From Lachnospiraceae bacterium (lineage in GTDB: Bacteria > Bacillota > Clostridia > Lachnospirales > Lachnospiraceae): a stretch of DNA of 61,018 nt. This document shows positions 1 through 61,018 of the stretch, in pieces. The notes beneath the pieces were generated by a model, which saw only the letters and a list, made by a program, of their open reading frames with translations, was not told the origin of the DNA and made no database searches. The stretch is taken from assembly GCA_017472605.1 (NCBI GenBank), contig JAFUPV010000073.1:1-61018 (forward strand), read 5' to 3'. Both the position numbers and the translations under genes were made by a program. Each line of letters starts with the position of its first letter. Within the stretch, counting starts at the first letter, position 1.

Positions 1-190
1 ATTTCCGGCATTCCGCGCCGGTTCTCTTTTCTTTCCCGACATTCCGCGGCCGGTTCTTTTTCATTTCCGGCATCCGTCAGTTCTCTTTTCTTTCCCGGCA
101 TTCCGCCGCCGGTTCTCTTTTCCTTCCCGGCATTCCGCCGTCGGTTCTTTTTCATTTCCGGCATCCGCGGTTCTCTTTTTCAATGCCCGG
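1..190. repeat. Degenerate tandem repeat downstream of iorB
   Basis: About six imperfect units of roughly 28-33 bp follow one another. Most begin CATTCCG or CATCCG, run through GGTTCT and a T/C-rich stretch, and end CCCGG or TCCGG. Units seem to alternate between a form with CTTTTC and one with TTTTTCATTTCC. The array starts at the window edge and so may be longer. It sits just past the 3' end of iorB, like other repeats in this window. No coding role is visible. Confidence 0.85.
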
Positions 191-212
191 TCCGATTGCA
201 CTTCTGCCCGAT

Positions 213-782
213 TCACGCCCCGCGGCCAAGCAGAAATGCCTTCTGATTCATTTCCACAAATTTTTTCGGCACACATTCTTCAATCGCCTGCTGCCATTTC
301 TCCACCGGAATGTCAAAATACTTCGACAATCTTCCCATCAGAACGATGTTGACCGCCTTCGCCGAGCCGGCTTCTGCTGCCAGTGACAGACAGTCCATGG
401 CATCCACCTTCACACCGAGCGCTCTCATTTTTTCCACCAGATCCTGCGGATACTGAGCGGCTCCGGTGATAACCGGCATCGGGTCAATCTCCTGTGTATT
501 GACAACAATCGTTCCGTCTTCCTTCAGATATTCCACATAGCGGGCAGCCTCCAGCTTCTCAAAAGAAACGATCAGATCCGCCTCGCCCTTATCAATGATC
601 GGTGAATACACCTTTTCACCGAAACGCACATATGTAACCACGCTTCCCCCGCGCTGGCTCATTCCATGCACCTCGGAAACCTTCACATCATAGCCCTCTG
701 TCAGCAGCAGATGACCAAGGAGCTTGCTTGCAAGCAGGGAACCCTGTCCGCCTACGCCAACGATCATAATGTTCTTTGTCAT
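213..782 (-). CDS. iorB: Indolepyruvate:ferredoxin oxidoreductase, beta subunit
   Basis: Small subunit of the enzyme that oxidatively decarboxylates aryl-pyruvates (from Trp, Phe, Tyr) to aryl-acetyl-CoA with reduction of ferredoxin in the cytoplasm. The N-terminus MTKNIMIVGVGGQGSLLASK carries the GVGGQG loop typical of the gamma/beta domain of 2-oxoacid:ferredoxin oxidoreductases. At 189 residues it has the usual length. The ATG at 782 is chosen because it overlaps the iorA stop as ATGA, a typical translational coupling; a longer frame reaching 845 lies inside iorA. Family assignment is secure; the preferred substrate is inferred from the family. Confidence 0.93.
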   Translation of the reverse strand: MTKNIMIVGVGGQGSLLASKLLGHLLLTEGYDVKVSEVHGMSQRGGSVVTYVRFGEKVYSPIIDKGEADLIVSFEKLEAARYVEYLKEDGTIVVNTQEIDPMPVITGAAQYPQDLVEKMRALGVKVDAMDCLSLAAEAGSAKAVNIVLMGRLSKYFDIPVEKWQQAIEECVPKKFVEMNQKAFLLGRGA

Positions 783-2515
783 CTTGCCACCTCCTTCAGC
801 GCATCCAGTCTGCAGAGCTGGGCACATACACCGCAGCCGACACACTGGGTCGCATCAATCACAGCCTTCTTGTCCTTCATGCTGATCGCCGGACAGCCCA
901 GGCGCATGCAGGAACGGCAGCCGATGCATTTCTCCGCTTCCACAACAAGCGGCGGGTTATGCTTTACATATTTTAACAGCGCACACGGACGGCGGCTGAT
1001 GATCACCGACGGCTCTTCTGCTGCCAGCTCTTCCTTCAGCACCCGGTCACAGGCTGCCAGATCATAGGGATCCACAACCGTCACGCGGTTAATTCCCATG
1101 GCACGGCACAGGCTTTCCAGATCGATTTTTCCTGCCGGGTCGCCTTTGATGTTGTAGCCGGTGGTCGGATTCTGCTGATGACCGGTCATTCCGGTGATGG
1201 AGTTGTCCAGAATGATCACCGTGGAATTACTCTGGTTGTAAGCAATGTTTGCAAGTCCTGTCATTCCGGAGTGCATGAAGGTCGAATCACCGATGACAGC
1301 AACGGTTTTCTTCTCGCTGTCCGGTCCCGCCGCTTTGTTGAATCCGTGAACGGCACTGATGGACGCGCCCATGCAGAGCGTCATGTCCATGGACGAAAGC
1401 GGCGCAACTGCTCCAAGTGTGTAGCAGCCGATATCACCGAGAACGGTGCATTTATTCTTTGCCAGCGTGTAGAACAGTCCGCGGTGAGGACAGCCGGCAC
1501 ACATCACCGGCGGTCTTACCGGAATGGTCTCGTCCAGCTTTCTGGCTGCCGGTGCTTCCAGACCAAGCTTCTCTGCCAGCAAATTCTGGGAGAACTCGCC
1601 TTCCATCGGAAGCAGATCCTTTCCCTCAACCGCCAGACCAAGTTTGCGGCAGTGATTCTCAATGATCGGATCCAGTTCCTCAACAATCACCAGCTTTTCC
1701 ACCTTCGCGGCAAAATCCAGGATCAGCGTTTCCGGAAGCGGATGGATCATTCCAAGCTTCAGGATGCTTGCCTTCTCACCGAAAACTTCTTTTGCATACT
1801 GGTAGCTGGTGGAGGAAGTGATGATACCAAGCTTTGTATCGCCCATTTCCACGCGGTTTAATCCGCTGGTTTCCGCAAATTCACGAAGCTTTGCCGTGCG
1901 TGCCTCCACAAAGGGGTGGCGGCGGATCGCATTGCCCGGCATCATGACATATTTTGCAATGTTTTTCTCGTAGGGACGGGACGGCGGACAGACTCTCTCT
2001 GATGTTTCCACAATGCTCTGAGAGTGCGCGATTCTGGTGCACATGCGGATGATGACCGGCGTGTCAAACTGCTCGGAAATCTCAAACGCCGCTTTTGTGA
2101 AGCTGAGCGCTTCTGCCGAATCTGCCGGTTCCAGCATCGGTACCTTTGCCGCAATGGCATAGTGGCGGGAATCCTGCTCATTCTGGGAGGAATGCATGGC
2201 CGGATCGTCGGCAACACAGATCACAAGACCGCCGTTGACTCCTGTGTAGGAGCAGGTAAACAGCGGATCAGCCGCCACGTTCAGACCTACATGCTTCATT
2301 CCGCAGAAGCTTCTTTTTCCAGCCAGTGACGCACCAAAAGCCGCTTCCATGGCTACCTTCTCGTTCGGAGCCCATTCACAATATATCTCATCATATTTCG
2401 CAGCCTCCTCCGTCACTTCCGTGCTCGGTGTGCCGGGATAGCTGGAAATTACGCTGCAGCCGGCTTCATAGAGACCGCGCGCAAGCGCTTTGTTTCCCAA
2501 CATTAACTCTCTCAT
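779..2515 (-). CDS. iorA: Indolepyruvate:ferredoxin oxidoreductase, alpha subunit
   Basis: Large thiamine-diphosphate and iron-sulfur subunit of the aryl-pyruvate oxidoreductase. Visible are the N-terminal pyrimidine-binding domain (YPGTPSTEVTE), the CAGCPHRG motif before the C-terminal TPP domain, the TPP/Mg segment (GDIGCYTLG, then GDSTFMHSGMTGL), and a C-terminal ferredoxin domain with two CxxCxxC-type 4Fe-4S clusters (CIGCRSC and CVGCGVC). An ATG at 2533 adds six residues; the one at 2515 is preferred because GGAAAGG lies upstream and the protein then starts MRELMLGNKALARG, as in relatives. It is translationally coupled to iorB. Together they support amino acid fermentation. Confidence 0.95.
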   Translation of the reverse strand: MRELMLGNKALARGLYEAGCSVISSYPGTPSTEVTEEAAKYDEIYCEWAPNEKVAMEAAFGASLAGKRSFCGMKHVGLNVAADPLFTCSYTGVNGGLVICVADDPAMHSSQNEQDSRHYAIAAKVPMLEPADSAEALSFTKAAFEISEQFDTPVIIRMCTRIAHSQSIVETSERVCPPSRPYEKNIAKYVMMPGNAIRRHPFVEARTAKLREFAETSGLNRVEMGDTKLGIITSSTSYQYAKEVFGEKASILKLGMIHPLPETLILDFAAKVEKLVIVEELDPIIENHCRKLGLAVEGKDLLPMEGEFSQNLLAEKLGLEAPAARKLDETIPVRPPVMCAGCPHRGLFYTLAKNKCTVLGDIGCYTLGAVAPLSSMDMTLCMGASISAVHGFNKAAGPDSEKKTVAVIGDSTFMHSGMTGLANIAYNQSNSTVIILDNSITGMTGHQQNPTTGYNIKGDPAGKIDLESLCRAMGINRVTVVDPYDLAACDRVLKEELAAEEPSVIISRRPCALLKYVKHNPPLVVEAEKCIGCRSCMRLGCPAISMKDKKAVIDATQCVGCGVCAQLCRLDALKEVAR

Positions 2516-2665
2516 TTCCGAAACCCTTTCCATCTTTAGATTTGCACGGGAGATTCAAACGCATCAAACCGCTTTTGCATCAGCAGGTCCAACATCCGAT
2601 TCCCTTCTCCCGTTTTACTCTTCCGATTTAACGCTTCAACCGTTTAAATCAAAATACTATTTGAT

Positions 2666-2694
2666 ATCATATCATTTTTTTCTGTTTTCGTAAA
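2666..2694 (-). promoter_or_regulatory. Predicted sigma-A promoter of iorAB
   Basis: Reading the minus strand, a weak -35 TTTACG (2694-2689) is followed after 17 bp by -10 TATGAT (2671-2666). It leaves a leader of about 130-150 nt before iorA. The 2534-2891 gap between the divergent iorA and CoA-transferase genes otherwise shows only a short near-palindrome, GGTATTATGATTATGATACC, near 2755-2775. Confidence 0.5.
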
Positions 2695-2891
2695 TAACAA
2701 TTTTCCGAAACAGTGCTTTTTTGTGCAATATGCATGGAGAAGTTCCCGGTTTTATGGTATTATGATTATGATACCAGGGGCCCAAATTCAGAAATCCGAT
2801 GCAAGCTTGCCTGTGAGAGGATTTTTGATCTGTATGCTGCCGGATTCCCCGGTACGATGTGGTATCATGCTTATAAGAAAGAGGTACGCCT

Positions 2892-4232
2892 ATGCTTAAA
2901 AATTTCATGTCTGAATATCAGGCCAAGCTGCGCACGCCGGACGAAGCGGTCCGCGCAGTAAAGAACGGCGACTGGGTTGATTACACCAGCTCCCTTGGCA
3001 AACCGGTTCTTCTGGATCAGGCGCTGGCCCGCAGGCGGGACGAGCTGTCTGACGTGAAAATCCGCGGAAATCTGATCGACGGTCCCATCATGGTTGCGGA
3101 ATGCGACGAAAATCAGGAGCACTTCACCTACCACAGCTGGCACTGCTCCTCTTACGAGCGGAAGCTCTGCGACCGGGGACTCTGCTACTACATCCCCATG
3201 GTCTTCCACAACAACGCCGCCTACTATGAATTCTTTCTTGATGTAAATGTGGTCATGGTCAGCGTTACGCCCATGGATCGCCACGGCTACTTCAACTTTT
3301 CCGTCAACACCGGCGTCGCCGCTCCCATCACGCGAATGGCAGATATCGTTATTGTTGAGGTCAACGAACACATGCCTGTGATCCACGGCGGCTATGACGA
3401 ATGCATCCACATCTCGGAAGTGGATTTCATCGTGGAAGGTCCCCATGAGCCCTTTCACTACGGAAAGCTGATCCGGCCGACAGAAATCGACCGGAAGATT
3501 TCACAGCAGATCATTCCCTACCTTGTGGACGGCGCCACGCTCCAGCTTGGCATCGGAAGCATGCCAAATGCACTTGGTGAACTGATTGCAGAATCGGACC
3601 TGAAAGATCTTGGGATGCACACGGAGCTTTGTTCCGATGCCTTTTTGAGCCTGCACAATTCCGGCAAGCTGACCAACAAGCGAAAAAGCATTGACCGGGG
3701 CAAGGGCGTTTTCGGCTGCGCCATCGGTTCCCCTGAGCTGTTTGACTGGCTGGAAGACAATCACGGCGTTGCCGCCTATCCCCTGGAATATGTGAACCGC
3801 CCCAGCATCATTGCGCAGATTGACAACATGGTTTCCATCAACAGCTGTGTTGCCGTGGATCTTTACGGTCAGGTCGCCGCCGAAAGCTCCGGTTCCAGAC
3901 AGATCAGCGGTACCGGCGGTCAGCTGGATTTTCTCATCGGAGCCTCCGCCTCAAAAGGCGGAAAAGCCTTTATCTGCATGAGTTCCACCTATACCGACAA
4001 AAAAAGCGTCCTCCATTCCCGGGTCCGTCCCCAGTTTAACGGCGACATCATCACCTCACCCCGCAGCCAGGTCTATTTCCTGGCAACGGAATACGGTGTC
4101 ATTAATTTAGAAGGCCGCTCCACATGGGAGCGGGCCGAAGGTCTGATATCAATTGCTCATCCGGATTTTCGCGATGAATTAATTAAGGAAGCGGATGCGC
4201 GGAGGATCTGGCGAAGATCCAACCGCAGATAG
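2892..4232 (+). CDS. Acetyl-CoA hydrolase/transferase family CoA-transferase (butyryl-CoA:acetate type)
   Basis: Family I CoA-transferase of 446 residues, the size of butyryl-CoA:acetate and 4-hydroxybutyrate CoA-transferases. It moves CoA between acyl-CoA and a free acid in the cytoplasm. The catalytic glutamate is most likely E245 in LGMHTELCSD, matching the HTE motif of that family; the glycine-rich GIGSMPNA loop and the C-terminal ISIAHPDFRDELIKEA segment also match. The ATG at 2892 follows AAAGAGG. Its N-terminal half differs from the classic gut butyrate enzyme as I remember it, so the acyl substrate is open. Being divergent from iorAB, it could use aryl-acetyl-CoA from that enzyme, but this is inference. 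Confidence 0.85.
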   Translation: MLKNFMSEYQAKLRTPDEAVRAVKNGDWVDYTSSLGKPVLLDQALARRRDELSDVKIRGNLIDGPIMVAECDENQEHFTYHSWHCSSYERKLCDRGLCYYIPMVFHNNAAYYEFFLDVNVVMVSVTPMDRHGYFNFSVNTGVAAPITRMADIVIVEVNEHMPVIHGGYDECIHISEVDFIVEGPHEPFHYGKLIRPTEIDRKISQQIIPYLVDGATLQLGIGSMPNALGELIAESDLKDLGMHTELCSDAFLSLHNSGKLTNKRKSIDRGKGVFGCAIGSPELFDWLEDNHGVAAYPLEYVNRPSIIAQIDNMVSINSCVAVDLYGQVAAESSGSRQISGTGGQLDFLIGASASKGGKAFICMSSTYTDKKSVLHSRVRPQFNGDIITSPRSQVYFLATEYGVINLEGRSTWERAEGLISIAHPDFRDELIKEADARRIWRRSNRR

Positions 4233-4236
4233 GAAA

Positions 4237-4282
4237 AAAGAACCGTACTGGTCTCATTTTTTGAAACCGGCACGGTTCTTTT
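4237..4282. terminator. Bidirectional terminator between convergent genes
   Basis: Arms AAAAGAACCGT (4237-4247) and ACGGTTCTTTT (4272-4282) pair around a loop of about 24 nt. T-rich tracts follow on both strands, so it can end both the CoA-transferase and the convergent DUF2264 gene. Confidence 0.8.
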
Positions 4283-4307
4283 GCATGGTCGATGCCAGAC
4301 GATTCCC

Positions 4308-6374
4308 TTACAGCATCATCTTTCCTTCCATGCCGTCAAAATCAATCACACGCTCCGTTCCGTCCTTCAGCGTAATCGTGATCGGGCCATAGCCGCCGCA
4401 CTTCTGCGGATCTGTATAGCGAATGGAAGCAACCGGGAAAATCTCATCCTCCGCAAAGTCCTCCAGACTTTCCTTCGTGATGACCTGAGAGATCAGCACA
4501 AACGGCTCATAGCCATATGGCTTCTCCCTGCGTGTCTTTCCGTAGATCACAATGGATTTCTCCGAATCCGGATTCGTTCCTTCGCTGTGAATCAGATCGA
4601 TGTCATCCCAGCCATCATAAACCGTCATCGCCATCTGCTTTTCCCTGCCGGTGGCATCATGTCCCTTCAGAACGATTGCCTTTGCTCCATCCCTTTCCAG
4701 ACGGATCACTTCCGTTCCATTGTCCGGGAATCCGTAGGAGCCCAGCGTCAGGTCAGCCGTGTAACGGAACATGCGCAGCTTATCGGCACGCATGATTCCG
4801 CAGGGTACCGTGAAGTCTGCCAGATTGACTGCCTGAATCCAGTGGCTCTCCTTTTCCAGACAATAGTTGAAGAACTGACGGCGGTAAAGCACATCGTCTT
4901 TCTGTCCATGCCAGAAAGTCACGTTGCACCGCTCGATCTCGCCGGAAGTCAGATCTTTCATCACATACTGCTGGGATTCCACCAGCCCGGTCATTGCTTC
5001 CTCACCCGGCTCGGTTCCCTTCGGCTCCGCTTCCCACGGATACTTGGTATTGAAGGAAAGCCTGGAATAGTTCCACATTCCGTGCTGATCCGTCATCCGC
5101 TTCACAACCTTGCCGTTTCGCAGAATGGTCTCGCCGTTTGCCTGATGGTTGGAAACGCAGAGGGCCGGTCCATCCAGTGCAGTAACCGTTACCTCCTTCT
5201 CTCCCATCTTGTCCCAGACACCATTGGTCTCCTTTGCGGTCCAGAACGGATGATCCGCCGGAAGGTGGAGACAGAGGAACGCCTTTCCCAGCCAGAACGG
5301 CGACTCGGCACAGGAATAGCCCTGTACAAGCGGTGTAAACTGTCCATAGAAGCCCAGAGTCGGAACTCCCTTGTAGAGGAAGTCCTCTCTGCTCATGAAC
5401 TGCATCAGGGAACCGGATGAGATTCGTCTTGCCAGTCCCGGATTTGCAGTCCAGTTTTTCAGCATCATGTTTCCGTCAAAGGGGCTTGTCGCCGCATTGC
5501 GGTAGATGTTGCTGCGTCCCCACATGTTGGTGAAGCCGTCACGGTCAAAGAAACGGTCATAGGTTTCCATCAGCCGGTTGGAATTCTCTTCAAACCGCTT
5601 TGCCAGCCACGGTTCTTTCTCGTAGCCGTACCACTGATTCCAGATCGGCGCATAGACATTGAAGGCCCAGCAGGAATAGTAGTCAAAGGAATGACCGTCA
5701 CGGTACCAGCCGTCTCCCGCATAGTAGGCAAGGATTGCCTGTCCGTGGCAGCGCATGATGTCCTCGTCAATGGGATAGCCCTCCATGTGCAGGAATGCCA
5801 GATCCAGCATGTTGAAGAGACGCCAGTTCTGAGGAACTGTGTTTGCGTGGGCATAGTCGCTTAAAAATTTCGCGATCACGTCCTTCTCCGCTTTTGTGTA
5901 AGTGTCCCAGATTTCTTCCTTGCAGATCCAGAGGCAGATAACAAGCGCACAGGTTTCCACCGTCTGCTGGAAGGTCCGGTTTTTGTCACCAACCAGCTCC
6001 ACCAGCTCGTCAAACGTACCAACACAGACCGGATCGCCTTTCGTGCAGGAACGGAGAATGTGGGACTTATAGTAATCCCGCAGCCTGTAGCCATTTGCAG
6101 TAAACTCCGGATTGCTGTGGATCAGCGGCGCCGCAATGAAGAAGGTGCGGGTCAGACCTTCGAAATATTCCGCTTTGAATTCCCAGACTGCGTCCGCGCT
6201 GTGCGGATAGGTCACCTTTGTTTCCTTTCTCGGCATCACAACCGGATCGGAAAACGATGCAATGTTTGCAAAGATTCCCTCCATCATGTATTCGCAGGCT
6301 TCCAGCCAGCTTTCCCTTGTCAATCCGGTATACGGACTTTTTTCATAATCCAACGTTTTCGGACAGAATGCCAT
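4308..6374 (-). CDS. DUF2264 domain-containing protein
   Basis: Cytoplasmic protein of 688 residues with no signal peptide. The N-terminal two thirds matches the DUF2264 family, a helical toroid-like fold found in polysaccharide utilisation loci; segments such as WRLFNMLDLAFLHMEG and GDGWYRDGHSFDYYSCWAF are typical. The C-terminal third looks beta-rich. The family's exact activity is not settled as far as I know. It starts 30 bp after the GH88 gene on the same strand, so the two form an operon and probably act on the same uronic-acid-containing oligosaccharide. The start has AAGGAGATTTGATAAATG upstream. Confidence 0.88.
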   Translation of the reverse strand: MAFCPKTLDYEKSPYTGLTRESWLEACEYMMEGIFANIASFSDPVVMPRKETKVTYPHSADAVWEFKAEYFEGLTRTFFIAAPLIHSNPEFTANGYRLRDYYKSHILRSCTKGDPVCVGTFDELVELVGDKNRTFQQTVETCALVICLWICKEEIWDTYTKAEKDVIAKFLSDYAHANTVPQNWRLFNMLDLAFLHMEGYPIDEDIMRCHGQAILAYYAGDGWYRDGHSFDYYSCWAFNVYAPIWNQWYGYEKEPWLAKRFEENSNRLMETYDRFFDRDGFTNMWGRSNIYRNAATSPFDGNMMLKNWTANPGLARRISSGSLMQFMSREDFLYKGVPTLGFYGQFTPLVQGYSCAESPFWLGKAFLCLHLPADHPFWTAKETNGVWDKMGEKEVTVTALDGPALCVSNHQANGETILRNGKVVKRMTDQHGMWNYSRLSFNTKYPWEAEPKGTEPGEEAMTGLVESQQYVMKDLTSGEIERCNVTFWHGQKDDVLYRRQFFNYCLEKESHWIQAVNLADFTVPCGIMRADKLRMFRYTADLTLGSYGFPDNGTEVIRLERDGAKAIVLKGHDATGREKQMAMTVYDGWDDIDLIHSEGTNPDSEKSIVIYGKTRREKPYGYEPFVLISQVITKESLEDFAEDEIFPVASIRYTDPQKCGGYGPITITLKDGTERVIDFDGMEGKMML

Positions 6375-6404
6375 TTATCAAATCTCCTTCCTTACCTTTT
6401 TGTA

Positions 6405-7529
6405 TTACCAGATAAACAGCTCCTGACCGGTCAGCTTCCAGATTGCCTCTACAAAGTAGTAGTCGCCGTAAATGATCGGATACTCATGTCTCTGATCGTG
6501 GTACGCGCCGGTGCACTTCTCAAGAAGGTTATCCGCGTTTTCATCCCAGTTGCAGTCCTTCTCATCCAGCGCCTTCAGCATCCGGATGGCTGCGTCATGG
6601 TACTTCTTCGCTGCCTCTTTGTCAACCAGCTTTTCCAGCTCCAGAAGACCGCAGGAAGCAATGGCTGCCGCTGTGCAGTCCTTCCATGTGCAGTCAGCAG
6701 GCTGGTCAAAGTCAACCGGGATCAGACCGTCTTCAGGAATGTTGGAAATGAAGTACTCGGCACACTTTTTCGCTGTCTCCAGATAGTTCTCATCCTTTGT
6801 ATGCATGTAGCTCAGCGTAAATCCATAGAGCGCCCAGCTCTGACCTCTCGTCCAGGAAGAACCGACGCCATAGCCCTGACCGCCAAGAGATCTCAGATAC
6901 TCGCCGGTTGCCGGATCAAAGCAGATGATGTGTTTGGAGGAACCGTTTTCACGGATGAAATGCTTCATTGCCGTATCTGCATGCATTCTTGCGATCTGGT
7001 CATAGCGCGGATCCTTCAGCTCCTTTGCCATCCAGTACAGAAGCGGCAGGTTCATCATGCAGTCAATGATTGCCCAGCCGGTGCGGTCTGTCTCATCCCA
7101 GTTGTTCCATGCGCGGAAGAATTTTCCCGCATAGTTGAAACGTCCGGCAAAATTGTCCGCAGCAAGACGGATGCGGTTCAGAGACTCCGGATTCTTCGTC
7201 AGACGGTAATTCGCGCCTGCAGTCGGCAGCCAGCGGAATCCGCTGTCGTGGTCCATTCCGGCAGCGTTCATCAGCGCGCCGTCCAGCTTCTCCTCGCTCC
7301 ACTCAGCCGCCTCTTTGTAGATCGGATCCTGTGTTGCGTTGTATAACTGCCACATCATTCCGCCCCAGAAGCCGTTTGTCCACCAGCAGATGCGCTGCGG
7401 ATTGCTCTCGTCACTGTGCACGCCGTTTTCTGTTGTAAACGGAATCTTGTGACAGCTGCGCTCTGCCACCTTCCTAACCTTTTTCTTTATTTTCTCCGAT
7501 ACCTCATTCGCCCATGCCATTTCATTCAT
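6405..7529 (-). CDS. GH88 unsaturated glucuronyl hydrolase
   Basis: Removes the delta-4,5-unsaturated uronic acid left at the non-reducing end of oligosaccharides by lyases, by hydrating the double bond, in the cytoplasm. Two catalytic aspartates fit D95 (MDHDSGF) and D156 (WAIIDCMMN); their 61-residue spacing equals that of D88/D149 in the Bacillus enzyme. The 374-residue length is normal. ATG 7529 is chosen because GGGAGGAACGAAGAC precedes it; an in-frame extension to 7643 lacks a binding site. First gene of an operon with DUF2264, divergent from an AraC regulator. Confidence 0.92.
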   Translation of the reverse strand: MNEMAWANEVSEKIKKKVRKVAERSCHKIPFTTENGVHSDESNPQRICWWTNGFWGGMMWQLYNATQDPIYKEAAEWSEEKLDGALMNAAGMDHDSGFRWLPTAGANYRLTKNPESLNRIRLAADNFAGRFNYAGKFFRAWNNWDETDRTGWAIIDCMMNLPLLYWMAKELKDPRYDQIARMHADTAMKHFIRENGSSKHIICFDPATGEYLRSLGGQGYGVGSSWTRGQSWALYGFTLSYMHTKDENYLETAKKCAEYFISNIPEDGLIPVDFDQPADCTWKDCTAAAIASCGLLELEKLVDKEAAKKYHDAAIRMLKALDEKDCNWDENADNLLEKCTGAYHDQRHEYPIIYGDYYFVEAIWKLTGQELFIW

Positions 7530-7632
7530 GTCTTCGTTCCTCCCTGTTTTTTTCCTGACAGCCCATCCTGCTGTCCGTTTCTCTATCCGCCCGATCCGGT
7601 TCCCCATTTTTTCGCGCGGATATGCTGTAACC

Positions 7633-7661
7633 AGTATAACCAATTGACTTCCATCCTGTAA
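7633..7661 (-). promoter_or_regulatory. Predicted promoter of the GH88-DUF2264 operon
   Basis: Minus strand: -35 TTACAG (7661-7656), 17 bp spacer, -10 TATACT (7638-7633). It overlaps face to face with the promoter of the divergent AraC gene, so the two polymerases should exclude each other. Confidence 0.6.
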
Positions 7662-7672
7662 TATCCTATAAT
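7644..7672 (+). promoter_or_regulatory. Predicted promoter of the AraC-type regulator, with direct repeats
   Basis: -35 TTGACT (7644-7649), 17 bp spacer, -10 TATAAT (7667-7672). Two adjacent 10-bp direct repeats, ATCCTGTAAT (7653-7662) and ATCCTATAAT (7663-7672), cover the spacer and -10, and an ATTGAC/GTCAAT inverted pair frames the region (7643-7678). One-turn direct repeats are typical AraC-family sites, so this is a likely operator for autoregulation and for GH88 control. Confidence 0.65.
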
Positions 7673-7712
7673 GTCAATTACTAACATTTTCTGCTATCAG
7701 AAAGGAGCTTCC

Positions 7713-8510
7713 ATGTTTCAGGTATCTGTCGGGGGATGCAATTCCCGCCATCCGGAGCCCTATGTCATGTTCCGGCCAAAAGGACTCAGCGAATATCTTC
7801 TGCTGATTGTAAAAACAAAAGCAGCCTTCTCCATCGGCCAGCAGGAGCTGACCGTCGATGCCGACTGCGCCATCATCATTCCGCCGGATCTTCCCTACCG
7901 CTACCAGAGCGTCAGCGGGGACTACATCAACGACTGGATCCACTTTTCCTGCGACAGCGATTCGGTCTGGAGCGAGCTGCTGCTCCCTCTTTGCACTCCG
8001 ATCCCACTGCCGGATCCTTCCCGGTTTTCCATGTTCCTTCAACAGATCTTCTGGGAGCGCAACTACGGCTCCTCCCGTTTCCGCACGGAAAACGTTTCTC
8101 TGCTGATGCAGCTGCTGATGCACAATCTGGCAGATGCCTACCGCCACCGGAACAGCCAGCGGCGCTACAGCCCCTATTACAGCCGGCTGCAGACGCTCCG
8201 CCTGACCATGCAGTCCCAACCGGACCGCAGCTATGAAGCGGACCGGATCGCAGAAAACCTCGGGATCAGCACCTCCTACTTCCAGCATCTGTACACGGAA
8301 TTCTTCGGAATTTCCTTTCAGTCCGACCGGATCCGCATGCGCATCGAATATGCCAGACAGCTGCTGGCCGGCACCAGCCTCCCGATCCGTCTGATAGCTG
8401 AGATGTGCGGTTATTCCAGCGAAGTCCATTTCTATCGCCAGTTTAAAGCACATGGCGGAATGACACCGGCTGAATACAGAGACTGTTCCAGCACCGGAAA
8501 AAGAAGTTAG
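7713..8510 (+). CDS. AraC family transcriptional regulator
   Basis: 265-residue regulator. The N-terminal ~160 residues form a cupin-like sensor domain (PYRYQ and IHFSCDSD segments), presumably binding a sugar or uronide. The C-terminal ~100 residues hold the two HTH motifs of the AraC family (ADRIAENLGISTSYFQHLY and IRLIAEMCGYSSEVHFYRQF). The ATG at 7713 is preferred over 7671 because GAAAGGAG lies just upstream and 7671 falls within the -10 region. It is divergent from GH88-DUF2264 and most likely activates that operon through the direct repeats between them. Confidence 0.9.
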   Translation: MFQVSVGGCNSRHPEPYVMFRPKGLSEYLLLIVKTKAAFSIGQQELTVDADCAIIIPPDLPYRYQSVSGDYINDWIHFSCDSDSVWSELLLPLCTPIPLPDPSRFSMFLQQIFWERNYGSSRFRTENVSLLMQLLMHNLADAYRHRNSQRRYSPYYSRLQTLRLTMQSQPDRSYEADRIAENLGISTSYFQHLYTEFFGISFQSDRIRMRIEYARQLLAGTSLPIRLIAEMCGYSSEVHFYRQFKAHGGMTPAEYRDCSSTGKRS

Positions 8511-8567
8511 ACAAGAAGAAACAGGCTGCGTGAGCTTCTCCCGTTATGGCAGCATCCGCGCAAACGA

Positions 8568-8617
8568 ACAACAGGAGACACCGGAATCTATGCTTCCGTT
8601 GTCTCCTGTTGTTTTTT
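8568..8617. terminator. Terminator after the AraC gene
   Basis: Arms AACAACAGGAGACACCGGAA and TTCCGTTGTCTCCTGTTGTT pair with one mismatch, followed by a T-run on the plus strand. The convergent EAL gene stops at 8626, so the hairpin may serve it too, though its minus-strand T-tract is weaker. Confidence 0.85.
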
Positions 8618-8625
8618 CTTTGTAT

Positions 8626-10854
8626 TTACGCAACCAGCTTCTCAAACTCACTGAGAGGAAGCGGTCTGCTGAAATAGAATCCCTGAATGTTATCACATTG
8701 ATGCTTTCGAAGGAAATTTACCTGTGTTTCCTGTTCCACACCTTCTGCCGTGATCTTTAAGCCAAGGCTCTTGGCAAGACGGATCGTGTAATAGAGCAGT
8801 TTTTCACCGCTGTCGTTTCCGATGTAGTCGATCAGGCTCTTATCCAGCTTCAGCGTATCAAACTTCATTGTATTAAGCGATGCCAGTGACGAATAGCCAA
8901 CGCCGAAATCATCCAGCAGCAGTTCAAAACCGGCTTCATGGAACTGACGGATCAGTTTCTGGATGTCCGAGTTATTAATCGTTGCGCTTTCGGTGATTTC
9001 CAGCTGCACATATCTGGAATCCAGATCATAGTCATCACGGATCTTTTTGTATTTGCTTGCGACATGGGCATAGTAGAGGCTGACGCGTGAGATGTTGATT
9101 GAGATCGGCATCATCGGCTTTCCTTCCCGCTCCCACCGTTTCTGCTGACTGCAGACCGTTTCGAATACATACTCGTCCAGACGGGCAATCATTCCGTTCT
9201 TCTCAAAGAGCGGGATAAAGCTTCCCGGGGATACCATGGTTCCGTCCGCTCTGCGCCATCTGACCAGAGCCTCCGCGCCAACGATTTTGCTGTTCTGTGT
9301 ATCAAATTTGGGCTGGTACCAGACTTCAAACTGCCGTGTCTTCAGCGCTTCGTCGAAATTGTCTTCCAGCTCCTTGTTTCTGAGGATCTGTTCGTAATCC
9401 ACTTCCTCATAGAAGCAGTAACAGCGGTCACGGCGTCCCTTTACCAGCTGTTTTGCCTGATTGGCAAAGCTGTAAAGCTGCTCCACCGGCTCCGTCTTTG
9501 TCACTTCATAGATTCCATAGTAGGGAACGGCCTTCGGCACATTCAGCTGAACGGAAAGCGCGGTAATCTCCTGTTTCAGGGCCACCAGCAGCTCCACCAG
9601 CTTTTCCCGGTTTTCTCTCTGCAGATACAGGACGAAACGATCCGCGTTTACATGGGCTGCCAGTTCCTGTTCCCGGATGTTATTGCAGATAATTCCCCAG
9701 ATACACCGCAGAACTTCATCACCTTTCGCAATTCCGCAGGTGCTGTTGATGATCTTAAACTCTCCCATGTCCATCGAAACCAGATAGCCGGACAGATTCT
9801 TCTTTTCCGTGATCTTATGGACAAAGCAGACATAGTTATCGCCTTCTGTCAGCGGATCCACATAGGCAAGCTTCATCAGTTCCCTTCTCCGCTCCTGATA
9901 GGAGAGCAGATAGAGCAGCACCGCAGCAACAAGGATCACGATCATGACAACGATCATTCGCTGTACATCATACATGATCGGATTCAGACGCTCATTGAGA
10001 ACCTCGGCAGGGACGATGGTGAAAACGTACCACTGACCGCCCTCCACGCCGTTTTCCGTTTCACTGGTGAGATTTAACGGCATGCAGTAGTAGTAGCGTT
10101 CGCCTTCATACCGGTAGCTGCCAAAGCCGCTCTCATCCTTTTCCGCATAGGCCATCATCTGCTCCACGGCTTCTTTGTTTGACGGATCATAGTTGCGGAT
10201 TACCGTAAACATGTTTTCCGCGCCGTACATCGCGGCAAGCTTGGAATCCGCGATTACCGTTCCGTCTCTCTTTACCACATAGCTGTATCCTCTGCCGCCA
10301 AAGGATTCCACGTTCATCAGCTCACGGAATTTGCTGGTCTGGAACGTGGCAAACAGAACACCAGCCACCTCATTTGTCTTGTCATAAATCGGCACACTGA
10401 ACACGTTGATGTTCTCTTTCTCACCAATGGTATCGATGATTACATCGCTTACCACCTGCTTTCCTTCCATCGCCTTCCGATAGAATTCGCGGAAACCAAT
10501 GTCCTGAACATATCCGTCCGTCGTGTAGGCGATTCCCTGGGAATCGATGATTCCTAGACGCTTCAGATGGTAGATTTCTGCCAGCGGCTTCAGGGTTTCC
10601 ATGATGATCTCCTCATTCTCCGGATCCATCTGTGCCAGTTCCTTTGCCAGTCCGACAAGCAGATCCTGCTCCGATTCAATCTCCCGTCTCAGAATGGTGC
10701 TGGTCTGCTCCGCCACATCGTGAAGCGTTACCTGCATTTCATTTTTCAGCTCCGCTTCGATGCTCCGCATATATTGATTTACCATAATGATTGCAACAAT
10801 TACGGCTGCTACAAGTATCGCAGCCCGAAAGCTCCAGACTTTCTTCTCCCGCAT
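8626..10854 (-). CDS. Membrane Cache-GGDEF-EAL cyclic-di-GMP phosphodiesterase
   Basis: 742-residue membrane sensor. A transmembrane helix near residues 10-27 and another near 305-325 flank an extracellular Cache-like ligand domain. Next comes a degenerate GGDEF domain: the signature is HVNADRF, so cyclase activity is not expected. The C-terminal EAL domain (from about residue 505) keeps EALVRW, the ITES glutamate, DDFGVGYSS, the KLDKSLI lysine and AEGVE, so it should hydrolyse c-di-GMP. ATG 10854 follows GGGAGGACGAT; the extension to 10926 is unsupported. It is divergent from a diguanylate cyclase, giving an opposing enzyme pair. Confidence 0.9.
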   Translation of the reverse strand: MREKKVWSFRAAILVAAVIVAIIMVNQYMRSIEAELKNEMQVTLHDVAEQTSTILRREIESEQDLLVGLAKELAQMDPENEEIIMETLKPLAEIYHLKRLGIIDSQGIAYTTDGYVQDIGFREFYRKAMEGKQVVSDVIIDTIGEKENINVFSVPIYDKTNEVAGVLFATFQTSKFRELMNVESFGGRGYSYVVKRDGTVIADSKLAAMYGAENMFTVIRNYDPSNKEAVEQMMAYAEKDESGFGSYRYEGERYYYCMPLNLTSETENGVEGGQWYVFTIVPAEVLNERLNPIMYDVQRMIVVMIVILVAAVLLYLLSYQERRRELMKLAYVDPLTEGDNYVCFVHKITEKKNLSGYLVSMDMGEFKIINSTCGIAKGDEVLRCIWGIICNNIREQELAAHVNADRFVLYLQRENREKLVELLVALKQEITALSVQLNVPKAVPYYGIYEVTKTEPVEQLYSFANQAKQLVKGRRDRCYCFYEEVDYEQILRNKELEDNFDEALKTRQFEVWYQPKFDTQNSKIVGAEALVRWRRADGTMVSPGSFIPLFEKNGMIARLDEYVFETVCSQQKRWEREGKPMMPISINISRVSLYYAHVASKYKKIRDDYDLDSRYVQLEITESATINNSDIQKLIRQFHEAGFELLLDDFGVGYSSLASLNTMKFDTLKLDKSLIDYIGNDSGEKLLYYTIRLAKSLGLKITAEGVEQETQVNFLRKHQCDNIQGFYFSRPLPLSEFEKLVA

Positions 10855-11010
10855 ATCGTCCTCCCTGCCTGACAGACACCAGTCTGTCGCTTTGATTATA
10901 TCACATTCTGACGAATATGCTACCATTTTTTTGTAAAATCCTCTTCCATTTCCCAGTTTTTATGGTAAACTGAATATATAATCATTCTTCTTAAATTACG
11001 GAGGAATCAC

Positions 11011-13332
11011 ATGTTAAGTTCAAACAAGCGGCTGACGATTGGCGTTCTTGTCAGCGGAATTCTTGATGAGTTTACCAGTCATATCTGCAATGGCATCATG
11101 CTGGAAGCCAGAAAGCAGAATGCGGATGTTATCATCTTCCCCGGAAAGTATCTGGATCGTGATCTGCAGGATAACCGGGAATTGATGTATGAGTACCAGT
11201 ACAGCACCGTCTTTGCTTTCCCGAAAAAGGAAAATCTGGACGCGCTGATTGTTGCGGCCGACTGCATCGGATGTTTTGTCACAAAGGATCGGATTCGCAG
11301 TCTTCTTGAACAGTACCGTGACATCCCGACCATTCTGATTGCATCAAAAATGGATGGCTATGTGGATGTCACTTTTGATAATGTGCACGGCATTCAGGAG
11401 GCGCTGGAATACCTGATCCATGCCTGCGGATGCAGAAAGTTCGGAATGATCGGCGGAAATAAAAGCAACACAGACGCCCGGGAGCGAAAAGAAGTGTTTC
11501 TGTCCGTTCTGAAAGAACACGGGATTGCATGGGATGATTCCATGTTCGCGGAAGGAAATCTCTCCCGCCGAAGTACCAGAGCTTACCGCACGCTGCTGGA
11601 TCGCCACCCGGATCTGGATGCTGTTTTCTGTGTCAATGACGATACCGCCATCGGTCTTTATTCGGAACTGAAAAAGCGTGGTCTGCAGCCCGGAAAGAAC
11701 ATCTCGGTTCTCGGCTTCGACGATACCCAGGCAGCTGCCAAAACAATTCCGCCTCTTTCTTCCGTCCGTGCCGATCCCAACCAGCTGGGTGAAGCGGCAG
11801 TCAGCACGCTGATCTCCCTTTTGAATCAGGAACAGAAAGCAGATGTTGTGATCCCGACCCGCTTTGTGCTTCGCGACTCCATCTGCCCGCCGCTGTCCGC
11901 TCAGGAAAACAGGCTTCATGTTCTGGAGCATCTGGATACCAGTTTTCATGATATTTTCTACCGGAATTATCACGCGGAAATGGAGGATCAGATCGACGGT
12001 CTGAAACAGGCCTATGTTTCCTGCCTGACGGCTCTTGCCTCCCATTTCCATCCTCAGGACGCAAAGCCTGCCGCCATGGTGGCCGTTTTCCATTCGCTGG
12101 ATCAGCTTCTGAACCACCCAGGCCTTGCCCAGGCAGACATGGACGCCCTGATGACCGTTTTTGAAGGACTCTATCATGAGCTTCAGAACCGGATCACAGA
12201 CAAGGATGCCGCTCTGGAACTGAGGGATACGTATCTGGTTCTGTACAAAAAAATAATACGTGCCATGAACAGGCAGACAGCGGATGTTCTGGCAAATGAA
12301 TATAAAACCAATTACGATGTCAAACTCTTTGTCCAGAACATTCTGCAGTTTGAACAGGGAAATGATCAGAGCTACTGCTCGCTTCTCCAGAATCTGGACT
12401 GGCTTCAGATTCAGAATGCCAGACTCTACCTCTATCAGGCACCTGTTGAGCATGCCTTTCTGGAACCGTTTGAGGCGCCGGACACACTGTATTTGAAAGC
12501 GGTTCTCAAAAACGGAATCGTCAGCCAGATCTCTGCCGATCAGCAGGCACGCAGTCTTTCCTCCATCTTCACACAGGATCAGGAAGAAGACGGCCCTGCC
12601 ACTGCCATGGTTCTTCTTCCGCTTTTCAGCGGCCGCATCCTCTATGGTGTTCTTCTCTGTGACATGACACAGGCGCTGTTCACCAACGGTGAGTTCCTTG
12701 TCAACCAGCTCGGGTCAGCCATCAAGATGATCACCCTGCTGGATGCCAATGAGAAGATCCAGATGAAGCTGGAAGACAATCTGGCCATGCTCAAAGACCA
12801 TAACATTGAGCTGGATACCCTGTCCAAATCCGATCAGCTGACCGGAATCCTGAACCGGCGCGGTTTCTACAGCCGTGCGGAGGAACTGATCCAGCAGTAC
12901 AGGGAAGAAAATCGTCCTGCTCTGCTCTTCTTCGTGGACATGAATAATCTGAAAATCATCAACGACCGCTACGGTCACAAAGAGGGCGACTCCTCTCTCA
13001 GCAAAATCGGACAGTTTCTGAAGGAGCTGACCGGAAACCGCGGAATTGCCGGCCGCATCGGCGGCGATGAGTTTGTCTGTCTCCTGGCAACGCGCGGATT
13101 TGATGACGAAGAGGAAATCCTTTCCTTCCTCTACCGGAAATTTGATGATTACAACAAAAACAGTTCCAAACCATACAATCTGACCATCTCGGCCGGAGCC
13201 TGTCCGCTCCTTCCGGACAGCACGATTACGCTGAAAGAGGCGCTGACCGCTGCTGACCAGAAATTGTATGAAGCAAAAAAGCACAAGTGCAAAATTGTGG
13301 AAAAAGAAACTGCCGCAAACATAATCCAGTAA
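11011..13332 (+). CDS. LacI-type ligand-binding domain fused to a diguanylate cyclase
   Basis: 773 residues with no signal peptide or membrane helix, so cytoplasmic. Residues ~8-285 resemble the periplasmic-binding-protein-like sugar domain of LacI/GalR regulators (VLGFDDTQAAAKTIPPLSSV is the usual ending), but without the DNA-binding HTH. A long helical and GAF-like middle follows. The C-terminal GGDEF domain (RIGGDEF, residues 684-688, with DQLTGILNRRGF and FFVDMNNLKIIND upstream) looks active; no RxxD inhibitory site lies before it. It should make c-di-GMP in response to a soluble ligand, perhaps a sugar. Start has GGAGGAATCAC upstream. Confidence 0.9.
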   Translation: MLSSNKRLTIGVLVSGILDEFTSHICNGIMLEARKQNADVIIFPGKYLDRDLQDNRELMYEYQYSTVFAFPKKENLDALIVAADCIGCFVTKDRIRSLLEQYRDIPTILIASKMDGYVDVTFDNVHGIQEALEYLIHACGCRKFGMIGGNKSNTDARERKEVFLSVLKEHGIAWDDSMFAEGNLSRRSTRAYRTLLDRHPDLDAVFCVNDDTAIGLYSELKKRGLQPGKNISVLGFDDTQAAAKTIPPLSSVRADPNQLGEAAVSTLISLLNQEQKADVVIPTRFVLRDSICPPLSAQENRLHVLEHLDTSFHDIFYRNYHAEMEDQIDGLKQAYVSCLTALASHFHPQDAKPAAMVAVFHSLDQLLNHPGLAQADMDALMTVFEGLYHELQNRITDKDAALELRDTYLVLYKKIIRAMNRQTADVLANEYKTNYDVKLFVQNILQFEQGNDQSYCSLLQNLDWLQIQNARLYLYQAPVEHAFLEPFEAPDTLYLKAVLKNGIVSQISADQQARSLSSIFTQDQEEDGPATAMVLLPLFSGRILYGVLLCDMTQALFTNGEFLVNQLGSAIKMITLLDANEKIQMKLEDNLAMLKDHNIELDTLSKSDQLTGILNRRGFYSRAEELIQQYREENRPALLFFVDMNNLKIINDRYGHKEGDSSLSKIGQFLKELTGNRGIAGRIGGDEFVCLLATRGFDDEEEILSFLYRKFDDYNKNSSKPYNLTISAGACPLLPDSTITLKEALTAADQKLYEAKKHKCKIVEKETAANIIQ

Positions 13333-13336
13333 GAAC

Positions 13337-13400
13337 AAAATGCTCCCTTTCTTGCCTGGCCTGCGAACCAGCAGGCACCGGCAGGAAAGGGAGCATTTCC
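13337..13400. terminator. Bidirectional terminator
   Basis: AAATGCTCCCTTTC and GAAAGGGAGCATTT pair around a loop that holds a second GC-rich hairpin. T-tracts lie on both sides, serving the convergent diguanylate cyclase and LuxR-type genes. Confidence 0.85.
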
Positions 13401-13420
13401 ATTTTTTCCCGTCGTTCCGG

Positions 13421-15796
13421 TTACAGCAGCTTCAGGTTTCTCGCTGCAAGCACCGCGTCCGCCTTTCCCGACACGCCCAGTTTTTTGTAATTCTGCTTGA
13501 TGTGGTAACGGACGTTCTCCACCTTCATGGAAAGCCGTTCTGCAATCTCGCCTGCAGACAGGCCATCTGCCTGCAGACGCAGAATCGCCAGTGCATTTTC
13601 CGAGAAGTCCGGAAGATGAGCCATTTCACGCTTCAGATAGACCGGATAGTGAAGTGCCATTCGCTGTGTCTCCCGGAAAATCCGGTCAAGCCACAGCGGA
13701 TCCAGTCTGCCGCATGCTCTCAGACGTTTCTCTCCTGCTTCCAGAAGTTCCAGAATCGCTGCGCCTTCCTCTGACAGGATGCGGACGAAATGGTAAGCCG
13801 CCGCCTGCTCCATCGCTTCCAGCAGCAGGTCATACCAGTCCTTTTCTCCCATCCGGTAATGGGCAATTGCCATCAGAAGCTTCACTTCCATTCCAATGTA
13901 TGTCCGATTATAGGATTCCGCATAATAGTTCAGCTTTTCCAGCAGGGAGCAGGCTCTCCAATACTGACCAAGAAGCAGGTAGCAGCGCACTTTTGTCAGG
14001 TAGCGGTAACGTTCCAGGATGTAAAATTCCCGGTTTTCATCAGGAGCCGCCTTCATCCATCGCTCTGCCGCTTCCCGGTTTCCCTCAATCAGAAACAGAC
14101 GGCAGCGCAGCGCTTCCAGATTAGGCAGGATCTGCAGCACCTTTTTCTCCCGTACACGCTGTTCAAAGGAATTCAGCAGGCTGACTGCAGCTTCGTCCTC
14201 ACCATGAATCAGATTCATCCGAACCTGAATGCCGACACTGGCAAACTCGATTTCCATCCGTCCTCCGGCTTCCGCTTCCATGCGGCTGCGGCTGAGCATC
14301 GTAAGGACTTCATAGGTATCTTCCCCTTTTTCGTAGCTGCTCTCACCCAGCGCCAGATTTAAGAACCCTTTTCCGTAACGTCCAAGCGCGCGTTCCATGA
14401 TTTTTCCGACTGTCGACGCAAGCGCACGGTCATTGCGGCTCCACTCACAGAAATCCTTGCCTCCGTTCATGACCGACGGAAGATTGCTTGTCACGGAAAA
14501 CTCCGGCAATGTGATTCCCTTGTCGAACAGCATGGCCGGCAGTTTCTTCACAACTTCGAGAATTCCCGTCATACCGCGGTGGGGAAGGGCAATATCCAGG
14601 TAAAGCAGACGGGCAAGCGCCTCTCTCCGCTCTCCTCCGCGCACATTATCTGCATGTTTTTGAAGGCGTTCATACCACTCCTCGCTCTTCTGCGGCTGCA
14701 TCAGCAGCGAATACAGCATGCTCATGCCGCTAATCAGGATGGCACTGTCCTCGATATCCTGTTCCTCCATTCCCAGGTAGTAATCACGCAGTTCATGGTA
14801 ATGACCATTTCCCGGATTTCGTCTGGCATTGCGGATCAGCAGTTCCTTCACCCGTCCTGTCTGTCCGCACTGTTTATACATGTTAAGAGCCTCCGGTATC
14901 CGGTCATGCATCTCATAGTACAGACCGGCGCTGTAGCAGAATTCTCTCACCCGCTCCTGACCAAACGTCTTCTGCGCGCATCGGCGAAGCATGCGAAGGA
15001 ATTCTTTCCGGATCCGATACACTCCATTGCTTTCTTTCAGAAAATTTCCGGCACGCTGAGCCTGTTCCAGAAGCAGGCTGATGTGTCTGTTTCCTGCAAT
15101 CATCCCGGCAAGATTCTGATCAAACTCTTCCACAACGCTGACCATCATCAGAAACTCTGCCAGTTCCGGATCCATCTGAACCAGCACACTGTTTTCCAGA
15201 AACCGGTCGAAGGTAATCCGGACTTCTTCGATCAGCGTCTCATCAAGCGTTCTTCCTTCCAGCAATTTCATGGAAAACAGATGGTATGCATGTGCATTTC
15301 CATTGCACACCTCGCAGATTTTATCCGCAGCTGTCTGGCTCAGAGAAATCCCGGCGGCTTCCAGACATGCACAGATTTCCTTTTTCTTCAGTGCCAGCTG
15401 CTCTTCTCCAATGACGACCATTCCCTTTCTCAGATAGGCAGGAAGAAGCCAGGGAAGAACCGGACTTCTGCTGATCAGAATCAGCCAGATATCATCCCGC
15501 ACGATCAGTGAGAGAATTTTCTTCTGCACGTCTTCCCTGAAAAGCAAATGGAGATCGTCAATGACAACGATTGTCTCGTTCTGTTCTTTCACAGGCATAT
15601 TCACAAGATCCGAAAGATCCGGATTTCCATTCTCACAGGTATACCATCTGCAGTTTTTCTCACCGACAAACTGCTTTACCAGTTCTGTTTTTCCAAATCC
15701 GGTCGCGCCATAAATGTAGGTGACCTGATTCACATGTTTTGCCATTCGGAGCATCTTCCACGCCTCACCGGGAGCAATGTAGTCTTTTCGTTTCAT
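13421..15796 (-). CDS. Large ATP-binding LuxR family regulator (MalT/LAL type)
   Basis: 791-residue regulator of the MalT/LAL class. The N-terminus has a STAND-type NTPase with Walker A GATGFGKTEL (about residues 30-39) and Walker B IVVIDDLHLL. A long helical, TPR-like middle would bind an inducer. The last ~65 residues are a LuxR HTH (GLSAGEIAERLSMKVENVRY). Such proteins usually activate sugar or secondary metabolite genes after ATP and inducer binding. The target is not obvious: it faces away from oadB across a 260-bp gap. Codon use looks like its neighbours. Confidence 0.9.
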   Translation of the reverse strand: MKRKDYIAPGEAWKMLRMAKHVNQVTYIYGATGFGKTELVKQFVGEKNCRWYTCENGNPDLSDLVNMPVKEQNETIVVIDDLHLLFREDVQKKILSLIVRDDIWLILISRSPVLPWLLPAYLRKGMVVIGEEQLALKKKEICACLEAAGISLSQTAADKICEVCNGNAHAYHLFSMKLLEGRTLDETLIEEVRITFDRFLENSVLVQMDPELAEFLMMVSVVEEFDQNLAGMIAGNRHISLLLEQAQRAGNFLKESNGVYRIRKEFLRMLRRCAQKTFGQERVREFCYSAGLYYEMHDRIPEALNMYKQCGQTGRVKELLIRNARRNPGNGHYHELRDYYLGMEEQDIEDSAILISGMSMLYSLLMQPQKSEEWYERLQKHADNVRGGERREALARLLYLDIALPHRGMTGILEVVKKLPAMLFDKGITLPEFSVTSNLPSVMNGGKDFCEWSRNDRALASTVGKIMERALGRYGKGFLNLALGESSYEKGEDTYEVLTMLSRSRMEAEAGGRMEIEFASVGIQVRMNLIHGEDEAAVSLLNSFEQRVREKKVLQILPNLEALRCRLFLIEGNREAAERWMKAAPDENREFYILERYRYLTKVRCYLLLGQYWRACSLLEKLNYYAESYNRTYIGMEVKLLMAIAHYRMGEKDWYDLLLEAMEQAAAYHFVRILSEEGAAILELLEAGEKRLRACGRLDPLWLDRIFRETQRMALHYPVYLKREMAHLPDFSENALAILRLQADGLSAGEIAERLSMKVENVRYHIKQNYKKLGVSGKADAVLAARNLKLL

Positions 15797-15941
15797 GATT
15801 CTCTCCTTCCCGTGTTTTTTTCAGTATACCATACCCAATTTCCATTCGTCCACTACCAAATCAGGTAGTTTTTCTGATGAGTGTACAGGCTATATTCGTC
15901 GAATAAAAGCGTAAGCACCCTTACCCGCTCCGCTGCCCGCG

Positions 15942-16007
15942 CAAATCCGACCGAACGTGTCACCGGCACGTTCGTCTGGATGTATAGACGATCCGACCGA
16001 ACGTATA
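15942..16007. repeat. Dispersed palindromic repeat, copy A
   Basis: Contains ATCCGACCGAACGTG, then TCACCGG, then CACGTTCGTCTGGATGTAT. The CGAACGTG and CACGTTCG arms form an 8-bp hairpin with a 7-nt loop. A second half copy, GATCCGACCGAACGTAT, ends the element. Related copies are near 40356, 48687 and 51329. It sits between the LuxR-type gene and the oad terminator. Confidence 0.85.
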
Positions 16008-16008
16008 T

Positions 16009-16048
16009 AAAAATCAGAAGCGGCATAGTCCAAAGACTACACCGCTTC
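16009..16048 (-). terminator. Terminator of the oadB operon
   Basis: On the minus strand GAAGCGGTGTAGTC pairs with GACTATGCCGCTTC over 14 bp, two of them G-U wobbles, around a TTTG loop; TGATTTTT follows. It lies 9 bp past the stop of the 43-residue gene. Confidence 0.85.
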
Positions 16049-16056
16049 CAAATGAT

Positions 16057-16188
16057 TTATTTATCTTTCTTTCCGGACATCTTTCCCAGAATCCATACAA
16101 ACACCATGATGATGCAGATGGTTACGAAAATTCCAAGCATACCCTTGCCCATGATGGCAAGCGCAGCTCCAACTACTTCCCAATTCAT
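16057..16188 (-). CDS. Small OadG-like membrane protein, 43 residues
   Basis: Tiny single-span membrane protein MNWEVVGAALAIMGKGMLGI..., ending GKMSGKKDK. A hydrophobic helix covers residues ~8-35 and is followed by a lysine-rich tail. Strong site GGAGGAACCGAAT precedes the ATG, it follows oadB by 26 bp and is followed by a terminator, so it is a real gene. It resembles the helical part of OadG, the gamma subunit that holds Na+-decarboxylase complexes together, but lacks the soluble gamma tail. Role as a small stabilising partner of OadB is inferred from context. Confidence 0.85.
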   Translation of the reverse strand: MNWEVVGAALAIMGKGMLGIFVTICIIMVFVWILGKMSGKKDK

Positions 16189-16214
16189 ATTCGGTTCCTC
16201 CTTTTGGTTTCCAT

Positions 16215-17351
16215 TTACAGGAACTGTGATACCAGGTTAATGATCAGACCACCGGCAATTACAGATGCAATCTGACCGGAAACGTTTGCACCGGCTGCGT
16301 GCATCAGAATGATGTTGCCCGGCTCTTCCTGCGCTGCCATCTTCTGTACGACACGGGAAGACATCGGGAACGCGGAAATTCCGGCACCGCCGACCATCGG
16401 GTTGATCTTCTTCTTCAGGAACAGGTTCATGAATTTCGCAACAAGAACGCCGCCGATGGTATCCATGACAAACGCGAACAGACCGATTGCCATGATCATC
16501 AGAGTCTCAACAGTTACGAACTGCTCTGCCTTCATGCTGAAGGAAATGGAAATACCAAGAAGCAGGGTAACCAGGTTTGCCAGCTGGTTCTGTGCCGTAT
16601 CGGACATGGTTCCGAGAACACCGCACTCTCTGATCAGGTTACCGAACATCAGGAAACCTACCAGCGCAACGGACTGCGGAGCAACAAGACCTACACTGAT
16701 GGTGGTAACGATCGGGAATGCGATACGGATTCTCTTGGTAACAGCCTGCGGATTGTATTCCATGTGGATTGCACGCTCCTTCTTGGTTGTTACAAGACGG
16801 ATTGCAAACGGCTGAACGATCGGAACAAGTGCCATGTACGAATATGCGGCAACGGCGATCGGGCCCACATACTTGGAACCAAGAACCTGAGATACCAGGA
16901 TTGCAGTCGGGCCGTCAGCAGCACCAATGATACCGATGGAAGCAGCATCCAGGATGCTGAATCCAAGACATGCAGCCAGCAGAATCGCTGCGAAAATACC
17001 ACACTGTGCAGCTGCTCCAAAAAGGAACATCAGCGGGTTGGACAGAAGCGGTCCAAAATCGATCATTGCACCGATACCAATGAACAGCAGGATCGGCATT
17101 GCCTCAGATGCCTCAATACCTACATCAAACAGCCACTGAATAATTCCGTGCGACTCAATTCCTCCCTGCAGCGTCTGATCCAGCACGCCGGAAAAAGGAA
17201 GGTTTACAAGAATTGCGCCGAATCCCATCGGCAGAAGCAGCGACGGCTCATACTCCTTACTGATTGCAAGCCAGATCAGAACGATACCGATCGCAAACAT
17301 GACAACCTGCTGCCACGTTAACGCAAGCAATCCCTCCACCAAAAACTCCAT
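16215..17351 (-). CDS. oadB: Na+-translocating decarboxylase subunit beta
   Basis: 378-residue polytopic membrane protein of the OadB/GcdB/MmdB family, which couples decarboxylation of oxaloacetate, glutaconyl-CoA or methylmalonyl-CoA to Na+ export. The family signature GIIGAADGPTAI, with the Na+/proton aspartate, is present, as are the duplicated half-membrane repeats and the C-terminal AGANVSGQIASVIAGG segment. ATG 17351 follows GGAGGATGTAAC; the frame extends to 17459 but that part lies in the regulatory leader. No carboxyltransferase (alpha) or biotin carrier gene is in the window, so the partner must be elsewhere. Confidence 0.93.
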   Translation of the reverse strand: MEFLVEGLLALTWQQVVMFAIGIVLIWLAISKEYEPSLLLPMGFGAILVNLPFSGVLDQTLQGGIESHGIIQWLFDVGIEASEAMPILLFIGIGAMIDFGPLLSNPLMFLFGAAAQCGIFAAILLAACLGFSILDAASIGIIGAADGPTAILVSQVLGSKYVGPIAVAAYSYMALVPIVQPFAIRLVTTKKERAIHMEYNPQAVTKRIRIAFPIVTTISVGLVAPQSVALVGFLMFGNLIRECGVLGTMSDTAQNQLANLVTLLLGISISFSMKAEQFVTVETLMIMAIGLFAFVMDTIGGVLVAKFMNLFLKKKINPMVGGAGISAFPMSSRVVQKMAAQEEPGNIILMHAAGANVSGQIASVIAGGLIINLVSQFL

Positions 17352-17462
17352 GTTACATCCTCCAGTCTTTTGTTTTCCCAGGGAGATTTTTCTTTTGCAC
17401 GTACAGGCGTTTCCGCCGGATTCCAATTTTCTGCCTGCAGATGGCTGTTCCAGCTGCATCAG

Positions 17463-17592
17463 TAAAAAAGACTTTCATTGCAGGAAGCGTTCCCTGTAAT
17501 AAAAGTCTTGCTGTTTCAACTTACCGCGGGCATAAAGCCGGTTTGACGCATGAAAGTCCATATTAATCTATGGTAGCTACTCCCTTTGCATT
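17463..17592 (-). promoter_or_regulatory. Candidate yybP-ykoY (Mn2+) riboswitch with intrinsic terminator, upstream of oadB
   Basis: Minus-strand leader. Near its 5' end (17592-17572) is AAAGGGAGTAGC; later come GCGTCAA, ACCGGC and AGCAAGACTTTTAT (17513-17500). This order resembles the yybP-ykoY manganese riboswitch (GGGGAGUAG ... CGUCAA ... CCGGC ... AGCAAGACCUUU) from memory. The AAGACTTTTATT end is also the left arm of a terminator, AAGACTTTTATTACAGG with CCTGCAATGAAAGTCTT and a T-run (17509-17463). Aptamer closure and terminator are thus mutually exclusive, predicting an ON switch. One G of the GGGG run is missing. A Na+-sensing class is an alternative. Confidence 0.7.
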
Positions 17593-17594
17593 CT

Positions 17595-17623
17595 ATCATA
17601 AAGAATCTGCCGTGGATTGTCAA
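17595..17623 (-). promoter_or_regulatory. Strong predicted promoter of the oadB leader
   Basis: Minus strand: consensus -35 TTGACA (17623-17618), 17 bp spacer, -10 TATGAT (17600-17595). The transcript would start around 17588, at the 5' edge of the riboswitch-like leader. Between it and the terminator at 17890 there is nothing I recognise. Confidence 0.85.
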
Positions 17624-17859
17624 GCCCTGTTTTCCCCGTTTTTCATCTCTCCTGGCAATCTTTGCCGGAGTCCCATTTTCTTCGTAACCACCGTCCGCTC
17701 CGCACAATGCTGGAGCAGACGACTGCAACACACAGTTCCGAAACGGATGACTGCGGCACTAAATACGCGATTGACAGGAACACTTCCATGGCCTTCAAAA
17801 TCATCAATGTACAGCACCGGCACTGCGTTTTTACCATCGCTGAAAACCTCTCGGCTATG

Positions 17860-17890
17860 TAAAAACGGCACGGTTCAGTTGCCCGTGCCG
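17860..17890 (-). terminator. Terminator of the DUF3791 cassette
   Basis: Minus strand: CGGCACGG and CCGTGCCG pair around a 9-nt loop, followed by GTTTTTAC. It lies 25 bp past the DUF3791 stop. Confidence 0.85.
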
Positions 17891-17915
17891 CCATGTTAAT
17901 TATTCAATTTTATAC

Positions 17916-18128
17916 TTATGCCGTAACCGGCTGCCGTGCTTCGATATACAGGTCAATGTCCTCTACAATATAGTTTGCACCTGTGGTATGCAGAGCCTCA
18001 AAGCATGAATAAATGTAGTCCCACACACGATAACGGCTGAACAGTTCTGACACCTGCTTGCCGGTCAAATTCTTTGCCGATTTGTACTGCTCTGTGCAAT
18101 ATATCATGAAATCACCTTGTCTGCTCAT
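17916..18128 (-). CDS. DUF3791 domain-containing protein
   Basis: 70-residue soluble protein, MSRQGDFMIYCTEQYKSAKN onward, with the LHTTGANYIVEDIDLYI block characteristic of the DUF3791 family of Firmicutes. Function unknown. ATG 18128 is chosen because GGAGGGG sits 7-8 bp upstream; a GTG two codons earlier is possible. It is the last gene of a tightly packed three-gene cassette. From memory, DUF3791 proteins often sit beside a DUF3990 protein; no such gene is here. Confidence 0.85.
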   Translation of the reverse strand: MSRQGDFMIYCTEQYKSAKNLTGKQVSELFSRYRVWDYIYSCFEALHTTGANYIVEDIDLYIEARQPVTA

Positions 18129-18130
18129 AT

Positions 18131-18367
18131 TCACCCCTCCGGAAATGTGATATTACCCGTTTTCCTTTCCTCATCATACATATTGAAAAGTGTCAACGGA
18201 CTGAAATGCCATAATTTTGTATCTTCCTGTTCTAACAGTGAATATACCTTTGATTCATAGAAGGAGCTTGACGCCGTAACCTCATCCAGCTTGTAATTCT
18301 CAACGATTAAGCCAATCACTTTCGGAACGATCAGAACAAGCATAGCTTCAAATTTTTTCTGTTCCAT
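18131..18367 (-). CDS. Conserved hypothetical protein, middle gene of the DUF3791 cassette
   Basis: 78-residue, mostly helical, soluble protein with VLIVPKVIGLIVENYKLDE and a WHFSPLTLFNMYDEERKTG tail. I recall similar small proteins beside DUF3791 genes in gut Clostridia, but no function. ATG 18367 overlaps the stop of the gene before it (TGATG) and follows GGAGGAGTTTTG; its own stop almost touches the DUF3791 start. Translation of all three genes is therefore probably coupled. Confidence 0.8.
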   Translation of the reverse strand: MEQKKFEAMLVLIVPKVIGLIVENYKLDEVTASSSFYESKVYSLLEQEDTKLWHFSPLTLFNMYDEERKTGNITFPEG

Positions 18368-18705
18368 CAAAACTCCTCCTTGGGGACTGTCCCGACATAT
18401 TTCAAGTAACTGAGTGCATTTGGTGAAGTAAGTACCAACTGATTATACAGCTTTTTGATCTTCAATGCTTCGATATGCTTGCGTTTTTCGATTTGCGCCC
18501 GGATCTCATCTATCCGGGATTTGGAAATATATTGAGAAGCAACCTTTTTCCCATCCCGATATTTCAAATAATAATATGTTTTGTCGCCAGCCTTTTTCTC
18601 GGAAATAGAGCCTTTCGGCAGACGATCATATTCTTCCCGATACTTCGTGAGCATATATTCAATACGCTCCTTTTCCTGCACTATCGTGGTCAAAATCATA
18701 TTCAT
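18367..18705 (-). CDS. DUF6788-like small basic protein, first gene of the DUF3791 cassette
   Basis: 112-residue protein, rich in lysine, arginine and tyrosine. The middle (LPKGSISEKKAGDKTYYYLK then DGKKVASQYISKSRIDEI) resembles the DUF6788 type, small beta-hairpin proteins suspected to bind nucleic acid; a coiled helical segment follows. ATG 18705 is likely, with GGGTGATGACT upstream; GTG/ATG codons at 18714 and 18711 are alternatives. The leader is very short, because the -10 ends 17 bp upstream. It could be the DNA-binding autoregulator of the cassette, but that is inference. Confidence 0.7.
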   Translation of the reverse strand: MNMILTTIVQEKERIEYMLTKYREEYDRLPKGSISEKKAGDKTYYYLKYRDGKKVASQYISKSRIDEIRAQIEKRKHIEALKIKKLYNQLVLTSPNALSYLKYVGTVPKEEF

Positions 18706-18722
18706 AGTCATCACCCACTTAT

Positions 18723-18765
18723 ATTATACACAACACAACCTTAAATATCAATGCTTTGTTGTGTA
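18723..18765 (-). promoter_or_regulatory. Promoter and operator of the DUF3791 cassette
   Basis: Minus strand: -35 TTGATA (18751-18746), 17 bp, -10 TATAAT (18728-18723). A perfect 9-bp inverted repeat, TACACAACA (18727-18735) with TGTTGTGTA (18757-18765), brackets the promoter, and an extra ACACAAC half-site lies inside. Such spacing suggests binding by a self-encoded repressor. Confidence 0.7.
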
Positions 18766-18780
18766 TTTTTAGGGCTTAGA

Positions 18781-18818
18781 ATAAAACCGGCAGAACGCCC
18801 GAAAACGTTCCACCGGTT
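18781..18818 (-). terminator. Terminator of pheST
   Basis: Minus strand: AACCGGTGGAACG pairs with CGTTCTGCCGGTT (one mismatch) and TTATTC follows. It is 36 bp past pheT. Confidence 0.75.
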
Positions 18819-18853
18819 CTAACAGGTCAGCTGTGTGCTTTACTGTATCTTAT

Positions 18854-21214
18854 TTACTGCTTCAGGCTTACTCCTTCGCCCTTGAGTCTCTCCACGATGG
18901 AGTCTACAACAGCCATAACCTCGTCACGGGTCAATGTTCTGTCGTTCTGTGAGAAGATCAGGCGAACGGTAATGGACTTGCCGTTCTCATCCGCATAGAC
19001 ATCGGTTACGGAAACCTTCTTAATCAGGCTGGAATTCTCTGCCTCAATGGCATTTCCGATCAATTCGAAGCGGTCAGCAACGAAGGACAGATCAATTTCC
19101 ATGGACGGATATCTGGACGGCTCCTCGTAGGAAATATGCGCATCTGCAACAGCGGTCAGCTTCGCCATATCGATCTCCGCATAAACGATGGCTGCCTTCT
19201 TATCAATCTTCTTTGACACAACCGGATGAGCCACACCAATCTCACCGATTACCTCGCCGTCACAGAGAATCGAGTTGAGGTTCTTCGGGTGCTGATAGGA
19301 ATGAGCGGCCTCCAGCTTTCTGTAGGACAGATTCCTGTGACGGATATCGTCCACAACCACTGCCACCATGTCTCTCAGTTCCAGATACAGCTGCTCCAGA
19401 GACTTTGTCTTGCTGAACAGAGTGATCGCCAGCTTCTTCTCCTCATTGCAGAGATTGTCTTCCTTCAGACCGTTGATCACATGGCCAATCTCAAAGATTC
19501 CGAAATCGTCCGCATAACCGACGTTGCTCTTTACCTGGCAAAGCTGGGTCGGAATGATGGTTTTACGGATGATGCCGATGTTTGGATTTGCGGAATTCAG
19601 CAGCTTGATGTTGTCTTCCACCTCAATGCCCAGTTTGCGGAATTCATCGGTATAGGCCCAGATGTAGGAGTGCAGCTCGTGGAGGGAAAATCGCTTAACA
19701 AGAATGTCCTTCACACGCTCTTCTGTACTCTTCTCCACTGCGGTGCGAACCGGATAAATCGGAGCAACAACGGTGTGAATATCGAAGTTGTCGTAGCCGT
19801 AGATACGGGTAATTTCTTCGATGATATCCGCCTTAATGGTAACGTCCTTGGTTGCTCTCCAGCTTGGAACACCAACCTTGAACTGGTCATTTTCCAGAGA
19901 TACCGCAAAGCCAAGAGCAGTCAGAGTATGAACAATTGTCTCATTGTCAATTGCGATACCGGTATAGCGGTTTACGAACGCCTTGTCAAACTCCAGTGTT
20001 ATCTCCGGATAGCGGAACGCATACTCATCGGTCAGAGAAGAGGTTACCTGAACACCTGCGTCGATATCTGTCAGCAGCTTTACGAAACGGGCGATTGCCG
20101 GCACCGTCATCTCCGGGTCAAGGCTCTTCTCATAGCGGGCAGAAGCATCGGTACGGTGAGCAAGACGAACCGTTGATTTGCGGACAGAAGCCGCATCAAA
20201 GGTTGCGGACTCCAGCGTCAGCTTTGTGGTATCTGCCACAATCTCAGAATCCAGGCCGCCCATGATACCTGCGATGGCAACCGGAGTGTTGTCGTTGCAG
20301 ATCATCAGCGTGTTTTCATCAATATTACGGTCAACGCCGTCCAGTGTCTGGAAAACAAACGGCTCATGGAAACGCTTAATGCGGATCTTTTCTACCTTTC
20401 TGGAATCGAAGGCATGCATCGGCTGACCCATCTCCAGCATAATGTAGTTGGTCAGGTCGGCCAGCAGATTGATGGCTCTCATGCCGCAGTAGAACAGACG
20501 GATGCGCATGTTCAGCGGGCTTACGTTTTTGTTGATGTTCTCCACCTGCAGACAGGAATATCTCTGGCACAGCGGATCCTCGATCTTCATGTCGATCTGC
20601 GGCAGATCCTTATACTGAGACAGATCAACGGTCTCCAGCGGCTTTAACGGACGGTTTGCGATGGTTGCAAACTCACGGGCGATTCCGTAGTGACCCCACA
20701 GGTCCGGACGGTTGGTCAGGGACTTGTTGTCCACTTCGAAAATAATGTCATCGATGGCATAGAGTTCCTTTAAATCGGTTCCGGCTGCCACGTCCTCTGT
20801 GATATCCATGATACCGGAGTTGTCATCGCTCAGTCCCAGCTCCTTCTCGGAACAGCACATGCCGCAGGAGGTGAAGCCTGCAAGCGGACGGGGCGCGATG
20901 GTGATGTCACCAAGCTGTGCGCCAACCTTTGCGAACGCGGTCTTCATGCCGACACGAACGTTTGGCGCGCCGCATACCACGTCAACCAGCTCACTCTCGC
21001 CGCAGTCAACCTTCAGCAGATGAAGCTTCTTTGACTCCGGATGCTCTTCCACAGACTTGATCTCAGCGACAACAACGCCGCTGACATCGCTTCCCTTGAA
21101 GAAGATCTCGTTCTCAACCTCAGCAGTTGACAGGGAAAACTGATGAATCAGTGCTTCTTTATCCAGTCCGGAAAGATCAACAAAATCTGAAATCCAATTC
21201 ATTGAAATAAACAT
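18854..21214 (-). CDS. pheT: Phenylalanyl-tRNA synthetase beta subunit
   Basis: 786-residue beta chain of the heterotetrameric enzyme that charges tRNA-Phe. Domains in order: an N-terminal tRNA-binding EMAP-like domain (VVVAEIKSVEEHPESKKLHL), the B3/B4 editing domain that clears mischarged tyrosine, B5 (KAFVNRYTGI region), a catalytic-like core, and the C-terminal anticodon-binding domain (YPSMEIDLSF to RLIFS). Length is normal. The first ATG has GGGAG 10 bp upstream; a second ATG four codons later is possible. It lies 17 bp after pheS. Confidence 0.97.
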   Translation of the reverse strand: MFISMNWISDFVDLSGLDKEALIHQFSLSTAEVENEIFFKGSDVSGVVVAEIKSVEEHPESKKLHLLKVDCGESELVDVVCGAPNVRVGMKTAFAKVGAQLGDITIAPRPLAGFTSCGMCCSEKELGLSDDNSGIMDITEDVAAGTDLKELYAIDDIIFEVDNKSLTNRPDLWGHYGIAREFATIANRPLKPLETVDLSQYKDLPQIDMKIEDPLCQRYSCLQVENINKNVSPLNMRIRLFYCGMRAINLLADLTNYIMLEMGQPMHAFDSRKVEKIRIKRFHEPFVFQTLDGVDRNIDENTLMICNDNTPVAIAGIMGGLDSEIVADTTKLTLESATFDAASVRKSTVRLAHRTDASARYEKSLDPEMTVPAIARFVKLLTDIDAGVQVTSSLTDEYAFRYPEITLEFDKAFVNRYTGIAIDNETIVHTLTALGFAVSLENDQFKVGVPSWRATKDVTIKADIIEEITRIYGYDNFDIHTVVAPIYPVRTAVEKSTEERVKDILVKRFSLHELHSYIWAYTDEFRKLGIEVEDNIKLLNSANPNIGIIRKTIIPTQLCQVKSNVGYADDFGIFEIGHVINGLKEDNLCNEEKKLAITLFSKTKSLEQLYLELRDMVAVVVDDIRHRNLSYRKLEAAHSYQHPKNLNSILCDGEVIGEIGVAHPVVSKKIDKKAAIVYAEIDMAKLTAVADAHISYEEPSRYPSMEIDLSFVADRFELIGNAIEAENSSLIKKVSVTDVYADENGKSITVRLIFSQNDRTLTRDEVMAVVDSIVERLKGEGVSLKQ

Positions 21215-21231
21215 AATTGATGTCTCCCTTC

Positions 21232-22284
21232 TTATTCGTCATCGGTGAACTGGTGCATGCTTGCAAGGCTTCCGCTGTTCAGATCACGGATATCCTTGAT
21301 ACCATATTTCATCATTGCCAGTCTGGTCAGGCCAAGACCAAACGCAAATCCGGTATACTCGTCCGGATCGATTCCGCCGGCACGCAGTACCTCCGGATGG
21401 ATCATGCCGCATGGGCAAAGCTCCAGCCAGCCGCTGTGCTTACAGGACGGGCAGCCGTCACCGCCGCAGATCAGGCAGCTGATATCCAGCTCGAAGCCCG
21501 GCTCCACGAACGGGAAGAAGCCCGGACGGAGACGAACCTTGATGTCCTTCTGGAAGACTTCGGACAGCATGGTCTTCATGAAATAAATCAGGTTTGAGAT
21601 GGAGATGTTCTTGTCAACCATGACGCCTTCCATCTGGAAGAAAGTGTTCTCATGGCAGGCATCGGTTGCCTCGTTACGGAAGCAGCGGCCCGGGAAAATT
21701 GCCTTGATCGGCACACCGTCCTCGATCAGCGCCTTACTGTATTTTTTATAAATTGCGTTCTGCGCTGCGGACGTGTGTGTCTTCAGCAGCTGACCGTTTT
21801 CCAGATAGTAGGTATCCTGCATGTCACGTGCCGGATGGAACTTGGGAATGTTCAGAGCCTCAAAGCACTCGTAGTCAGTTACAACTTCGCTGTAGTCCTC
21901 AACGGTAAAGCCCATGGACTTAAATACCTTCTCACACTGACGCTGAACCAGTGTAATCGGATGGTAGGAGCCGCGGTCCATGACAGGCGGGATGGAGACG
22001 TCGATCTCCGGTGCGGCATTGATCTCCTTCTCCAGCTCGATGCGCGCCAGATCCTCTTTCTTTGCAGCGATCTGATCGGACACCAGCGTCTTTAACTGGT
22101 TTACTTCCTGACCAAAGCTCTTCTTCTCCTCTGCGGAAAGCTTGCCCATTTCTTTCATCAGCGCGGTGATGCTTCCCTTTTTACCCAGATATGCAACACG
22201 CATATTCTCAAGCTCGGCATTGTCTGTGACCTTTAACAGCTCCGCTTCAAATGCCTGGCTTAATGCAGCAATTTTTTCATTCAT
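21232..22284 (-). CDS. pheS: Phenylalanyl-tRNA synthetase alpha subunit
   Basis: 350-residue catalytic alpha chain. An N-terminal coiled coil (residues ~1-85) is followed by the class II aminoacylation core with FHPARDMQDTYYL (motif 1 to 2), FRNEATDACHENTFFQMEG and the motif 3 FGLGLTRLAMMKYGI. An inserted CLICGGDGCPSCKHSG cluster of cysteines, a possible zinc knuckle, is present in part of the family. Strong site AAGGAGGTTTTGCT precedes the ATG. Transcription is governed by the T-box leader directly upstream. Confidence 0.97.
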   Translation of the reverse strand: MNEKIAALSQAFEAELLKVTDNAELENMRVAYLGKKGSITALMKEMGKLSAEEKKSFGQEVNQLKTLVSDQIAAKKEDLARIELEKEINAAPEIDVSIPPVMDRGSYHPITLVQRQCEKVFKSMGFTVEDYSEVVTDYECFEALNIPKFHPARDMQDTYYLENGQLLKTHTSAAQNAIYKKYSKALIEDGVPIKAIFPGRCFRNEATDACHENTFFQMEGVMVDKNISISNLIYFMKTMLSEVFQKDIKVRLRPGFFPFVEPGFELDISCLICGGDGCPSCKHSGWLELCPCGMIHPEVLRAGGIDPDEYTGFAFGLGLTRLAMMKYGIKDIRDLNSGSLASMHQFTDDE

Positions 22285-22343
22285 AGCAAAACCTCCTTGT
22301 TTGACTTATCTTGTATCCAAGCGAAAATTTATCCCTGCTCGCA

Positions 22344-22637
22344 TAAAAAAACCGTCTCATATTCTGAAAATATGAGACGGAATATCCGCGGTACCACTCA
22401 ATTTGCAGCCGTTCGTTCCGGTGATTTCAAAAACCGGCGAATCGCCTGCCACTCGTTTGCTTTAATGCAGCAAATACATCCTGCTTTCGCAGGAAGCTCA
22501 TGAGCCGAACTTCGTGCAGTATATGTTCTGCGGCTTCTCAGCTTCCTGCCGCTCTCTGGAAGAATGGATATACTGACTACTGCGTCATATTGAATGACAC
22601 TCAATCATCGCTATGATGGAATATACAATTACTGAAT
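22344..22637 (-). promoter_or_regulatory. T-box riboswitch (Phe) upstream of pheST
   Basis: Leader RNA that senses uncharged tRNA-Phe. The T-box core TGGTACCGCGG (22396-22386, minus strand) is exact. It is followed by terminator CCGTCTCATATTTTC/GAATATGAGACGG with seven Ts (22380-22344). Upstream lies a long stem I (AGTATAT and ATATACT arms). A TTC phenylalanine codon (22509-22507) in GAAGTTCGGC, opposite an AGTAG bulge, is the best specifier. Binding of uncharged tRNA should favour the antiterminator and switch pheST on. Confidence 0.95.
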
Positions 22638-22666
22638 AATATAGCACATTGGTGAGGAGAGTGCAA
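22638..22666 (-). promoter_or_regulatory. Promoter of the T-box-pheST operon
   Basis: Minus strand: -35 TTGCAC (22666-22661), 17 bp, -10 TATATT (22643-22638). The -35 begins 2 bp after the stop codon of the upstream oxidoreductase gene, so spacing is very tight. Confidence 0.8.
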
Positions 22667-22668
22667 GA

Positions 22669-23838
22669 CTATTTTTTCAAATTATTTCCCAGCGTAATCT
22701 CTGTATCAGAAAAGTTCTCTACCGCCTTTTCTTTCTTATAAAAATGAACCGCATGCCTCAGAATCCCCTCAAACCGGTAATATTCATCTTCTTTATCAAT
22801 GGGAAGCGTCACCATCTGCTTCAGACAGCCTGCTTTATAGATGGCCGTGATCAGCTCCACTGTATTTCGCCCATCTCTTCCATCAATCAAAGGTCTGCTT
22901 TCCGTTTCTATCGCACGATAAAAATCGTCAATTTCTCCCGTGTGTCCTGTGTATTCCAGTTCCGGTATCTCTCTGCAGAACTCTTCTATTTTTCTCATCA
23001 ACTGCTGATTGCCTCCATCCTGCGGGAATCCGTTTGTGCGGCTTACCTCCGCTTTCAGGTTCCACGGTACCGAAATTCTGGCATCGGCACACTGCAGTTC
23101 AATTCCCTGCAGTTCTCCGTGATGAACCACCGAACTGGTTACTTCCGCAAGACTTCCATCCGGGTATCTCAGCAGAGCGAAGGACAGATCCTCTACTTCC
23201 GAATTGTCATGCATCACATTTCCAAGCATTGCCATGACCTCAACCGGCATTTTCCCCTCAATCCAGTTGAGCATGTCGATGTGATGAACCGCATGGTTCA
23301 GAGTCGGACCTCCTCCTTCTTTTTCCCAGAGTCCGCGCCACCAGAGGTCGTAGTAGCAATGACCTCTCCACCAGCAGGAATTCACATGGGCACAGCAGAT
23401 CTTTCCTGCAAGCCCGCTTTCTGTCACTTTTTTCAAACGAAGAATCTCATCCCGGAACCGGTTCTGCGCCACGCAGCCAAGGATCACATGATTTCGTTTC
23501 TCCGCCTCCAGCATGGCATCACATTCTGCCAGGCAGGTTGCCATGGGCTTTTCCACCAGAACATGACACCCGGCATCCATGGCATGAATGGCAATCTCCG
23601 CATGGACATAGGGCGGTGTGCAGACATGTACCACATCAATTTTCAGACCGGACGCCAGCATTTCCTCATGATCGGAAAAGACCGCGCAGTCCAGCTTATT
23701 TGCCTCTTTTGCCCGCTGCGCTTTTTCCGGATAGATATCGCAGAGAGCAACGATCCGGCAGCGCTCTGGAAATGTCAGGATTCCTGCCAGATGCGCACCG
23801 GATATGTTTCCGATTCCAACAACCGCAACATTAATCAT
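22669..23838 (-). CDS. Gfo/Idh/MocA family oxidoreductase
   Basis: 389-residue NAD(P)-dependent sugar or cyclitol dehydrogenase. The N-terminal Rossmann fold is clear (VAVVGIGNISGAHLAGIL) and the nucleotide-binding part ends at the family's EKPMATCLAECDAML segment, whose lysine is catalytic. The C-terminal beta-sheet domain contains HAVHHIDMLNWIEG. ATG 23838 follows GGAGGAAAAGAAA. It overlaps the end of the other Gfo/Idh/MocA gene by 8 bp, so the two are coupled and may form a complex or act in series. The substrate cannot be read from sequence. Confidence 0.9.
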   Translation of the reverse strand: MINVAVVGIGNISGAHLAGILTFPERCRIVALCDIYPEKAQRAKEANKLDCAVFSDHEEMLASGLKIDVVHVCTPPYVHAEIAIHAMDAGCHVLVEKPMATCLAECDAMLEAEKRNHVILGCVAQNRFRDEILRLKKVTESGLAGKICCAHVNSCWWRGHCYYDLWWRGLWEKEGGGPTLNHAVHHIDMLNWIEGKMPVEVMAMLGNVMHDNSEVEDLSFALLRYPDGSLAEVTSSVVHHGELQGIELQCADARISVPWNLKAEVSRTNGFPQDGGNQQLMRKIEEFCREIPELEYTGHTGEIDDFYRAIETESRPLIDGRDGRNTVELITAIYKAGCLKQMVTLPIDKEDEYYRFEGILRHAVHFYKKEKAVENFSDTEITLGNNLKK

Positions 23839-24940
23839 TTTCTTTTCCTCCCTGTCTTGCCGCAATCACAGCTGCCTGGTTTTCCGCCCGGACACAAAGC
23901 TCCGCCGCCTTAAAGGCATGCTCCTGCGTCATTGCATTCTCGGTGCGGTTGATGCAGTCCAGAATCAGCTGTCCAAAGAACGGATAACCAACCTTTCCTG
24001 ATACCTGAAAATGCTGTTCACCATCCTGATTTACCAGAAATACATGATCCGAGCTTCCATCATTCATTCCCACATTCACATATTTCCTCAGTTCCATGTA
24101 GCCGTCTGTTCCGATGATGAAGGTTCTTCCGTCTCCCCAGGTGGAAAGACCGTCCGGCGTGAACCAGTCAACGCGGAAATGCTGGGTCGCTCCGTTCTCT
24201 CCAACCAGAACCGCATCTCCGAAATCTTCCAGCTCCGGATGTTCCGGGTGATTGTAGTTTGCGACCTGGGAATAGGAAACCACTGCATCTTTTACATCAC
24301 AGTAGTACAGAAACTGCTCAATCTGATGGCTTCCGATGTCGCAGAGAATGCCGCCATACTTTTCTTTTTCAAAGAACCAGTCCGGACGTTTTTTCGGATC
24401 CCCGACCCGGTGAGGACCAAATCCGTCCACATGCACCGGTCTGCCGATTGCGCCCTGCTCAATCAGCTGTCCCGCATATACAGCCGCCTCCACATGGATT
24501 CGCTCACTGTAATATACCATGTACTTTCTTCCCGTTTTTTTCACCATTTCCTTCGCTGCTTCCAGCTGCTCCAGTGTCGTCAGCGGTGCCTTATCTGTAA
24601 AGTAGTCCTTCCCGGCCGCCATCACGCGAAGACCAAGCGCGCAGCGCAGACTTGTCACTGCTGCTCCACACACCAGCTTCACTTCCGGATCGGAAAGAAT
24701 TTCTTCTTCTCCGGATGCTGCTTTTGCTGTTGGAAATGCACGGATAAACGCCTCCACCTTCTGCGGATCCGGGTCATAAACCCACTTAACCACCGCTCCT
24801 GCCTCCGTCAGTCCATTGCACATCCCGTAGATGTGACCATGGTCCAGCGCAATGGCAGCAATGATGAATTCTCCCGGTGCAACGACCGGCTTCGGCCTTC
24901 CCTTCGGCGCATAATTCATTCCGTCCTTATTTTGACTCAT
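23831..24940 (-). CDS. Gfo/Idh/MocA family oxidoreductase
   Basis: 369-residue second member of the same family, diverged from its partner. The Rossmann part (IIAAIALDHGHIYGMCNGL) has an unusual AIALDHGH in place of the standard GxGxxG, so cofactor binding may be altered. The catalytic lysine region is FTDKAPLTTLEQLEAAKEMV, and GGILCDIGSHQIEQFLYY is the usual histidine block. ATG 24940 follows GGAGGGACTGGAA; a longer frame reaches 25084 without a site. First gene of a two-gene operon, presumably in sugar acid or inositol-type metabolism. Confidence 0.88.
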   Translation of the reverse strand: MSQNKDGMNYAPKGRPKPVVAPGEFIIAAIALDHGHIYGMCNGLTEAGAVVKWVYDPDPQKVEAFIRAFPTAKAASGEEEILSDPEVKLVCGAAVTSLRCALGLRVMAAGKDYFTDKAPLTTLEQLEAAKEMVKKTGRKYMVYYSERIHVEAAVYAGQLIEQGAIGRPVHVDGFGPHRVGDPKKRPDWFFEKEKYGGILCDIGSHQIEQFLYYCDVKDAVVSYSQVANYNHPEHPELEDFGDAVLVGENGATQHFRVDWFTPDGLSTWGDGRTFIIGTDGYMELRKYVNVGMNDGSSDHVFLVNQDGEQHFQVSGKVGYPFFGQLILDCINRTENAMTQEHAFKAAELCVRAENQAAVIAARQGGKEND

Positions 24941-25191
24941 TTCCAGTCCCTCCTGTTTATTTTTATCGTATTGTAATCCTCTATCTCCGGCGTTCTGTCC
25001 TCTCTTCCGGATTTTTCTTTCGTTCGCTTCTGCTGCCTCCAGTATACCATTTTTTTCAAAAATTACTTTGCATATTATGTGCAATATATTGCGTTATGTG
25101 ACTTTGTCTACTATCGGTAGCTTTATTGCTACTATAAATATGCTGACTGATGATTTTTATTGTGTTATACTTATATGCGGAGGTGACAGTT

Positions 25192-25344
25192 ATGAATTTT
25201 TCAGAAAAACTACAAATATTAAGAAGAAGCAAAGGCTTTACGCAAGAAAGATTAGCCAGTGAGCTGAATGTTTCCAGTGAGGAAATCTATTGCAATGATG
25301 AGAAAATCTACGAATGCTATTTTCATGGAGGGATGATGAAATGA
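25192..25344 (+). pseudogene. Truncated XRE-family regulator remnant
   Basis: Residues 1-29 (MNFSEKLQILRRSKGFTQER then LASELNVS) are the first half of an XRE helix-turn-helix, with a good GGAGGTGACAGTT site. After LNVS the expected recognition helix is replaced by an unrelated tail ending YFHGGMMK, so about half the HTH is gone. The stop overlaps an ATG (ATGA) of a seven-codon remnant, MSNLLLI, which resembles the start of an ABC permease. This looks like the scar of a deletion that removed most of a regulator-ABC operon. Confidence 0.75.
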
Positions 25345-25378
25345 GTAATCTCCTGCTAATCTAAGCGTGTATTATCCC

Positions 25379-25447
25379 AGAAGCTCGGACAGGGCGCACT
25401 CCTATGCTCTCCTATTGAGAGTACAGAAGTGCGCCCTGTCCGAGCTT
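25379..25447. repeat. 20-bp perfect inverted repeat
   Basis: Arms AAGCTCGGACAGGGCGCACT and AGTGCGCCCTGTCCGAGCTT are perfect 20-bp complements. The loop holds a smaller CTCTC/GAGAG hairpin. No T-run follows on either strand, so it is not a standard terminator. It lies at the junction between the XRE remnant and the nucleotidyltransferase gene and may be the end of a lost or mobile element. Confidence 0.85.
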
Positions 25448-25456
25448 CATTCCTGT

Positions 25457-26215
25457 TCAACCAATTATCCGTTTCATATCCCGCGCAAAGGATAGCATCT
25501 CCTCTTCCTTTGCCTCAAATGGTTCTCCATCCGTATAGGTCCGATATGCCCGTTTCACAAGCATCTGATGTTCGCCACTCAGTTTCTCCATTCCCCAACT
25601 TCCGCCCTGCGCCTTGGACAAAATCAGATTCTCCCTGGCAAACGCAGCCACACGGCACAGGTTCAGAATCATGTAGACCGGATTTTCCAAAATCTCGCTG
25701 TCCGCGGCTTCCACATCAAAACGAATGCTGTCCAGATAGTCTTCACGGGCAACTTCACCCAAAACTTCCCTGACCGGCTTTCCGCAAAGACACCATCCCA
25801 CTTCCCGTGTTACAGTCACATGGGCGCCAAGATCCCGGTCAAGACCGTTCATTGTCCGGCAGTATTCACTCAGATTTGCCATTGCCCGTTCCCGGTGGGA
25901 ATTGGAATAGTGAAGCGCAAACGGCGTCGGATAGACAAATGGCCTGCAGTTTGTTTCCTCCAGTACACTCATCTCAAATCCCTTGGGCGGTCCTTCCAAA
26001 TCCAGCTCCAGAAGAACGCGGATCATCGTTTCCTTCTTCTCCTGTGTCGGCGTTCGGTTGACAACAACCAGGAAATCAATGTCACTGCAGTCCCAGCGAA
26101 AACAGCCAAAGGCAAGGGAGCCATGGACATAGATTCCGGTTAGCCCGGTTCCGAGAATTTCACGGTATCTTTCTTCTATTTTTTTAAGAATTAAAACTGC
26201 CCGGGTTATTTCCAT
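25457..26215 (-). CDS. Aminoglycoside-type nucleotidyltransferase (ANT/AadA-like)
   Basis: 252 residues, close to the ~260 of ANT(3'')/ANT(9) spectinomycin-streptomycin adenylyltransferases. The nucleotidyltransferase motif is GIYVHGSLAFGCFRWDCSDI with metal-binding aspartates D45 and D47 (SDIDFLVVV). The C-terminal part resembles the helical DUF4111 domain of that group (YMILNLCRVAAFAREN). It would attach AMP to an aminoglycoside-like hydroxyl, but chromosomal relatives often act on unknown substrates, so resistance is not proven. Neighbours give no clue. Confidence 0.75.
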   Translation of the reverse strand: MEITRAVLILKKIEERYREILGTGLTGIYVHGSLAFGCFRWDCSDIDFLVVVNRTPTQEKKETMIRVLLELDLEGPPKGFEMSVLEETNCRPFVYPTPFALHYSNSHRERAMANLSEYCRTMNGLDRDLGAHVTVTREVGWCLCGKPVREVLGEVAREDYLDSIRFDVEAADSEILENPVYMILNLCRVAAFARENLILSKAQGGSWGMEKLSGEHQMLVKRAYRTYTDGEPFEAKEEEMLSFARDMKRIIG

Positions 26216-26391
26216 TCTTCCTGTTCCTTCCTTTTTTCCCAGCGTTCTCCTCTTCCCTCAGACAATTCCACTGTCTCACAAACTGCCGGAAGTACCTTCT
26301 TCTCATGAGTTGCTGGCAAGCAATTCTTTATCCGGACTGTAGCCCGCCTCTTCTTCTCATCATTCAACGGCAGACCGTTCTTTCGCTCAGA

Positions 26392-27858
26392 CTACTTTGC
26401 ACAGGCATCAATCCATAGGAACAGTTCTTCCAGATCATAATCTCCTGCGTGCGGCAGTCCCCACGGGTATGCCAGATCCACCGCGGTTCCTCTGCCGCGC
26501 AGCGCTGCAGCCAGAAGGGCAGAAATTGCCAAAGAAGTATCTCTGTCCACAGCACCGTGACGAATCCGGTAATTGGGTGCCACGTCAGCGGACGGATCTG
26601 CAATGTATGGCATCGGATTCATCATTCGGATCTGGTTCGATTCTGCAATGCCTGACAAACCGCTTCCACAGCCGGCTTTGATCCCGCTTGCTTCGGGCGC
26701 TGCCGGGTCTGTTCCCGCTCCAGCACAACCTGCTTCAGGCACTGCCGGATTTACTCCGCCGACCACCTGACTGTGTGCCAGTGAAAATTCGGTAAAGTGC
26801 CGCTCCATCACATCGGCCGTTCCGAACAGTTCATTTTCCGGTGTTCCCATGAACACGCTGTCAAAGGCAGGCGCCGTTTTCATTCTTGTACGGTATTCCA
26901 CATATCCGTCAAAGTCAATTCCCGTCACCACAGAACCATCCACCTTCAGCCAGTCAAGACCGGTCAGATCACCGCCCCAGTCAATCTCCTTCTGTGCAGA
27001 CCGGCAGACATAGCGGCAGATCTCCTCCTTCAGCGTTCCATTTCCGTTTTCATCCAGTTCCAGCGGCTGTTTTTTCTCATCCAGCAGGCCAAGACTATTT
27101 ACATAGGAAGGAAACTGTACTTTCAACAAAGCGGACAGCTCCTGCTGAAGCGGACTCATCACACCTTCCCCGCGCCAGTTCCGATAGGCAATTTCATTGC
27201 CGAATTCCCACTCATATGCCATGTCCGCGTGGTCCAGATTGGTAATCGGACAGTAGCAGGACGCGGCAAAAATGTCGTCCCGCTCCTTTGCGGCACCAAT
27301 CTTCTCCAGATATGGCTCATAGTCCGGGTGATTTCCCGTCGCCCCAAGCAGGGAAGACAGCGCGCCTCCCGCGCTTGTTCCATTGGAAACAATTTTTTCC
27401 ACATCTCCGGGAATCACATCCCGGTTGTGACGCAGGTAACGAACTGCCGCTTTCAGATCCACCAGCGCCGCAGGTGCCATGCCGACATAGTTTCCCTTCT
27501 TATCCTTCATCTGACGTCCGCGGATTCCCGGCGATGCCACCACATATCCATGGAGGAGCGCCCGGGCGATGGTGTTGAACGCTCCCTCCTTCACCTCCGG
27601 TGTCCGCGCCGGGCCGGGCATGTAGCCGCCGGCAGAATTTGGCAGAAAGATGGAGGCCGTTTTCAGGGTATAGGTACCGATTGGATCACTTCCATAATAA
27701 TACTCCGGCACGAACAGGTTCAGCACCTGCATGTCTGGTGCCGCCGGATTTGTCACATAGGGAATTCCCTCAAAGGCGCGATAGCGTAAGATCACCCCTT
27801 CTGCTTCCAGAGACCTGATTTTGTAATTATTTTTATCGAATTTTAATTCATTTTCCAT
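26392..27858 (-). CDS. Subtype B tannase-like alpha/beta hydrolase
   Basis: 488-residue esterase. The nucleophile is S162 in SNGTSAGGALSS, matching S163 of the Lactobacillus plantarum tannase as I recall it; the acid and histidine fit D in RHGAVDRDTSLA and H in GLPHAGDYDLEEL. Tannases cleave gallate esters of plant phenolics. No signal peptide. ATG 27858 follows GATAGGAGAAAAG. Residues ~365-408 are an Ala/Gly/Pro-rich insert with two ~14-residue repeats between the core and the last catalytic residues. Within the plant-glycan context, a feruloyl or acetyl ester is also possible. Confidence 0.8.
   Translation of the reverse strand: MENELKFDKNNYKIRSLEAEGVILRYRAFEGIPYVTNPAAPDMQVLNLFVPEYYYGSDPIGTYTLKTASIFLPNSAGGYMPGPARTPEVKEGAFNTIARALLHGYVVASPGIRGRQMKDKKGNYVGMAPAALVDLKAAVRYLRHNRDVIPGDVEKIVSNGTSAGGALSSLLGATGNHPDYEPYLEKIGAAKERDDIFAASCYCPITNLDHADMAYEWEFGNEIAYRNWRGEGVMSPLQQELSALLKVQFPSYVNSLGLLDEKKQPLELDENGNGTLKEEICRYVCRSAQKEIDWGGDLTGLDWLKVDGSVVTGIDFDGYVEYRTRMKTAPAFDSVFMGTPENELFGTADVMERHFTEFSLAHSQVVGGVNPAVPEAGCAGAGTDPAAPEASGIKAGCGSGLSGIAESNQIRMMNPMPYIADPSADVAPNYRIRHGAVDRDTSLAISALLAAALRGRGTAVDLAYPWGLPHAGDYDLEELFLWIDACAK
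26688..26762. repeat. In-frame ~42-bp repeat inside the tannase-like gene
   Basis: Two imperfect ~42-bp units on the plus strand share TGCTTCGGGCGCTGCCGG / TGCTTCAGGCACTGCCGG. They encode NPAVPEAGCAGAGT and DPAAPEASGIKAGC. The flanking Gly/Ala-rich part may be older copies. Confidence 0.7.
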
Positions 27859-27958
27859 CTTTTCTCCTATCTGCCGCATTGTCGGTCTGCCGATTATCTG
27901 CATTCCATATGCAAATTTTCTTTTCCTGCTTCAAACTGCTTTTCACTGCTTCCGATGC

Positions 27959-28046
27959 ATGAATTTTCTCTCTCGGTTCCCGGTGCACGAGCTTTCCTCT
28001 CACAGTTCCCGATTCACAAGCTTTCCTCTCACAGTTCCCGATACAC
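27959..28046. repeat. Tandem copies of the GH43 gene's 3' end
   Basis: Three units of 29, 29 and 30 bp (28046-28018, 28017-27989, 27988-27959) reading minus. Unit 1 holds the last codons VYREL and the TGA stop of the GH43 gene. Unit 2 differs from it at only two positions; unit 3 is more decayed, and a fourth fragment may follow. The duplication thus started inside the coding end and spread downstream. The rest of the 27859-28028 gap shows nothing else. Confidence 0.9.
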
Positions 28047-29615
28047 AAACTCATCAAAATCCGCATACCGTCTCTGTCCCGAAATGTCCTGGGCACAGAT
28101 TCCGATAAAGGCTCCGGTGAAGCGCATCTGCCCGTCTCTATTATAATAATCGTCAGAAAGGACACCTGCCATCAGCGCCGGTCCCAGTTCCTGATAGGTT
28201 TCTCCGTCCAGCGACCAGTAGAACTGTGCCAGTTCCTTTTTTGTTTCCAGCCGCAGCCAGACCGGTCCGTCTTCCGGAATGGAAATGCCGTCTCCAAGAG
28301 GCATGGAATACCGTCTCAGCGCCGAACAGAGAAGATTCAGCACCTTTCCCCTGCTCTCATCTCTCGTCACGAAACAGTAATAGAAACTCTGATTATCATA
28401 AAAATAGACAAGTCCTGCCTGATGCTGAATGTCTCCCGGGTTCATCTCCATCTTCGTTGTCACCTGACAGAAAAAGCTCTGCTGTCTGCGTGCAAGAAGG
28501 GTTTGATGGAAATCGGAATACAGAGACTCCCGTCCATAGAGACGGAGCCATCCCTTTCTTTCCGTCAGAGACGCATCCGCACCGAGCCCATGGCGCAGAC
28601 TCTGAAAATGAATGCTCCAGCTGTCCCCGTCAAAGGTTTCCGTCATGTCACGGCAGACCGGTGTGGAATCCAGCGTTTCTGTTCCTGCAATCTCCAGAAT
28701 CTCCTGCGGCTTCCCATCGGGATTTTTCAGTTTCAACCATCCATCTTCCCAGACAACTTCCTCGATGCATGTTTCTCTTCCCAGAATGCAGAGCCGTTCA
28801 CTGGTTACCGGACGGCTTCCCAGGTGAACCACATACCAGCGGCCGTTGGCTGCCTCCACAAGACTTCCATGCCCTGCCTTCTGGATGGTTCCGTCCACCC
28901 AGGGCGCTGCCGTAATCAGCGGATGGTTCGGAGATGTTTCATAGGGACCTTCCAGCTTTTTGCTGCGGAACAGGCTGACTGCATGGGCATATCCGGTTCC
29001 GCCCTCCGCTGCCATCAGATAGTAATAACCATCATGCCAGTACAGGTGCGGACCTTCGGTGCAGGACATGCCGCTGCCTTTGCTGATGATCTTTGCTTCA
29101 CCCACCAGGCGCTTTTCCTGCGGAGAATACTCCTGCATTACAATTCCGCCGAATTTATTGTGGTACAGACGGGGATCCGCATACATGTTAACAAGCCATT
29201 TTCTGCCGTCCCGGTCATGGAACAGAGAAGGATCAAAGCCGCTGCTGTTTAAATAGACAGGATCAGACCAGTCACCGCAGATATCCTTTGCAGTAACCAG
29301 ATAGTTGTGCGCATCCCAGATGTAGCCGTCATAGGATTTCACATCGGTAAAAATCAGATAAAACAGTCCGTCACTGTAGCTTAAACACGGCGCCCAGACA
29401 CCGCAGGACGCTTTTTCACCGGTCATGTCCAACTGACTCTGGCGGTTTAAGGGACGGGCAATCAGTTCCCAGTGAATCAGATCTCTGGAATGGTGAATCT
29501 GGACACCGGGAAACCATTCAAAGGTTGATGTTGCAATATAATAGTCTTCTCCGACACGGAGAATGGACGGATCGGGATTAAAACCGGGTAAAATCGGGTT
29601 GGTTGCATGTGCCAT
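28029..29615 (-). CDS. GH43 family beta-xylosidase/arabinofuranosidase
   Basis: 528-residue cytoplasmic glycosidase. The five-bladed propeller shows the GH43 catalytic triad: base Asp in NPDPSILRVG, pKa-tuning Asp in SGFDPSLF, and acid Glu in SCTEGPHLYW. A C-terminal beta-sandwich of ~200 residues (from EDGWLKL on) is the xylosidase-type accessory domain that shapes the active site. ATG 29615 is chosen because GGAGGTATTTACC precedes it. It probably trims xylo-oligosaccharides entering the cell. It reads divergently from a MATE gene and is followed by tandem copies of its own 3' end. Confidence 0.93.
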   Translation of the reverse strand: MAHATNPILPGFNPDPSILRVGEDYYIATSTFEWFPGVQIHHSRDLIHWELIARPLNRQSQLDMTGEKASCGVWAPCLSYSDGLFYLIFTDVKSYDGYIWDAHNYLVTAKDICGDWSDPVYLNSSGFDPSLFHDRDGRKWLVNMYADPRLYHNKFGGIVMQEYSPQEKRLVGEAKIISKGSGMSCTEGPHLYWHDGYYYLMAAEGGTGYAHAVSLFRSKKLEGPYETSPNHPLITAAPWVDGTIQKAGHGSLVEAANGRWYVVHLGSRPVTSERLCILGRETCIEEVVWEDGWLKLKNPDGKPQEILEIAGTETLDSTPVCRDMTETFDGDSWSIHFQSLRHGLGADASLTERKGWLRLYGRESLYSDFHQTLLARRQQSFFCQVTTKMEMNPGDIQHQAGLVYFYDNQSFYYCFVTRDESRGKVLNLLCSALRRYSMPLGDGISIPEDGPVWLRLETKKELAQFYWSLDGETYQELGPALMAGVLSDDYYNRDGQMRFTGAFIGICAQDISGQRRYADFDEFVYREL

Positions 29616-29699
29616 GGTAAATACCTCCACGTTTGTTGTTCGGTCAATGCCAGTTGATCATTCTGCTGACCCTTTGATTCGTTTGCTTACTTATCTGTA

Positions 29700-29728
29700 A
29701 GTATAAACGTTCTTTTTCCTCCCTTCAA
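29700..29728 (-). promoter_or_regulatory. Predicted promoter of the GH43 gene
   Basis: Minus strand: -35 TTGAAG (29728-29723), 17 bp, -10 TATACT (29705-29700). Confidence 0.65.
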
Positions 29729-29840
29729 TATAAAAATGCGAAATTTTTATCTGCTGACACGCCGGTATCCGACAGATCCATCCATCCTGTCTTTTTTTCA
29801 CCAATATACCAGCCTTTTTGTGCTGAATCTGTAAATGCGC

Positions 29841-29869
29841 TTGCTTTCATTCCGACGGGATGCTATTAT
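29841..29869 (+). promoter_or_regulatory. Predicted promoter of the first MATE gene
   Basis: -35 TTGCTT (29841-29846), 17 bp, -10 TATTAT (29864-29869). With the GH43 promoter it accounts for the 335-bp divergent gap; nothing else stands out there. Confidence 0.65.
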
Positions 29870-29950
29870 CATATGTATGTAGATACACGGGCAGATTCCA
29901 TCATTCTCTGCCTCACGGTATCTGTAAATACTGACATGAGGATCCTATCT

Positions 29951-31369
29951 ATGAAACGGACAACAAACCATTCCATCGAATGGAAACAATTTTTCCGCGC
30001 GGTTCTGACCATTGCCATGCCAATCGCTTTTCAGAACCTGCTTTCCACCACTGCCAGCATGGTGGATACGATTATGCTGGGCAGCCAGGGAGAACTGGCT
30101 GTGGCTGCTGTGGGCATCTGCTCGCAGATCACTTCCCTCTTTTTCTCCTGCTACTTTGGCTTTGCCGGAGGCGCGCTGCTGTTTTTCTCCCAATACTGGG
30201 GAGCAGGAAACATCCGGGGAATCAACCGCACCTTCGGAATCTCCACGGTCTGCATGCTTCTCATCGCCCTTGTATTTGGCGGCGCTGCAGTCGTGAATCC
30301 GGCTTTTCTTCTGCGAATTTATACGGATAAGGAAGCCATCATCCAGATGGGAATTCCTTACATCCGCATCGTCGGTTTCTCCTACCCGATCACCGTTCTT
30401 GTTCTCCTGATGAGCTTCCTTCTGCGCTCAACGGAACGCGTGAAGGCTCCGCTGATCTGCTCCATCGCCGGTCTGCTTGTGAACCTGACGCTGAACTGGC
30501 TTTTGATTAATGGTCATTTCGGTTTCCCGCAGATGGGACCTGCCGGTGCTGCAATCGGTACCCTTGGATCTGCAATCGTAAATCTGGTTCTTCTCCTGAT
30601 TTTCCTGCTGCGCGATCAGAAGACCGTTCGCCTGCAGCTGCGCGTGATGTTTGGCTGGGAACCGGCATTCATCGGAACCTATCTGAAAAAATGTCTGCCA
30701 ATCATCTGCAACGAGCTGTTCTACGGAATTGGTCAGATGCTTATTAATATCGTTATCGGCCATCAGTCGGAAAGCGCCATCGCCGCTATGGCGGCATTCC
30801 GCGTGCTGGAGGGATTCGTCTATGCGTTCTTTGGCGGACTGGCAGACGCAAGCGCTGTCGTGGTTGGAAAAGAGGTCGGCGCCGGCAACCACATGAAGGG
30901 CTACCACTATGTCAAAGGATTTGCCATTCTGTGTCCGGCAATCACCTTCTGTCTCTGCGCAGTCGGCGTGATTTTCTGCCAGCCGATCCTGGGACTCTTC
31001 GGTCTTGGCGAGGAAGCAATGTTCTTTGGAAAGTATATGCTGCTGATCTATCTGGCAGCCGGAACCATCCGTACCTGCAACTACATCATGAACAGCTGTT
31101 ACCGCGCCGGAGGCGAACCGGTCTTTGGAACGGTGCTTGAAATCACCTGCCTCTTTGTCATCAGCGTCCCTGCCACCTGGATCGCGGGAATGGTTCTCCA
31201 TCTTCCGTTCCTCGCCGTCTTTGCCTTCGTCTATACCGATGAAATCATCCGCCTGATTTTCGAGATCCGCTACACCAGAAGCGGAAAATGGGTCAAGCCG
31301 GTTACCCAGGAAGGACGGGCCGCGCTGGAGGAATTCCATGAACAGTTGGCGGCTGGGAGGAGGAGTTGA
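29951..31369 (+). CDS. MATE family efflux transporter
   Basis: 472-residue membrane protein with about 12 predicted helices in two MatE halves, exporting drugs or metabolites against Na+ or H+. Family marks include the LLSTTASMVDTIMLG start and FFSQYWGAGN in the first half, with GKEVGAGN in the second. ATG 29951 follows GAGG; the frame is open upstream to 29873, but that part overlaps the promoter. The second MATE gene (34326) belongs to a different subfamily, so the two are not a recent duplication. Confidence 0.93.
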   Translation: MKRTTNHSIEWKQFFRAVLTIAMPIAFQNLLSTTASMVDTIMLGSQGELAVAAVGICSQITSLFFSCYFGFAGGALLFFSQYWGAGNIRGINRTFGISTVCMLLIALVFGGAAVVNPAFLLRIYTDKEAIIQMGIPYIRIVGFSYPITVLVLLMSFLLRSTERVKAPLICSIAGLLVNLTLNWLLINGHFGFPQMGPAGAAIGTLGSAIVNLVLLLIFLLRDQKTVRLQLRVMFGWEPAFIGTYLKKCLPIICNELFYGIGQMLINIVIGHQSESAIAAMAAFRVLEGFVYAFFGGLADASAVVVGKEVGAGNHMKGYHYVKGFAILCPAITFCLCAVGVIFCQPILGLFGLGEEAMFFGKYMLLIYLAAGTIRTCNYIMNSCYRAGGEPVFGTVLEITCLFVISVPATWIAGMVLHLPFLAVFAFVYTDEIIRLIFEIRYTRSGKWVKPVTQEGRAALEEFHEQLAAGRRS

Positions 31370-31508
31370 GTGAGTCGGTGACGGGAAGGCATCAGCTACA
31401 GAACGTTGCCTGATGAACAGAAAACAACGGTCGGACGAATTTGAGCCTTGCTGCCGTTCGAGTGTACACTGCAAAACAAGAAGAAACACACTGATCGTGT
31501 AAATGCAG

Positions 31509-31560
31509 AAAAAGCGTAGGACTCTGGAAAAAATTTTCCGGAATCCTGCGCTTTTCGTTT
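31509..31560 (+). terminator. Terminator of the first MATE gene
   Basis: AAAAGCGTAGGACTCTGGAAAA pairs imperfectly with TTTTCCGGAATCCTGCGCTTTT, followed by CGTTTTCC. It lies ~140 bp after the stop. Confidence 0.7.
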
Positions 31561-31593
31561 TCCTCTCGTTCCCCCTGGTGCGTTGTTCTGTTT

Positions 31594-31851
31594 CTATTGC
31601 CAATTCCTCTTTAATATCTCACTTTTTAAATACAGTGTGTTCTTATCCGATGTCTTAAGCGGATGCAGCTTCCCGCGTTTTGTCAGATCAATAATATTTT
31701 GTCTGGAACATCCAAGAATCTCCGCCGCTTCCGCTGCATTGATTGTCCGGTGCGTTACAAAATTTCGAAAGTCCGCCGCTGTAAGAGGAACCTTTTTACC
31801 GCTGCGATACAGCATAGAATCTGAAACAGTCATATTCACATCCCAGTACAC
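31594..31851 (-). CDS. Small helix-turn-helix DNA-binding protein
   Basis: 85-residue protein with a MerR/excisionase-like HTH: NAAEAAEILGCSRQNIIDLT with a wing KRGKLHPLKTSDKNTLYL. Proteins beginning YWDVNMTVSDSMLYRSGKKV are familiar from gut Clostridia. A GTG start at 31851 is chosen since AGGAGGATATGGA precedes it; an ATG at 31884 (11 codons longer) is the alternative but sits on the operator-like repeat. It stands alone, so it may be the surviving regulator of a lost mobile or defence module. Confidence 0.75.
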   Translation of the reverse strand: MYWDVNMTVSDSMLYRSGKKVPLTAADFRNFVTHRTINAAEAAEILGCSRQNIIDLTKRGKLHPLKTSDKNTLYLKSEILKRNWQ

Positions 31852-31882
31852 TCCATATCCTCCTGTTTGCATTTGCACATGC

Positions 31883-31934
31883 ACTTGTCATACGTCAAGT
31901 AGATATTTTATTTATAACTTGATATACGACAAGC
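31883..31934. promoter_or_regulatory. Tandem operator-like repeats upstream of the HTH gene
   Basis: ACTTGTCATACGTCAAGT (31883-31900) and ACTTGATATACGACAAGC (31917-31934) share the pattern ACTTGNNATACGNCAAG, 34 bp apart. Each is nearly palindromic, and the AT-rich spacer could hold a -10. They are probably binding sites of the adjacent HTH protein. The rest of 31935-32228 shows nothing recognisable. Confidence 0.65.
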
Positions 31935-32228
31935 AACTATAAAATTTCGTCTTTATGTGAAATTCAAAAATTAAATTTGATATCAGATTTTACTCAGATG
32001 CCTATACCCGGACAAAAAGCCAAATCTGAAACTTATCTTTAAGATCCAGAACGGACAACGTTTCCAGTAGCGTTATGCCGGGCTTTTCATAGCTGAAGAT
32101 TCCCCTTGGCATCCGTTTTTCACTTCCAGCGAAGGATATGATCCATGCATATCATAGCTGATTGGTTGCGACCTGGTACAGTAATGAGTTGTAAATACAA
32201 GTGTTTCAGATTTCTTATTCACAGTCTA

Positions 32229-32833
32229 TTACAAATACTCTTTTTCTTCAATCATCTCCAGAAATATGCGGTTTAACCCCGCAAGATCCTTGTTATGATC
32301 ATCCTCCATCTTCTCCGCAATTTCCCTTTGTCTGGCAGTCTCCCTCTCAATAAACTCCCTTATGGCAGGTATCTGCGGATTCTCCTCTCCCTCTGTCACC
32401 CTTTTCTTCACTTCCAGTAATTGATCAATCGCCTTCCGCAGCTCCTCCGGCAGGTCCATTTCCAGAAGCGCATCAAACAGGACAGGCGGAGCGGCATGAT
32501 ATGTCTCAATATACTGTGCAGCAAGCAGCGGTCTCAGTGCATAGAAATACTTCTTGTACTTCACCATGTCTCCCTGCAGATATCCCTGCAGCGTGCTGTT
32601 TGCGGTTCCATAGTAATGGCAGACAGCTGCCATTCAATCACATCCCGTGGTTCGTCCAAACGCAAATAATCTTCCTTTGATCTGACATATACGAATCGCA
32701 CATCATAGTCGCTGTCCAAAGAAGCAAATCCCCAGGCCCTGCTCCCGGACTCAACAGCATGCAGGATCCGCACGCCTTCCGTCTTTTCAATTTCATCCAG
32801 TTTTTCGTTTATCTGAAGCATGATATCGCTCAT
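32229..32833 (-). pseudogene. RlaP-type nucleotidyltransferase, broken by internal deletion
   Basis: The N-terminal frame (32833 to 32561) encodes MSDIMLQINEKLDEIEKTEG and the nucleotidyltransferase motif VESGSRAWGFASLDSDYDVR. After DVIEW it runs into nonsense and stops. A second frame (32633 to 32229) gives the C-terminal half of the same family, VCHYYGTANSTLQGYLQGD then KKYFYALRPLLAAQYIE. Some 50-60 residues between the halves are missing relative to the family as I remember it, and the join is out of frame. The start overlaps the stop of the intact relative upstream as ATGA, so both once formed an operon. Confidence 0.8.
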
Positions 32834-33852
32834 GTTAATTCCCCCGCAACCGCATACCTGTTGATTCGTTCCACAAAGACTTCCACCTTCTCCATATCGG
32901 GACAATCCGGCAGCACCGTCCTTGCAGCCGCCTCATCGAGCTTTCGTTCATATTCTTCCAGCATTTCATAGAACTCCGGCGAAACTGTACCATCGGGAAG
33001 CATGTAAGCGCCATTTCGAATCGCGAGAAGTGTCGGGATGTCATCTTTCCTGTGAGTGCGTATCTCGCCCTTCTCCAGGATATCGATCGCCATCATAAAC
33101 AGTCGGATCAGATGCATGGCATGCTTGTTCAGATGATTCTCATCCTTCTTCCTGTTCCGCTTTCCGATCTTGTCATAATCCCGGACAACCGTTCGCATGG
33201 TTCCCCAAAGGTCTGCATAATCCCGGAGTGGGAAATGCCTGTAGCTGGCATCGACAAAGATCTCCGTGTCCAGTTCCGGATTTTCTGCCTGATCAATATA
33301 AAGCCGGATGCTTCCGCTTTCTTTCCCTGCATATCTGCGATTAAAATCGTCCAGCGCATTCGTGACCGATTTCAGGATATGTTTTTCCCGGTCGCTCTGA
33401 GGCAGGGTGTCCCTTGCGATGGCATTCTGCAGCCGGCGAAGCTGTGCATCCGCATACCCTCCAAACGATTTTATCGCTCGCTTTGACAGAAACAGTCTGC
33501 TGTTGTCAATCAACTCCTGCCCAAGCTCAGACTTGATCAGATACTGCTCCTCATCCAGACCAAGCATCTCGCAGGTGTTTGGATTGCACTCCAGCAGAAG
33601 CTTCACCAGCTTGTTGAATCCATAAATAACCGTATCCGTCCTGTTGTCTTCATACTGTTCAAATTCAGTAAGCCCCAGCAGATCCGATGGCATCATAAGC
33701 GTGACACCACGAAAATCGATGTCACTCCTCTCGTTATTTGTCCCATAAGCATAGCTTCCGCCAAGGCCAAGAAGCATGATCCTGTCTCCAAGGCGTTTAT
33801 TCGTCCGAAGAAAATCATATTCCGTTGTATTCATAAGTGCCTTGAAATCCAT
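32830..33852 (-). CDS. RlaP-like DNA polymerase beta superfamily nucleotidyltransferase
   Basis: 340-residue protein. Its N-terminal catalytic motif GLGGSYAYGTNNERSDIDFR has the GS...DxD metal site of the polymerase beta fold. The remainder is helical with NKHAMHLIRLFMMAIDIL near the end. This family, named for association with RNA ligase in some genomes, has no settled substrate. ATG 33852 is chosen with AAGGAGGAAATGGGAACT upstream; ATGs at 33861 and 33870 are alternatives. Translationally coupled to a second, now broken, member. Confidence 0.8.
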   Translation of the reverse strand: MDFKALMNTTEYDFLRTNKRLGDRIMLLGLGGSYAYGTNNERSDIDFRGVTLMMPSDLLGLTEFEQYEDNRTDTVIYGFNKLVKLLLECNPNTCEMLGLDEEQYLIKSELGQELIDNSRLFLSKRAIKSFGGYADAQLRRLQNAIARDTLPQSDREKHILKSVTNALDDFNRRYAGKESGSIRLYIDQAENPELDTEIFVDASYRHFPLRDYADLWGTMRTVVRDYDKIGKRNRKKDENHLNKHAMHLIRLFMMAIDILEKGEIRTHRKDDIPTLLAIRNGAYMLPDGTVSPEFYEMLEEYERKLDEAAARTVLPDCPDMEKVEVFVERINRYAVAGELT

Positions 33853-34092
33853 AGTTCCCATTTCCTCCTTCATACCTGTCACGCTCCCTGCTTTTTCCTG
33901 GTATCCTTCCGCTTGACTCAATCCTGTCAATTATCCGTTACTGATACCGTTTCAATCGTTTATCCCAGCTTTCCAGGACCTCTGTCTTCTCACATTCACC
34001 GATTTTTGAAACGGAAAAAACTTAAAATCGATCATTTCCCCACTTTTCATACCGGAAGCGAATCCCTTCCCCGCGCGACGAATCTGCTTCCC

Positions 34093-34122
34093 AGTATAAC
34101 ACATGAACAGCATCCAATTCAA
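34093..34122 (-). promoter_or_regulatory. Predicted promoter of the RlaP-like pair
   Basis: Minus strand: -35 TTGAAT (34122-34117), 18 bp, -10 TATACT (34098-34093). It leaves a ~240-nt leader in which I see no clear structure. Confidence 0.5.
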
Positions 34123-34209
34123 CATTCATTAATGCTCACAATCCGGATTTGCCTCCGCATTCCCGTCTGTCAAGGCAAACATTTTCCATCACCGTGACAA
34201 CATAATCCC

Positions 34210-34238
34210 TTGCTTTTGTGATTCGCGAATGCTATGAT
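34210..34238 (+). promoter_or_regulatory. Predicted promoter of the second MATE gene
   Basis: -35 TTGCTT (34210-34215), 17 bp, -10 TATGAT (34233-34238). The ~85-nt leader holds two small hairpins, CTGGCG/CGCCAG (after 34260) and AAACGC/GCGTTT, the second just before the ribosome binding site. No known riboswitch class was recognised. Confidence 0.65.
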
Positions 34239-34325
34239 TCTTACAGTACATCACTTTTCGAAAAGCTGGCGCAATGCCGCCAGTCAAAAAAAACGCCTGC
34301 GCGTTTCAAAGGGGGAGTTTGTCCT

Positions 34326-35684
34326 ATGAAATCCACAAAGAAAATTGACATGACAAAAGGTTCCATGATCAAGCTGGTATTTCTCTTTGCGCTTCCGATC
34401 TGCGCCGGAAACATCCTGCAGATGCTCTACAACACGGTGGATACGCTGATCATCGGTAATTACTGTGATTCGGCCTCTCTGGCTGCCGTTGGCACAAGCG
34501 GTCAGCCGGTTGAAATGCTGCTGTGCATTTTCATGGGGCTTGGCACCGGCGTTTCCATCCTGGTCTCTCAGAGTGCCGGAAGCGGCAATGTGACGCGGAC
34601 AAAGGAACTGGTTGCCACCGCAACGTCTTTTCTTTACCTGTGCGCGATCCCGCTTTCCATCATCGGAATTTTTGTCGGTCCGCTTGTGCTGAAGCTGATG
34701 CAGTGTCCGGCTGATACCTGGGATTACGCCGTTTCCTATCTGCGGATCATCTTCCTTGGTACCCTTGGAAACATGGGCTATAACATGAACGCCGGCATTC
34801 TCCGCGGTCTTGGCGACAGCAGATCGTCCCTCTTTTTCCTGATGATTTCCTGCCTGGTAAACATTGTTCTTGATCTTCTGTTCATCGCCGTTTTCCACAT
34901 GGGTGTTTCCGGCGCGGCTCTGGCAACGATCATCGCAATCTTTTCTTCCTGGATATTCAGCATTCTCTACATCCGCAGACAATACCCGGAACTGGATTTC
35001 CATTTCCTTCCGCGCACACTGGACAAACGGATTCTGATGCAGATTATCCGGATTGGCCTGCCCCTTGGTCTGAACAATTCGATTTATTCCGTGGGACACA
35101 TTGTGCTTCAGTCTCTGGTCAATGCCCAGGGCTCCGCTTTCATGGCCGCATGTGCCGTTGCCGGAAAGGTGACAGGAATTGCCAATGTTGCCATTTCCTC
35201 TCTTTCCTCCGCCGCAACCACCTTCTCCGGCCAGAATCTGGGAGCAGGAAACTATGCCCGCCTGAAAACAGGCGCACTGCGGATTCCTCTTGCTTCCGGT
35301 CTGATCACCTGCATCGCCGGACTGATCGTCACCTTCAACTGCCGTCCAATTCTCGGCTGCTTTACAAAAGAAGCGGAGGTTCTGGAGCTGGCTGCCCTCT
35401 ACATCCGCGTTGTGCTTCCGTTCACCTGGACCTATGCCGTGTTTAACGGAATCCTCAGTTTCGTCAATGGCCTGGGCGAAGTCCGGTACCCCACCTTTGC
35501 CAACCTGCTGATGCTGTGGGCCGTCCGGATCCCGGTTGCCTACATCATCGCCTTCTTCATCAACGGAACCTATGTCATGGCCTGCTATCCGATCAGCTTT
35601 ACCTGCGGAATGCTCTTCATGTTTACCTATTTTGGGACAAAGCACTGGAAGAATATCCGGGCGAAGGCGGTGGAACAGGTATAG
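34326..35684 (+). CDS. MATE family efflux transporter
   Basis: 452-residue, ~12-helix transporter of the NorM/DinF-like MATE group common in Clostridia (DMTKGSMIKLVFLFALPICA start, VDTLIIGNYC, TTFSGQNLGAGNYARLKTGA). It exports cationic drugs or metabolites by ion antiport. ATG 34326 follows AAAGGGGGAGTTTGTCCT; the frame is open upstream to 34218 without a better site. It forms a single-gene unit with its own promoter and terminator. Confidence 0.93.
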   Translation: MKSTKKIDMTKGSMIKLVFLFALPICAGNILQMLYNTVDTLIIGNYCDSASLAAVGTSGQPVEMLLCIFMGLGTGVSILVSQSAGSGNVTRTKELVATATSFLYLCAIPLSIIGIFVGPLVLKLMQCPADTWDYAVSYLRIIFLGTLGNMGYNMNAGILRGLGDSRSSLFFLMISCLVNIVLDLLFIAVFHMGVSGAALATIIAIFSSWIFSILYIRRQYPELDFHFLPRTLDKRILMQIIRIGLPLGLNNSIYSVGHIVLQSLVNAQGSAFMAACAVAGKVTGIANVAISSLSSAATTFSGQNLGAGNYARLKTGALRIPLASGLITCIAGLIVTFNCRPILGCFTKEAEVLELAALYIRVVLPFTWTYAVFNGILSFVNGLGEVRYPTFANLLMLWAVRIPVAYIIAFFINGTYVMACYPISFTCGMLFMFTYFGTKHWKNIRAKAVEQV

Positions 35685-35743
35685 CTGCCGGTAATACTCA
35701 ATATAGGTCAATAAATACAATAGACCAAGCTTATTAAGAAGAG

Positions 35744-35785
35744 AGCAGTGTTTTCCAAGAATAATCGGAAAACACTGCTTTCTAT
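35744..35785. terminator. Bidirectional terminator
   Basis: AGCAGTGTTTTCC and GGAAAACACTGCT pair perfectly (13 bp) around a 10-nt loop; TTTCTATT follows on plus. It separates the MATE gene from the convergent HEPN gene. Confidence 0.85.
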
Positions 35786-35791
35786 TAACAA

Positions 35792-36202
35792 TCACACTTT
35801 TTCTTTTATGTACTCTGATATAGCCAAAATAATCTTTTCTGCAATTTCCACCTGGTCTGTCGATTCCTCCTTATCAGCAACATACATATCATCATAATCG
35901 CTCTTTGTCCGAATCATCTGCAAACGTCCGACCATTCCACCGAACTCTCTCGGAAACACATTTTCATGTACATAATATCTGTTGAAATATGCGATCACAT
36001 CCTTATGCCGCTTAAATGCAATTGATGACAGCGCCAGTAGAGCATTCATTGCATGAAAGCATGCATAATAGGCACGATTATTTGCTGCACGATACTTTTT
36101 CTCACGCAGCAAAAGCTTTGCCGTATCCAGATCATCCAAACTCTGCTCCATTCGATACCATGCTACATCCTGACAGGTTCCGCCCTGTTTCTCATCACTC
36201 AA
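35792..36202 (-). CDS. HEPN domain protein (putative toxin partner)
   Basis: 136-residue all-helical HEPN protein with the NRAYYACFHAMNALL core and FKRHKDVIAYFNRYYV segment typical of HEPN genes paired with nucleotidyltransferases. In characterised HEPN/MNT modules the HEPN protein is an RNase toxin that the partner AMPylates; the RX4-6H catalytic motif is not obvious here. It overlaps the MNT gene by 8 bp. An AmpC-like count of catalytic residues cannot be made by eye, so toxin activity is inferred from context. Confidence 0.85.
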   Translation of the reverse strand: MSDEKQGGTCQDVAWYRMEQSLDDLDTAKLLLREKKYRAANNRAYYACFHAMNALLALSSIAFKRHKDVIAYFNRYYVHENVFPREFGGMVGRLQMIRTKSDYDDMYVADKEESTDQVEIAEKIILAISEYIKEKV

Positions 36203-36542
36203 TTAAGATACCCTCCTTTACAATATTACGATAAAACATATACGATTCCTTCCAATAATCAAAGTGTTCCTGCTTTACAATGATCGGGCTTATCTCTACA
36301 TCGTACTCCATATTGTAATCGAAGGTAATATTGCTTACTTTTTCTTCCAAAAGCAGTTCGTCCGTATCATCTGTCAAAAACATGATATCAATATCCGAAT
36401 TCTCATCATAATCTCCACGTGCATAGGAACCATATAAAAATACCCGAACAATTCCATTACATTGGATTCTTACTTCACCCGCATATTGTCTTGCTAAAGA
36501 AGAAATCTGCTCAGGAGGTCCCTGTCTTTTTGTTTTCACCAT
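36195..36542 (-). CDS. Minimal nucleotidyltransferase (MNT antitoxin type)
   Basis: 115-residue single-domain nucleotidyltransferase. The GSX10DXD signature is complete in LYGSYARGDYDENSDIDIMF, and a third acidic residue fits DVEIS. In HEPN/MNT toxin-antitoxin systems this enzyme adds AMP to the HEPN toxin and neutralises it. ATG 36542 follows GGAGGTACTGTTTT; the frame opens to 36566. First gene of the pair, with a promoter buried in an inverted repeat just upstream. Confidence 0.88.
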   Translation of the reverse strand: MVKTKRQGPPEQISSLARQYAGEVRIQCNGIVRVFLYGSYARGDYDENSDIDIMFLTDDTDELLLEEKVSNITFDYNMEYDVEISPIIVKQEHFDYWKESYMFYRNIVKEGILIE

Positions 36543-36595
36543 AAAACAGTACCTCCTTTCCCACACATTTTCAACAGAATCTCTTTTCAGAGAAA

Positions 36596-36640
36596 ATCAT
36601 CCTCTGTTTTTATTATACTCAAAACAGAGGATGATAGCAA
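36596..36640 (-). promoter_or_regulatory. Combined promoter, operator and terminator of MNT/HEPN
   Basis: A perfect 15-bp inverted repeat (36596-36610 with 36621-36635; arm ATCATCCTCTGTTTT) surrounds a 10-bp centre. On the minus strand -35 TTGCTA (36640-36635), 17 bp and -10 TATAAT (36617-36612) fall within it, so a dimer bound there would block transcription. The same hairpin followed by TTTTCTCT could end transcription from the Na/Pi gene at 36665. Confidence 0.75.
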
Positions 36641-36664
36641 TTCTTTTTTTCACCGAGCCGCCAA

Positions 36665-38308
36665 TCACGCGCCCATTTCAATCTTCGCATATGCCTGCGC
36701 AATGTTCAGCACATGGTCGCCGATTCGTTCAAAGTCGGTCAGCATTTCGGAGAAGAGGATGCAGCCTTCCTCGGAGCAGAGTCCGTCACGCATGCGCTTC
36801 AGATGATTTTCGCGATAAGAAACAGTCATGTCATCAATTTGCTGCTCCACAGCCGCCACACGGGACAGCCACTTTGTGGTCTCCTCTTCTCTTGCAAACA
36901 GAAGTCCCATTGCTTTCGCGCAGGCGTTTTTCATGCTGCGGATTTCTTCTTTTGCGCCTTCGGAGAAGCGGATTTCGTCCTTCTCCATCACATGCACATA
37001 GCCGCTGATGTTCGCCGCATGGTCACCGATTCGCTCGATGTTTCCGCTGATCAGGAAATACTCCTCGATCGCAGCCATGTCTGTTCCGGACGTGTTGTGG
37101 GTCAGGATCTTTGAAATATACTGACCGATTTCTTTGTTCAGGTAGTCCAGAAGTTCCTCCGTCTCATCACACTGCTTTACCAGTTCCAGATTACGGTCGT
37201 GAACTGCCTGGAAGCTGAGATTGATGTTCTCTCCTGCCAGCTTCAGCATCCGGTCAACCTCCTGCCCCAGCTGTTCCATGTGAATTGCAGAGAAGCCAAG
37301 CTGACGGATTCCGGAATGGAAATCCTCTTTGATGTAGAGCAGACGTGTTTCCCTGGTCGCATCTCCAGTCTGGCGATCCGGCAGGATGCGCTCGGCTGCT
37401 TTTGCAAGATAAACACCAAAGGGCAGAAGCAGAAGGGTGGTTGTGATGTTGAACAGCGTGTGCATGTTCGCGATCTGCATCGCCGGATTTCCCGGTACCA
37501 GCTTTTCGATCAGGTCGGTCAGCGGAAGTGTCAGGCAGATGATGGTAAAGACGGTCGTTCCGATGATGTTGAACATCAGGTGAATGATCGTGGTGCGTCT
37601 TGCGTTACAGCTTGTACCGATAGCCGCCAGCACTGCAGTGATACAGGTTCCGATGTTCTGACCGAAGAGAACGAATACTGCATTGGGGAAGGTTACCAGT
37701 CCATTGGTTGCCAGCGCCTGAAGAATTCCGACCGACGCGGAGGAGGACTGGATGATTGCTGTAAATACAGCGCCAACCAGGATTCCGATCAGCGGATTGG
37801 AGAATTTCGTCATCAGAGAAATGAACAGCTCGGATTCACGAAGCGGCTCCATGGCAGAACCCATCATGTCCATTCCAATGAACAGGATGCCGAGTCCGGC
37901 AAGAATCTGTCCCACATAGCGCACTTTGGGATTTTTCATGAAAACAACCATTGCAACACCGACAAAAGCAATCACCGGCGCCAGCATTCCCACATCCAGC
38001 GCGATGAGAAGACCGGTCACCGTGGTACCGATGTTGGCACCCATGATGATCCAGACTGCCTGCTGCAGAGTCATCATGCCGGAGTTTACAAAGCCGACAA
38101 CCATGACCGTTGTTGCGGAAGAAGACTGAATCACTGCCGTAATTCCGGCGCCGACTGCGACTCCCAGAATCCGGTTTGCCGTCAGCTTCTCCAGAATCTG
38201 TTTCATCCGGTTGCCCGCAACGGCCTCCAGACCGCTGCTCATCATCTGCATTCCATAGAGGAACAATGCCAGTCCGCCCAGCAGTCCCAATAAAATTGTC
38301 ATATCCAT
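36665..38308 (-). CDS. Na/Pi cotransporter family protein with C-terminal PhoU domain
   Basis: 547-residue membrane transporter. Two inverted Na/Pi repeats each carry a QSSSA motif (AVIQSSSATTVMVVG and AIIQSSSASVGILQA), the Na+/phosphate site. Residues ~330-547 are a cytoplasmic PhoU-like helical domain (ERIGDHAANISGYVHV and DFERIGDHVLNIAQAY). It likely moves phosphate with Na+, with PhoU sensing. ATG 38308 is used; an in-frame TTG lies seven codons upstream, overlapping the GGAGG site, so it is unlikely. Its 5' flank abuts the kdpE-like gene, perhaps one regulatory unit. Confidence 0.92.
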   Translation of the reverse strand: MDMTILLGLLGGLALFLYGMQMMSSGLEAVAGNRMKQILEKLTANRILGVAVGAGITAVIQSSSATTVMVVGFVNSGMMTLQQAVWIIMGANIGTTVTGLLIALDVGMLAPVIAFVGVAMVVFMKNPKVRYVGQILAGLGILFIGMDMMGSAMEPLRESELFISLMTKFSNPLIGILVGAVFTAIIQSSSASVGILQALATNGLVTFPNAVFVLFGQNIGTCITAVLAAIGTSCNARRTTIIHLMFNIIGTTVFTIICLTLPLTDLIEKLVPGNPAMQIANMHTLFNITTTLLLLPFGVYLAKAAERILPDRQTGDATRETRLLYIKEDFHSGIRQLGFSAIHMEQLGQEVDRMLKLAGENINLSFQAVHDRNLELVKQCDETEELLDYLNKEIGQYISKILTHNTSGTDMAAIEEYFLISGNIERIGDHAANISGYVHVMEKDEIRFSEGAKEEIRSMKNACAKAMGLLFAREEETTKWLSRVAAVEQQIDDMTVSYRENHLKRMRDGLCSEEGCILFSEMLTDFERIGDHVLNIAQAYAKIEMGA

Positions 38309-38399
38309 CTTTTTCTGATTTTCCTCCAAATCATTTCATTCGTCTGTCTATTGTCGGATGGCTCCCCAGGTCATCATCCGGATTCCAGCCAAATCAGAG

Positions 38400-38463
38400 T
38401 TCGGATTCGACCGGTAATCATGTAATTCAGCCGGTAATCATCCAAATCAGCCGTCCGTATTCA
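38400..38463. repeat. Tandem copies of the kdpE-like 3' end
   Basis: Minus strand: the gene's last codons ATGAATACGGACGGCTGA are followed by two shorter copies, ATGATTACCGGCTGAATTAC and ATGATTACCGGTCGAATCC, giving three units of about 19-23 bp. A further TGGAATCCGGATGATGACC may be an older copy. Confidence 0.6.
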
Positions 38464-39154
38464 TCCGGTATCCTACGCCGAGTTCGTTTGAAATATACCG
38501 GTTATCGCCCGGTTTGACACCCATCTTCTTTCGGATGTTGGCCATGTTAACCTGCAGCTTCTTTACGCTGCCGGCATCCGACCAGCGCCACACCTCACGG
38601 ATAATTTCCGAATAGGTCATCACCTTTCCCGCATGTCTCGCCAGAAGAGCGGCAATGTTATATTCAGTCTGAGTCAGGTGAATCTCATTTTCTCCAAGCA
38701 TGACCTGACGGCTCTCAAAATCAATTACCAGATCGTTGACCCGGAATTTTCCGTCTGTTTCCAGATTCTGCATACTGCCATGCTGGTAAATCCGCAGCGC
38801 GGCACGGACTCTTGCCAGAAGCTCTGCCGTTCCAAACGGTTTGGTCACATAGTCATTGGCGCCTGCATCCAGCGCCTCCACCTTATCCGATTCATTGGTT
38901 CTGGCCGAAAGGACAAGAATCGGCACGCCGGCCTGTTTTCTGACTTGCGTGATGAAGTCAATTCCATCCCCGTCCGGAAGGCCAAGATCGAGAATCAGGC
39001 AGTCCGGCGTGTGGGACAGATACATCATCATTCCCTCTCTGGAACTGCCCGCTTCCAGTACCTGGTATCCGTTGGCATGGAGAATCGTCTTCACAAAATT
39101 ACGAATGTTGGTCTCATCTTCAATGATCAGAATCTTATATCTGTTACTGTTCAT
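38447..39154 (-). CDS. KdpE-like OmpR-family response regulator
   Basis: 235-residue response regulator. The receiver domain has phospho-acceptor D56 (CLILDLGLPDGDG), K105 (VTKPFG) and acidic pocket E12/D13. The C-terminal winged helix is OmpR/PhoB-type (HLTQTEYNIAALLARHAGKV, RYISNELGVGYRM), closest to KdpE. It overlaps the histidine kinase by 11 bp. KdpE usually activates kdpFABC for K+ uptake; no kdp genes are here, so the nearby Na/Pi gene or distant genes may be targets. Confidence 0.9.
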   Translation of the reverse strand: MNSNRYKILIIEDETNIRNFVKTILHANGYQVLEAGSSREGMMMYLSHTPDCLILDLGLPDGDGIDFITQVRKQAGVPILVLSARTNESDKVEALDAGANDYVTKPFGTAELLARVRAALRIYQHGSMQNLETDGKFRVNDLVIDFESRQVMLGENEIHLTQTEYNIAALLARHAGKVMTYSEIIREVWRWSDAGSVKKLQVNMANIRKKMGVKPGDNRYISNELGVGYRMNTDG

Positions 39155-40208
39155 TTCCGTCCTCCTCCATGTTCAGGGAAAAGCGGAAACAGCATCCGCC
39201 TTCCGTTCTGTTTTCGGCACAAATTTCACCATCGTGGGCTTTAATAATCGAAGCACAGACAGAAAGTCCGATTCCCATGTTATGCTTCTGATGATCGGCC
39301 GGAACATCCCTGTTTTCCAGATATCCGGTAAAAATCCCGCCGAGCCGCTCTTTTGCAATGCCGCAGCCGTTGTCGATGATCTCAAAAACCACTTTTTCTC
39401 CTTCGGTAAAAACACGCAGCTTTAGCATGGTCATTCCTTTTGCATGGCGAACCGCATTTTCCAGCATGTTGACAATCACCTGCGTGATCAGAACCGCATC
39501 CATGGGAATGCTGATGAACTCCTCCGGCATTTCCACATCCACTTCCTGGCTGGGAAACCGTTTGGAAAAACGGACCAGCACACTGTCGATCAGTTCTTCC
39601 AGAACTACCGGTGATTTAACCAGCTTCACGCCCTGATTATCAATCCGTGTGACTGAAAGCAGGTTTTCCACCATTCCGATCAGCCATTCGGAATCCTCCC
39701 GGATTCCTTCCGCCATCTGCTTCAGATCCTCCGTGGTCAGGCTTTCAAAATTTTCAAGGATTGCGGAACTGGAGCCATAGATTGCCGTCAGCGGCGTCCG
39801 CAGATCATGGGAGATCGCACGAAGCAGATTGGCACGCATTTTCTCCTTCTCCGTCTCTGCTTTCAGCTTTTCCTGCTGCTTCAGCTTCGTTGTCAGCGCA
39901 CTTGTCATGCAGGTGATCACAAGCATGATCACTGCCGATACCAGGTTCTCAGGAATGCTGAAATTAAATTTGAAATAGGGGAACGTGAAGGCGAAATTGA
40001 CAGCAAGCACGCTGATCAGCGACGCAAGGATGCCATAGACATAGCTCTGGGTCAGAAGAGCGACCAGAAACACAGCAAGTGTAAACACAGCTGTAGTCAG
40101 CGCCGGTGTGTGAAACAGTTCTGTAATCGCAAGACTTATGACAAAGAATGCACACAGGACAGCGATTGTAAACAGGATATCTTTGATTCGGCTATGTTGT
40201 ATTTTCAT
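39144..40208 (-). CDS. KdpD-like sensor histidine kinase lacking the N-terminal KdpD domain
   Basis: 354 residues against ~890 for full KdpD. Four membrane helices (residues ~10-105) form the DUF4118 module of KdpD. Then come HisKA with phospho-acceptor H134 (ISHDLRTPLTAIYGSSS) and the HATPase domain (NMLENAVRHAKG N-box, DNGCGIAKERLGGIFTG, MGIGLSVCASIIKAHDGEI). The cytoplasmic KdpD/Usp sensor part that binds c-di-AMP in Firmicutes is absent. Start: AGAGGTTTCAA before the ATG. It presumably senses ionic or envelope state for the KdpE-like partner. Confidence 0.9.
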   Translation of the reverse strand: MKIQHSRIKDILFTIAVLCAFFVISLAITELFHTPALTTAVFTLAVFLVALLTQSYVYGILASLISVLAVNFAFTFPYFKFNFSIPENLVSAVIMLVITCMTSALTTKLKQQEKLKAETEKEKMRANLLRAISHDLRTPLTAIYGSSSAILENFESLTTEDLKQMAEGIREDSEWLIGMVENLLSVTRIDNQGVKLVKSPVVLEELIDSVLVRFSKRFPSQEVDVEMPEEFISIPMDAVLITQVIVNMLENAVRHAKGMTMLKLRVFTEGEKVVFEIIDNGCGIAKERLGGIFTGYLENRDVPADHQKHNMGIGLSVCASIIKAHDGEICAENRTEGGCCFRFSLNMEEDGNEQ

Positions 40209-40355
40209 TTGAAACCTCTCGTATCATCGGCGGCAGTGCATCGTCTTTGCTGATGTCAGCTTATGGGAGCGCTCTGCCGCAGACAGTATAGCATGATTTT
40301 GGTAAAGAAGCAGTTAAGATTTTTCCCGAACGTTCGGCTTCCATTCATTGGGTTC

Positions 40356-40433
40356 TGATCCGATCGAACGTGTTGCAGGCACGTTCGCCTGGATGCTGGA
40401 GCAATCTGACCGGACTGTCCCGGCACGTTCACC
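40356..40433. repeat. Dispersed palindromic repeat, copy B
   Basis: TGATCCGATCGAACGTG, TTGCAGG, CACGTTCGCCTGGATGCT, with the CGAACGTG/CACGTTCG hairpin intact. A second, decayed half (TCTGACCGGACTG ... GGCACGTTCACCTC) follows and runs into the end of the superoxide dismutase gene. A further CGAACGTTCGGCTTCC near 40327 may be another fragment. Confidence 0.8.
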
Positions 40434-40941
40434 TCATCATATTGACAATCTCTCCGCATGCAATCCGGATGCCGGAATTCCCTGCCGGCTGAGACGTGAA
40501 GTCGTCCGGCATGGAATGGATGATGACTGTTTTTCCAAGGATTTCACCAATGGTAAAGCGGTCGCTCAGAACAATCTGAAACGCATAGCCTCCATTTTCA
40601 AACAGCGGAGGCAGATCTCCGGCATGGTACGGGTGCGCGCAGTTCTCAGGATTGTAATGCATGCGGGCATCCGCAAAGGGATCTGTCGCATTTCCGGTAC
40701 ACCGTTCTCCTTCATGAATATGAAAACCGAAAATACCTGCCCGGCACGGCTGCGGCTGCGACGGCAATCCGGTTACTTCGCAGGCAGCCAGAACACCGGA
40801 GCCGGTCTGGTAGAACCGAACCGTTCCCTCAATTTCCGGATATTCCATGCTGCCTTTGATTCCTGCGATTGCCTGCGGACGCCTCCTGAGAATGGAAGCA
40901 AATTCCCAAAAGTGACTGATTTCTGTGTGATGATTCCGCAT
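40429..40941 (-). CDS. Cu/Zn superoxide dismutase family protein, no signal peptide
   Basis: 170 residues. All metal ligands are in place: copper H74, H76, H95 and H142, zinc H95, H103, H106 and D109 (GFHIHEGE, MHYNPENCAHPYHAGDLPPL, VIIHSMPDD); the structural disulfide pair fits C81 and C162. Superoxide dismutation is expected. Bacterial SodC is normally secreted, but no signal peptide or lipobox is seen, so it would stay in the reducing cytoplasm. AGAGGTCGATTCG precedes the ATG. In an anaerobe it may help survive brief air exposure. Confidence 0.88.
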   Translation of the reverse strand: MRNHHTEISHFWEFASILRRRPQAIAGIKGSMEYPEIEGTVRFYQTGSGVLAACEVTGLPSQPQPCRAGIFGFHIHEGERCTGNATDPFADARMHYNPENCAHPYHAGDLPPLFENGGYAFQIVLSDRFTIGEILGKTVIIHSMPDDFTSQPAGNSGIRIACGEIVNMMR

Positions 40942-40983
40942 TCGAATCGACCTCTGTTTTTCCTGTTTCTTTTATGATATGCA

Positions 40984-41025
40984 GAAAAAACACGCAGGGG
41001 CATCTGCTTTTTGCGCAGATGCCCC
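40984..41025 (-). terminator. Terminator of the AI-2E family gene
   Basis: Minus strand: GGGGCATCTGC and GCAGATGCCCC pair perfectly around GCAAAAA; TGCGTGTTTTTTC follows. Confidence 0.85.
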
Positions 41026-41048
41026 ACTGATCTTACATATTCCGAGCC

Positions 41049-42401
41049 TTATCGTCTTTTTCGGCTTTTTCTGTTCTTTCCGGATGCCGTACCGGAGGCA
41101 CTGGTTTTCTTCTCTGCCCCATTCTGTGAACCGGTCTGCTTCTGCAGGACAGATGCCGGCTGCACATCGGTCTGCTTCTGCAGGGCAGATGCCGGCTGCA
41201 CATCAGTCAGGGATGCTGCTTCTGCGCATGTCTGCTGCACGCACTTCCCGGATTCCATACCGTCCCGACCGGCTTCTGCCAGCTGCATCTCTCCCTTCTT
41301 CACATCCTGCTTCAGAAGCTGATAGGCAGCTGCTGCCGCCGGAACACCGATCAGCATACCCGTGACGCCCATGACAGCTCCGCCAATGGTAACTGCAGCA
41401 AGTACCCACATTCCCGGCAGACCGATGGAAGTACCTACTACTTTCGGATAGATCAGATTTCCTTCCAGCTGCTGCAGAACAACGAGATAGATCAGGAAAA
41501 CAACTGCCTGAAACGGGGAAACCGTGAAAATCATGAATGCGCCGACCGCACCGCCGATGTAGGCTCCGGCAACCGGGATCAGCGCAGTGAACCCGATCAG
41601 GGCACCGATCATCACGGCATAGGGAAGTTTCAGAATCGTCATGCCGATCATACAGAGTCCGCCAAGAATCACTGCTTCCGTACACTGTCCGACGATGAAG
41701 CGGTGAAAGCAGCCGTCAAGGGTTGCCAGCACATAGCGAATCCGGTGATCCCAGGTCGGATTCAGATACCGTTTCATCACACGGCCAAACTGACTGCTCA
41801 GAGACTCTTTTCCGGACAACAGATAAATTGCAAAAATCAGGCCAATGACCAGATTCATGATAACCGACACAGCCGATGACACAGCAGAAATCGCAACCTG
41901 CGCAGCGCCGCCGACACCTTCCAGAAGTACATTTACAATCTGTGTGATTTTCTCTTCCCAGTTGATCTCCGCCAGGGATTTTGTGAAGTCTTCCGGGATA
42001 ATTTCCTTCACATATTCGCTGTCACGCAGCCAGACTGCCAGTTCTTCCATTGCTTCCGGCACTTCCTTAAAGAGCAGCTGTACGCAGGCAGACAGCTCCG
42101 GCACGATCAGACGAATGATCAGAAACACAACAGCAACCAACGTGATCATGGATGCGATCATGCAGATTGGTCTGCGGCTTTTCACCAGAAGATTTTCTTT
42201 GCTCTTCGGAAAATAAAACCGTTCATAAAAGCTCATCAGAATGTTCAGGATGTACGCGATCACACATCCCATGATCAGTGCTCCTGCCGCCGAAACCAGT
42301 ACGTTTCCGAACTGGGCAATCGTATCCCAGTAGTGAATTCCCAAATAGACCAGGAACACGGTCACACCCAGCCGAATGCAGGTTTTCCATTCAATTTTCA
42401 T
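41049..42401 (-). CDS. AI-2E family transporter
   Basis: 450-residue membrane protein with about eight helices, PF01594 type, formerly linked to autoinducer-2 export and in some cases Na+/H+ antiport. Family marks include LIGFTALIPVAGAYIGG and VVLQQLEGNLIYPKVVGTSI. ATG 42401 follows GGTGGAGGTTGAG; the frame is open to 42518. The ~70-residue cytoplasmic tail is hydrophilic and carries two 12-residue tandem repeats (DVQPASALQKQT, DVQPASVLQKQT) before a Lys/Arg-rich end. The tail is not conserved in the family as I know it. Confidence 0.9.
   Translation of the reverse strand: MKIEWKTCIRLGVTVFLVYLGIHYWDTIAQFGNVLVSAAGALIMGCVIAYILNILMSFYERFYFPKSKENLLVKSRRPICMIASMITLVAVVFLIIRLIVPELSACVQLLFKEVPEAMEELAVWLRDSEYVKEIIPEDFTKSLAEINWEEKITQIVNVLLEGVGGAAQVAISAVSSAVSVIMNLVIGLIFAIYLLSGKESLSSQFGRVMKRYLNPTWDHRIRYVLATLDGCFHRFIVGQCTEAVILGGLCMIGMTILKLPYAVMIGALIGFTALIPVAGAYIGGAVGAFMIFTVSPFQAVVFLIYLVVLQQLEGNLIYPKVVGTSIGLPGMWVLAAVTIGGAVMGVTGMLIGVPAAAAAYQLLKQDVKKGEMQLAEAGRDGMESGKCVQQTCAEAASLTDVQPASALQKQTDVQPASVLQKQTGSQNGAEKKTSASGTASGKNRKSRKRR
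41134..41205. repeat. In-frame 36-bp tandem repeat in the AI-2E gene
   Basis: Two units of 36 bp (41134-41169 and 41170-41205) that differ at only two or so positions, so a young duplication. They encode the 12-residue repeats of the C-terminal tail. Confidence 0.95.
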
Positions 42402-42654
42402 CTCAACCTCCACCTTTATCAGTCTTTGTTCCATCCAAAACGTTTTCCAGCTATTCATAACATATCTCTTTCGGTTATGCATTTGCACAAAACGAATGAA
42501 CGTAACACCGCATACCAAATCGATGCATCACAAACATTATACCAAAATCTCTTCTTTCAATCAATGCATAGACCTATTAACGAAGTATTAAATTTCTGTC
42601 CTGCAAATCCTTCCGCTCTCCTGCGCCTTATCAATCCGTTCCGAACTGACACCC

Positions 42655-42706
42655 AAACAAAAAATGCCAGAATATACGATCCACATCAGTAACGTATATT
42701 CTGGCA
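42655..42706 (-). terminator. Terminator of the ABC operon
   Basis: Minus strand: TGCCAGAATATACG and CGTATATTCTGGCA pair perfectly (14 bp), followed by TTTTTTGTTTG. The rest of 42402-42654 shows nothing clear. Confidence 0.9.
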
Positions 42707-42726
42707 GCCAAATTTCTCCTAATCTG

Positions 42727-43371
42727 CTACTTCTTACTCACCTCATGCCCAATTACTTTTCCCTTATCAAAACGAAAGATTTCATCACATAAAATACCAA
42801 TATCTTCCCTGCTGTGACTGGCAATCACAATCAGCTTTCCCTGCTGCTTCTGTTTCAGCAACAGTCTTCTCATCTCATCAACACCTTCATTATCCAGTCC
42901 GCTCAACGGTTCATCCAACAATAAAATGTCCGGATTTTCCATCAATGCCTGAGCAATTCCAAGCCGCTGTCTCATTCCCAATGAAAACTTTCCAACATGC
43001 TTTTTGCTGTCCGGATCAAGACCTACAAGACGAATGGTATCTTTGATTTCCTGATCGCTGATCACTCCACGGATCATTGCCAGAAATTTCAGATTCTTAA
43101 ACGCAGAATATTCCGGTAAAAATCCAGGGGTTTCAATGATTGCACCAATGTTTTGCGGCATATCAAGCTCCCGCCCGATCTCTTTTCCGTCTACTTTGAC
43201 ATATCCTGATGTAGGACTTACGAAACCGAGTATATGCTTCATCAGCATTGTTTTTCCGGAACCATTTCGCCCGACAAATCCATAGATTTTTCCAGCATCA
43301 AGGGTCATCGTAACTCTGTCCAGAACTGTTATATCACCGAATTTTTTTGTCAGGTTCTCAATCTGAATCAT
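42727..43371 (-). CDS. ABC transporter ATP-binding protein
   Basis: 214-residue ATPase with Walker A GRNGSGKT (about 34-41), Q-loop region, signature KFSLGMRQR, Walker B DILLLDEP and switch histidine ASHSRED. It resembles the ATPases of bacitracin- and lantibiotic-immunity type exporters. Start overlaps the permease stop as ATGA. Together with the two permeases it forms a complete exporter, last in an operon that starts with a secreted protein. Confidence 0.93.
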   Translation of the reverse strand: MIQIENLTKKFGDITVLDRVTMTLDAGKIYGFVGRNGSGKTMLMKHILGFVSPTSGYVKVDGKEIGRELDMPQNIGAIIETPGFLPEYSAFKNLKFLAMIRGVISDQEIKDTIRLVGLDPDSKKHVGKFSLGMRQRLGIAQALMENPDILLLDEPLSGLDNEGVDEMRRLLLKQKQQGKLIVIASHSREDIGILCDEIFRFDKGKVIGHEVSKK

Positions 43372-44261
43372 ATTCCCACCTCAATCGCCGTTTTTCTGCT
43401 GCATCTTCCAATGCCAATAACCAGCAATAGTATCAATACTATGTACATGCCTGCCGCAAATGGAATTGTCACAAAGTAATCATCATCCACCAGTTTCAGC
43501 AGTTCTACACTGCTCCAGCAGACCGGTGAAAATGCGCGTGCCCATTGATGGCCCAGAGACGCAATCCAGTTCAGCAACGGATCAAGAAATATCATCGCAC
43601 CGGAAAAACAAAAGCCCCAAAGCACCTGTTTTGTTCGAAGAGTTGCTAAATACATGGTTAATCCAAGCACGGCAAAAGATGCCCATCCGCTGAAAAAACA
43701 ATATAGAAATGACCCAATCGGATTTAGAAAACGGAAAAAAGATGCTGACCAGTAGAAAAGTCCATATTTCATCTTTAATTCATTGGCAGACATTGTATTC
43801 GACCCGAACCGTAATTCATATGCAGCGCTTCCCCATGTATCTTTCCATGTAATAACAGGCAATACTACAATCAGGCATACAAGACTGATAAAGCTGATGT
43901 AAAGCAGGGATGCAAGAACAATGTATATGCACTCGCCAATCCACCAGGAATTTCTCCTGCTTCGTATCAGCATATAAGGCGTCACTGGATACATAAACGG
44001 TGCATCACAAAACAGCATCAGCATTCCCACATAAAACAACAGCTTGGGGGACGCGACCGAAACCTGATTTCCGCCAAATAGAAGCGGCAGCAAAAACGGG
44101 GTACAGTTTTTCCGGTAATCCATCCCATAGTTTAAAAACGGTTTTACATAATAGATAACCAGGATCGCTGTAAACAGAAAAATAAAACCGACTCTCACAT
44201 CTTTGCGCCAATGACGAAAATTGAAACTGGCAACTCTCCATGGTGTTTTATATGTAGCCAT
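43368..44261 (-). CDS. ABC-2-like membrane permease
   Basis: 297-residue protein with six or seven hydrophobic helices and no ATPase motif. I do not recognise a closer family. Its start overlaps the stop of the other permease by 14 bp and its stop overlaps the ATPase start, so all three are made together. The N-terminal cytoplasmic stretch (ATYKTPWRVASFNFRHWRKD) is typical of ABC-2 permeases that remodel the membrane or expel peptides. Confidence 0.8.
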   Translation of the reverse strand: MATYKTPWRVASFNFRHWRKDVRVGFIFLFTAILVIYYVKPFLNYGMDYRKNCTPFLLPLLFGGNQVSVASPKLLFYVGMLMLFCDAPFMYPVTPYMLIRSRRNSWWIGECIYIVLASLLYISFISLVCLIVVLPVITWKDTWGSAAYELRFGSNTMSANELKMKYGLFYWSASFFRFLNPIGSFLYCFFSGWASFAVLGLTMYLATLRTKQVLWGFCFSGAMIFLDPLLNWIASLGHQWARAFSPVCWSSVELLKLVDDDYFVTIPFAAGMYIVLILLLVIGIGRCSRKTAIEVGI

Positions 44262-45042
44262 TACATGTCCTCCATTCCATACGGCGATAAAAACAGACTG
44301 CGCAGATTATGATTACAATGGCAGGGTAAATCATCCCCCATGCAAACATCACTGCCTGCGGTGTTTCATAGCCGGCCGGTAAAGTAGAAAACATCGACAC
44401 GAGATTGAGAACATCGAATGGAGTTCCATATGGTATAAAAGAAATTGCCGCAAAAAAACTCATTCCACCCAATCCGATGCTGACAAAATAGTTTGTCTGA
44501 TATGCGGAAAATACCAGACCAATGCTGCTGCAGGCTGCCGCAACCATTCCAAATTGGAGTCCCATCATCCCAACATAAATCAATGGGTGCCCAAGTGCCG
44601 CCGCTTTATAGTAAACACTGTTCATTCTGGTTCCCACATCTCCTGATATGGGCATAAACCCCGATAAAAATCCGGCAAACAGATAGAAGGATGCCACTGA
44701 AACAGCAACGACTGCAATGGTATTTACAAGGAACCTCGAACAGGTATAGGCACGAACATTCTGCCGGATAAGAATCAGGCGCAAATAATGGCTGGAATCA
44801 TCACGGCAAAAGCTTCCCGCATAAAGACCACACAGTAAAAGAACCATGACTGTTTTAAACGCGTCCATCGCCAATACATCAAACTGTATCACTAACACTG
44901 CAGTACTGCCCTGAAACTCATAGGCCCATAAGCTTTCCCAGGCACTTGCCAGACAAAAAGCTGCGATTGCGACTAGAATTGCAATCGTCTTTCGATTGGC
45001 AAGGCTTCTGGCAAGATCCACCTTCAGTGCTTTCCAAATCAC
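44248..45042 (-). CDS. ABC-2-like membrane permease
   Basis: 264-residue permease with about six helices; begins MIWKALKVDLARSLANRKTI, a typical ABC-2 permease start with a short cytoplasmic helix. Unlike its partner it is closer in pattern to permeases of lantibiotic-resistance exporters, though this is only by general likeness. It follows the lipoprotein gene by 29 bp. Confidence 0.8.
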   Translation of the reverse strand: MIWKALKVDLARSLANRKTIAILVAIAAFCLASAWESLWAYEFQGSTAVLVIQFDVLAMDAFKTVMVLLLCGLYAGSFCRDDSSHYLRLILIRQNVRAYTCSRFLVNTIAVVAVSVASFYLFAGFLSGFMPISGDVGTRMNSVYYKAAALGHPLIYVGMMGLQFGMVAAACSSIGLVFSAYQTNYFVSIGLGGMSFFAAISFIPYGTPFDVLNLVSMFSTLPAGYETPQAVMFAWGMIYPAIVIIICAVCFYRRMEWRTCNGYI

Positions 45043-45071
45043 CCATCCACCCCCTGACTGAGCCTCTGTAA

Positions 45072-46178
45072 TTACCAGAAAACAGCTTTCTCCCCATTGA
45101 CAGCATTAATGATCATTGTCCCGCTGTCATATTCCTGCTCCGTTTGAGTTGCAAGATTCAACTCGTAATCCACTCTCCAGCACGGCCATGCTGTCCTTCT
45201 GAAATCTTCCTCTGTTCCATAGTCACAACAATATACCAGTGATACGTCCTTCACTACAATCTTCTCTTCACTCTCAGCACCCAGATTGAGTAACACAGAC
45301 TCAATTGCCTGCTTTTTGCTAATCAGTGGTTTTGATTCAATGAATTCCGATTCCTGCAGTGAATCACTCAGTTTGGCAAACACAACACGTTCTTCCTGAG
45401 GGACATAAATAATATCCAGCCGAATATTTACGTCATCAATAACAACACCGTTTATCTTCGGTCGATATGCAAGCCAATATGCTTCATCCTTTTTACTCCA
45501 TTCCACATCGCCCAGAGTAAATGAGCGCATTTGCTCTGATAATGCTTCTTCCTTTTCTGTATCTCCACTTTTTCTCGCTTCGTCTATGTCACGATAGGTA
45601 ATTATATCTGCCGTCGGATCCGGTGCGCTGACCTTCCGCTTCACTCCAATCTGCTGCAGTTTTTCTTCTGTCAGCGTATAAATCGTCAAATCCGCATCTT
45701 CATATCCGCAGGCTTGTACATAAGGTTCGCAAGCCGCTATCGCATCTTCTTTTGTTCCGGAATCCAATACTTCGTCTGACCAGATTTCATTGAGGCGATA
45801 CGATAATCCCATTCCGTTGGAAAAATGGCCGTCATAAATCAACTGATAACACGTTCCGGCACCATCCTGATTATCCTGAAATTCCAAATAGCTTCCTGCA
45901 CATCGCAATTCCAGTTTATCCTTTTCATACAAATATGCAGCTCCCAGCTCAGTCAGTCGATAGACTTCTGCTTCCTCTTTTGTCAATCCATAGAAAGCCT
46001 TCGTTGCCGCATCAATGTCTACTGCTTTATTTTCTAACTTAATCACGTCACCATATATCGTTTCCGTTGAATTCCAGTCCGATTCCGAAACCTCCAGTTC
46101 GCGCTTGATCTGGCATCCGGATGCAAGAATGCATATTGCCGCAAACAGACTAATTTGTAACCATTTCATCTTCTTCAT
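45072..46178 (-). CDS. Lipoprotein of unknown function
   Basis: 368 residues. The signal ends in lipobox LASGC (cysteine about residue 22), so the mature protein is tethered outside the membrane. The body holds two regulatory-like halves (ETIYGDVIKLENKAVDIDAA, later GVVIDDVNIRLDIIYVPQEE); no named domain recognised. GGAGGAGAATCGT precedes ATG 46178; the frame opens to 46205. Placed between the secreted protein and the exporter, it may hold, sense or protect against the secreted protein. Confidence 0.85.
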   Translation of the reverse strand: MKKMKWLQISLFAAICILASGCQIKRELEVSESDWNSTETIYGDVIKLENKAVDIDAATKAFYGLTKEEAEVYRLTELGAAYLYEKDKLELRCAGSYLEFQDNQDGAGTCYQLIYDGHFSNGMGLSYRLNEIWSDEVLDSGTKEDAIAACEPYVQACGYEDADLTIYTLTEEKLQQIGVKRKVSAPDPTADIITYRDIDEARKSGDTEKEEALSEQMRSFTLGDVEWSKKDEAYWLAYRPKINGVVIDDVNIRLDIIYVPQEERVVFAKLSDSLQESEFIESKPLISKKQAIESVLLNLGAESEEKIVVKDVSLVYCCDYGTEEDFRRTAWPCWRVDYELNLATQTEQEYDSGTMIINAVNGEKAVFW

Positions 46179-46217
46179 ACGATTCTCCTCCTGTCGCACA
46201 GGCATTTCTATCGCTGA

Positions 46218-46640
46218 TCAGCCGTTGGGATTCCATACTCCGGTTACAGTGTATCCTGTATAATTACTGGATGATCTGGCCTTTAAAGCCATGTTTGTGT
46301 TGATAACATTTACATAGCTTGACTTGTATGCAGGTTTATGATTTGAAGTATCGTTATAGGCGATAAACTCCGGTCCGTTCGTTGCCTCTGCGCCAGCAAC
46401 CCGGTAGATCCGATAATAGGTACCAGCCATTGAGCTTGTACTTGTATCCTGACGAATAAAACCATATGTAGTTTCAATCAGCTTCTGATAATAATCACCC
46501 CAGGTATATTCCTCACTGATTGTTCCAATCGTGAAGGTATACGCCTCAGCTGCTCCCGCATATACGTTACCCATTAGCAGAGCAAATAATGCAACTGATG
46601 CAGCCTTTTTTACAACTCTACGCTTATTCATTGTCTTCAT
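46218..46640 (-). CDS. Small secreted protein, DUF2712-like
   Basis: 140-residue precursor. Residues ~1-32 are a signal peptide (KKAASVALFALLMGN, cut near AAEA-YTF). The mature ~108 residues are polar and beta-like, without cysteine, ending YTGYTVTGVWNPNG, which recalls the end of the DUF2712 group; lactococcin 972-like bacteriocins are another thought. ATG 46640 follows AGGAGGTACAAAGG. It opens the operon secreted protein-lipoprotein-permease-permease-ATPase. Function unknown; a bacteriocin or signal handled by the exporter is inference. Confidence 0.75.
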   Translation of the reverse strand: MKTMNKRRVVKKAASVALFALLMGNVYAGAAEAYTFTIGTISEEYTWGDYYQKLIETTYGFIRQDTSTSSMAGTYYRIYRVAGAEATNGPEFIAYNDTSNHKPAYKSSYVNVINTNMALKARSSSNYTGYTVTGVWNPNG

Positions 46641-46709
46641 CCTTTGTACCTCCTTTTTGTAATATGTGCCTGTGCGACATCTCAAAATGGAAATCTTTGA
46701 GATATCTAT

Positions 46710-46738
46710 ATCGTATCACATCATTATGTTATTGTCAA
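46710..46738 (-). promoter_or_regulatory. Promoter of the secreted protein-ABC operon, with operator-like sites
   Basis: Minus strand: -35 TTGACA (46738-46733), 17 bp, -10 TACGAT (46715-46710). ACATCATTATGT (46718-46729), ACA-N6-TGT, lies in the spacer. The BlaI promoter carries ACA-N6-TGT at the same place. CAACATTTTGT (46749-46759) lies just upstream of the -35. Confidence 0.7.
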
Positions 46739-46770
46739 TATCATATCGCAACATTTTGTTACTTTACTGT

Positions 46771-46813
46771 GTAAAAAGAATGAGCAGGTTCACTTTTATC
46801 TTCCTGCTCATTC
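46771..46813 (-). terminator. Terminator of the BlaI-M56 operon
   Basis: Minus strand: GAATGAGCAGG and CCTGCTCATTC pair perfectly around a 14-nt loop; TTTTTAC follows. It separates the regulator operon from the secreted-protein operon. Confidence 0.9.
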
Positions 46814-46844
46814 TTTCTTCATTTTCTATATATGTACTTTTACA

Positions 46845-48227
46845 CTAATTCAATATTATTATTATGCTTCCACTTGCAGATACATTATTTCTGTTTCTTA
46901 TAAAGATACGGTACTCACCGCTTTCAGAAATTTCAAAACTACGATCTCCTTTTTGGGCAGTCACATAGTTCTTTGTCCCATCTGGCAAAATTAAACCGTA
47001 ATCGACAATTTGACTGGAAGAAACATATAAATCCACAACAGCTCCCTTCTCCAGATAAATCGCACTGTACCGGATTTCCTGAACCGGATCCAGACTCCAC
47101 TCTTTCAATGTCGAAGTCCTTCCCTTTGTAATTTCCAGCATTTCTTCGATTACGGCTATGTTTTTTGGAGCGTCCTGAACGGTTTCCACAAATAATTCCA
47201 GTTCTGTTTCATCCATTGGCAGCTGAATCTCTACCGCAGTGTGACGGACCGTCTGATCATAGGCAATCACGGCTCCATAGCTGACTGCATATCCAAGGAG
47301 CAGTGTTATTGCCATTGAACCAATGATGACAGCTCGTCTCACCATTTTTCCTTTCATTTTTACCACTTCAACTTTATTCATAAGCTCCTCCCTCTTTCTC
47401 ATTGAATTCTGATTTTTACAAAGACCTGACTGCAGCCGTCTCATCTCCTTTTGTCTCCGAATTTCCTTTATGCATTCACGAATATGCGCAAAATAGGTTT
47501 CAGATTTCATTTGTAATTCCCGACAGCAATCAAAATCACAGTAGTGTTCATTCCATTCATTGGCATCCCAGAACAGCTGCCGGGCAAAGGGATTGTACCA
47601 GTGGATGCAATGAATCAATATCAGGGCATAGCGCATCCAATAATCACGATGTTTCAAATGCATCAGTTCATGGGTCAGCACCAGTTCCACATCTTCTTCC
47701 ATCGTTGTATCCGGCAAAAAGATTCCCTGTCTGATAATTCCAGTCGTTACCGGAGACACAATTGCACTGCTCTGATATATCATTGGAACCCGTTTTATTC
47801 CGAATTTACGGCAAATCGCTGTCTCCTTCTCCTTAATTCTTCCGTTCAGTATTCGTGCCCGCTTTTTGTCTGTATGAATCTGATGGAACTGAACCGCAAA
47901 ACAAAACGCGTTAACCAGGAAACCAATCAGCCAGACCAGAAACACGTTTTTCAAAACGGTCTTCAACACCGGCGTTACTCCGAATATGTCCCGGTGAAAT
48001 TTATATGGTGGTTCCCTGATCCACCAGATTACGAGAAGAACCGGAACCAGCCAATTCAGAATTACACCCCAAAGTATGCCGCGAAGAAGCGGAATCTGAA
48101 GCTGAAATTGTCTGCTCTGTCCAAACAGTTTCCATACCAGCCACGCGAACGTCCCTGTAAGCATTGTAAAGACCTGCATCCAAAACCAGATCATCAGATT
48201 GTCCGCGAAATAATTGTATCCGATCAT
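46845..48227 (-). CDS. M56 family metallopeptidase, BlaR1-like sensor
   Basis: 460-residue membrane protease sensor. Four helices (residues ~10-115) and a cytoplasmic zinc metalloprotease loop with HELMH (H186, E187, H190) are as in BlaR1/MecR1. After a further helix near 300, the ~135-residue outer part is not a penicillin-binding domain; it is beta-rich (ILPDGTKNYVTAQKGDRSFE, then SGEYRIFIRNRN) and may bind a different envelope signal. In the family, signal binding leads to loss of BlaI repression. It follows the BlaI gene by 20 bp. Confidence 0.9.
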   Translation of the reverse strand: MIGYNYFADNLMIWFWMQVFTMLTGTFAWLVWKLFGQSRQFQLQIPLLRGILWGVILNWLVPVLLVIWWIREPPYKFHRDIFGVTPVLKTVLKNVFLVWLIGFLVNAFCFAVQFHQIHTDKKRARILNGRIKEKETAICRKFGIKRVPMIYQSSAIVSPVTTGIIRQGIFLPDTTMEEDVELVLTHELMHLKHRDYWMRYALILIHCIHWYNPFARQLFWDANEWNEHYCDFDCCRELQMKSETYFAHIRECIKEIRRQKEMRRLQSGLCKNQNSMRKREELMNKVEVVKMKGKMVRRAVIIGSMAITLLLGYAVSYGAVIAYDQTVRHTAVEIQLPMDETELELFVETVQDAPKNIAVIEEMLEITKGRTSTLKEWSLDPVQEIRYSAIYLEKGAVVDLYVSSSQIVDYGLILPDGTKNYVTAQKGDRSFEISESGEYRIFIRNRNNVSASGSIIIILN

Positions 48228-48247
48228 TCATTTCCCCCGTAATTCGC

Positions 48248-48583
48248 TTACAGAAAATCTTCCTCATCCAGTGCCGATCGAAGCGACGGAACCGATCCGC
48301 CAAACCACCAATACACAAACTCTCTGAATTTATCTTTCCTCATTTCCGCCTCTGAAATTGCTGCTTCATAGCAATTGGCTCTTCCGCGGTTTCCAACTAC
48401 CTTTACATACTCTTTTTCTTCCAGACGATACATCAATGTCCCCAACGTTTTTCTGTCAATCGCAAGCTGGTACACTTCCTGAGCGCTCTTCATGATCTGC
48501 GTTGCGGTAACAGGCCCGTCCGCCATCCACACACATTTCATTAATACAAGTTCTGTCTTTGACATTTCCTTTAATTCTTTCAA
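48248..48583 (-). CDS. BlaI/MecI/CopY family repressor
   Basis: 111-residue winged-helix repressor (MSKTELVLMKCVWMADGPVT then ATQIMKSAQEVYQLAIDRKT). The C-terminal dimer helix is short but present (REFVYWWFGGSV). The start appears to be TTG at 48583, with AGGAGG 6 bp upstream; ATG at 48565 would lack a site. By family, it dimerises on palindromic operators and is cleaved when the partner M56 sensor is triggered. Likely targets are its own promoter and the secreted-protein operon. Confidence 0.9.
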   Translation of the reverse strand: MKELKEMSKTELVLMKCVWMADGPVTATQIMKSAQEVYQLAIDRKTLGTLMYRLEEKEYVKVVGNRGRANCYEAAISEAEMRKDKFREFVYWWFGGSVPSLRSALDEEDFL

Positions 48584-48624
48584 AACTTACCTCCTGTTTT
48601 AACTGTATTGCGATTTTTTCTTTT

Positions 48625-48653
48625 ATCATAACACAACATTGTCATAGATTCAA
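48625..48653 (-). promoter_or_regulatory. Promoter of blaI-M56 with ACA-N6-TGT site
   Basis: Minus strand: -35 TTGAAT (48653-48648), 17 bp, -10 TATGAT (48630-48625). ACACAACATTGT (48631-48642) abuts the -10 within the spacer, in the same place as the similar site of the secreted-protein promoter. Classic BlaI boxes have ACA-N2-TGT, so the match is only partial. Confidence 0.65.
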
Positions 48654-48686
48654 GTTTTTCTCTTGTTCCATTTAATAAAGTTGTGA

Positions 48687-48730
48687 AAATCCGACCGAAT
48701 GTTTCACCAGCACGTTCTCCTGGATGTATA
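48687..48730. repeat. Dispersed palindromic repeat, copy C
   Basis: AATCCGACCGAATGT, TTCACCAG, CACGTTCTCCTGGATGTAT. Same element as at 15942 but the hairpin arms have drifted (GAATGT against CACGTTC). Confidence 0.8.
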
Positions 48731-48739
48731 AAACACAAT

Positions 48740-48780
48740 AGACTGAAATTCCGGATATGCACTCTCCTGAATTTCAGTCT
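48740..48780 (-). terminator. Terminator of the GH2 gene
   Basis: AGACTGAAATTC and GAATTTCAGTCT pair perfectly (12 bp) around a 17-nt loop; on the minus strand ATTGTGTTTTAT follows. Confidence 0.75.
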
Positions 48781-48851
48781 ATCATAAACATTTTTCTCAG
48801 TGCAAAACAGCACTTCACTCCAATCGTTGGGCAGCACAATGTTATCATCAG

Positions 48852-51233
48852 TCAAAGCTTACGAATTCCATTCAATCGCCTGTTCAGTTCCAGCAGCTGC
48901 TCCTTCGTAAACGACAGATTCATCATTCCCAGCAATCCGGTCAGCCGCAGCACAGTAAAGCCGCCCATCATCTTCATCATATCCTCAGATACCTCAAATC
49001 CGCCGCCTTCTCCCTGTCTCTCTTTCGCAATCTGCCCGAACAGTTCTCCAATCTGCGCCCGTCCTTCTTCTGTTCCCATGATATCCTCCAGCTTATCATT
49101 GAGAGAGAAGAAGCCTTCCGGCGTTTCAATGTCAAACCAGTTGAGCACCGCCCCTTTCTCCTTCAGGCGATACGCTTCGTTGAAGGTCTCCACCTTCCGG
49201 ATCCGGCTCTCATCCCGACAGTCGCCGGCCGCTGCCACCAGCACCGTCTCTCCCCGATTCGGCACTTCGAAATAGAAGAAATGGTCCGGCGCAGTCTGAA
49301 CGCCGAGACTTTCTCCGTTGGCAAACAACTCGACCTGGAGCTGATTGGAATAGACAGTCACTTTCGTGCATTCCTCCACACGTTCCACATAGCGCTTGCC
49401 GCAGATGTGGACAAACGGCTCGTCCGACAGCCATGCCTTGTATGCATAGAAGGAATCCTTTTTGTAGCTTCGGTCAAACGTAACCAGGCCTTTGTGGTTC
49501 TGGCCGTTTTCCCCGCCCTCGCAGCGGGCATCCGCGCCGAAATCAAACATGTTCCAGACATGGGTCGCCCAGATGTATTTTCTGCTGAAGAGCTGCTTAA
49601 TCAGCTCTTCGTGGTAGTAAGCCTGATACTCTTCCGTATAGTCTCCCTGCTGCGGATTGGATGTGTGCCAGTTAAGGGCTTCACAGCCATACTCGCTGCA
49701 GCCGATGGGGATCTGAGGATATTTTTCATGAAACGCGTCAAACCAGGGACCGTTCATGCCTGTATTTCCGCCGTACCAGCCGAAATAGTGGTTGTAGGAA
49801 ACTGTATCCGGAATCTGGATGTATGGATGATCCATGCTGCACATGGAAACGCAGGCCATGGTGGTCAGTCTTGTCGGATCCATTTCATGAACCATGTCAT
49901 TGAGGATCCGGTGATTTTCCAGAAGGTCCTCACAGGCTTCTTCCTTCATGGTGATCTCATTGGAAAGTCCCCAGACAACGATGGACGGATGATTGTAATT
50001 CTGAACAATCAGCTCCTTCATCTGGGAAATGGTGTTTTCCCGGCCGTTTGACATGTGCTGGGAGATGTAGGGAATCTCCGCCCAGATCACAAGGCCTCTT
50101 TCGTCGCATAAATCATAGAAATACTGGTCATGCTGATAGTGAGCCAGACGAATGGTGGTGGCTCCCATCTCGCAGATCAGATCCATGTCCTCTCTGTGAT
50201 GTTCGGGAAGCAGCGCATTGCCGATCCCCCATCGGTCCTGATGACGGGACACGCCCCGCAGCGGATATGCTTCTCCATTCAGAAGGAATCCGCGGTCCGG
50301 ATCGATCCGGAAGGTGCGGCAGCCGAAACGGGTACTTATCTGGTCAATGGCAATTCCGTTTTCTTCCAGAACAATTTCTGCTGTGTACAGGTATGGATCC
50401 TTTTTTCCGTGCCATAAATGGACATCGGGAATCGTAAGAATTACCTGTTTTTCTGCAGCCTGTTTCTGCGCCATTCCCAATACTGCAGCTTCTCCCGCCT
50501 GTTTCTGCGCCATTCCCAGTACTGCAGCTTCTCCCGTCTGATTCTGCTCCTTTACAGATGCCACAGCTTCCCCTGCCGCCTCTGCTGCAAAGTCATCTCC
50601 CAATTTCTCTGTTTTTTCCGCCGTCACATTCCCATCTGCGTCTTTCACGCAGAAGCGCAGCTGCTGTCCCGGCTTCGCGCCGCTGACAAATGCACGGATT
50701 TCAACGGAAGCGTCCGCTCCTGTCACCGTCGGCGTCACCTGAATTCCCGTTCCGCCATAATACTCCAGGTCAAAGTGGGATTCACTGACCGCGATCAGAT
50801 TCGCATCACGGTACAAACCGCCGTAGAACGTGAAATCAGCATTCTGCGGATATACCCGGTCGTTTACCCCATTGTCCACGGCAATTACCAGAAGATTCCG
50901 GTCTGTCAGCGACTCCGTCAGATCTACCCGCCAGGTAGAATAACCGCCGTCATGATGGCTCATCGCTTTTCCATTCAGGTAAACATCCGCAGACGAGTTG
51001 GCACCGCGCAGTTCCAGATAGTACCGGTCTGCCTGCGGCAGCTCTGCCCGCTGGATTTCCTTTGCATAAAACGCGGTTCCCCGGTAATAGTCATTGCCGC
51101 CGTCCTGTCCGTCGATGGCGTTCCATGTGTGGGGAAGGTTGACCCAGTACCAGTTTTTTGGCATTTTCTCCGGAACCTGGTCCGCTTCTTTGGAAAATGC
51201 CCATTTTCGATTTATATCAATGATCTGTCTCAT
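48852..51233 (-). CDS. GH2 family beta-galactosidase/beta-glucuronidase
   Basis: 793-residue glycoside hydrolase. The order is sugar-binding jelly roll (residues ~1-150), an Ig-like domain that contains an odd insert, then a TIM barrel with acid/base Glu in WGLSNEI and nucleophile Glu in GCSEYGCEAL. The insert (about residues 220-265) has two 13-residue repeats, GEAAVLGMAQKQA, with a flanking third partial. A C-terminal Ig-like domain and a helical tail follow. Cytoplasmic. AGGAGAAAAAAGCAA precedes the ATG. Which of beta-galactose or glucuronate it takes cannot be told by eye. Confidence 0.93.
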   Translation of the reverse strand: MRQIIDINRKWAFSKEADQVPEKMPKNWYWVNLPHTWNAIDGQDGGNDYYRGTAFYAKEIQRAELPQADRYYLELRGANSSADVYLNGKAMSHHDGGYSTWRVDLTESLTDRNLLVIAVDNGVNDRVYPQNADFTFYGGLYRDANLIAVSESHFDLEYYGGTGIQVTPTVTGADASVEIRAFVSGAKPGQQLRFCVKDADGNVTAEKTEKLGDDFAAEAAGEAVASVKEQNQTGEAAVLGMAQKQAGEAAVLGMAQKQAAEKQVILTIPDVHLWHGKKDPYLYTAEIVLEENGIAIDQISTRFGCRTFRIDPDRGFLLNGEAYPLRGVSRHQDRWGIGNALLPEHHREDMDLICEMGATTIRLAHYQHDQYFYDLCDERGLVIWAEIPYISQHMSNGRENTISQMKELIVQNYNHPSIVVWGLSNEITMKEEACEDLLENHRILNDMVHEMDPTRLTTMACVSMCSMDHPYIQIPDTVSYNHYFGWYGGNTGMNGPWFDAFHEKYPQIPIGCSEYGCEALNWHTSNPQQGDYTEEYQAYYHEELIKQLFSRKYIWATHVWNMFDFGADARCEGGENGQNHKGLVTFDRSYKKDSFYAYKAWLSDEPFVHICGKRYVERVEECTKVTVYSNQLQVELFANGESLGVQTAPDHFFYFEVPNRGETVLVAAAGDCRDESRIRKVETFNEAYRLKEKGAVLNWFDIETPEGFFSLNDKLEDIMGTEEGRAQIGELFGQIAKERQGEGGGFEVSEDMMKMMGGFTVLRLTGLLGMMNLSFTKEQLLELNRRLNGIRKL
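50458..50550. repeat. In-frame 39-bp tandem repeat in the GH2 gene
   Basis: Two 39-bp units (50458-50496, 50497-50535) differing at one position, plus a partial third. They encode GEAAVLGMAQKQA repeats in a loop of the second domain. Near identity implies a recent duplication. Confidence 0.95.
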
Positions 51234-51328
51234 TTGCTTTTTTCTCCTTGTGATTTTCTTCCATCGATTCTATCCTACCACATGTTTCGCAGAAAAAGCA
51301 TGAAATAATCATAAAATTATGCTTAAAT

Positions 51329-51353
51329 AAATCCGACCGAACGTGCCAGCAAC
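51329..51353. repeat. Dispersed palindromic repeat, copy D (partial)
   Basis: AAATCCGACCGAACGTGCCAG only; the right arm is missing and replaced by the end of an alpha/beta-hydrolase remnant. Confidence 0.7.
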
Positions 51354-51467
51354 CTATAATCGGTTCGATAAAAACAGGATGATTTCTTCGCTTATCCTTT
51401 CATATTGGTAATCGTGCACATAGTGCGGACAATCCAGCTCGATCAGAATTGCCTCCTGCTGGTTCAA
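51354..51467 (-). pseudogene. 3' remnant of an alpha/beta-hydrolase gene
   Basis: Reading in a different frame from the phosphodiesterase that it slightly overlaps, the minus strand encodes LNQQEAILIELDCPHYVHDY then QYERISEEIILFLSNRL and a TAG stop. CPHYVHDY with a following amphipathic helix looks like the catalytic-histidine C-terminus of an alpha/beta hydrolase. Nothing upstream supplies the rest of the protein, so it is a decayed end. Confidence 0.6.
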
Positions 51468-52180
51468 CGTTTCTTCCCGGTAACACCAAGAGCGTACAGC
51501 TCCATTTTATCCAATACTCCATCCGCGTCAATCCCCGGGTGGGTCACATATAGCCGACAGATCTGTTCTGCCATGTCCCTGGTGATTCCATTGCGGACCG
51601 CGATTTCATCCACCGTTCTCCCACGGTCCGTATCCTTTATCACAGCTTTTACCAGCTTTCTTCGATCCGCAGTACTGGAAGGCAGCGGATTTTCCGGACT
51701 CCTGTCTCCCCCTGTTTCCTTCTCACCGGTCAGAAGCTCCACTTTCTGAATGGTAAAGGTTCCGTTCTCACTGATTTCCAGCAGAGCCATGGTCACAGGA
51801 GAATGGAATCGTCTCGGGCCGCAGCTGCCCGGATTCAGCCAGCATGTCGTTCCCTCTTTCTGTTCCAGATATCTGTGAGAATGACCGAAAATCACCAGAT
51901 CACATTCACTGATGTCCTCCCGGATCTGTCTGCGGTTATGGATCATGAAAATGCGGACGCCTCCCAGCTCCAGCCGCAGCGTTTCCGGAAGCTCTGCTGC
52001 CCACTCTTTGTCATTATTTCCGCGAACCACATGAACCGGTGCGAAGACAGCCAGCTGATCCAGAATCTCCTGTTTATTAATATCTCCGCCATGAAGAATC
52101 ACATCACAGGACGAAAGTACATCCTTTACTTCCTGCCGAAGCATTCCATGGGTGTCTGACAGAACGGCCACCCGTATCAT
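51464..52180 (-). CDS. YfcE/MJ0936-type metallophosphoesterase
   Basis: 238 residues. The first ~155 are the calcineurin-like phosphoesterase core with all metal motifs: DTHG (D9, H11), GGDI, GNND, IHN and GHSHRY. The enzyme family hydrolyses phosphodiesters such as cyclic nucleotides in vitro. The last ~80 residues are an extra, helical, HTH-like extension (TVDEIAVRNGITRDMAEQIC) not found in YfcE, perhaps for nucleic acid or partner binding. The start overlaps the Nudix stop as ATGA. Confidence 0.88.
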   Translation of the reverse strand: MIRVAVLSDTHGMLRQEVKDVLSSCDVILHGGDINKQEILDQLAVFAPVHVVRGNNDKEWAAELPETLRLELGGVRIFMIHNRRQIREDISECDLVIFGHSHRYLEQKEGTTCWLNPGSCGPRRFHSPVTMALLEISENGTFTIQKVELLTGEKETGGDRSPENPLPSSTADRRKLVKAVIKDTDRGRTVDEIAVRNGITRDMAEQICRLYVTHPGIDADGVLDKMELYALGVTGKKR

Positions 52181-52680
52181 AGCTCAAACACCTGTCGGAT
52201 GCTGTTGTAATGCAAGAAAATTCCCTGATCCGCCAACGCTTTGATCTCATCAGCCGTTGCAAGACGGTAGCCCAGCGTTTCCGCTTCCTGAAGCTTTAAG
52301 TCTTCCTCTTTAAAGTCCATCACAAATCGATAGATGTCAACAAAATAGTTGTCTCCTTCGCCTGGATTTTCCCGCTTGTAGCTGAACACATAGCCGCCCT
52401 CGCAGCCGGTCACATCCAGTCCCGTCTCTTCCAGAATTTCCCGCTTTACCGCATCCGCTGAATCTTCTCCTGCCATAACCGCACCGCCGGACACTTCCCA
52501 CCAGCCCGGCGCCCAGGCTTTTGTCATCACACGCTGTGTGATCAGAAACCGATTGTCCGGACGAACAATCACACCAAGTACCGTCAGATGGTATTCTCCA
52601 TCCTTCAGGCACCAGTCGTTTCGCTTCATCGTGCGTCCTGTCCGCTGTTTCCTGCTGTCATAAATATCCCAAAATTCCAT
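52177..52680 (-). CDS. Nudix hydrolase
   Basis: 167-residue pyrophosphatase. The Nudix box is GGAVMAGEDSADAVKREILE followed by ETG, matching GX5EX7REUXEEXG. The N-terminal segment MEFWDIYDSRKQRTGRTMKR resembles isopentenyl-diphosphate-isomerase-like Nudix enzymes that act on diphosphates. Coupled translationally to the phosphoesterase downstream, so the pair probably cleans up damaged or signalling nucleotides. The substrate is not predictable. Confidence 0.88.
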   Translation of the reverse strand: MEFWDIYDSRKQRTGRTMKRNDWCLKDGEYHLTVLGVIVRPDNRFLITQRVMTKAWAPGWWEVSGGAVMAGEDSADAVKREILEETGLDVTGCEGGYVFSYKRENPGEGDNYFVDIYRFVMDFKEEDLKLQEAETLGYRLATADEIKALADQGIFLHYNSIRQVFEL

Positions 52681-52810
52681 ATCTGCCGCTCCTGTCTGTC
52701 AATTTTTTTTCTGACTTCCAGTTTACCACATTAACGTGCATTTGAACACAATTATTTCTTCATAAATGCATAAAAGTACACTCTGAAAGCTCTAATCGCT
52801 TTTACGATAT

Positions 52811-52857
52811 CAAAAAAACGGCAGCCTACAGAAATCTTTTCTGCAATGCTGCCGTTT
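52811..52857 (-). terminator. Terminator of the glycan operon
   Basis: Minus strand: AACGGCAGC and GCTGCCGTT enclose a 22-nt loop with an inner GCAGAAAAG/CTTTCTGT-like stem; TTTTTTTG follows. Confidence 0.85.
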
Positions 52858-52871
52858 TCTTCTATCATACC

Positions 52872-54182
52872 CTACTCCAAAGCAATCACAAATCTCCGAT
52901 ACCTCGTCAATTTCGGTTCCCCGCAGTCCGTCACCGCCAGAATCAGATGAAGCTCTCCTCCATCCATCGTCTCTGGAAGGACAAGTTTCACCGTGTCCGA
53001 ATCCGCTCCTGAAATCATCACTCCATCCGGACAGGTTCCCGCATCCCGATCAATGCTCCAGGAAAACGTTAACGCGTCCCCATCCGGATCCCATGACTTC
53101 GATGCGTCGATCCCGATCTCCTGACCGGATTTTCCGGCAGGAACTGCTTCCGGCTCCGTCACGATTACCGGCGCATGGTTGACATGGGCATAATCGTTCA
53201 CACACCAGGCCATCCGTGCCGCAAAGTCCGCCTGAAACGCATCCCGCCAGCGAAAAACTGCCGCTCTGGCACTGGTTTCTCCCATCACTGTGTCTTCTGT
53301 GTCCACATACTGCCGACTTGATGCTTCGGTTTCTCTGGAAGAAGCTGCAAGTGCTTTCTCCTGGAACCGACCGCCCCAGCAGCCCCATTCCGGATGCATC
53401 GGATCACTGAGTCCATTTGGAATCAGATAGAGAAACGATGGGGTATCGCCCTCTTTCAGTCCCTTCACCTCTCCCCAGGGATCCCCGCCGTCATAAACCG
53501 GGTATCGGCTTGCAAAGCTTCCGTGCCCCTCACTGACATGGGAACGGATCCACTCCGGTGACGCAAGCACAGAATCGCCGCCGCGGTACATGCCGCGAAA
53601 GCCCTGAAAGGAGGTGATGTAAAACAGATCCGGATAGTTCTTCTTAATCCATGGACCGGCGGCACTGTACTGATCGCCGATGGCATAGATGCGCAGTTTT
53701 GCCCGCCATGCGGCTGCATCCTCCGGCGTTCTTGTCTGCTCCACCCTCCAGATTGCCTGGGCCAGCTCCACCGCGCCTCCCCACAGAAGCACCCAGACCG
53801 GACGGGGATCGTTCCGGTCAGCAACAGAGATCAGCCAGTCGGAACCCTCGCAGTCCAGTCCCGGTCCCGGTTCATCCACATAACAGGTTTCATTTCCTGT
53901 TTTGATCACTGCCCGAAGCGAATCGGCAGACGGATAGCGGTCGTCGTGCAGCAGAAGATTGGGGCGCACGTTCTCATAGTCATCCACAAGCCAATGCAGA
54001 TACTCCACATGGGTTCCGCTGTCTCCATAGGCTGTGGCAATCAGTCCTTCCACATCCCACTCATTGGCATAGAGCAGAAACCGGATCATGGACTGGGTAT
54101 CATCCGGTTCCCGCAGCGTCGTTCCATAGCTGCTGATGTCAGTCATTACAACTACACGAAGTCGTTCTTCTTTTCGATCCAT
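52872..54182 (-). CDS. DUF1593 (nucleoside hydrolase-like) protein
   Basis: 436-residue protein of the PF07632 type found in polysaccharide loci. The N-terminus has a nucleoside-hydrolase-like fold (VVVMTDISSYGTTLREPDDT with a DD pair, GLIATAYGDSGTH), and the last ~95 residues are an Ig/cadherin-like beta domain (SKSWDPDGDALTFSWSID). Activity in glycan breakdown is unproven for the family. ATG 54182 follows GAGGGGAAACCG; the frame opens to 54215. Last gene of the GH106-GH43-SGNH operon, though a repeat-filled 237-bp gap lies before it. Confidence 0.85.
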   Translation of the reverse strand: MDRKEERLRVVVMTDISSYGTTLREPDDTQSMIRFLLYANEWDVEGLIATAYGDSGTHVEYLHWLVDDYENVRPNLLLHDDRYPSADSLRAVIKTGNETCYVDEPGPGLDCEGSDWLISVADRNDPRPVWVLLWGGAVELAQAIWRVEQTRTPEDAAAWRAKLRIYAIGDQYSAAGPWIKKNYPDLFYITSFQGFRGMYRGGDSVLASPEWIRSHVSEGHGSFASRYPVYDGGDPWGEVKGLKEGDTPSFLYLIPNGLSDPMHPEWGCWGGRFQEKALAASSRETEASSRQYVDTEDTVMGETSARAAVFRWRDAFQADFAARMAWCVNDYAHVNHAPVIVTEPEAVPAGKSGQEIGIDASKSWDPDGDALTFSWSIDRDAGTCPDGVMISGADSDTVKLVLPETMDGGELHLILAVTDCGEPKLTRYRRFVIALE

Positions 54183-54302
54183 CGGTTTCCCCTCTGTTTC
54201 ATCTTTCTTTTTCATTCTGCGCTTCGCACAGTCATACCATTCAACTGTGTTTCCGCTTGTTCCGAATATACATCAGCGCATTCCACGCTGCTGCCTCCAG
54301 CA

Positions 54303-54458
54303 TTTGCTCAGCTCCCCCGGCACTGCTGCCTCCATCGGCATTTACGCCAGTTTGCTCTGTTTCGCTGCCTTCTTCGGCATTTGCACCAGATTGCGCTGTT
54401 CCTCTGCCTTCTTTGGCATTTACACCAGCTCACCCAGCGCCACTGCCGCCTTCGGCAC
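54303..54458. repeat. 39-bp tandem copies of the SGNH gene's 3' end
   Basis: Minus strand. Unit 1 (54458-54420) encodes the last codons VPKAAVALGELV and the TAA stop. Unit 2 (54419-54381) and unit 3 (54380-54342) keep ATGCCRAAGAAGGCAG and end CTGGTGCAA or CTGGCGTAA. Unit 4 (to ~54303) is decayed. All are 39 bp, so translation of one would give a 13-residue peptide. Little else occupies the 54183-54419 gap. Confidence 0.9.
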
Positions 54459-56039
54459 ATAGAACTTCATGCATGCCTCCAGGTTTGGATGGGAACCGGC
54501 GCCGCCCATGATGTACTGCGCCATCTGCTGCGGATCTCTTGTGTCCAGTTCGCTGTCGTGGAACATGTCCATGACAGAAATCCCCCACTGGCGGCAGATC
54601 TGAAGTGCAGACGCAACCAGCCCCTGCTGGATGGCAAACACACGGCCGCCGCTTTTGTGCACGGTTACATAGATGAGCTTTGCGCCAGGCCAACGCTGTT
54701 TCATCGTGGAAAGGATTTCTTCAAACGCGCCGCAGAAGGTTGTGTTATCATAGGATTCTGCACCAGGTCCCTGGATCACACCCAGTTTTTCCAGAATTCC
54801 TTCATACGCATCATTGGTATAGCCCTCCAGCAGGATCAGATCCGGTTCCTCTGACGGCGCTGCTTTTACCTGCGTAATGATGTTATTTTCCTTCTCCGTG
54901 CGGATTGTTGCCCCGTTCACCGCATACATTCTCAGATCCAGCTTCACACGATCCGCCAGCAGACGCATGAAGGAATGTTCCGGGTCCGTGTGACCGTAAA
55001 TAATGCTGTCTCCAAAAGCATAGACCTTCTTTCCTTCCAGAAGAACGCTTCTCATCACCCGGCTCCAGCGTTCCACAATCTGCTCCATTCCCTCCAGCGT
55101 CGGATGAACGCAGTCCTTGGAAACATGAAGCATCGGATCAGACAGCAGCTCCAGACCATCGGTGAAGGTAAAGCGGCTCTGCGGATAGTCTCTTGTGCAG
55201 TCTTCTACACATCTGCGCACAATTTCACGGAACTCCGCTGCCTTTTCCTGATCTTCTCCAACAAAACCGAAGACGCTTGTCACAAACACCGGACGTCCAT
55301 CCTCTGCCAGCAGACGAAACAGCTCCCGTGCGCGGGCTTCAAATTCTTCCGTGCGGAAGCGAAGCATGTTAATTCCCAGCTCCACGGAAGCGAAGTCCCA
55401 GTCTCTGCGGCTGACGATATATTCCCCCATAGCCAGCTCCGCCCGGGCGCTTCCTGCCATGCCGAAGTTCAGATAATCGTAGCCAAGCTTCTGGGAAATC
55501 CGGAATGGATAGGTGTAGGGCTGCGCAAGAGCCAGACTTCCGTGTGTAATGGAAGAGCCGTATGCCAGATATGTTTTCTTCGGATAGTCCTGAGGCTGCG
55601 GCGCTTCGATGTCTCCCTCCGCGCAGATGTAATAACAGTTTACATAGGGAAGCACAATCCGGACAATCTCCGGATCAAAACCGGTCTGACCGATCCGACT
55701 CCGCTCAACAAGCAGTTCCATGTTTTTCGGCCGTCCGATCTCAATGGCCGTGTCTTTTTCCAGGATCACTTTGGAAGAATTCTCCCAGCCTCCCTGAAAC
55801 GCACCATAGAAAATGTAGGCGGTTGCCGCTTCTGCAGCCGGATCTGCACAAAGATGAATCACTGCCTTTTCTCCCTTCAGCCGGAAACGAAGTTCAATTC
55901 CGGTGGACATGGCAGCAATCCGGTCTGCCCCCTCATCCATCCGGTCTGTCACTTCTTTTGGAAAACGCAGCATCCGATATCCTTTTTCCGTCTTTTCCAG
56001 CTCTGCCACATTATGAAAATCGATTTTCTCAAAAATCAT
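54420..56039 (-). CDS. Double-domain SGNH/GDSL esterase
   Basis: 539 residues. An N-terminal beta-sandwich (~1-145) leads to an SGNH core with nucleophile in YGSSITHGS, block III GINML and DxxH-like DCVHPTLEG. A second SGNH core follows (FGDSIIYGHTD; GYTNDAY; GSHPNLE in place of the canonical DGVHP). Thus the two esterase domains lie in tandem, the second with a changed catalytic end. They probably remove acetyl groups from hemicellulose or pectin sugars. ATG 56039 follows GAGAGGAGAGAGACAG. It is 16 bp after GH43. Confidence 0.88.
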   Translation of the reverse strand: MIFEKIDFHNVAELEKTEKGYRMLRFPKEVTDRMDEGADRIAAMSTGIELRFRLKGEKAVIHLCADPAAEAATAYIFYGAFQGGWENSSKVILEKDTAIEIGRPKNMELLVERSRIGQTGFDPEIVRIVLPYVNCYYICAEGDIEAPQPQDYPKKTYLAYGSSITHGSLALAQPYTYPFRISQKLGYDYLNFGMAGSARAELAMGEYIVSRRDWDFASVELGINMLRFRTEEFEARARELFRLLAEDGRPVFVTSVFGFVGEDQEKAAEFREIVRRCVEDCTRDYPQSRFTFTDGLELLSDPMLHVSKDCVHPTLEGMEQIVERWSRVMRSVLLEGKKVYAFGDSIIYGHTDPEHSFMRLLADRVKLDLRMYAVNGATIRTEKENNIITQVKAAPSEEPDLILLEGYTNDAYEGILEKLGVIQGPGAESYDNTTFCGAFEEILSTMKQRWPGAKLIYVTVHKSGGRVFAIQQGLVASALQICRQWGISVMDMFHDSELDTRDPQQMAQYIMGGAGSHPNLEACMKFYVPKAAVALGELV

Positions 56040-56055
56040 CTGTCTCTCTCCTCTC

Positions 56056-57555
56056 TTACCGGCAGCGCACCGCAAACCGCTCTATCATTGCAGTGGCCTC
56101 CGTCTCCTGCTCTGCCTGGGCATAGCAGCCCGCAACCGTTCCGGTAAAGCACTTTCCTGCGATTTCCACAGACAGAAATCTGGTTGAAACGGTACATGCC
56201 TCCTGCAGTTCTTTTCCGTCAATTCCATAGGCGAACCGATAGGTTTCCTTATCTGCTGTAACCACAAGGCGCAATGCTCCGTCCGGAATCGACTGGCAAA
56301 ACGAAGCCTGATAGAAATCCTCCGCATATCGTTCCATTACCAGCACATTTCCCTGCTCTGTCCTGCGTTTCGCAAAGATATAGCGGAAATTTGACGCCGT
56401 CATCAGGACGATTCCTGCCTCATCTCCGGTTTTGCAGGGATCAAAAACATATTCCATGTCAATCTCGCAGGCAAAATCCGGCTGGGCAATACCGACAAAC
56501 GTGGCATTTTTTGCATCTGCCAGCTGCACCGTTGTCGGATGGAGACGCAGGACACCATTCCCTCTCTCATAGGATTCCTTCACCGGTCTGCGCAGAAAGA
56601 TCCATTGCGGCTCCCACTCCGCGTTTGAAAAATCCGGTTCAAAATCCGTTGGCTGCAGCTGTTCCTCCCAAAGAGGTCCCTCGGCAGTCAGCTGTGCTTT
56701 CCGGTTATTCTCTGTCACCGGCCAGCCATTCTCCCAGACCACCGGAGTCAGGAAGGTTTCCCGTCCCAGATGGGTCATGGTCCGGCGGCTCAAACGGGTT
56801 GCCAGATGAACCATCCACCAGTTTCCGTTGTGATCCTCCACCAGATCTCCGTGTCCGGCGCACTGCACCTGCTTGCTGGTGTCATGGCCATTGGTAAGGA
56901 TAGGATTTCCCGCAAAATTCTCATAGGGTCCCCACAGATTTCTGCTGCGGCCAACGGTTACCATGTGATTGAAGTTGGTTCCCCCCTCAGCCGCCATCAC
57001 ATAGTACCAGTCTCCGATGTGATACACATGGGGCGCTTCCAGAAATCCGCCGCCGATTCCGTTCCAGATTGCCTGTTTTTCCCCGATCACCCTGCCGGTT
57101 GCCGGGTCAATCTGCGCCATGACGATTTCCTCGCAATCCGGATGGATCCGGCCGTTGGTGCAGTAGTACATCGCTCCGTCCTCAAACAGCATGGACGGAT
57201 CGATTCCTTCCATGTCCACCCAGACAGGAGCCGACCAGACTCCGGCAGGATCCGTTGCAGTGACAATGAAATTTCCATAGCCTTCCAGCGTGGAGGTTAC
57301 ATAAAAGGTTCCTTCATGATAGCGGATTGTCGGTGCCCAGACACCTCCCGAATCCTTTACCGGCAGCAGCGGAAATTCCTCCGCGCGCTGCAGGCAGTTT
57401 CCAATCTGTTTCCAGTTCACCAGATCTTTGCTGTGAAAAATCGGAATTCCCGGAAAATATTCGAAGGAGCTCGTTACTAAATAGTAGTCTTCACCCACCC
57501 TGCAGATGCTTGGATCCGGATGAAAACCGCGGATAATCGGATTCTGATACTTCAT
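56056..57555 (-). CDS. GH43 family beta-xylosidase/arabinofuranosidase
   Basis: 499-residue propeller enzyme. Catalytic triad: Asp in HPDPSICRVG, Asp in EGIDPSMLFED and Glu in GGFLEAPHVYH. The C-terminal ~200-residue beta-sandwich is the xylosidase type. It is related to, but far diverged from, the GH43 at 28029, so each may take a different linkage. AGGAGGCAAGCGTAACAT precedes the ATG. Middle gene of the glycan operon between GH106-like and SGNH. Confidence 0.93.
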   Translation of the reverse strand: MKYQNPIIRGFHPDPSICRVGEDYYLVTSSFEYFPGIPIFHSKDLVNWKQIGNCLQRAEEFPLLPVKDSGGVWAPTIRYHEGTFYVTSTLEGYGNFIVTATDPAGVWSAPVWVDMEGIDPSMLFEDGAMYYCTNGRIHPDCEEIVMAQIDPATGRVIGEKQAIWNGIGGGFLEAPHVYHIGDWYYVMAAEGGTNFNHMVTVGRSRNLWGPYENFAGNPILTNGHDTSKQVQCAGHGDLVEDHNGNWWMVHLATRLSRRTMTHLGRETFLTPVVWENGWPVTENNRKAQLTAEGPLWEEQLQPTDFEPDFSNAEWEPQWIFLRRPVKESYERGNGVLRLHPTTVQLADAKNATFVGIAQPDFACEIDMEYVFDPCKTGDEAGIVLMTASNFRYIFAKRRTEQGNVLVMERYAEDFYQASFCQSIPDGALRLVVTADKETYRFAYGIDGKELQEACTVSTRFLSVEIAGKCFTGTVAGCYAQAEQETEATAMIERFAVRCR

Positions 57556-57603
57556 ATGTTACGCTTGCCTCCTGTTCCGTTCTTCTCGCTTACCGTGTTT
57601 TAC

Positions 57604-60600
57604 TTAATATAATTCAATTCCGTCCACCGATACCAGCTGGTGATTTTCATAGTCAAACCAGGTTCCATCCAGCATGTTTGCCAGTGTATTGGTCAGCCGG
57701 ACTTCCATTTCATGGACTCCCTGTTTTACCGTTCCTGCTTCCATCTCCCAGCGGTACGGCGCATAGGCCTTTACCCCAAGACTTCTTCCGTCAATCAGAA
57801 GCTCCAGACAATCATACATCATTCCCGGCAGCTCCAGTTCCAGTCTGCAGAACCCTTCTGCCTCTTTCGGAAGCACTGCCTGTCCGCGGAAGCGGAACGT
57901 GCCGCTGTAATATGGAAATCCCTTCATCCACTGATGGGAAATCTCTGTTGTCTTTGGCATTTCTGCAAGAACCGGACAGGTCGCAGACGGTTCCACACCA
58001 AAATCGCCCCACAGATAGAACGGATCCCGCAGTCCTTCCTCCGGTTTATTCAGAATCATTTCGAACAGAATTTCATTTGCTCCATCCTGCAGCAGATCCA
58101 AAACCTCTGCCGCCTGATTGTTATGGTCATTTACGAATACCGGATGGAATCGTTCCTTCGGCAGTTTCTTCCTATTAATATATACCGTTGTCTGTCCTGC
58201 GGCAGTCTCACGATCCAGCAGCAAAGCTGCTTCCTTCGGCAGTTTTGTCACCAAAAACTCTGCTTTGTAGCAGCATTTCAGCGGCCACACGATGCCAATG
58301 GATTTTGGAATACCAAATCCGCCCTCGTAAGACAGCTGACTGCCCTGCAGCAGTCCGGATTCCCGGCACTGATCAATGAACGGTTCTGTCATGACCCATT
58401 TCCATTCCTTCTGATCCAGAGACATTTGAATCTGACCAAAACGGCAGATGTTCTTTCCCTCAATCTGAACCGCTTTCTCGCCGGTAAACGGAATCCGGAT
58501 CACAGGTACTTCTGATCGACATGCCTGATTCGGATCTGCTGCTTCCGGCTGACATGCCTGATCCGGATCTGTTGCTTCTGCTGAGGATGCCTGGCTTTGA
58601 TTCGCTCTGTCCGTCGGCCGAAGCACAATCCATCTGCTCTCATAACTGCCCAGCGAAATCCGTCCGTCAAAACCGGACAGCTTCCGGATCTGACCGTCTT
58701 CCAGCCGCCATTCCTCCGCCTGACAGCCGCTGTAATCCGGCCCGTCAATCGTCAATACCGCATCATTTTTTCCCTGATTTACAGCAAACAAAAACAGATT
58801 TCCATCCGGATCGATGCGGGTGCAGCTCATCAAATCCTTACGGTTTCCTTCGGCAACCCGTCTTGCCGCCGCATCCCCACAATTCTCCCGACACAGCTGA
58901 ACCATGCGGCTGACTGCGTCTTCGCCGCAGAGGAAATGCGCGTTTCTGCGGAAACCGGACGGCTCCAATCTGCCGCTCTCACAGTCCACTGATTCGGCGT
59001 CAAACAGCTTCTCCCAGGTTTCCTTCGGATTTTTATCCTCATCAATCACCACATGAGGCAGCTCCTCCACTCCAATCAGGCAGCCACCGCCACGGACAAA
59101 TTCTTCCAGTTTTTTCGCCGCAGACACTTCCATGCAGCGAACCGGCGGCACGACGACCACGGAATATGCGGCACGGCCGATTCGGATCCTGCCGTCCTTC
59201 ACCTCAGCTGCCTCCAGCGTCTCCGTATCCAGATGGTCATAGTCCAGCTGCTCGCAGCGAAGCTCCTTGCAGATCTCCATCCATTTCTCCCGGATCCATG
59301 TACATGTTTTTTCTTCCTCCGGCGATTCGCCCTGATACCGGTTGCTGGTAAAAGTATTTCCGTTCACACTCCACAGTGCCGCCGTCGGATCCATGACCGC
59401 AATGGAAATGTCCGCCTCTGTGTTGCTGACAAGCACACTCAGACGGCCTGCATAGTCGCCCAGCTTCCGGTAATGCTTCCAATACGGGTTCTGCAGAAAC
59501 TGGGACGGCGGCGCGTCATGCTTCGTGATATCCTGAATGGTATAGTAAAAGGCATGAAATACATAGAAATTGATGCCGTTGCAGCCGAGACGGTCCAGCA
59601 TCCACCTGGCATCCTGAAGCGTCATGCTCCAGCCAACACTGTGGAAGCTTTCGATCATGGCATATTTTCTGTCGTACTGTCTCGCCAGCGCGCTGACGGA
59701 CTTCTCACTGCAGCGGAAGTTACCGATGCTGTTGTCATAGATCCAGTCCAGCGGCTTTCCCAGCTTTTCATGGCAGGTATCCCCACCGACGATGGTGCTG
59801 CGTGCCTGTGTCGTTCTGCGGACAGAGGGCACTTCAGTGGCATAAAGCAGATCATGGTCATTGCACCAGTCAGACACCTGCTTATGAAAGCTCTCATCGA
59901 AGAGATGGTGTACCACATCATACAGATCATAGCGGATTCTTGCCGCATCCGGGAATTCGCTGTGATACAAGGCCGGAAGCACAGACAAAAGATCATAGCC
60001 CTTCCGCTGCCGGAATGCCGCCGGAAGACGCTTTGACCAGGGCACACCGCCATACAGGCCGACTTCGTCCGAGAAAATGCCGTGGATATCCTTCATCTGT
60101 TCACCAAGCGCCTTTTCATATCGTTCATGTGTGGTTTCCAGGAACGTCTTCACCGCTTCTTTGTGACAGGGATCAAAAAACTTTCCATAATATTTGAAAT
60201 CGCCCAGCGGTTCCTCAAGAAATACTTCCACCTGCCACGTTCCTTCGGGCAGCGTTGTCCGAAGAATCATCTCCGGTCCATAGGAGAAGAAGCGTTTTTG
60301 ATTATATCTGGAAAGACCGGTTCTCTGGTAGACCTTCTTCGTCTGGAGATTGCCGATATCGTCCCGCAGATCCAGTTCCTTTGTCCAGTCAGCCTTCTTT
60401 CCTTCGTCACCATCTGTCATCGGATAGGCTTTCGCTGTCAGCACACGGGCCCATCCCAGATTTTTCTCAATCAGCGTTCCGCCTTTTGCCTCAAACGCCA
60501 CATGTTTCAGCGTCATCTGCTCCGCGTCCGGATGCTCCAGAAGAACTTCTCCGCCGCTGACACCGCTGGGATAGGGGTATTCGTCATAGAGCCATGCTTC

Positions 60601-60837
60601 CACACCGAATTCCTTCGCCGTTTCACATGCATATTTCACCAGATCCATCCATTCTCTGGAAAGATAGGGAACGGTCAGTCCCTGTCTGGCGCAGATGAAC
60701 GCGCCTCCAATTCCCTTATCCGCCATTTCCTTCAGCTGTCTGCGGATTTCCTCCCTTGACATCTCTCCATTCCAGAACCAGAAAGGTTTCACACGATATT
60801 CTGCAGGGGGATTCTGAAACAATTCCTGTAATTCCAT
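57604..60837 (-). CDS. GH106-like large glycosyl hydrolase
   Basis: 1077 residues, of the PF17132 (GH106-type) group that includes alpha-L-rhamnosidases. The N-terminal TIM barrel (KPFWFWNGEMSREEIRRQLK, LYDEYPYPSG, IFSDEVGLYG) is followed by beta-sandwich domains and a jelly roll near the C-terminus (GVEPSATCPVLA to DGIELY). It probably clips terminal rhamnose or a related sugar from pectin side chains. Around residues 744-776 an 11-residue element (DPNQACRSEV-like) is tandemly repeated. GGAGGTATGTGA precedes the ATG. No signal peptide. First gene of its operon within the window. Confidence 0.85.
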   Translation of the reverse strand: MELQELFQNPPAEYRVKPFWFWNGEMSREEIRRQLKEMADKGIGGAFICARQGLTVPYLSREWMDLVKYACETAKEFGVEAWLYDEYPYPSGVSGGEVLLEHPDAEQMTLKHVAFEAKGGTLIEKNLGWARVLTAKAYPMTDGDEGKKADWTKELDLRDDIGNLQTKKVYQRTGLSRYNQKRFFSYGPEMILRTTLPEGTWQVEVFLEEPLGDFKYYGKFFDPCHKEAVKTFLETTHERYEKALGEQMKDIHGIFSDEVGLYGGVPWSKRLPAAFRQRKGYDLLSVLPALYHSEFPDAARIRYDLYDVVHHLFDESFHKQVSDWCNDHDLLYATEVPSVRRTTQARSTIVGGDTCHEKLGKPLDWIYDNSIGNFRCSEKSVSALARQYDRKYAMIESFHSVGWSMTLQDARWMLDRLGCNGINFYVFHAFYYTIQDITKHDAPPSQFLQNPYWKHYRKLGDYAGRLSVLVSNTEADISIAVMDPTAALWSVNGNTFTSNRYQGESPEEEKTCTWIREKWMEICKELRCEQLDYDHLDTETLEAAEVKDGRIRIGRAAYSVVVVPPVRCMEVSAAKKLEEFVRGGGCLIGVEELPHVVIDEDKNPKETWEKLFDAESVDCESGRLEPSGFRRNAHFLCGEDAVSRMVQLCRENCGDAAARRVAEGNRKDLMSCTRIDPDGNLFLFAVNQGKNDAVLTIDGPDYSGCQAEEWRLEDGQIRKLSGFDGRISLGSYESRWIVLRPTDRANQSQASSAEATDPDQACQPEAADPNQACRSEVPVIRIPFTGEKAVQIEGKNICRFGQIQMSLDQKEWKWVMTEPFIDQCRESGLLQGSQLSYEGGFGIPKSIGIVWPLKCCYKAEFLVTKLPKEAALLLDRETAAGQTTVYINRKKLPKERFHPVFVNDHNNQAAEVLDLLQDGANEILFEMILNKPEEGLRDPFYLWGDFGVEPSATCPVLAEMPKTTEISHQWMKGFPYYSGTFRFRGQAVLPKEAEGFCRLELELPGMMYDCLELLIDGRSLGVKAYAPYRWEMEAGTVKQGVHEMEVRLTNTLANMLDGTWFDYENHQLVSVDGIELY
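58509..58607. repeat. In-frame 33-bp tandem repeat in the GH106-like gene
   Basis: Three 33-bp units; the first two (58509-58541, 58542-58574) share CATGCCTGATYCGGATCTG, the third is decayed. They encode the Asp/Pro/Gln/Ala/Cys-rich linker repeats. Confidence 0.85.
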
Positions 60838-60863
60838 TCACATACCTCCATTGAGTTTCCGTT

Positions 60864-61018
60864 CTGCTATACGCCTCCGAAACTACGTTTCGGATCGAGG
60901 CGTTCGCCGCATGAGTGCGCAAGCGCCCTCGCGCGGCTCTCTGCTATACGCCTCCGAAACTACGTTTCGGATCGAGGCGTTCGCCGCATGAGTGCGCAAG
61001 CGCCCTCGCGCGGCTCTC
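60864..61018. repeat. 77-bp tandem repeat at the right edge
   Basis: Two identical copies (60864-60940 and 60941-61017), continuing past the window. Each holds a palindrome, CGCCTC ... GAGGCG, with an inner CCGAAACTACGTTTCGG hairpin, and then the GC-rich stretch GCATGAGTGCGCAAGCGCCC. It lies upstream of the GH106-like gene, where its promoter would be expected. No gene is seen from 60838 to 61018. Confidence 0.95.

What the first reader, a model, noticed from the sequence alone, without database searches (positions are those of the whole stretch)
17463..17623. Manganese-type (yybP-ykoY-like) riboswitch apparently controls a Na+-decarboxylase subunit
A consensus promoter, an AAAGGGAGTAGC box, GCGTCAA, ACCGGC and AGCAAGACTTTT are followed by a terminator whose left arm shares the AAGACTTTTATT aptamer end. 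That is the layout of an ON riboswitch. The known genes of this class, as far as I recall, are Mn2+ exporters and P-type ATPases, not oadB, so either the class regulates Na+ bioenergetics or this is a variant with a new ligand (Na+ is a natural guess).
Basis: partly seen in the sequence, partly recalled or inferred. Interest (0 to 1): 0.75.

Follow-up and report, generated by a model that had tools for sequence, protein, structure and literature searches.

The report
Manganese riboswitch before orphan OadB gene
An RNA switch of the manganese-sensing kind, missed by the standard RNA library, sits in front of a solitary relative of a sodium-pump subunit, which hints that this protein may serve manganese handling rather than the sodium pump.

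Summary
On the minus strand a promoter (17623-17595) leads into an aptamer (17588-17501) whose 3' strand is also the left arm of a terminator (17509-17464), ahead of an OAD_beta gene (start 17351). Rfam's manganese and sodium models do not match it, but the manganese model also misses or under-scores mntP leaders of relatives. A covariance model built only from seven mntP leaders finds this leader as its single hit in the window (55.2 bits), and in the whole genome only the mntP leader and this one. The L3 loop, UCAAACC, resembles that of the L. lactis Mn2+ riboswitch and keeps the Mn-sensing adenosine. Such leaders precede 21 of 39 close oadB relatives and 0 of 41 distant ones, with both known Mn2+ L3 types, which argues against a Na+ pocket. 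The gene is an orphan: 1 of 39 close loci has a carboxyltransferase-type gene in reach, against 29 of 41 distant loci; Na+-site residues are kept, Arg304 is mostly lost. Best reading: a Mn2+ ON riboswitch controlling an orphan OadB. The ligand was not measured; a role in Mn2+ export is my inference.

The parts
17595..17623 (-). sigma-70-type promoter TTGACA-17-TATGAT
   Evidence: 11 of 12 consensus bases; a consensus match, start site not measured
17501..17588 (-). aptamer of the yybP-ykoY (Mn2+) kind
   Evidence: only hit of the mntP-only model R2 in the window, 55.2 bits; R1, which was partly built from it, gives 89.7 bits
17577..17584 (-). 5' side of the L1 loop, GGGAGUAG
   Evidence: sequence; the GGGAGUA core is kept in all 22 rows of A5
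17540..17546 (-). L3 bulge UCAAACC; position 17544 corresponds to A41 of L. lactis / A48 of X. oryzae
   Evidence: correspondence by my alignment
17501..17509 (-). AAGACUUUU: 3' side of L1 and of switch helix P1.1, shared with the terminator
17464..17509 (-). intrinsic terminator, hairpin 17509-17468 and U tail
   Evidence: fold -19.9 kcal/mol; also in the fold of the whole leader
16215..17351 (-). oadB-family gene (OAD_beta), orphan paralogue, 378 aa
   Evidence: PF03977 5.2e-147, TIGR01109 1.3e-119
16014..16051 (-). terminator-like hairpin after the gene, which suggests a single-gene transcript
   Evidence: 17 pairs, T-rich tail

Best explanation
A transcriptional ON riboswitch of the yybP-ykoY (Mn2+) class, in a compact form without an evident P4. 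Without ligand the 3' strand of P1.1 pairs into the terminator and transcription stops before oadB. When Mn2+ bridges L1 and L3, with the N7 of the L3 adenosine as a contact, P1.1 is held, the terminator cannot form and oadB is transcribed. The product is an orphan paralogue of the decarboxylase beta subunit that keeps the Na+-site residues; most likely it is a Na+-coupled membrane transporter made when cellular Mn2+ is high, possibly a Mn2+ exporter. Shown here: relation to mntP leaders by a model made from them, covariation, terminator overlap, association with this oadB clade, orphan state. Taken from the literature on the class: Mn2+ as ligand and the direction of switching. Inference only: the transport role (I would give Mn2+ export about 0.28). 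The confidence below is for a Mn2+-responsive ON switch controlling this gene.
For: R2, built only from seven mntP leaders, finds the window leader as its single window hit and in the whole genome only the mntP leader and this one. L3 UCAAACC is close to the solved L. lactis L3 UCAAUUC; the third-position A is present in 19 of 19 readable oadB leaders of A5 (PMC6754395 passages). Both published L3 types occur before the same oadB clade. Covariation. Terminator overlap in 24 of 27 oadB leaders by folding, the other 3 read by eye. Leaders in 21 of 39 close loci and 0 of 41 distant loci. Orphan state 1 of 39 against 29 of 41. Other leaders found by the same search precede mntP and GDT1 genes.
Against: Rfam RF00080 does not reach E<=10 here. 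No P4 is evident, whereas the solved members are described with a four-way junction. 18 of 39 close oadB loci show no leader, so the link is not universal. Some leaders found by R1 precede genes with no obvious Mn2+ link (AI-2E, CitMHS, Na_Pi, Band_7). A review expects that some members of the class sense other divalent ions (PMC7266159 passages). mntP is present in 10 of 11 genomes with the close oadB, so a further Mn2+ exporter is not obviously needed. No ligand was tested.
Confidence: 0.74

Rival explanations
1. Same fold and mechanism, but the natural ligand is another divalent ion (Ca2+, Mg2+ or a mixture), and OadB and its partners serve that ion.
For: Leaders of the L. lactis-like type often precede P-type cation ATPases and Na_Ca_ex antiporters, and in G035 a CNNM/CorC gene. 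The S. pneumoniae mgtA leader is called Mn/Ca2+-sensing (PMC11434433 passages). A review expects such variants (PMC7266159 passages).
Against: The Mn-sensing adenosine is kept in 19 of 19 readable oadB leaders and L3 matches the two solved Mn2+ sensors; the mntP-only model recognises the window.
Confidence: 0.15
2. A Na+-sensing variant of the class that regulates Na+ bioenergetics.
For: The gene family is Na+-linked; in two relatives the operon also holds a Na_Pi_cotrans or CNNM gene. Na+-I riboswitches do control oxaloacetate decarboxylase genes in some bacteria (PMC9337991 passages).
Against: No match to the sodium family at the leader; the best match to RF03071 in this genome is 13.3 bits elsewhere, cut-off 40.5. 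L3 is of Mn2+ types, two different ones, before the same gene clade.
Confidence: 0.05
3. A true Mn2+ switch, but the orphan OadB works as an exchangeable beta subunit with the decarboxylase partners encoded elsewhere, linking Mn2+ status to carboxylate metabolism or Na+ pumping.
For: D203, S382, N412, Y229, N373, G377 kept in 40 of 40 and E40 in 39 of 40 (one gap). The genome has PYC_OADA- and Carboxyl_trans-type genes with another oadB on contig C10.
Against: R304 lost in 35 of 40 and N311 in 15 of 40, against 3 and 4 of 41 in distant relatives; R304A and N311A moderately inhibit decarboxylation (PMC7274780 passages). No partner gene of the two types searched in 38 of 39 close loci.
Confidence: 0.25
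4. Not a ligand switch but an sRNA or a plain attenuator.
For: The only Rfam match of any note is an sRNA, SSRC10 (18.9 bits, E 0.3).
Against: Covariation in 22 leaders and recognition by the mntP-only model. SSRC10 itself precedes a 'putative calcium transporter' gene (PMC3675131 passages) and may be a terminated leader of this kind.
Confidence: 0.03

Closest known systems
yybP-ykoY Mn2+ riboswitch of Lactococcus lactis (before yoaB; structure 4Y1I)
   Same: L1 GGGAGUA core, L3 of near-identical letters (UCAAUUC against UCAAACC) with the Mn-sensing A, P1.1 switch helix shared with a terminator, ON direction (PMC6754395 and PMC9190785, passages)
   Different: Downstream gene is an orphan oadB; no evident P4; ligand not measured here
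mntP leaders of the same genome and its relatives (G000 C62 and six others)
   Same: Same structure without P4, same terminator arrangement in the one folded (L178); a model made from them finds the window
   Different: L3 of X. oryzae-like type; gene is the known Mn2+ exporter family
Rfam RF00080 Manganese
   Same: GGGGAGUAGC and GUCA boxes and the layout of P3 with a 7-base bulge (alignments)
   Different: No match at E<=10; the model is 177 positions long with a helix after P3 that is lacking here
Na+-I riboswitch (DUF1646, Rfam RF03071 Sodium)
   Same: Occasionally found before oxaloacetate decarboxylase genes (PMC9337991 passages)
   Different: No match in the leader and none above cut-off in the genome
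Oxaloacetate decarboxylase beta subunit (OadB; 6iva, 6iww)
   Same: Fold family and Na+-site residues
   Different: Orphan; R304 mostly replaced; led by a riboswitch

Membership tests
yybP-ykoY (Mn2+) riboswitch | L1 loop GGGAGUAG with RAGAC on the 3' side | tested here: met
   window GGGAGUAG and AAGAC; same layout in the 22 leaders of A5
yybP-ykoY (Mn2+) riboswitch | L3 bulge with the invariable Mn-sensing adenosine | tested here: met
   UCAAACC, third base A; 19 of 19 readable oadB leaders in A5 have it, compared with letters in PMC6754395 (passages)
yybP-ykoY (Mn2+) riboswitch | similarity to leaders of known Mn2+ exporter genes (mntP) | tested here: met
   R2 from seven mntP leaders: 55.2 bits, single window hit; A7 was aligned with R1, so structure and register derive from R1
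yybP-ykoY (Mn2+) riboswitch | P1.1 switch helix exclusive with a terminator | tested here: met
yybP-ykoY (Mn2+) riboswitch | four-way junction with P4 | tested here: inconclusive
   no P4 evident in the window; the seven mntP leaders fit the same P4-less model, so I do not treat P4 as defining
yybP-ykoY (Mn2+) riboswitch | Rfam RF00080 score | tested here: not met
   no match at E<=10. A detection threshold, not a defining feature: E. coli mntP scores 41.6 against 45 and E. coli alx has no match at E<=1
yybP-ykoY (Mn2+) riboswitch | binding of and switching by Mn2+ | not testable with these tools
   needs in-line probing and transcription assays
Na+-I riboswitch (RF03071) | covariance-model match | tested here: not met
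Na+-translocating decarboxylase beta subunit, working in a complex | Na+-site residues D203, S382, N412 | tested here: met
   40 of 40 in the close clade
Na+-translocating decarboxylase beta subunit, working in a complex | partner carboxyltransferase gene nearby | tested here: not met
   window region has none; 1 of 39 close loci against 29 of 41 distant, two query types, flanks up to 5 kb
Na+-translocating decarboxylase beta subunit, working in a complex | conserved Arg304 | tested here: not met
   T in the window; R in 5 of 40 close and 38 of 41 distant

The most novel reading that the evidence does not exclude
The orphan OadB clade of Lachnospiraceae and Oscillospiraceae is a new family of Mn2+ (or divalent metal) exporters: a decarboxylase-pump subunit that parted from its decarboxylation partners, kept its Na+ site and elevator fold, came under Mn2+ riboswitch control, and exports Mn2+ against Na+ influx.
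Probability: 0.28. Interest if true: 0.75.

Novelty: new member of a known kind. Interest (0 to 1): 0.5.

Why it matters
If right, it adds a target gene that I did not find linked to this riboswitch class in my paper searches, and it uses the switch as a functional label: a solitary 'sodium-pump subunit' is probably a metal-handling transporter, which can be tested directly. It also shows that the Rfam manganese model misses compact members in these bacteria, mntP leaders among them, so surveys that rely on it undercount the class there.

Tried and rejected
Rejected: a new-ligand pocket. I first took the UCAAUAC-like L3 for a novel variant because it differs from the RF00080 consensus ACAUACU (note). 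PMC6754395 (passages) gives UCAAUUC for a known Mn2+ sensor, so I dropped this. Rejected: mutual exclusion with MntP (10 of 11 genomes with the close oadB also have it). Led nowhere: a search for clade-specific metal-binding residues; Rfam on ten relatives' oadB loci (no riboswitch family at E<=1); a promoter pattern with a wrong spacer length; the simple terminator scan, which does not list this stem.

Limits and results against. R1 was built from three leaders, the window among them. A5 and A7 were aligned by R1; R2 holds mntP letters only but inherits R1's structure. E-values of both models are rough. R2 does not hit the E. coli alx leader region at E<=1 (L062) and scores E. coli mntP at 22.4 bits only. 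One search left out L099 of the 39 close loci. One search lists 35 rows; I count 32 as leaders (three under 20 bits have no box near), and it missed the oadB leaders of G043 and G021, seen. L098 and L100 are gapped in A5, so their L3 was read by eye. L3 types were assigned by me; three of the seven L. lactis-like loops (L094, L112, L128) do not begin with U. The orphan test searched two gene types only, and some flanks are short. Gene names of L185, L186, L187, L091 and L106 were given by eye; L073 has no clear gene close behind its leader. Fold prediction and fold search were not used. Dambach 2015 and Price 2015 are not held, so their gene lists were not checked; Meyer 2011 was not looked up.

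Full report
What is there. On the minus strand a promoter-like TTGACA-17-TATGAT (17623-17595, 11 of 12 consensus bases) leads straight into an 88-base element (17588-17501) and a terminator (17509-17464). About 110 bases later come GGAGG and the ATG at 17351 of an OAD_beta gene (PF03977, 489.9 bits). A terminator-like hairpin follows the gene (16051-16014), so it may be transcribed alone. Neighbours are a LuxR/MalT-type regulator gene downstream and a DUF3791 gene upstream.

Rfam. At gathering score nothing is found in the window. At E<=10 the leader matches neither the manganese nor the sodium family; the best is SSRC10, a Streptococcus sRNA (18.9 bits, E 0.3). But RF00080 is a poor detector here: it is above cut-off in 0 of 61 relatives, scores the E. 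coli mntP leader at 41.6 against a cut-off of 45 and does not match the E. coli alx region at E<=1. Of the seven relatives whose mntP leaders I later modelled, four show no match (G000, G010, G016, G028), G001 and G037 show 18.9 and 19.6 bits at the mntP leader, and G017 a partial 20.3-bit match there.

Relatives. Of 61 related genomes, the window's own among them, 45 have an OAD_beta relative and 11 have one of the close clade, 64% identity or more. The same leader layout is found in G000, G015, G021, G033, G035 and G043. In G002 a leader stands at a contig end whose letters recur at the start of the contig with oadB. In G035 a CNNM/CorC gene and in G033 a Na_Pi_cotrans-PhoU gene lie between leader and oadB. 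G026 has a decayed-looking leader; in G032, G037 and G053 I saw none.

Model R1. Built from three leaders. In 61 genomes it lists 35 rows, 32 of which I count as leaders. Genes behind them, by Pfam or by the MntP search: mntP, GDT1, P-type cation ATPase, Na_Ca_ex antiporter, Band_7, CitMHS, AI-2E, CNNM, Na_Pi_cotrans, oadB, and small proteins without a Pfam family. The window's genome has three: oadB (window), mntP (C62, leader 17269-17357, gene match from 17603) and a Band_7 gene (C25).

Independent test. From seven mntP leaders (A7) I built R2. It finds the window leader as its only hit in the window at E<=10 (55.2 bits). In the whole genome at E<=1 it finds two places, the mntP leader, which is in its training set, and the window leader. 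Over 94 sources it gives 29 hits: 27 oadB leaders (G002's by the contig-end inference), one before a P-type ATPase-like gene (L106, by eye) and E. coli mntP (22.4 bits); none in the 41 distant oadB loci, and none at E. coli alx.

Named genomes. The scan kept the best 80 of at least 594 oadB relatives. R1 finds leaders in 22 of the 80; 21 lie upstream of oadB, all among the 39 close loci, none in the 41 distant ones (Fisher p 6e-9). One of the 21 (L099) is the G033 contig used in training. The records include Clostridium symbiosum, Lacrimispora, Eisenbergiella, Acetatifactor, Pseudoflavonifractor, Butyricicoccus and Marasmitruncus. Eighteen of 39 close loci have no hit; one of them (L129) holds almost no upstream DNA. 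Over the 22 hits 97.1% of cells pair, 23 of 26 pairs show changes on both sides, covariation 0.672. In 24 of 27 oadB leaders the fold shows the terminator built on the aptamer's 3' strand; my script cut three short (G035, L102, L112), which I read by eye.

The L3 loop. The solved L. lactis Mn2+ riboswitch has UCA41AUUC, that of X. oryzae ACA48UACU, the numbered A being the invariable Mn-sensing base (PMC6754395, passages). The window has UCAAACC. Among the 19 oadB leaders readable in A5, I class 7 as L. lactis-like and 12 as X. oryzae-like; all have that A. That both types serve the same oadB clade is the best argument here against a dedicated Na+ pocket.

The gene. A gene like OadA or like the C10 carboxyltransferase lies in the fetched flanks of 1 of 39 close loci and 29 of 41 distant loci. 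The genome has such genes on C10 with another oadB, 48% identical to the window's. Mapped on the Salmonella subunit (6iva), D203, S382, N412, Y229, N373 and G377 are kept in 40 of 40 and E40 in 39 of 40 (one gap). R304 is lost in 35 of 40, against kept in 38 of 41 distant relatives; N311 is kept in 25 of 40 against 37 of 41. D203A and S382A abolish Na+ binding; R304A and N311A only moderately inhibit decarboxylation, and R258A has little effect (PMC7274780, passages). So the Na+ site looks intact and the tie to decarboxylation looks loosened, not disproved.

Judgement. Membership in the Mn2+ riboswitch class is well supported; the ligand follows from the class and was not measured. That the orphan OadB handles Mn2+ is inferred from the company the switch keeps. 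Against it: mntP is usually present too (10 of 11 genomes), no new metal ligands stand out, and several targets have no clear Mn2+ link. A review already expects some members of the class to sense other divalent ions (PMC7266159, passages). My searches for yybP-ykoY or Mn2+ riboswitch together with oxaloacetate decarboxylase or oadB (listings) showed no paper on that link; the one paper with both yybP-ykoY and oxaloacetate decarboxylase, PMC9337991, concerns the Na+-I class, and its yybP mention that I saw is in the reference list (passages). The second listing showed 20 of 28 papers.

Noticed in passing
Rfam RF02617 (SSRC10), aligned to window 17564-17463 minus strand: The Streptococcus sRNA family SSRC10 shares GGGAGuag, GAAACAGCgaGaC and a following terminator with this leader and lies before a 'putative calcium transporter' gene in S. 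pyogenes (PMC3675131 passages): it may be the terminated leader of a Mn2+-type riboswitch rather than an sRNA.
   Followed up: partly
L068, L070, L090, L185 downstream of the leader: Leaders of this kind precede small proteins of about 140-150 aa that look alike by eye; L068, L070 and L090 have no Pfam match, L185 was not scanned. In L090 a second small membrane-like gene follows.
   Followed up: partly
L075, L089, L091: Leaders before SPFH/Band_7 (flotillin-like) genes, one in the window's own genome (C25); L091 by eye only. Why a metal switch would control these is unclear.
   Followed up: no
L055:8397-10490: A membrane pyrophosphatase gene (H_PPase) lies beside the orphan oadB in G053, where no leader was seen.
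   Followed up: no
L106:3071-3163, minus strand: In a locus whose close oadB has no leader of its own, a leader of this class stands before a P-type ATPase-like gene on the other strand (gene named by eye).
   Followed up: partly
L062 (E. coli K-12, alx upstream region): Neither RF00080 at E<=1 nor R2 at E<=1 matches upstream of alx, although an abstract seen (PMC9603457) reports a Mn-sensing riboswitch there.
   Followed up: no
window 13421-15796, minus strand: A large LuxR/MalT-type regulator gene follows oadB on the same strand, beyond a terminator-like hairpin.
   Followed up: no
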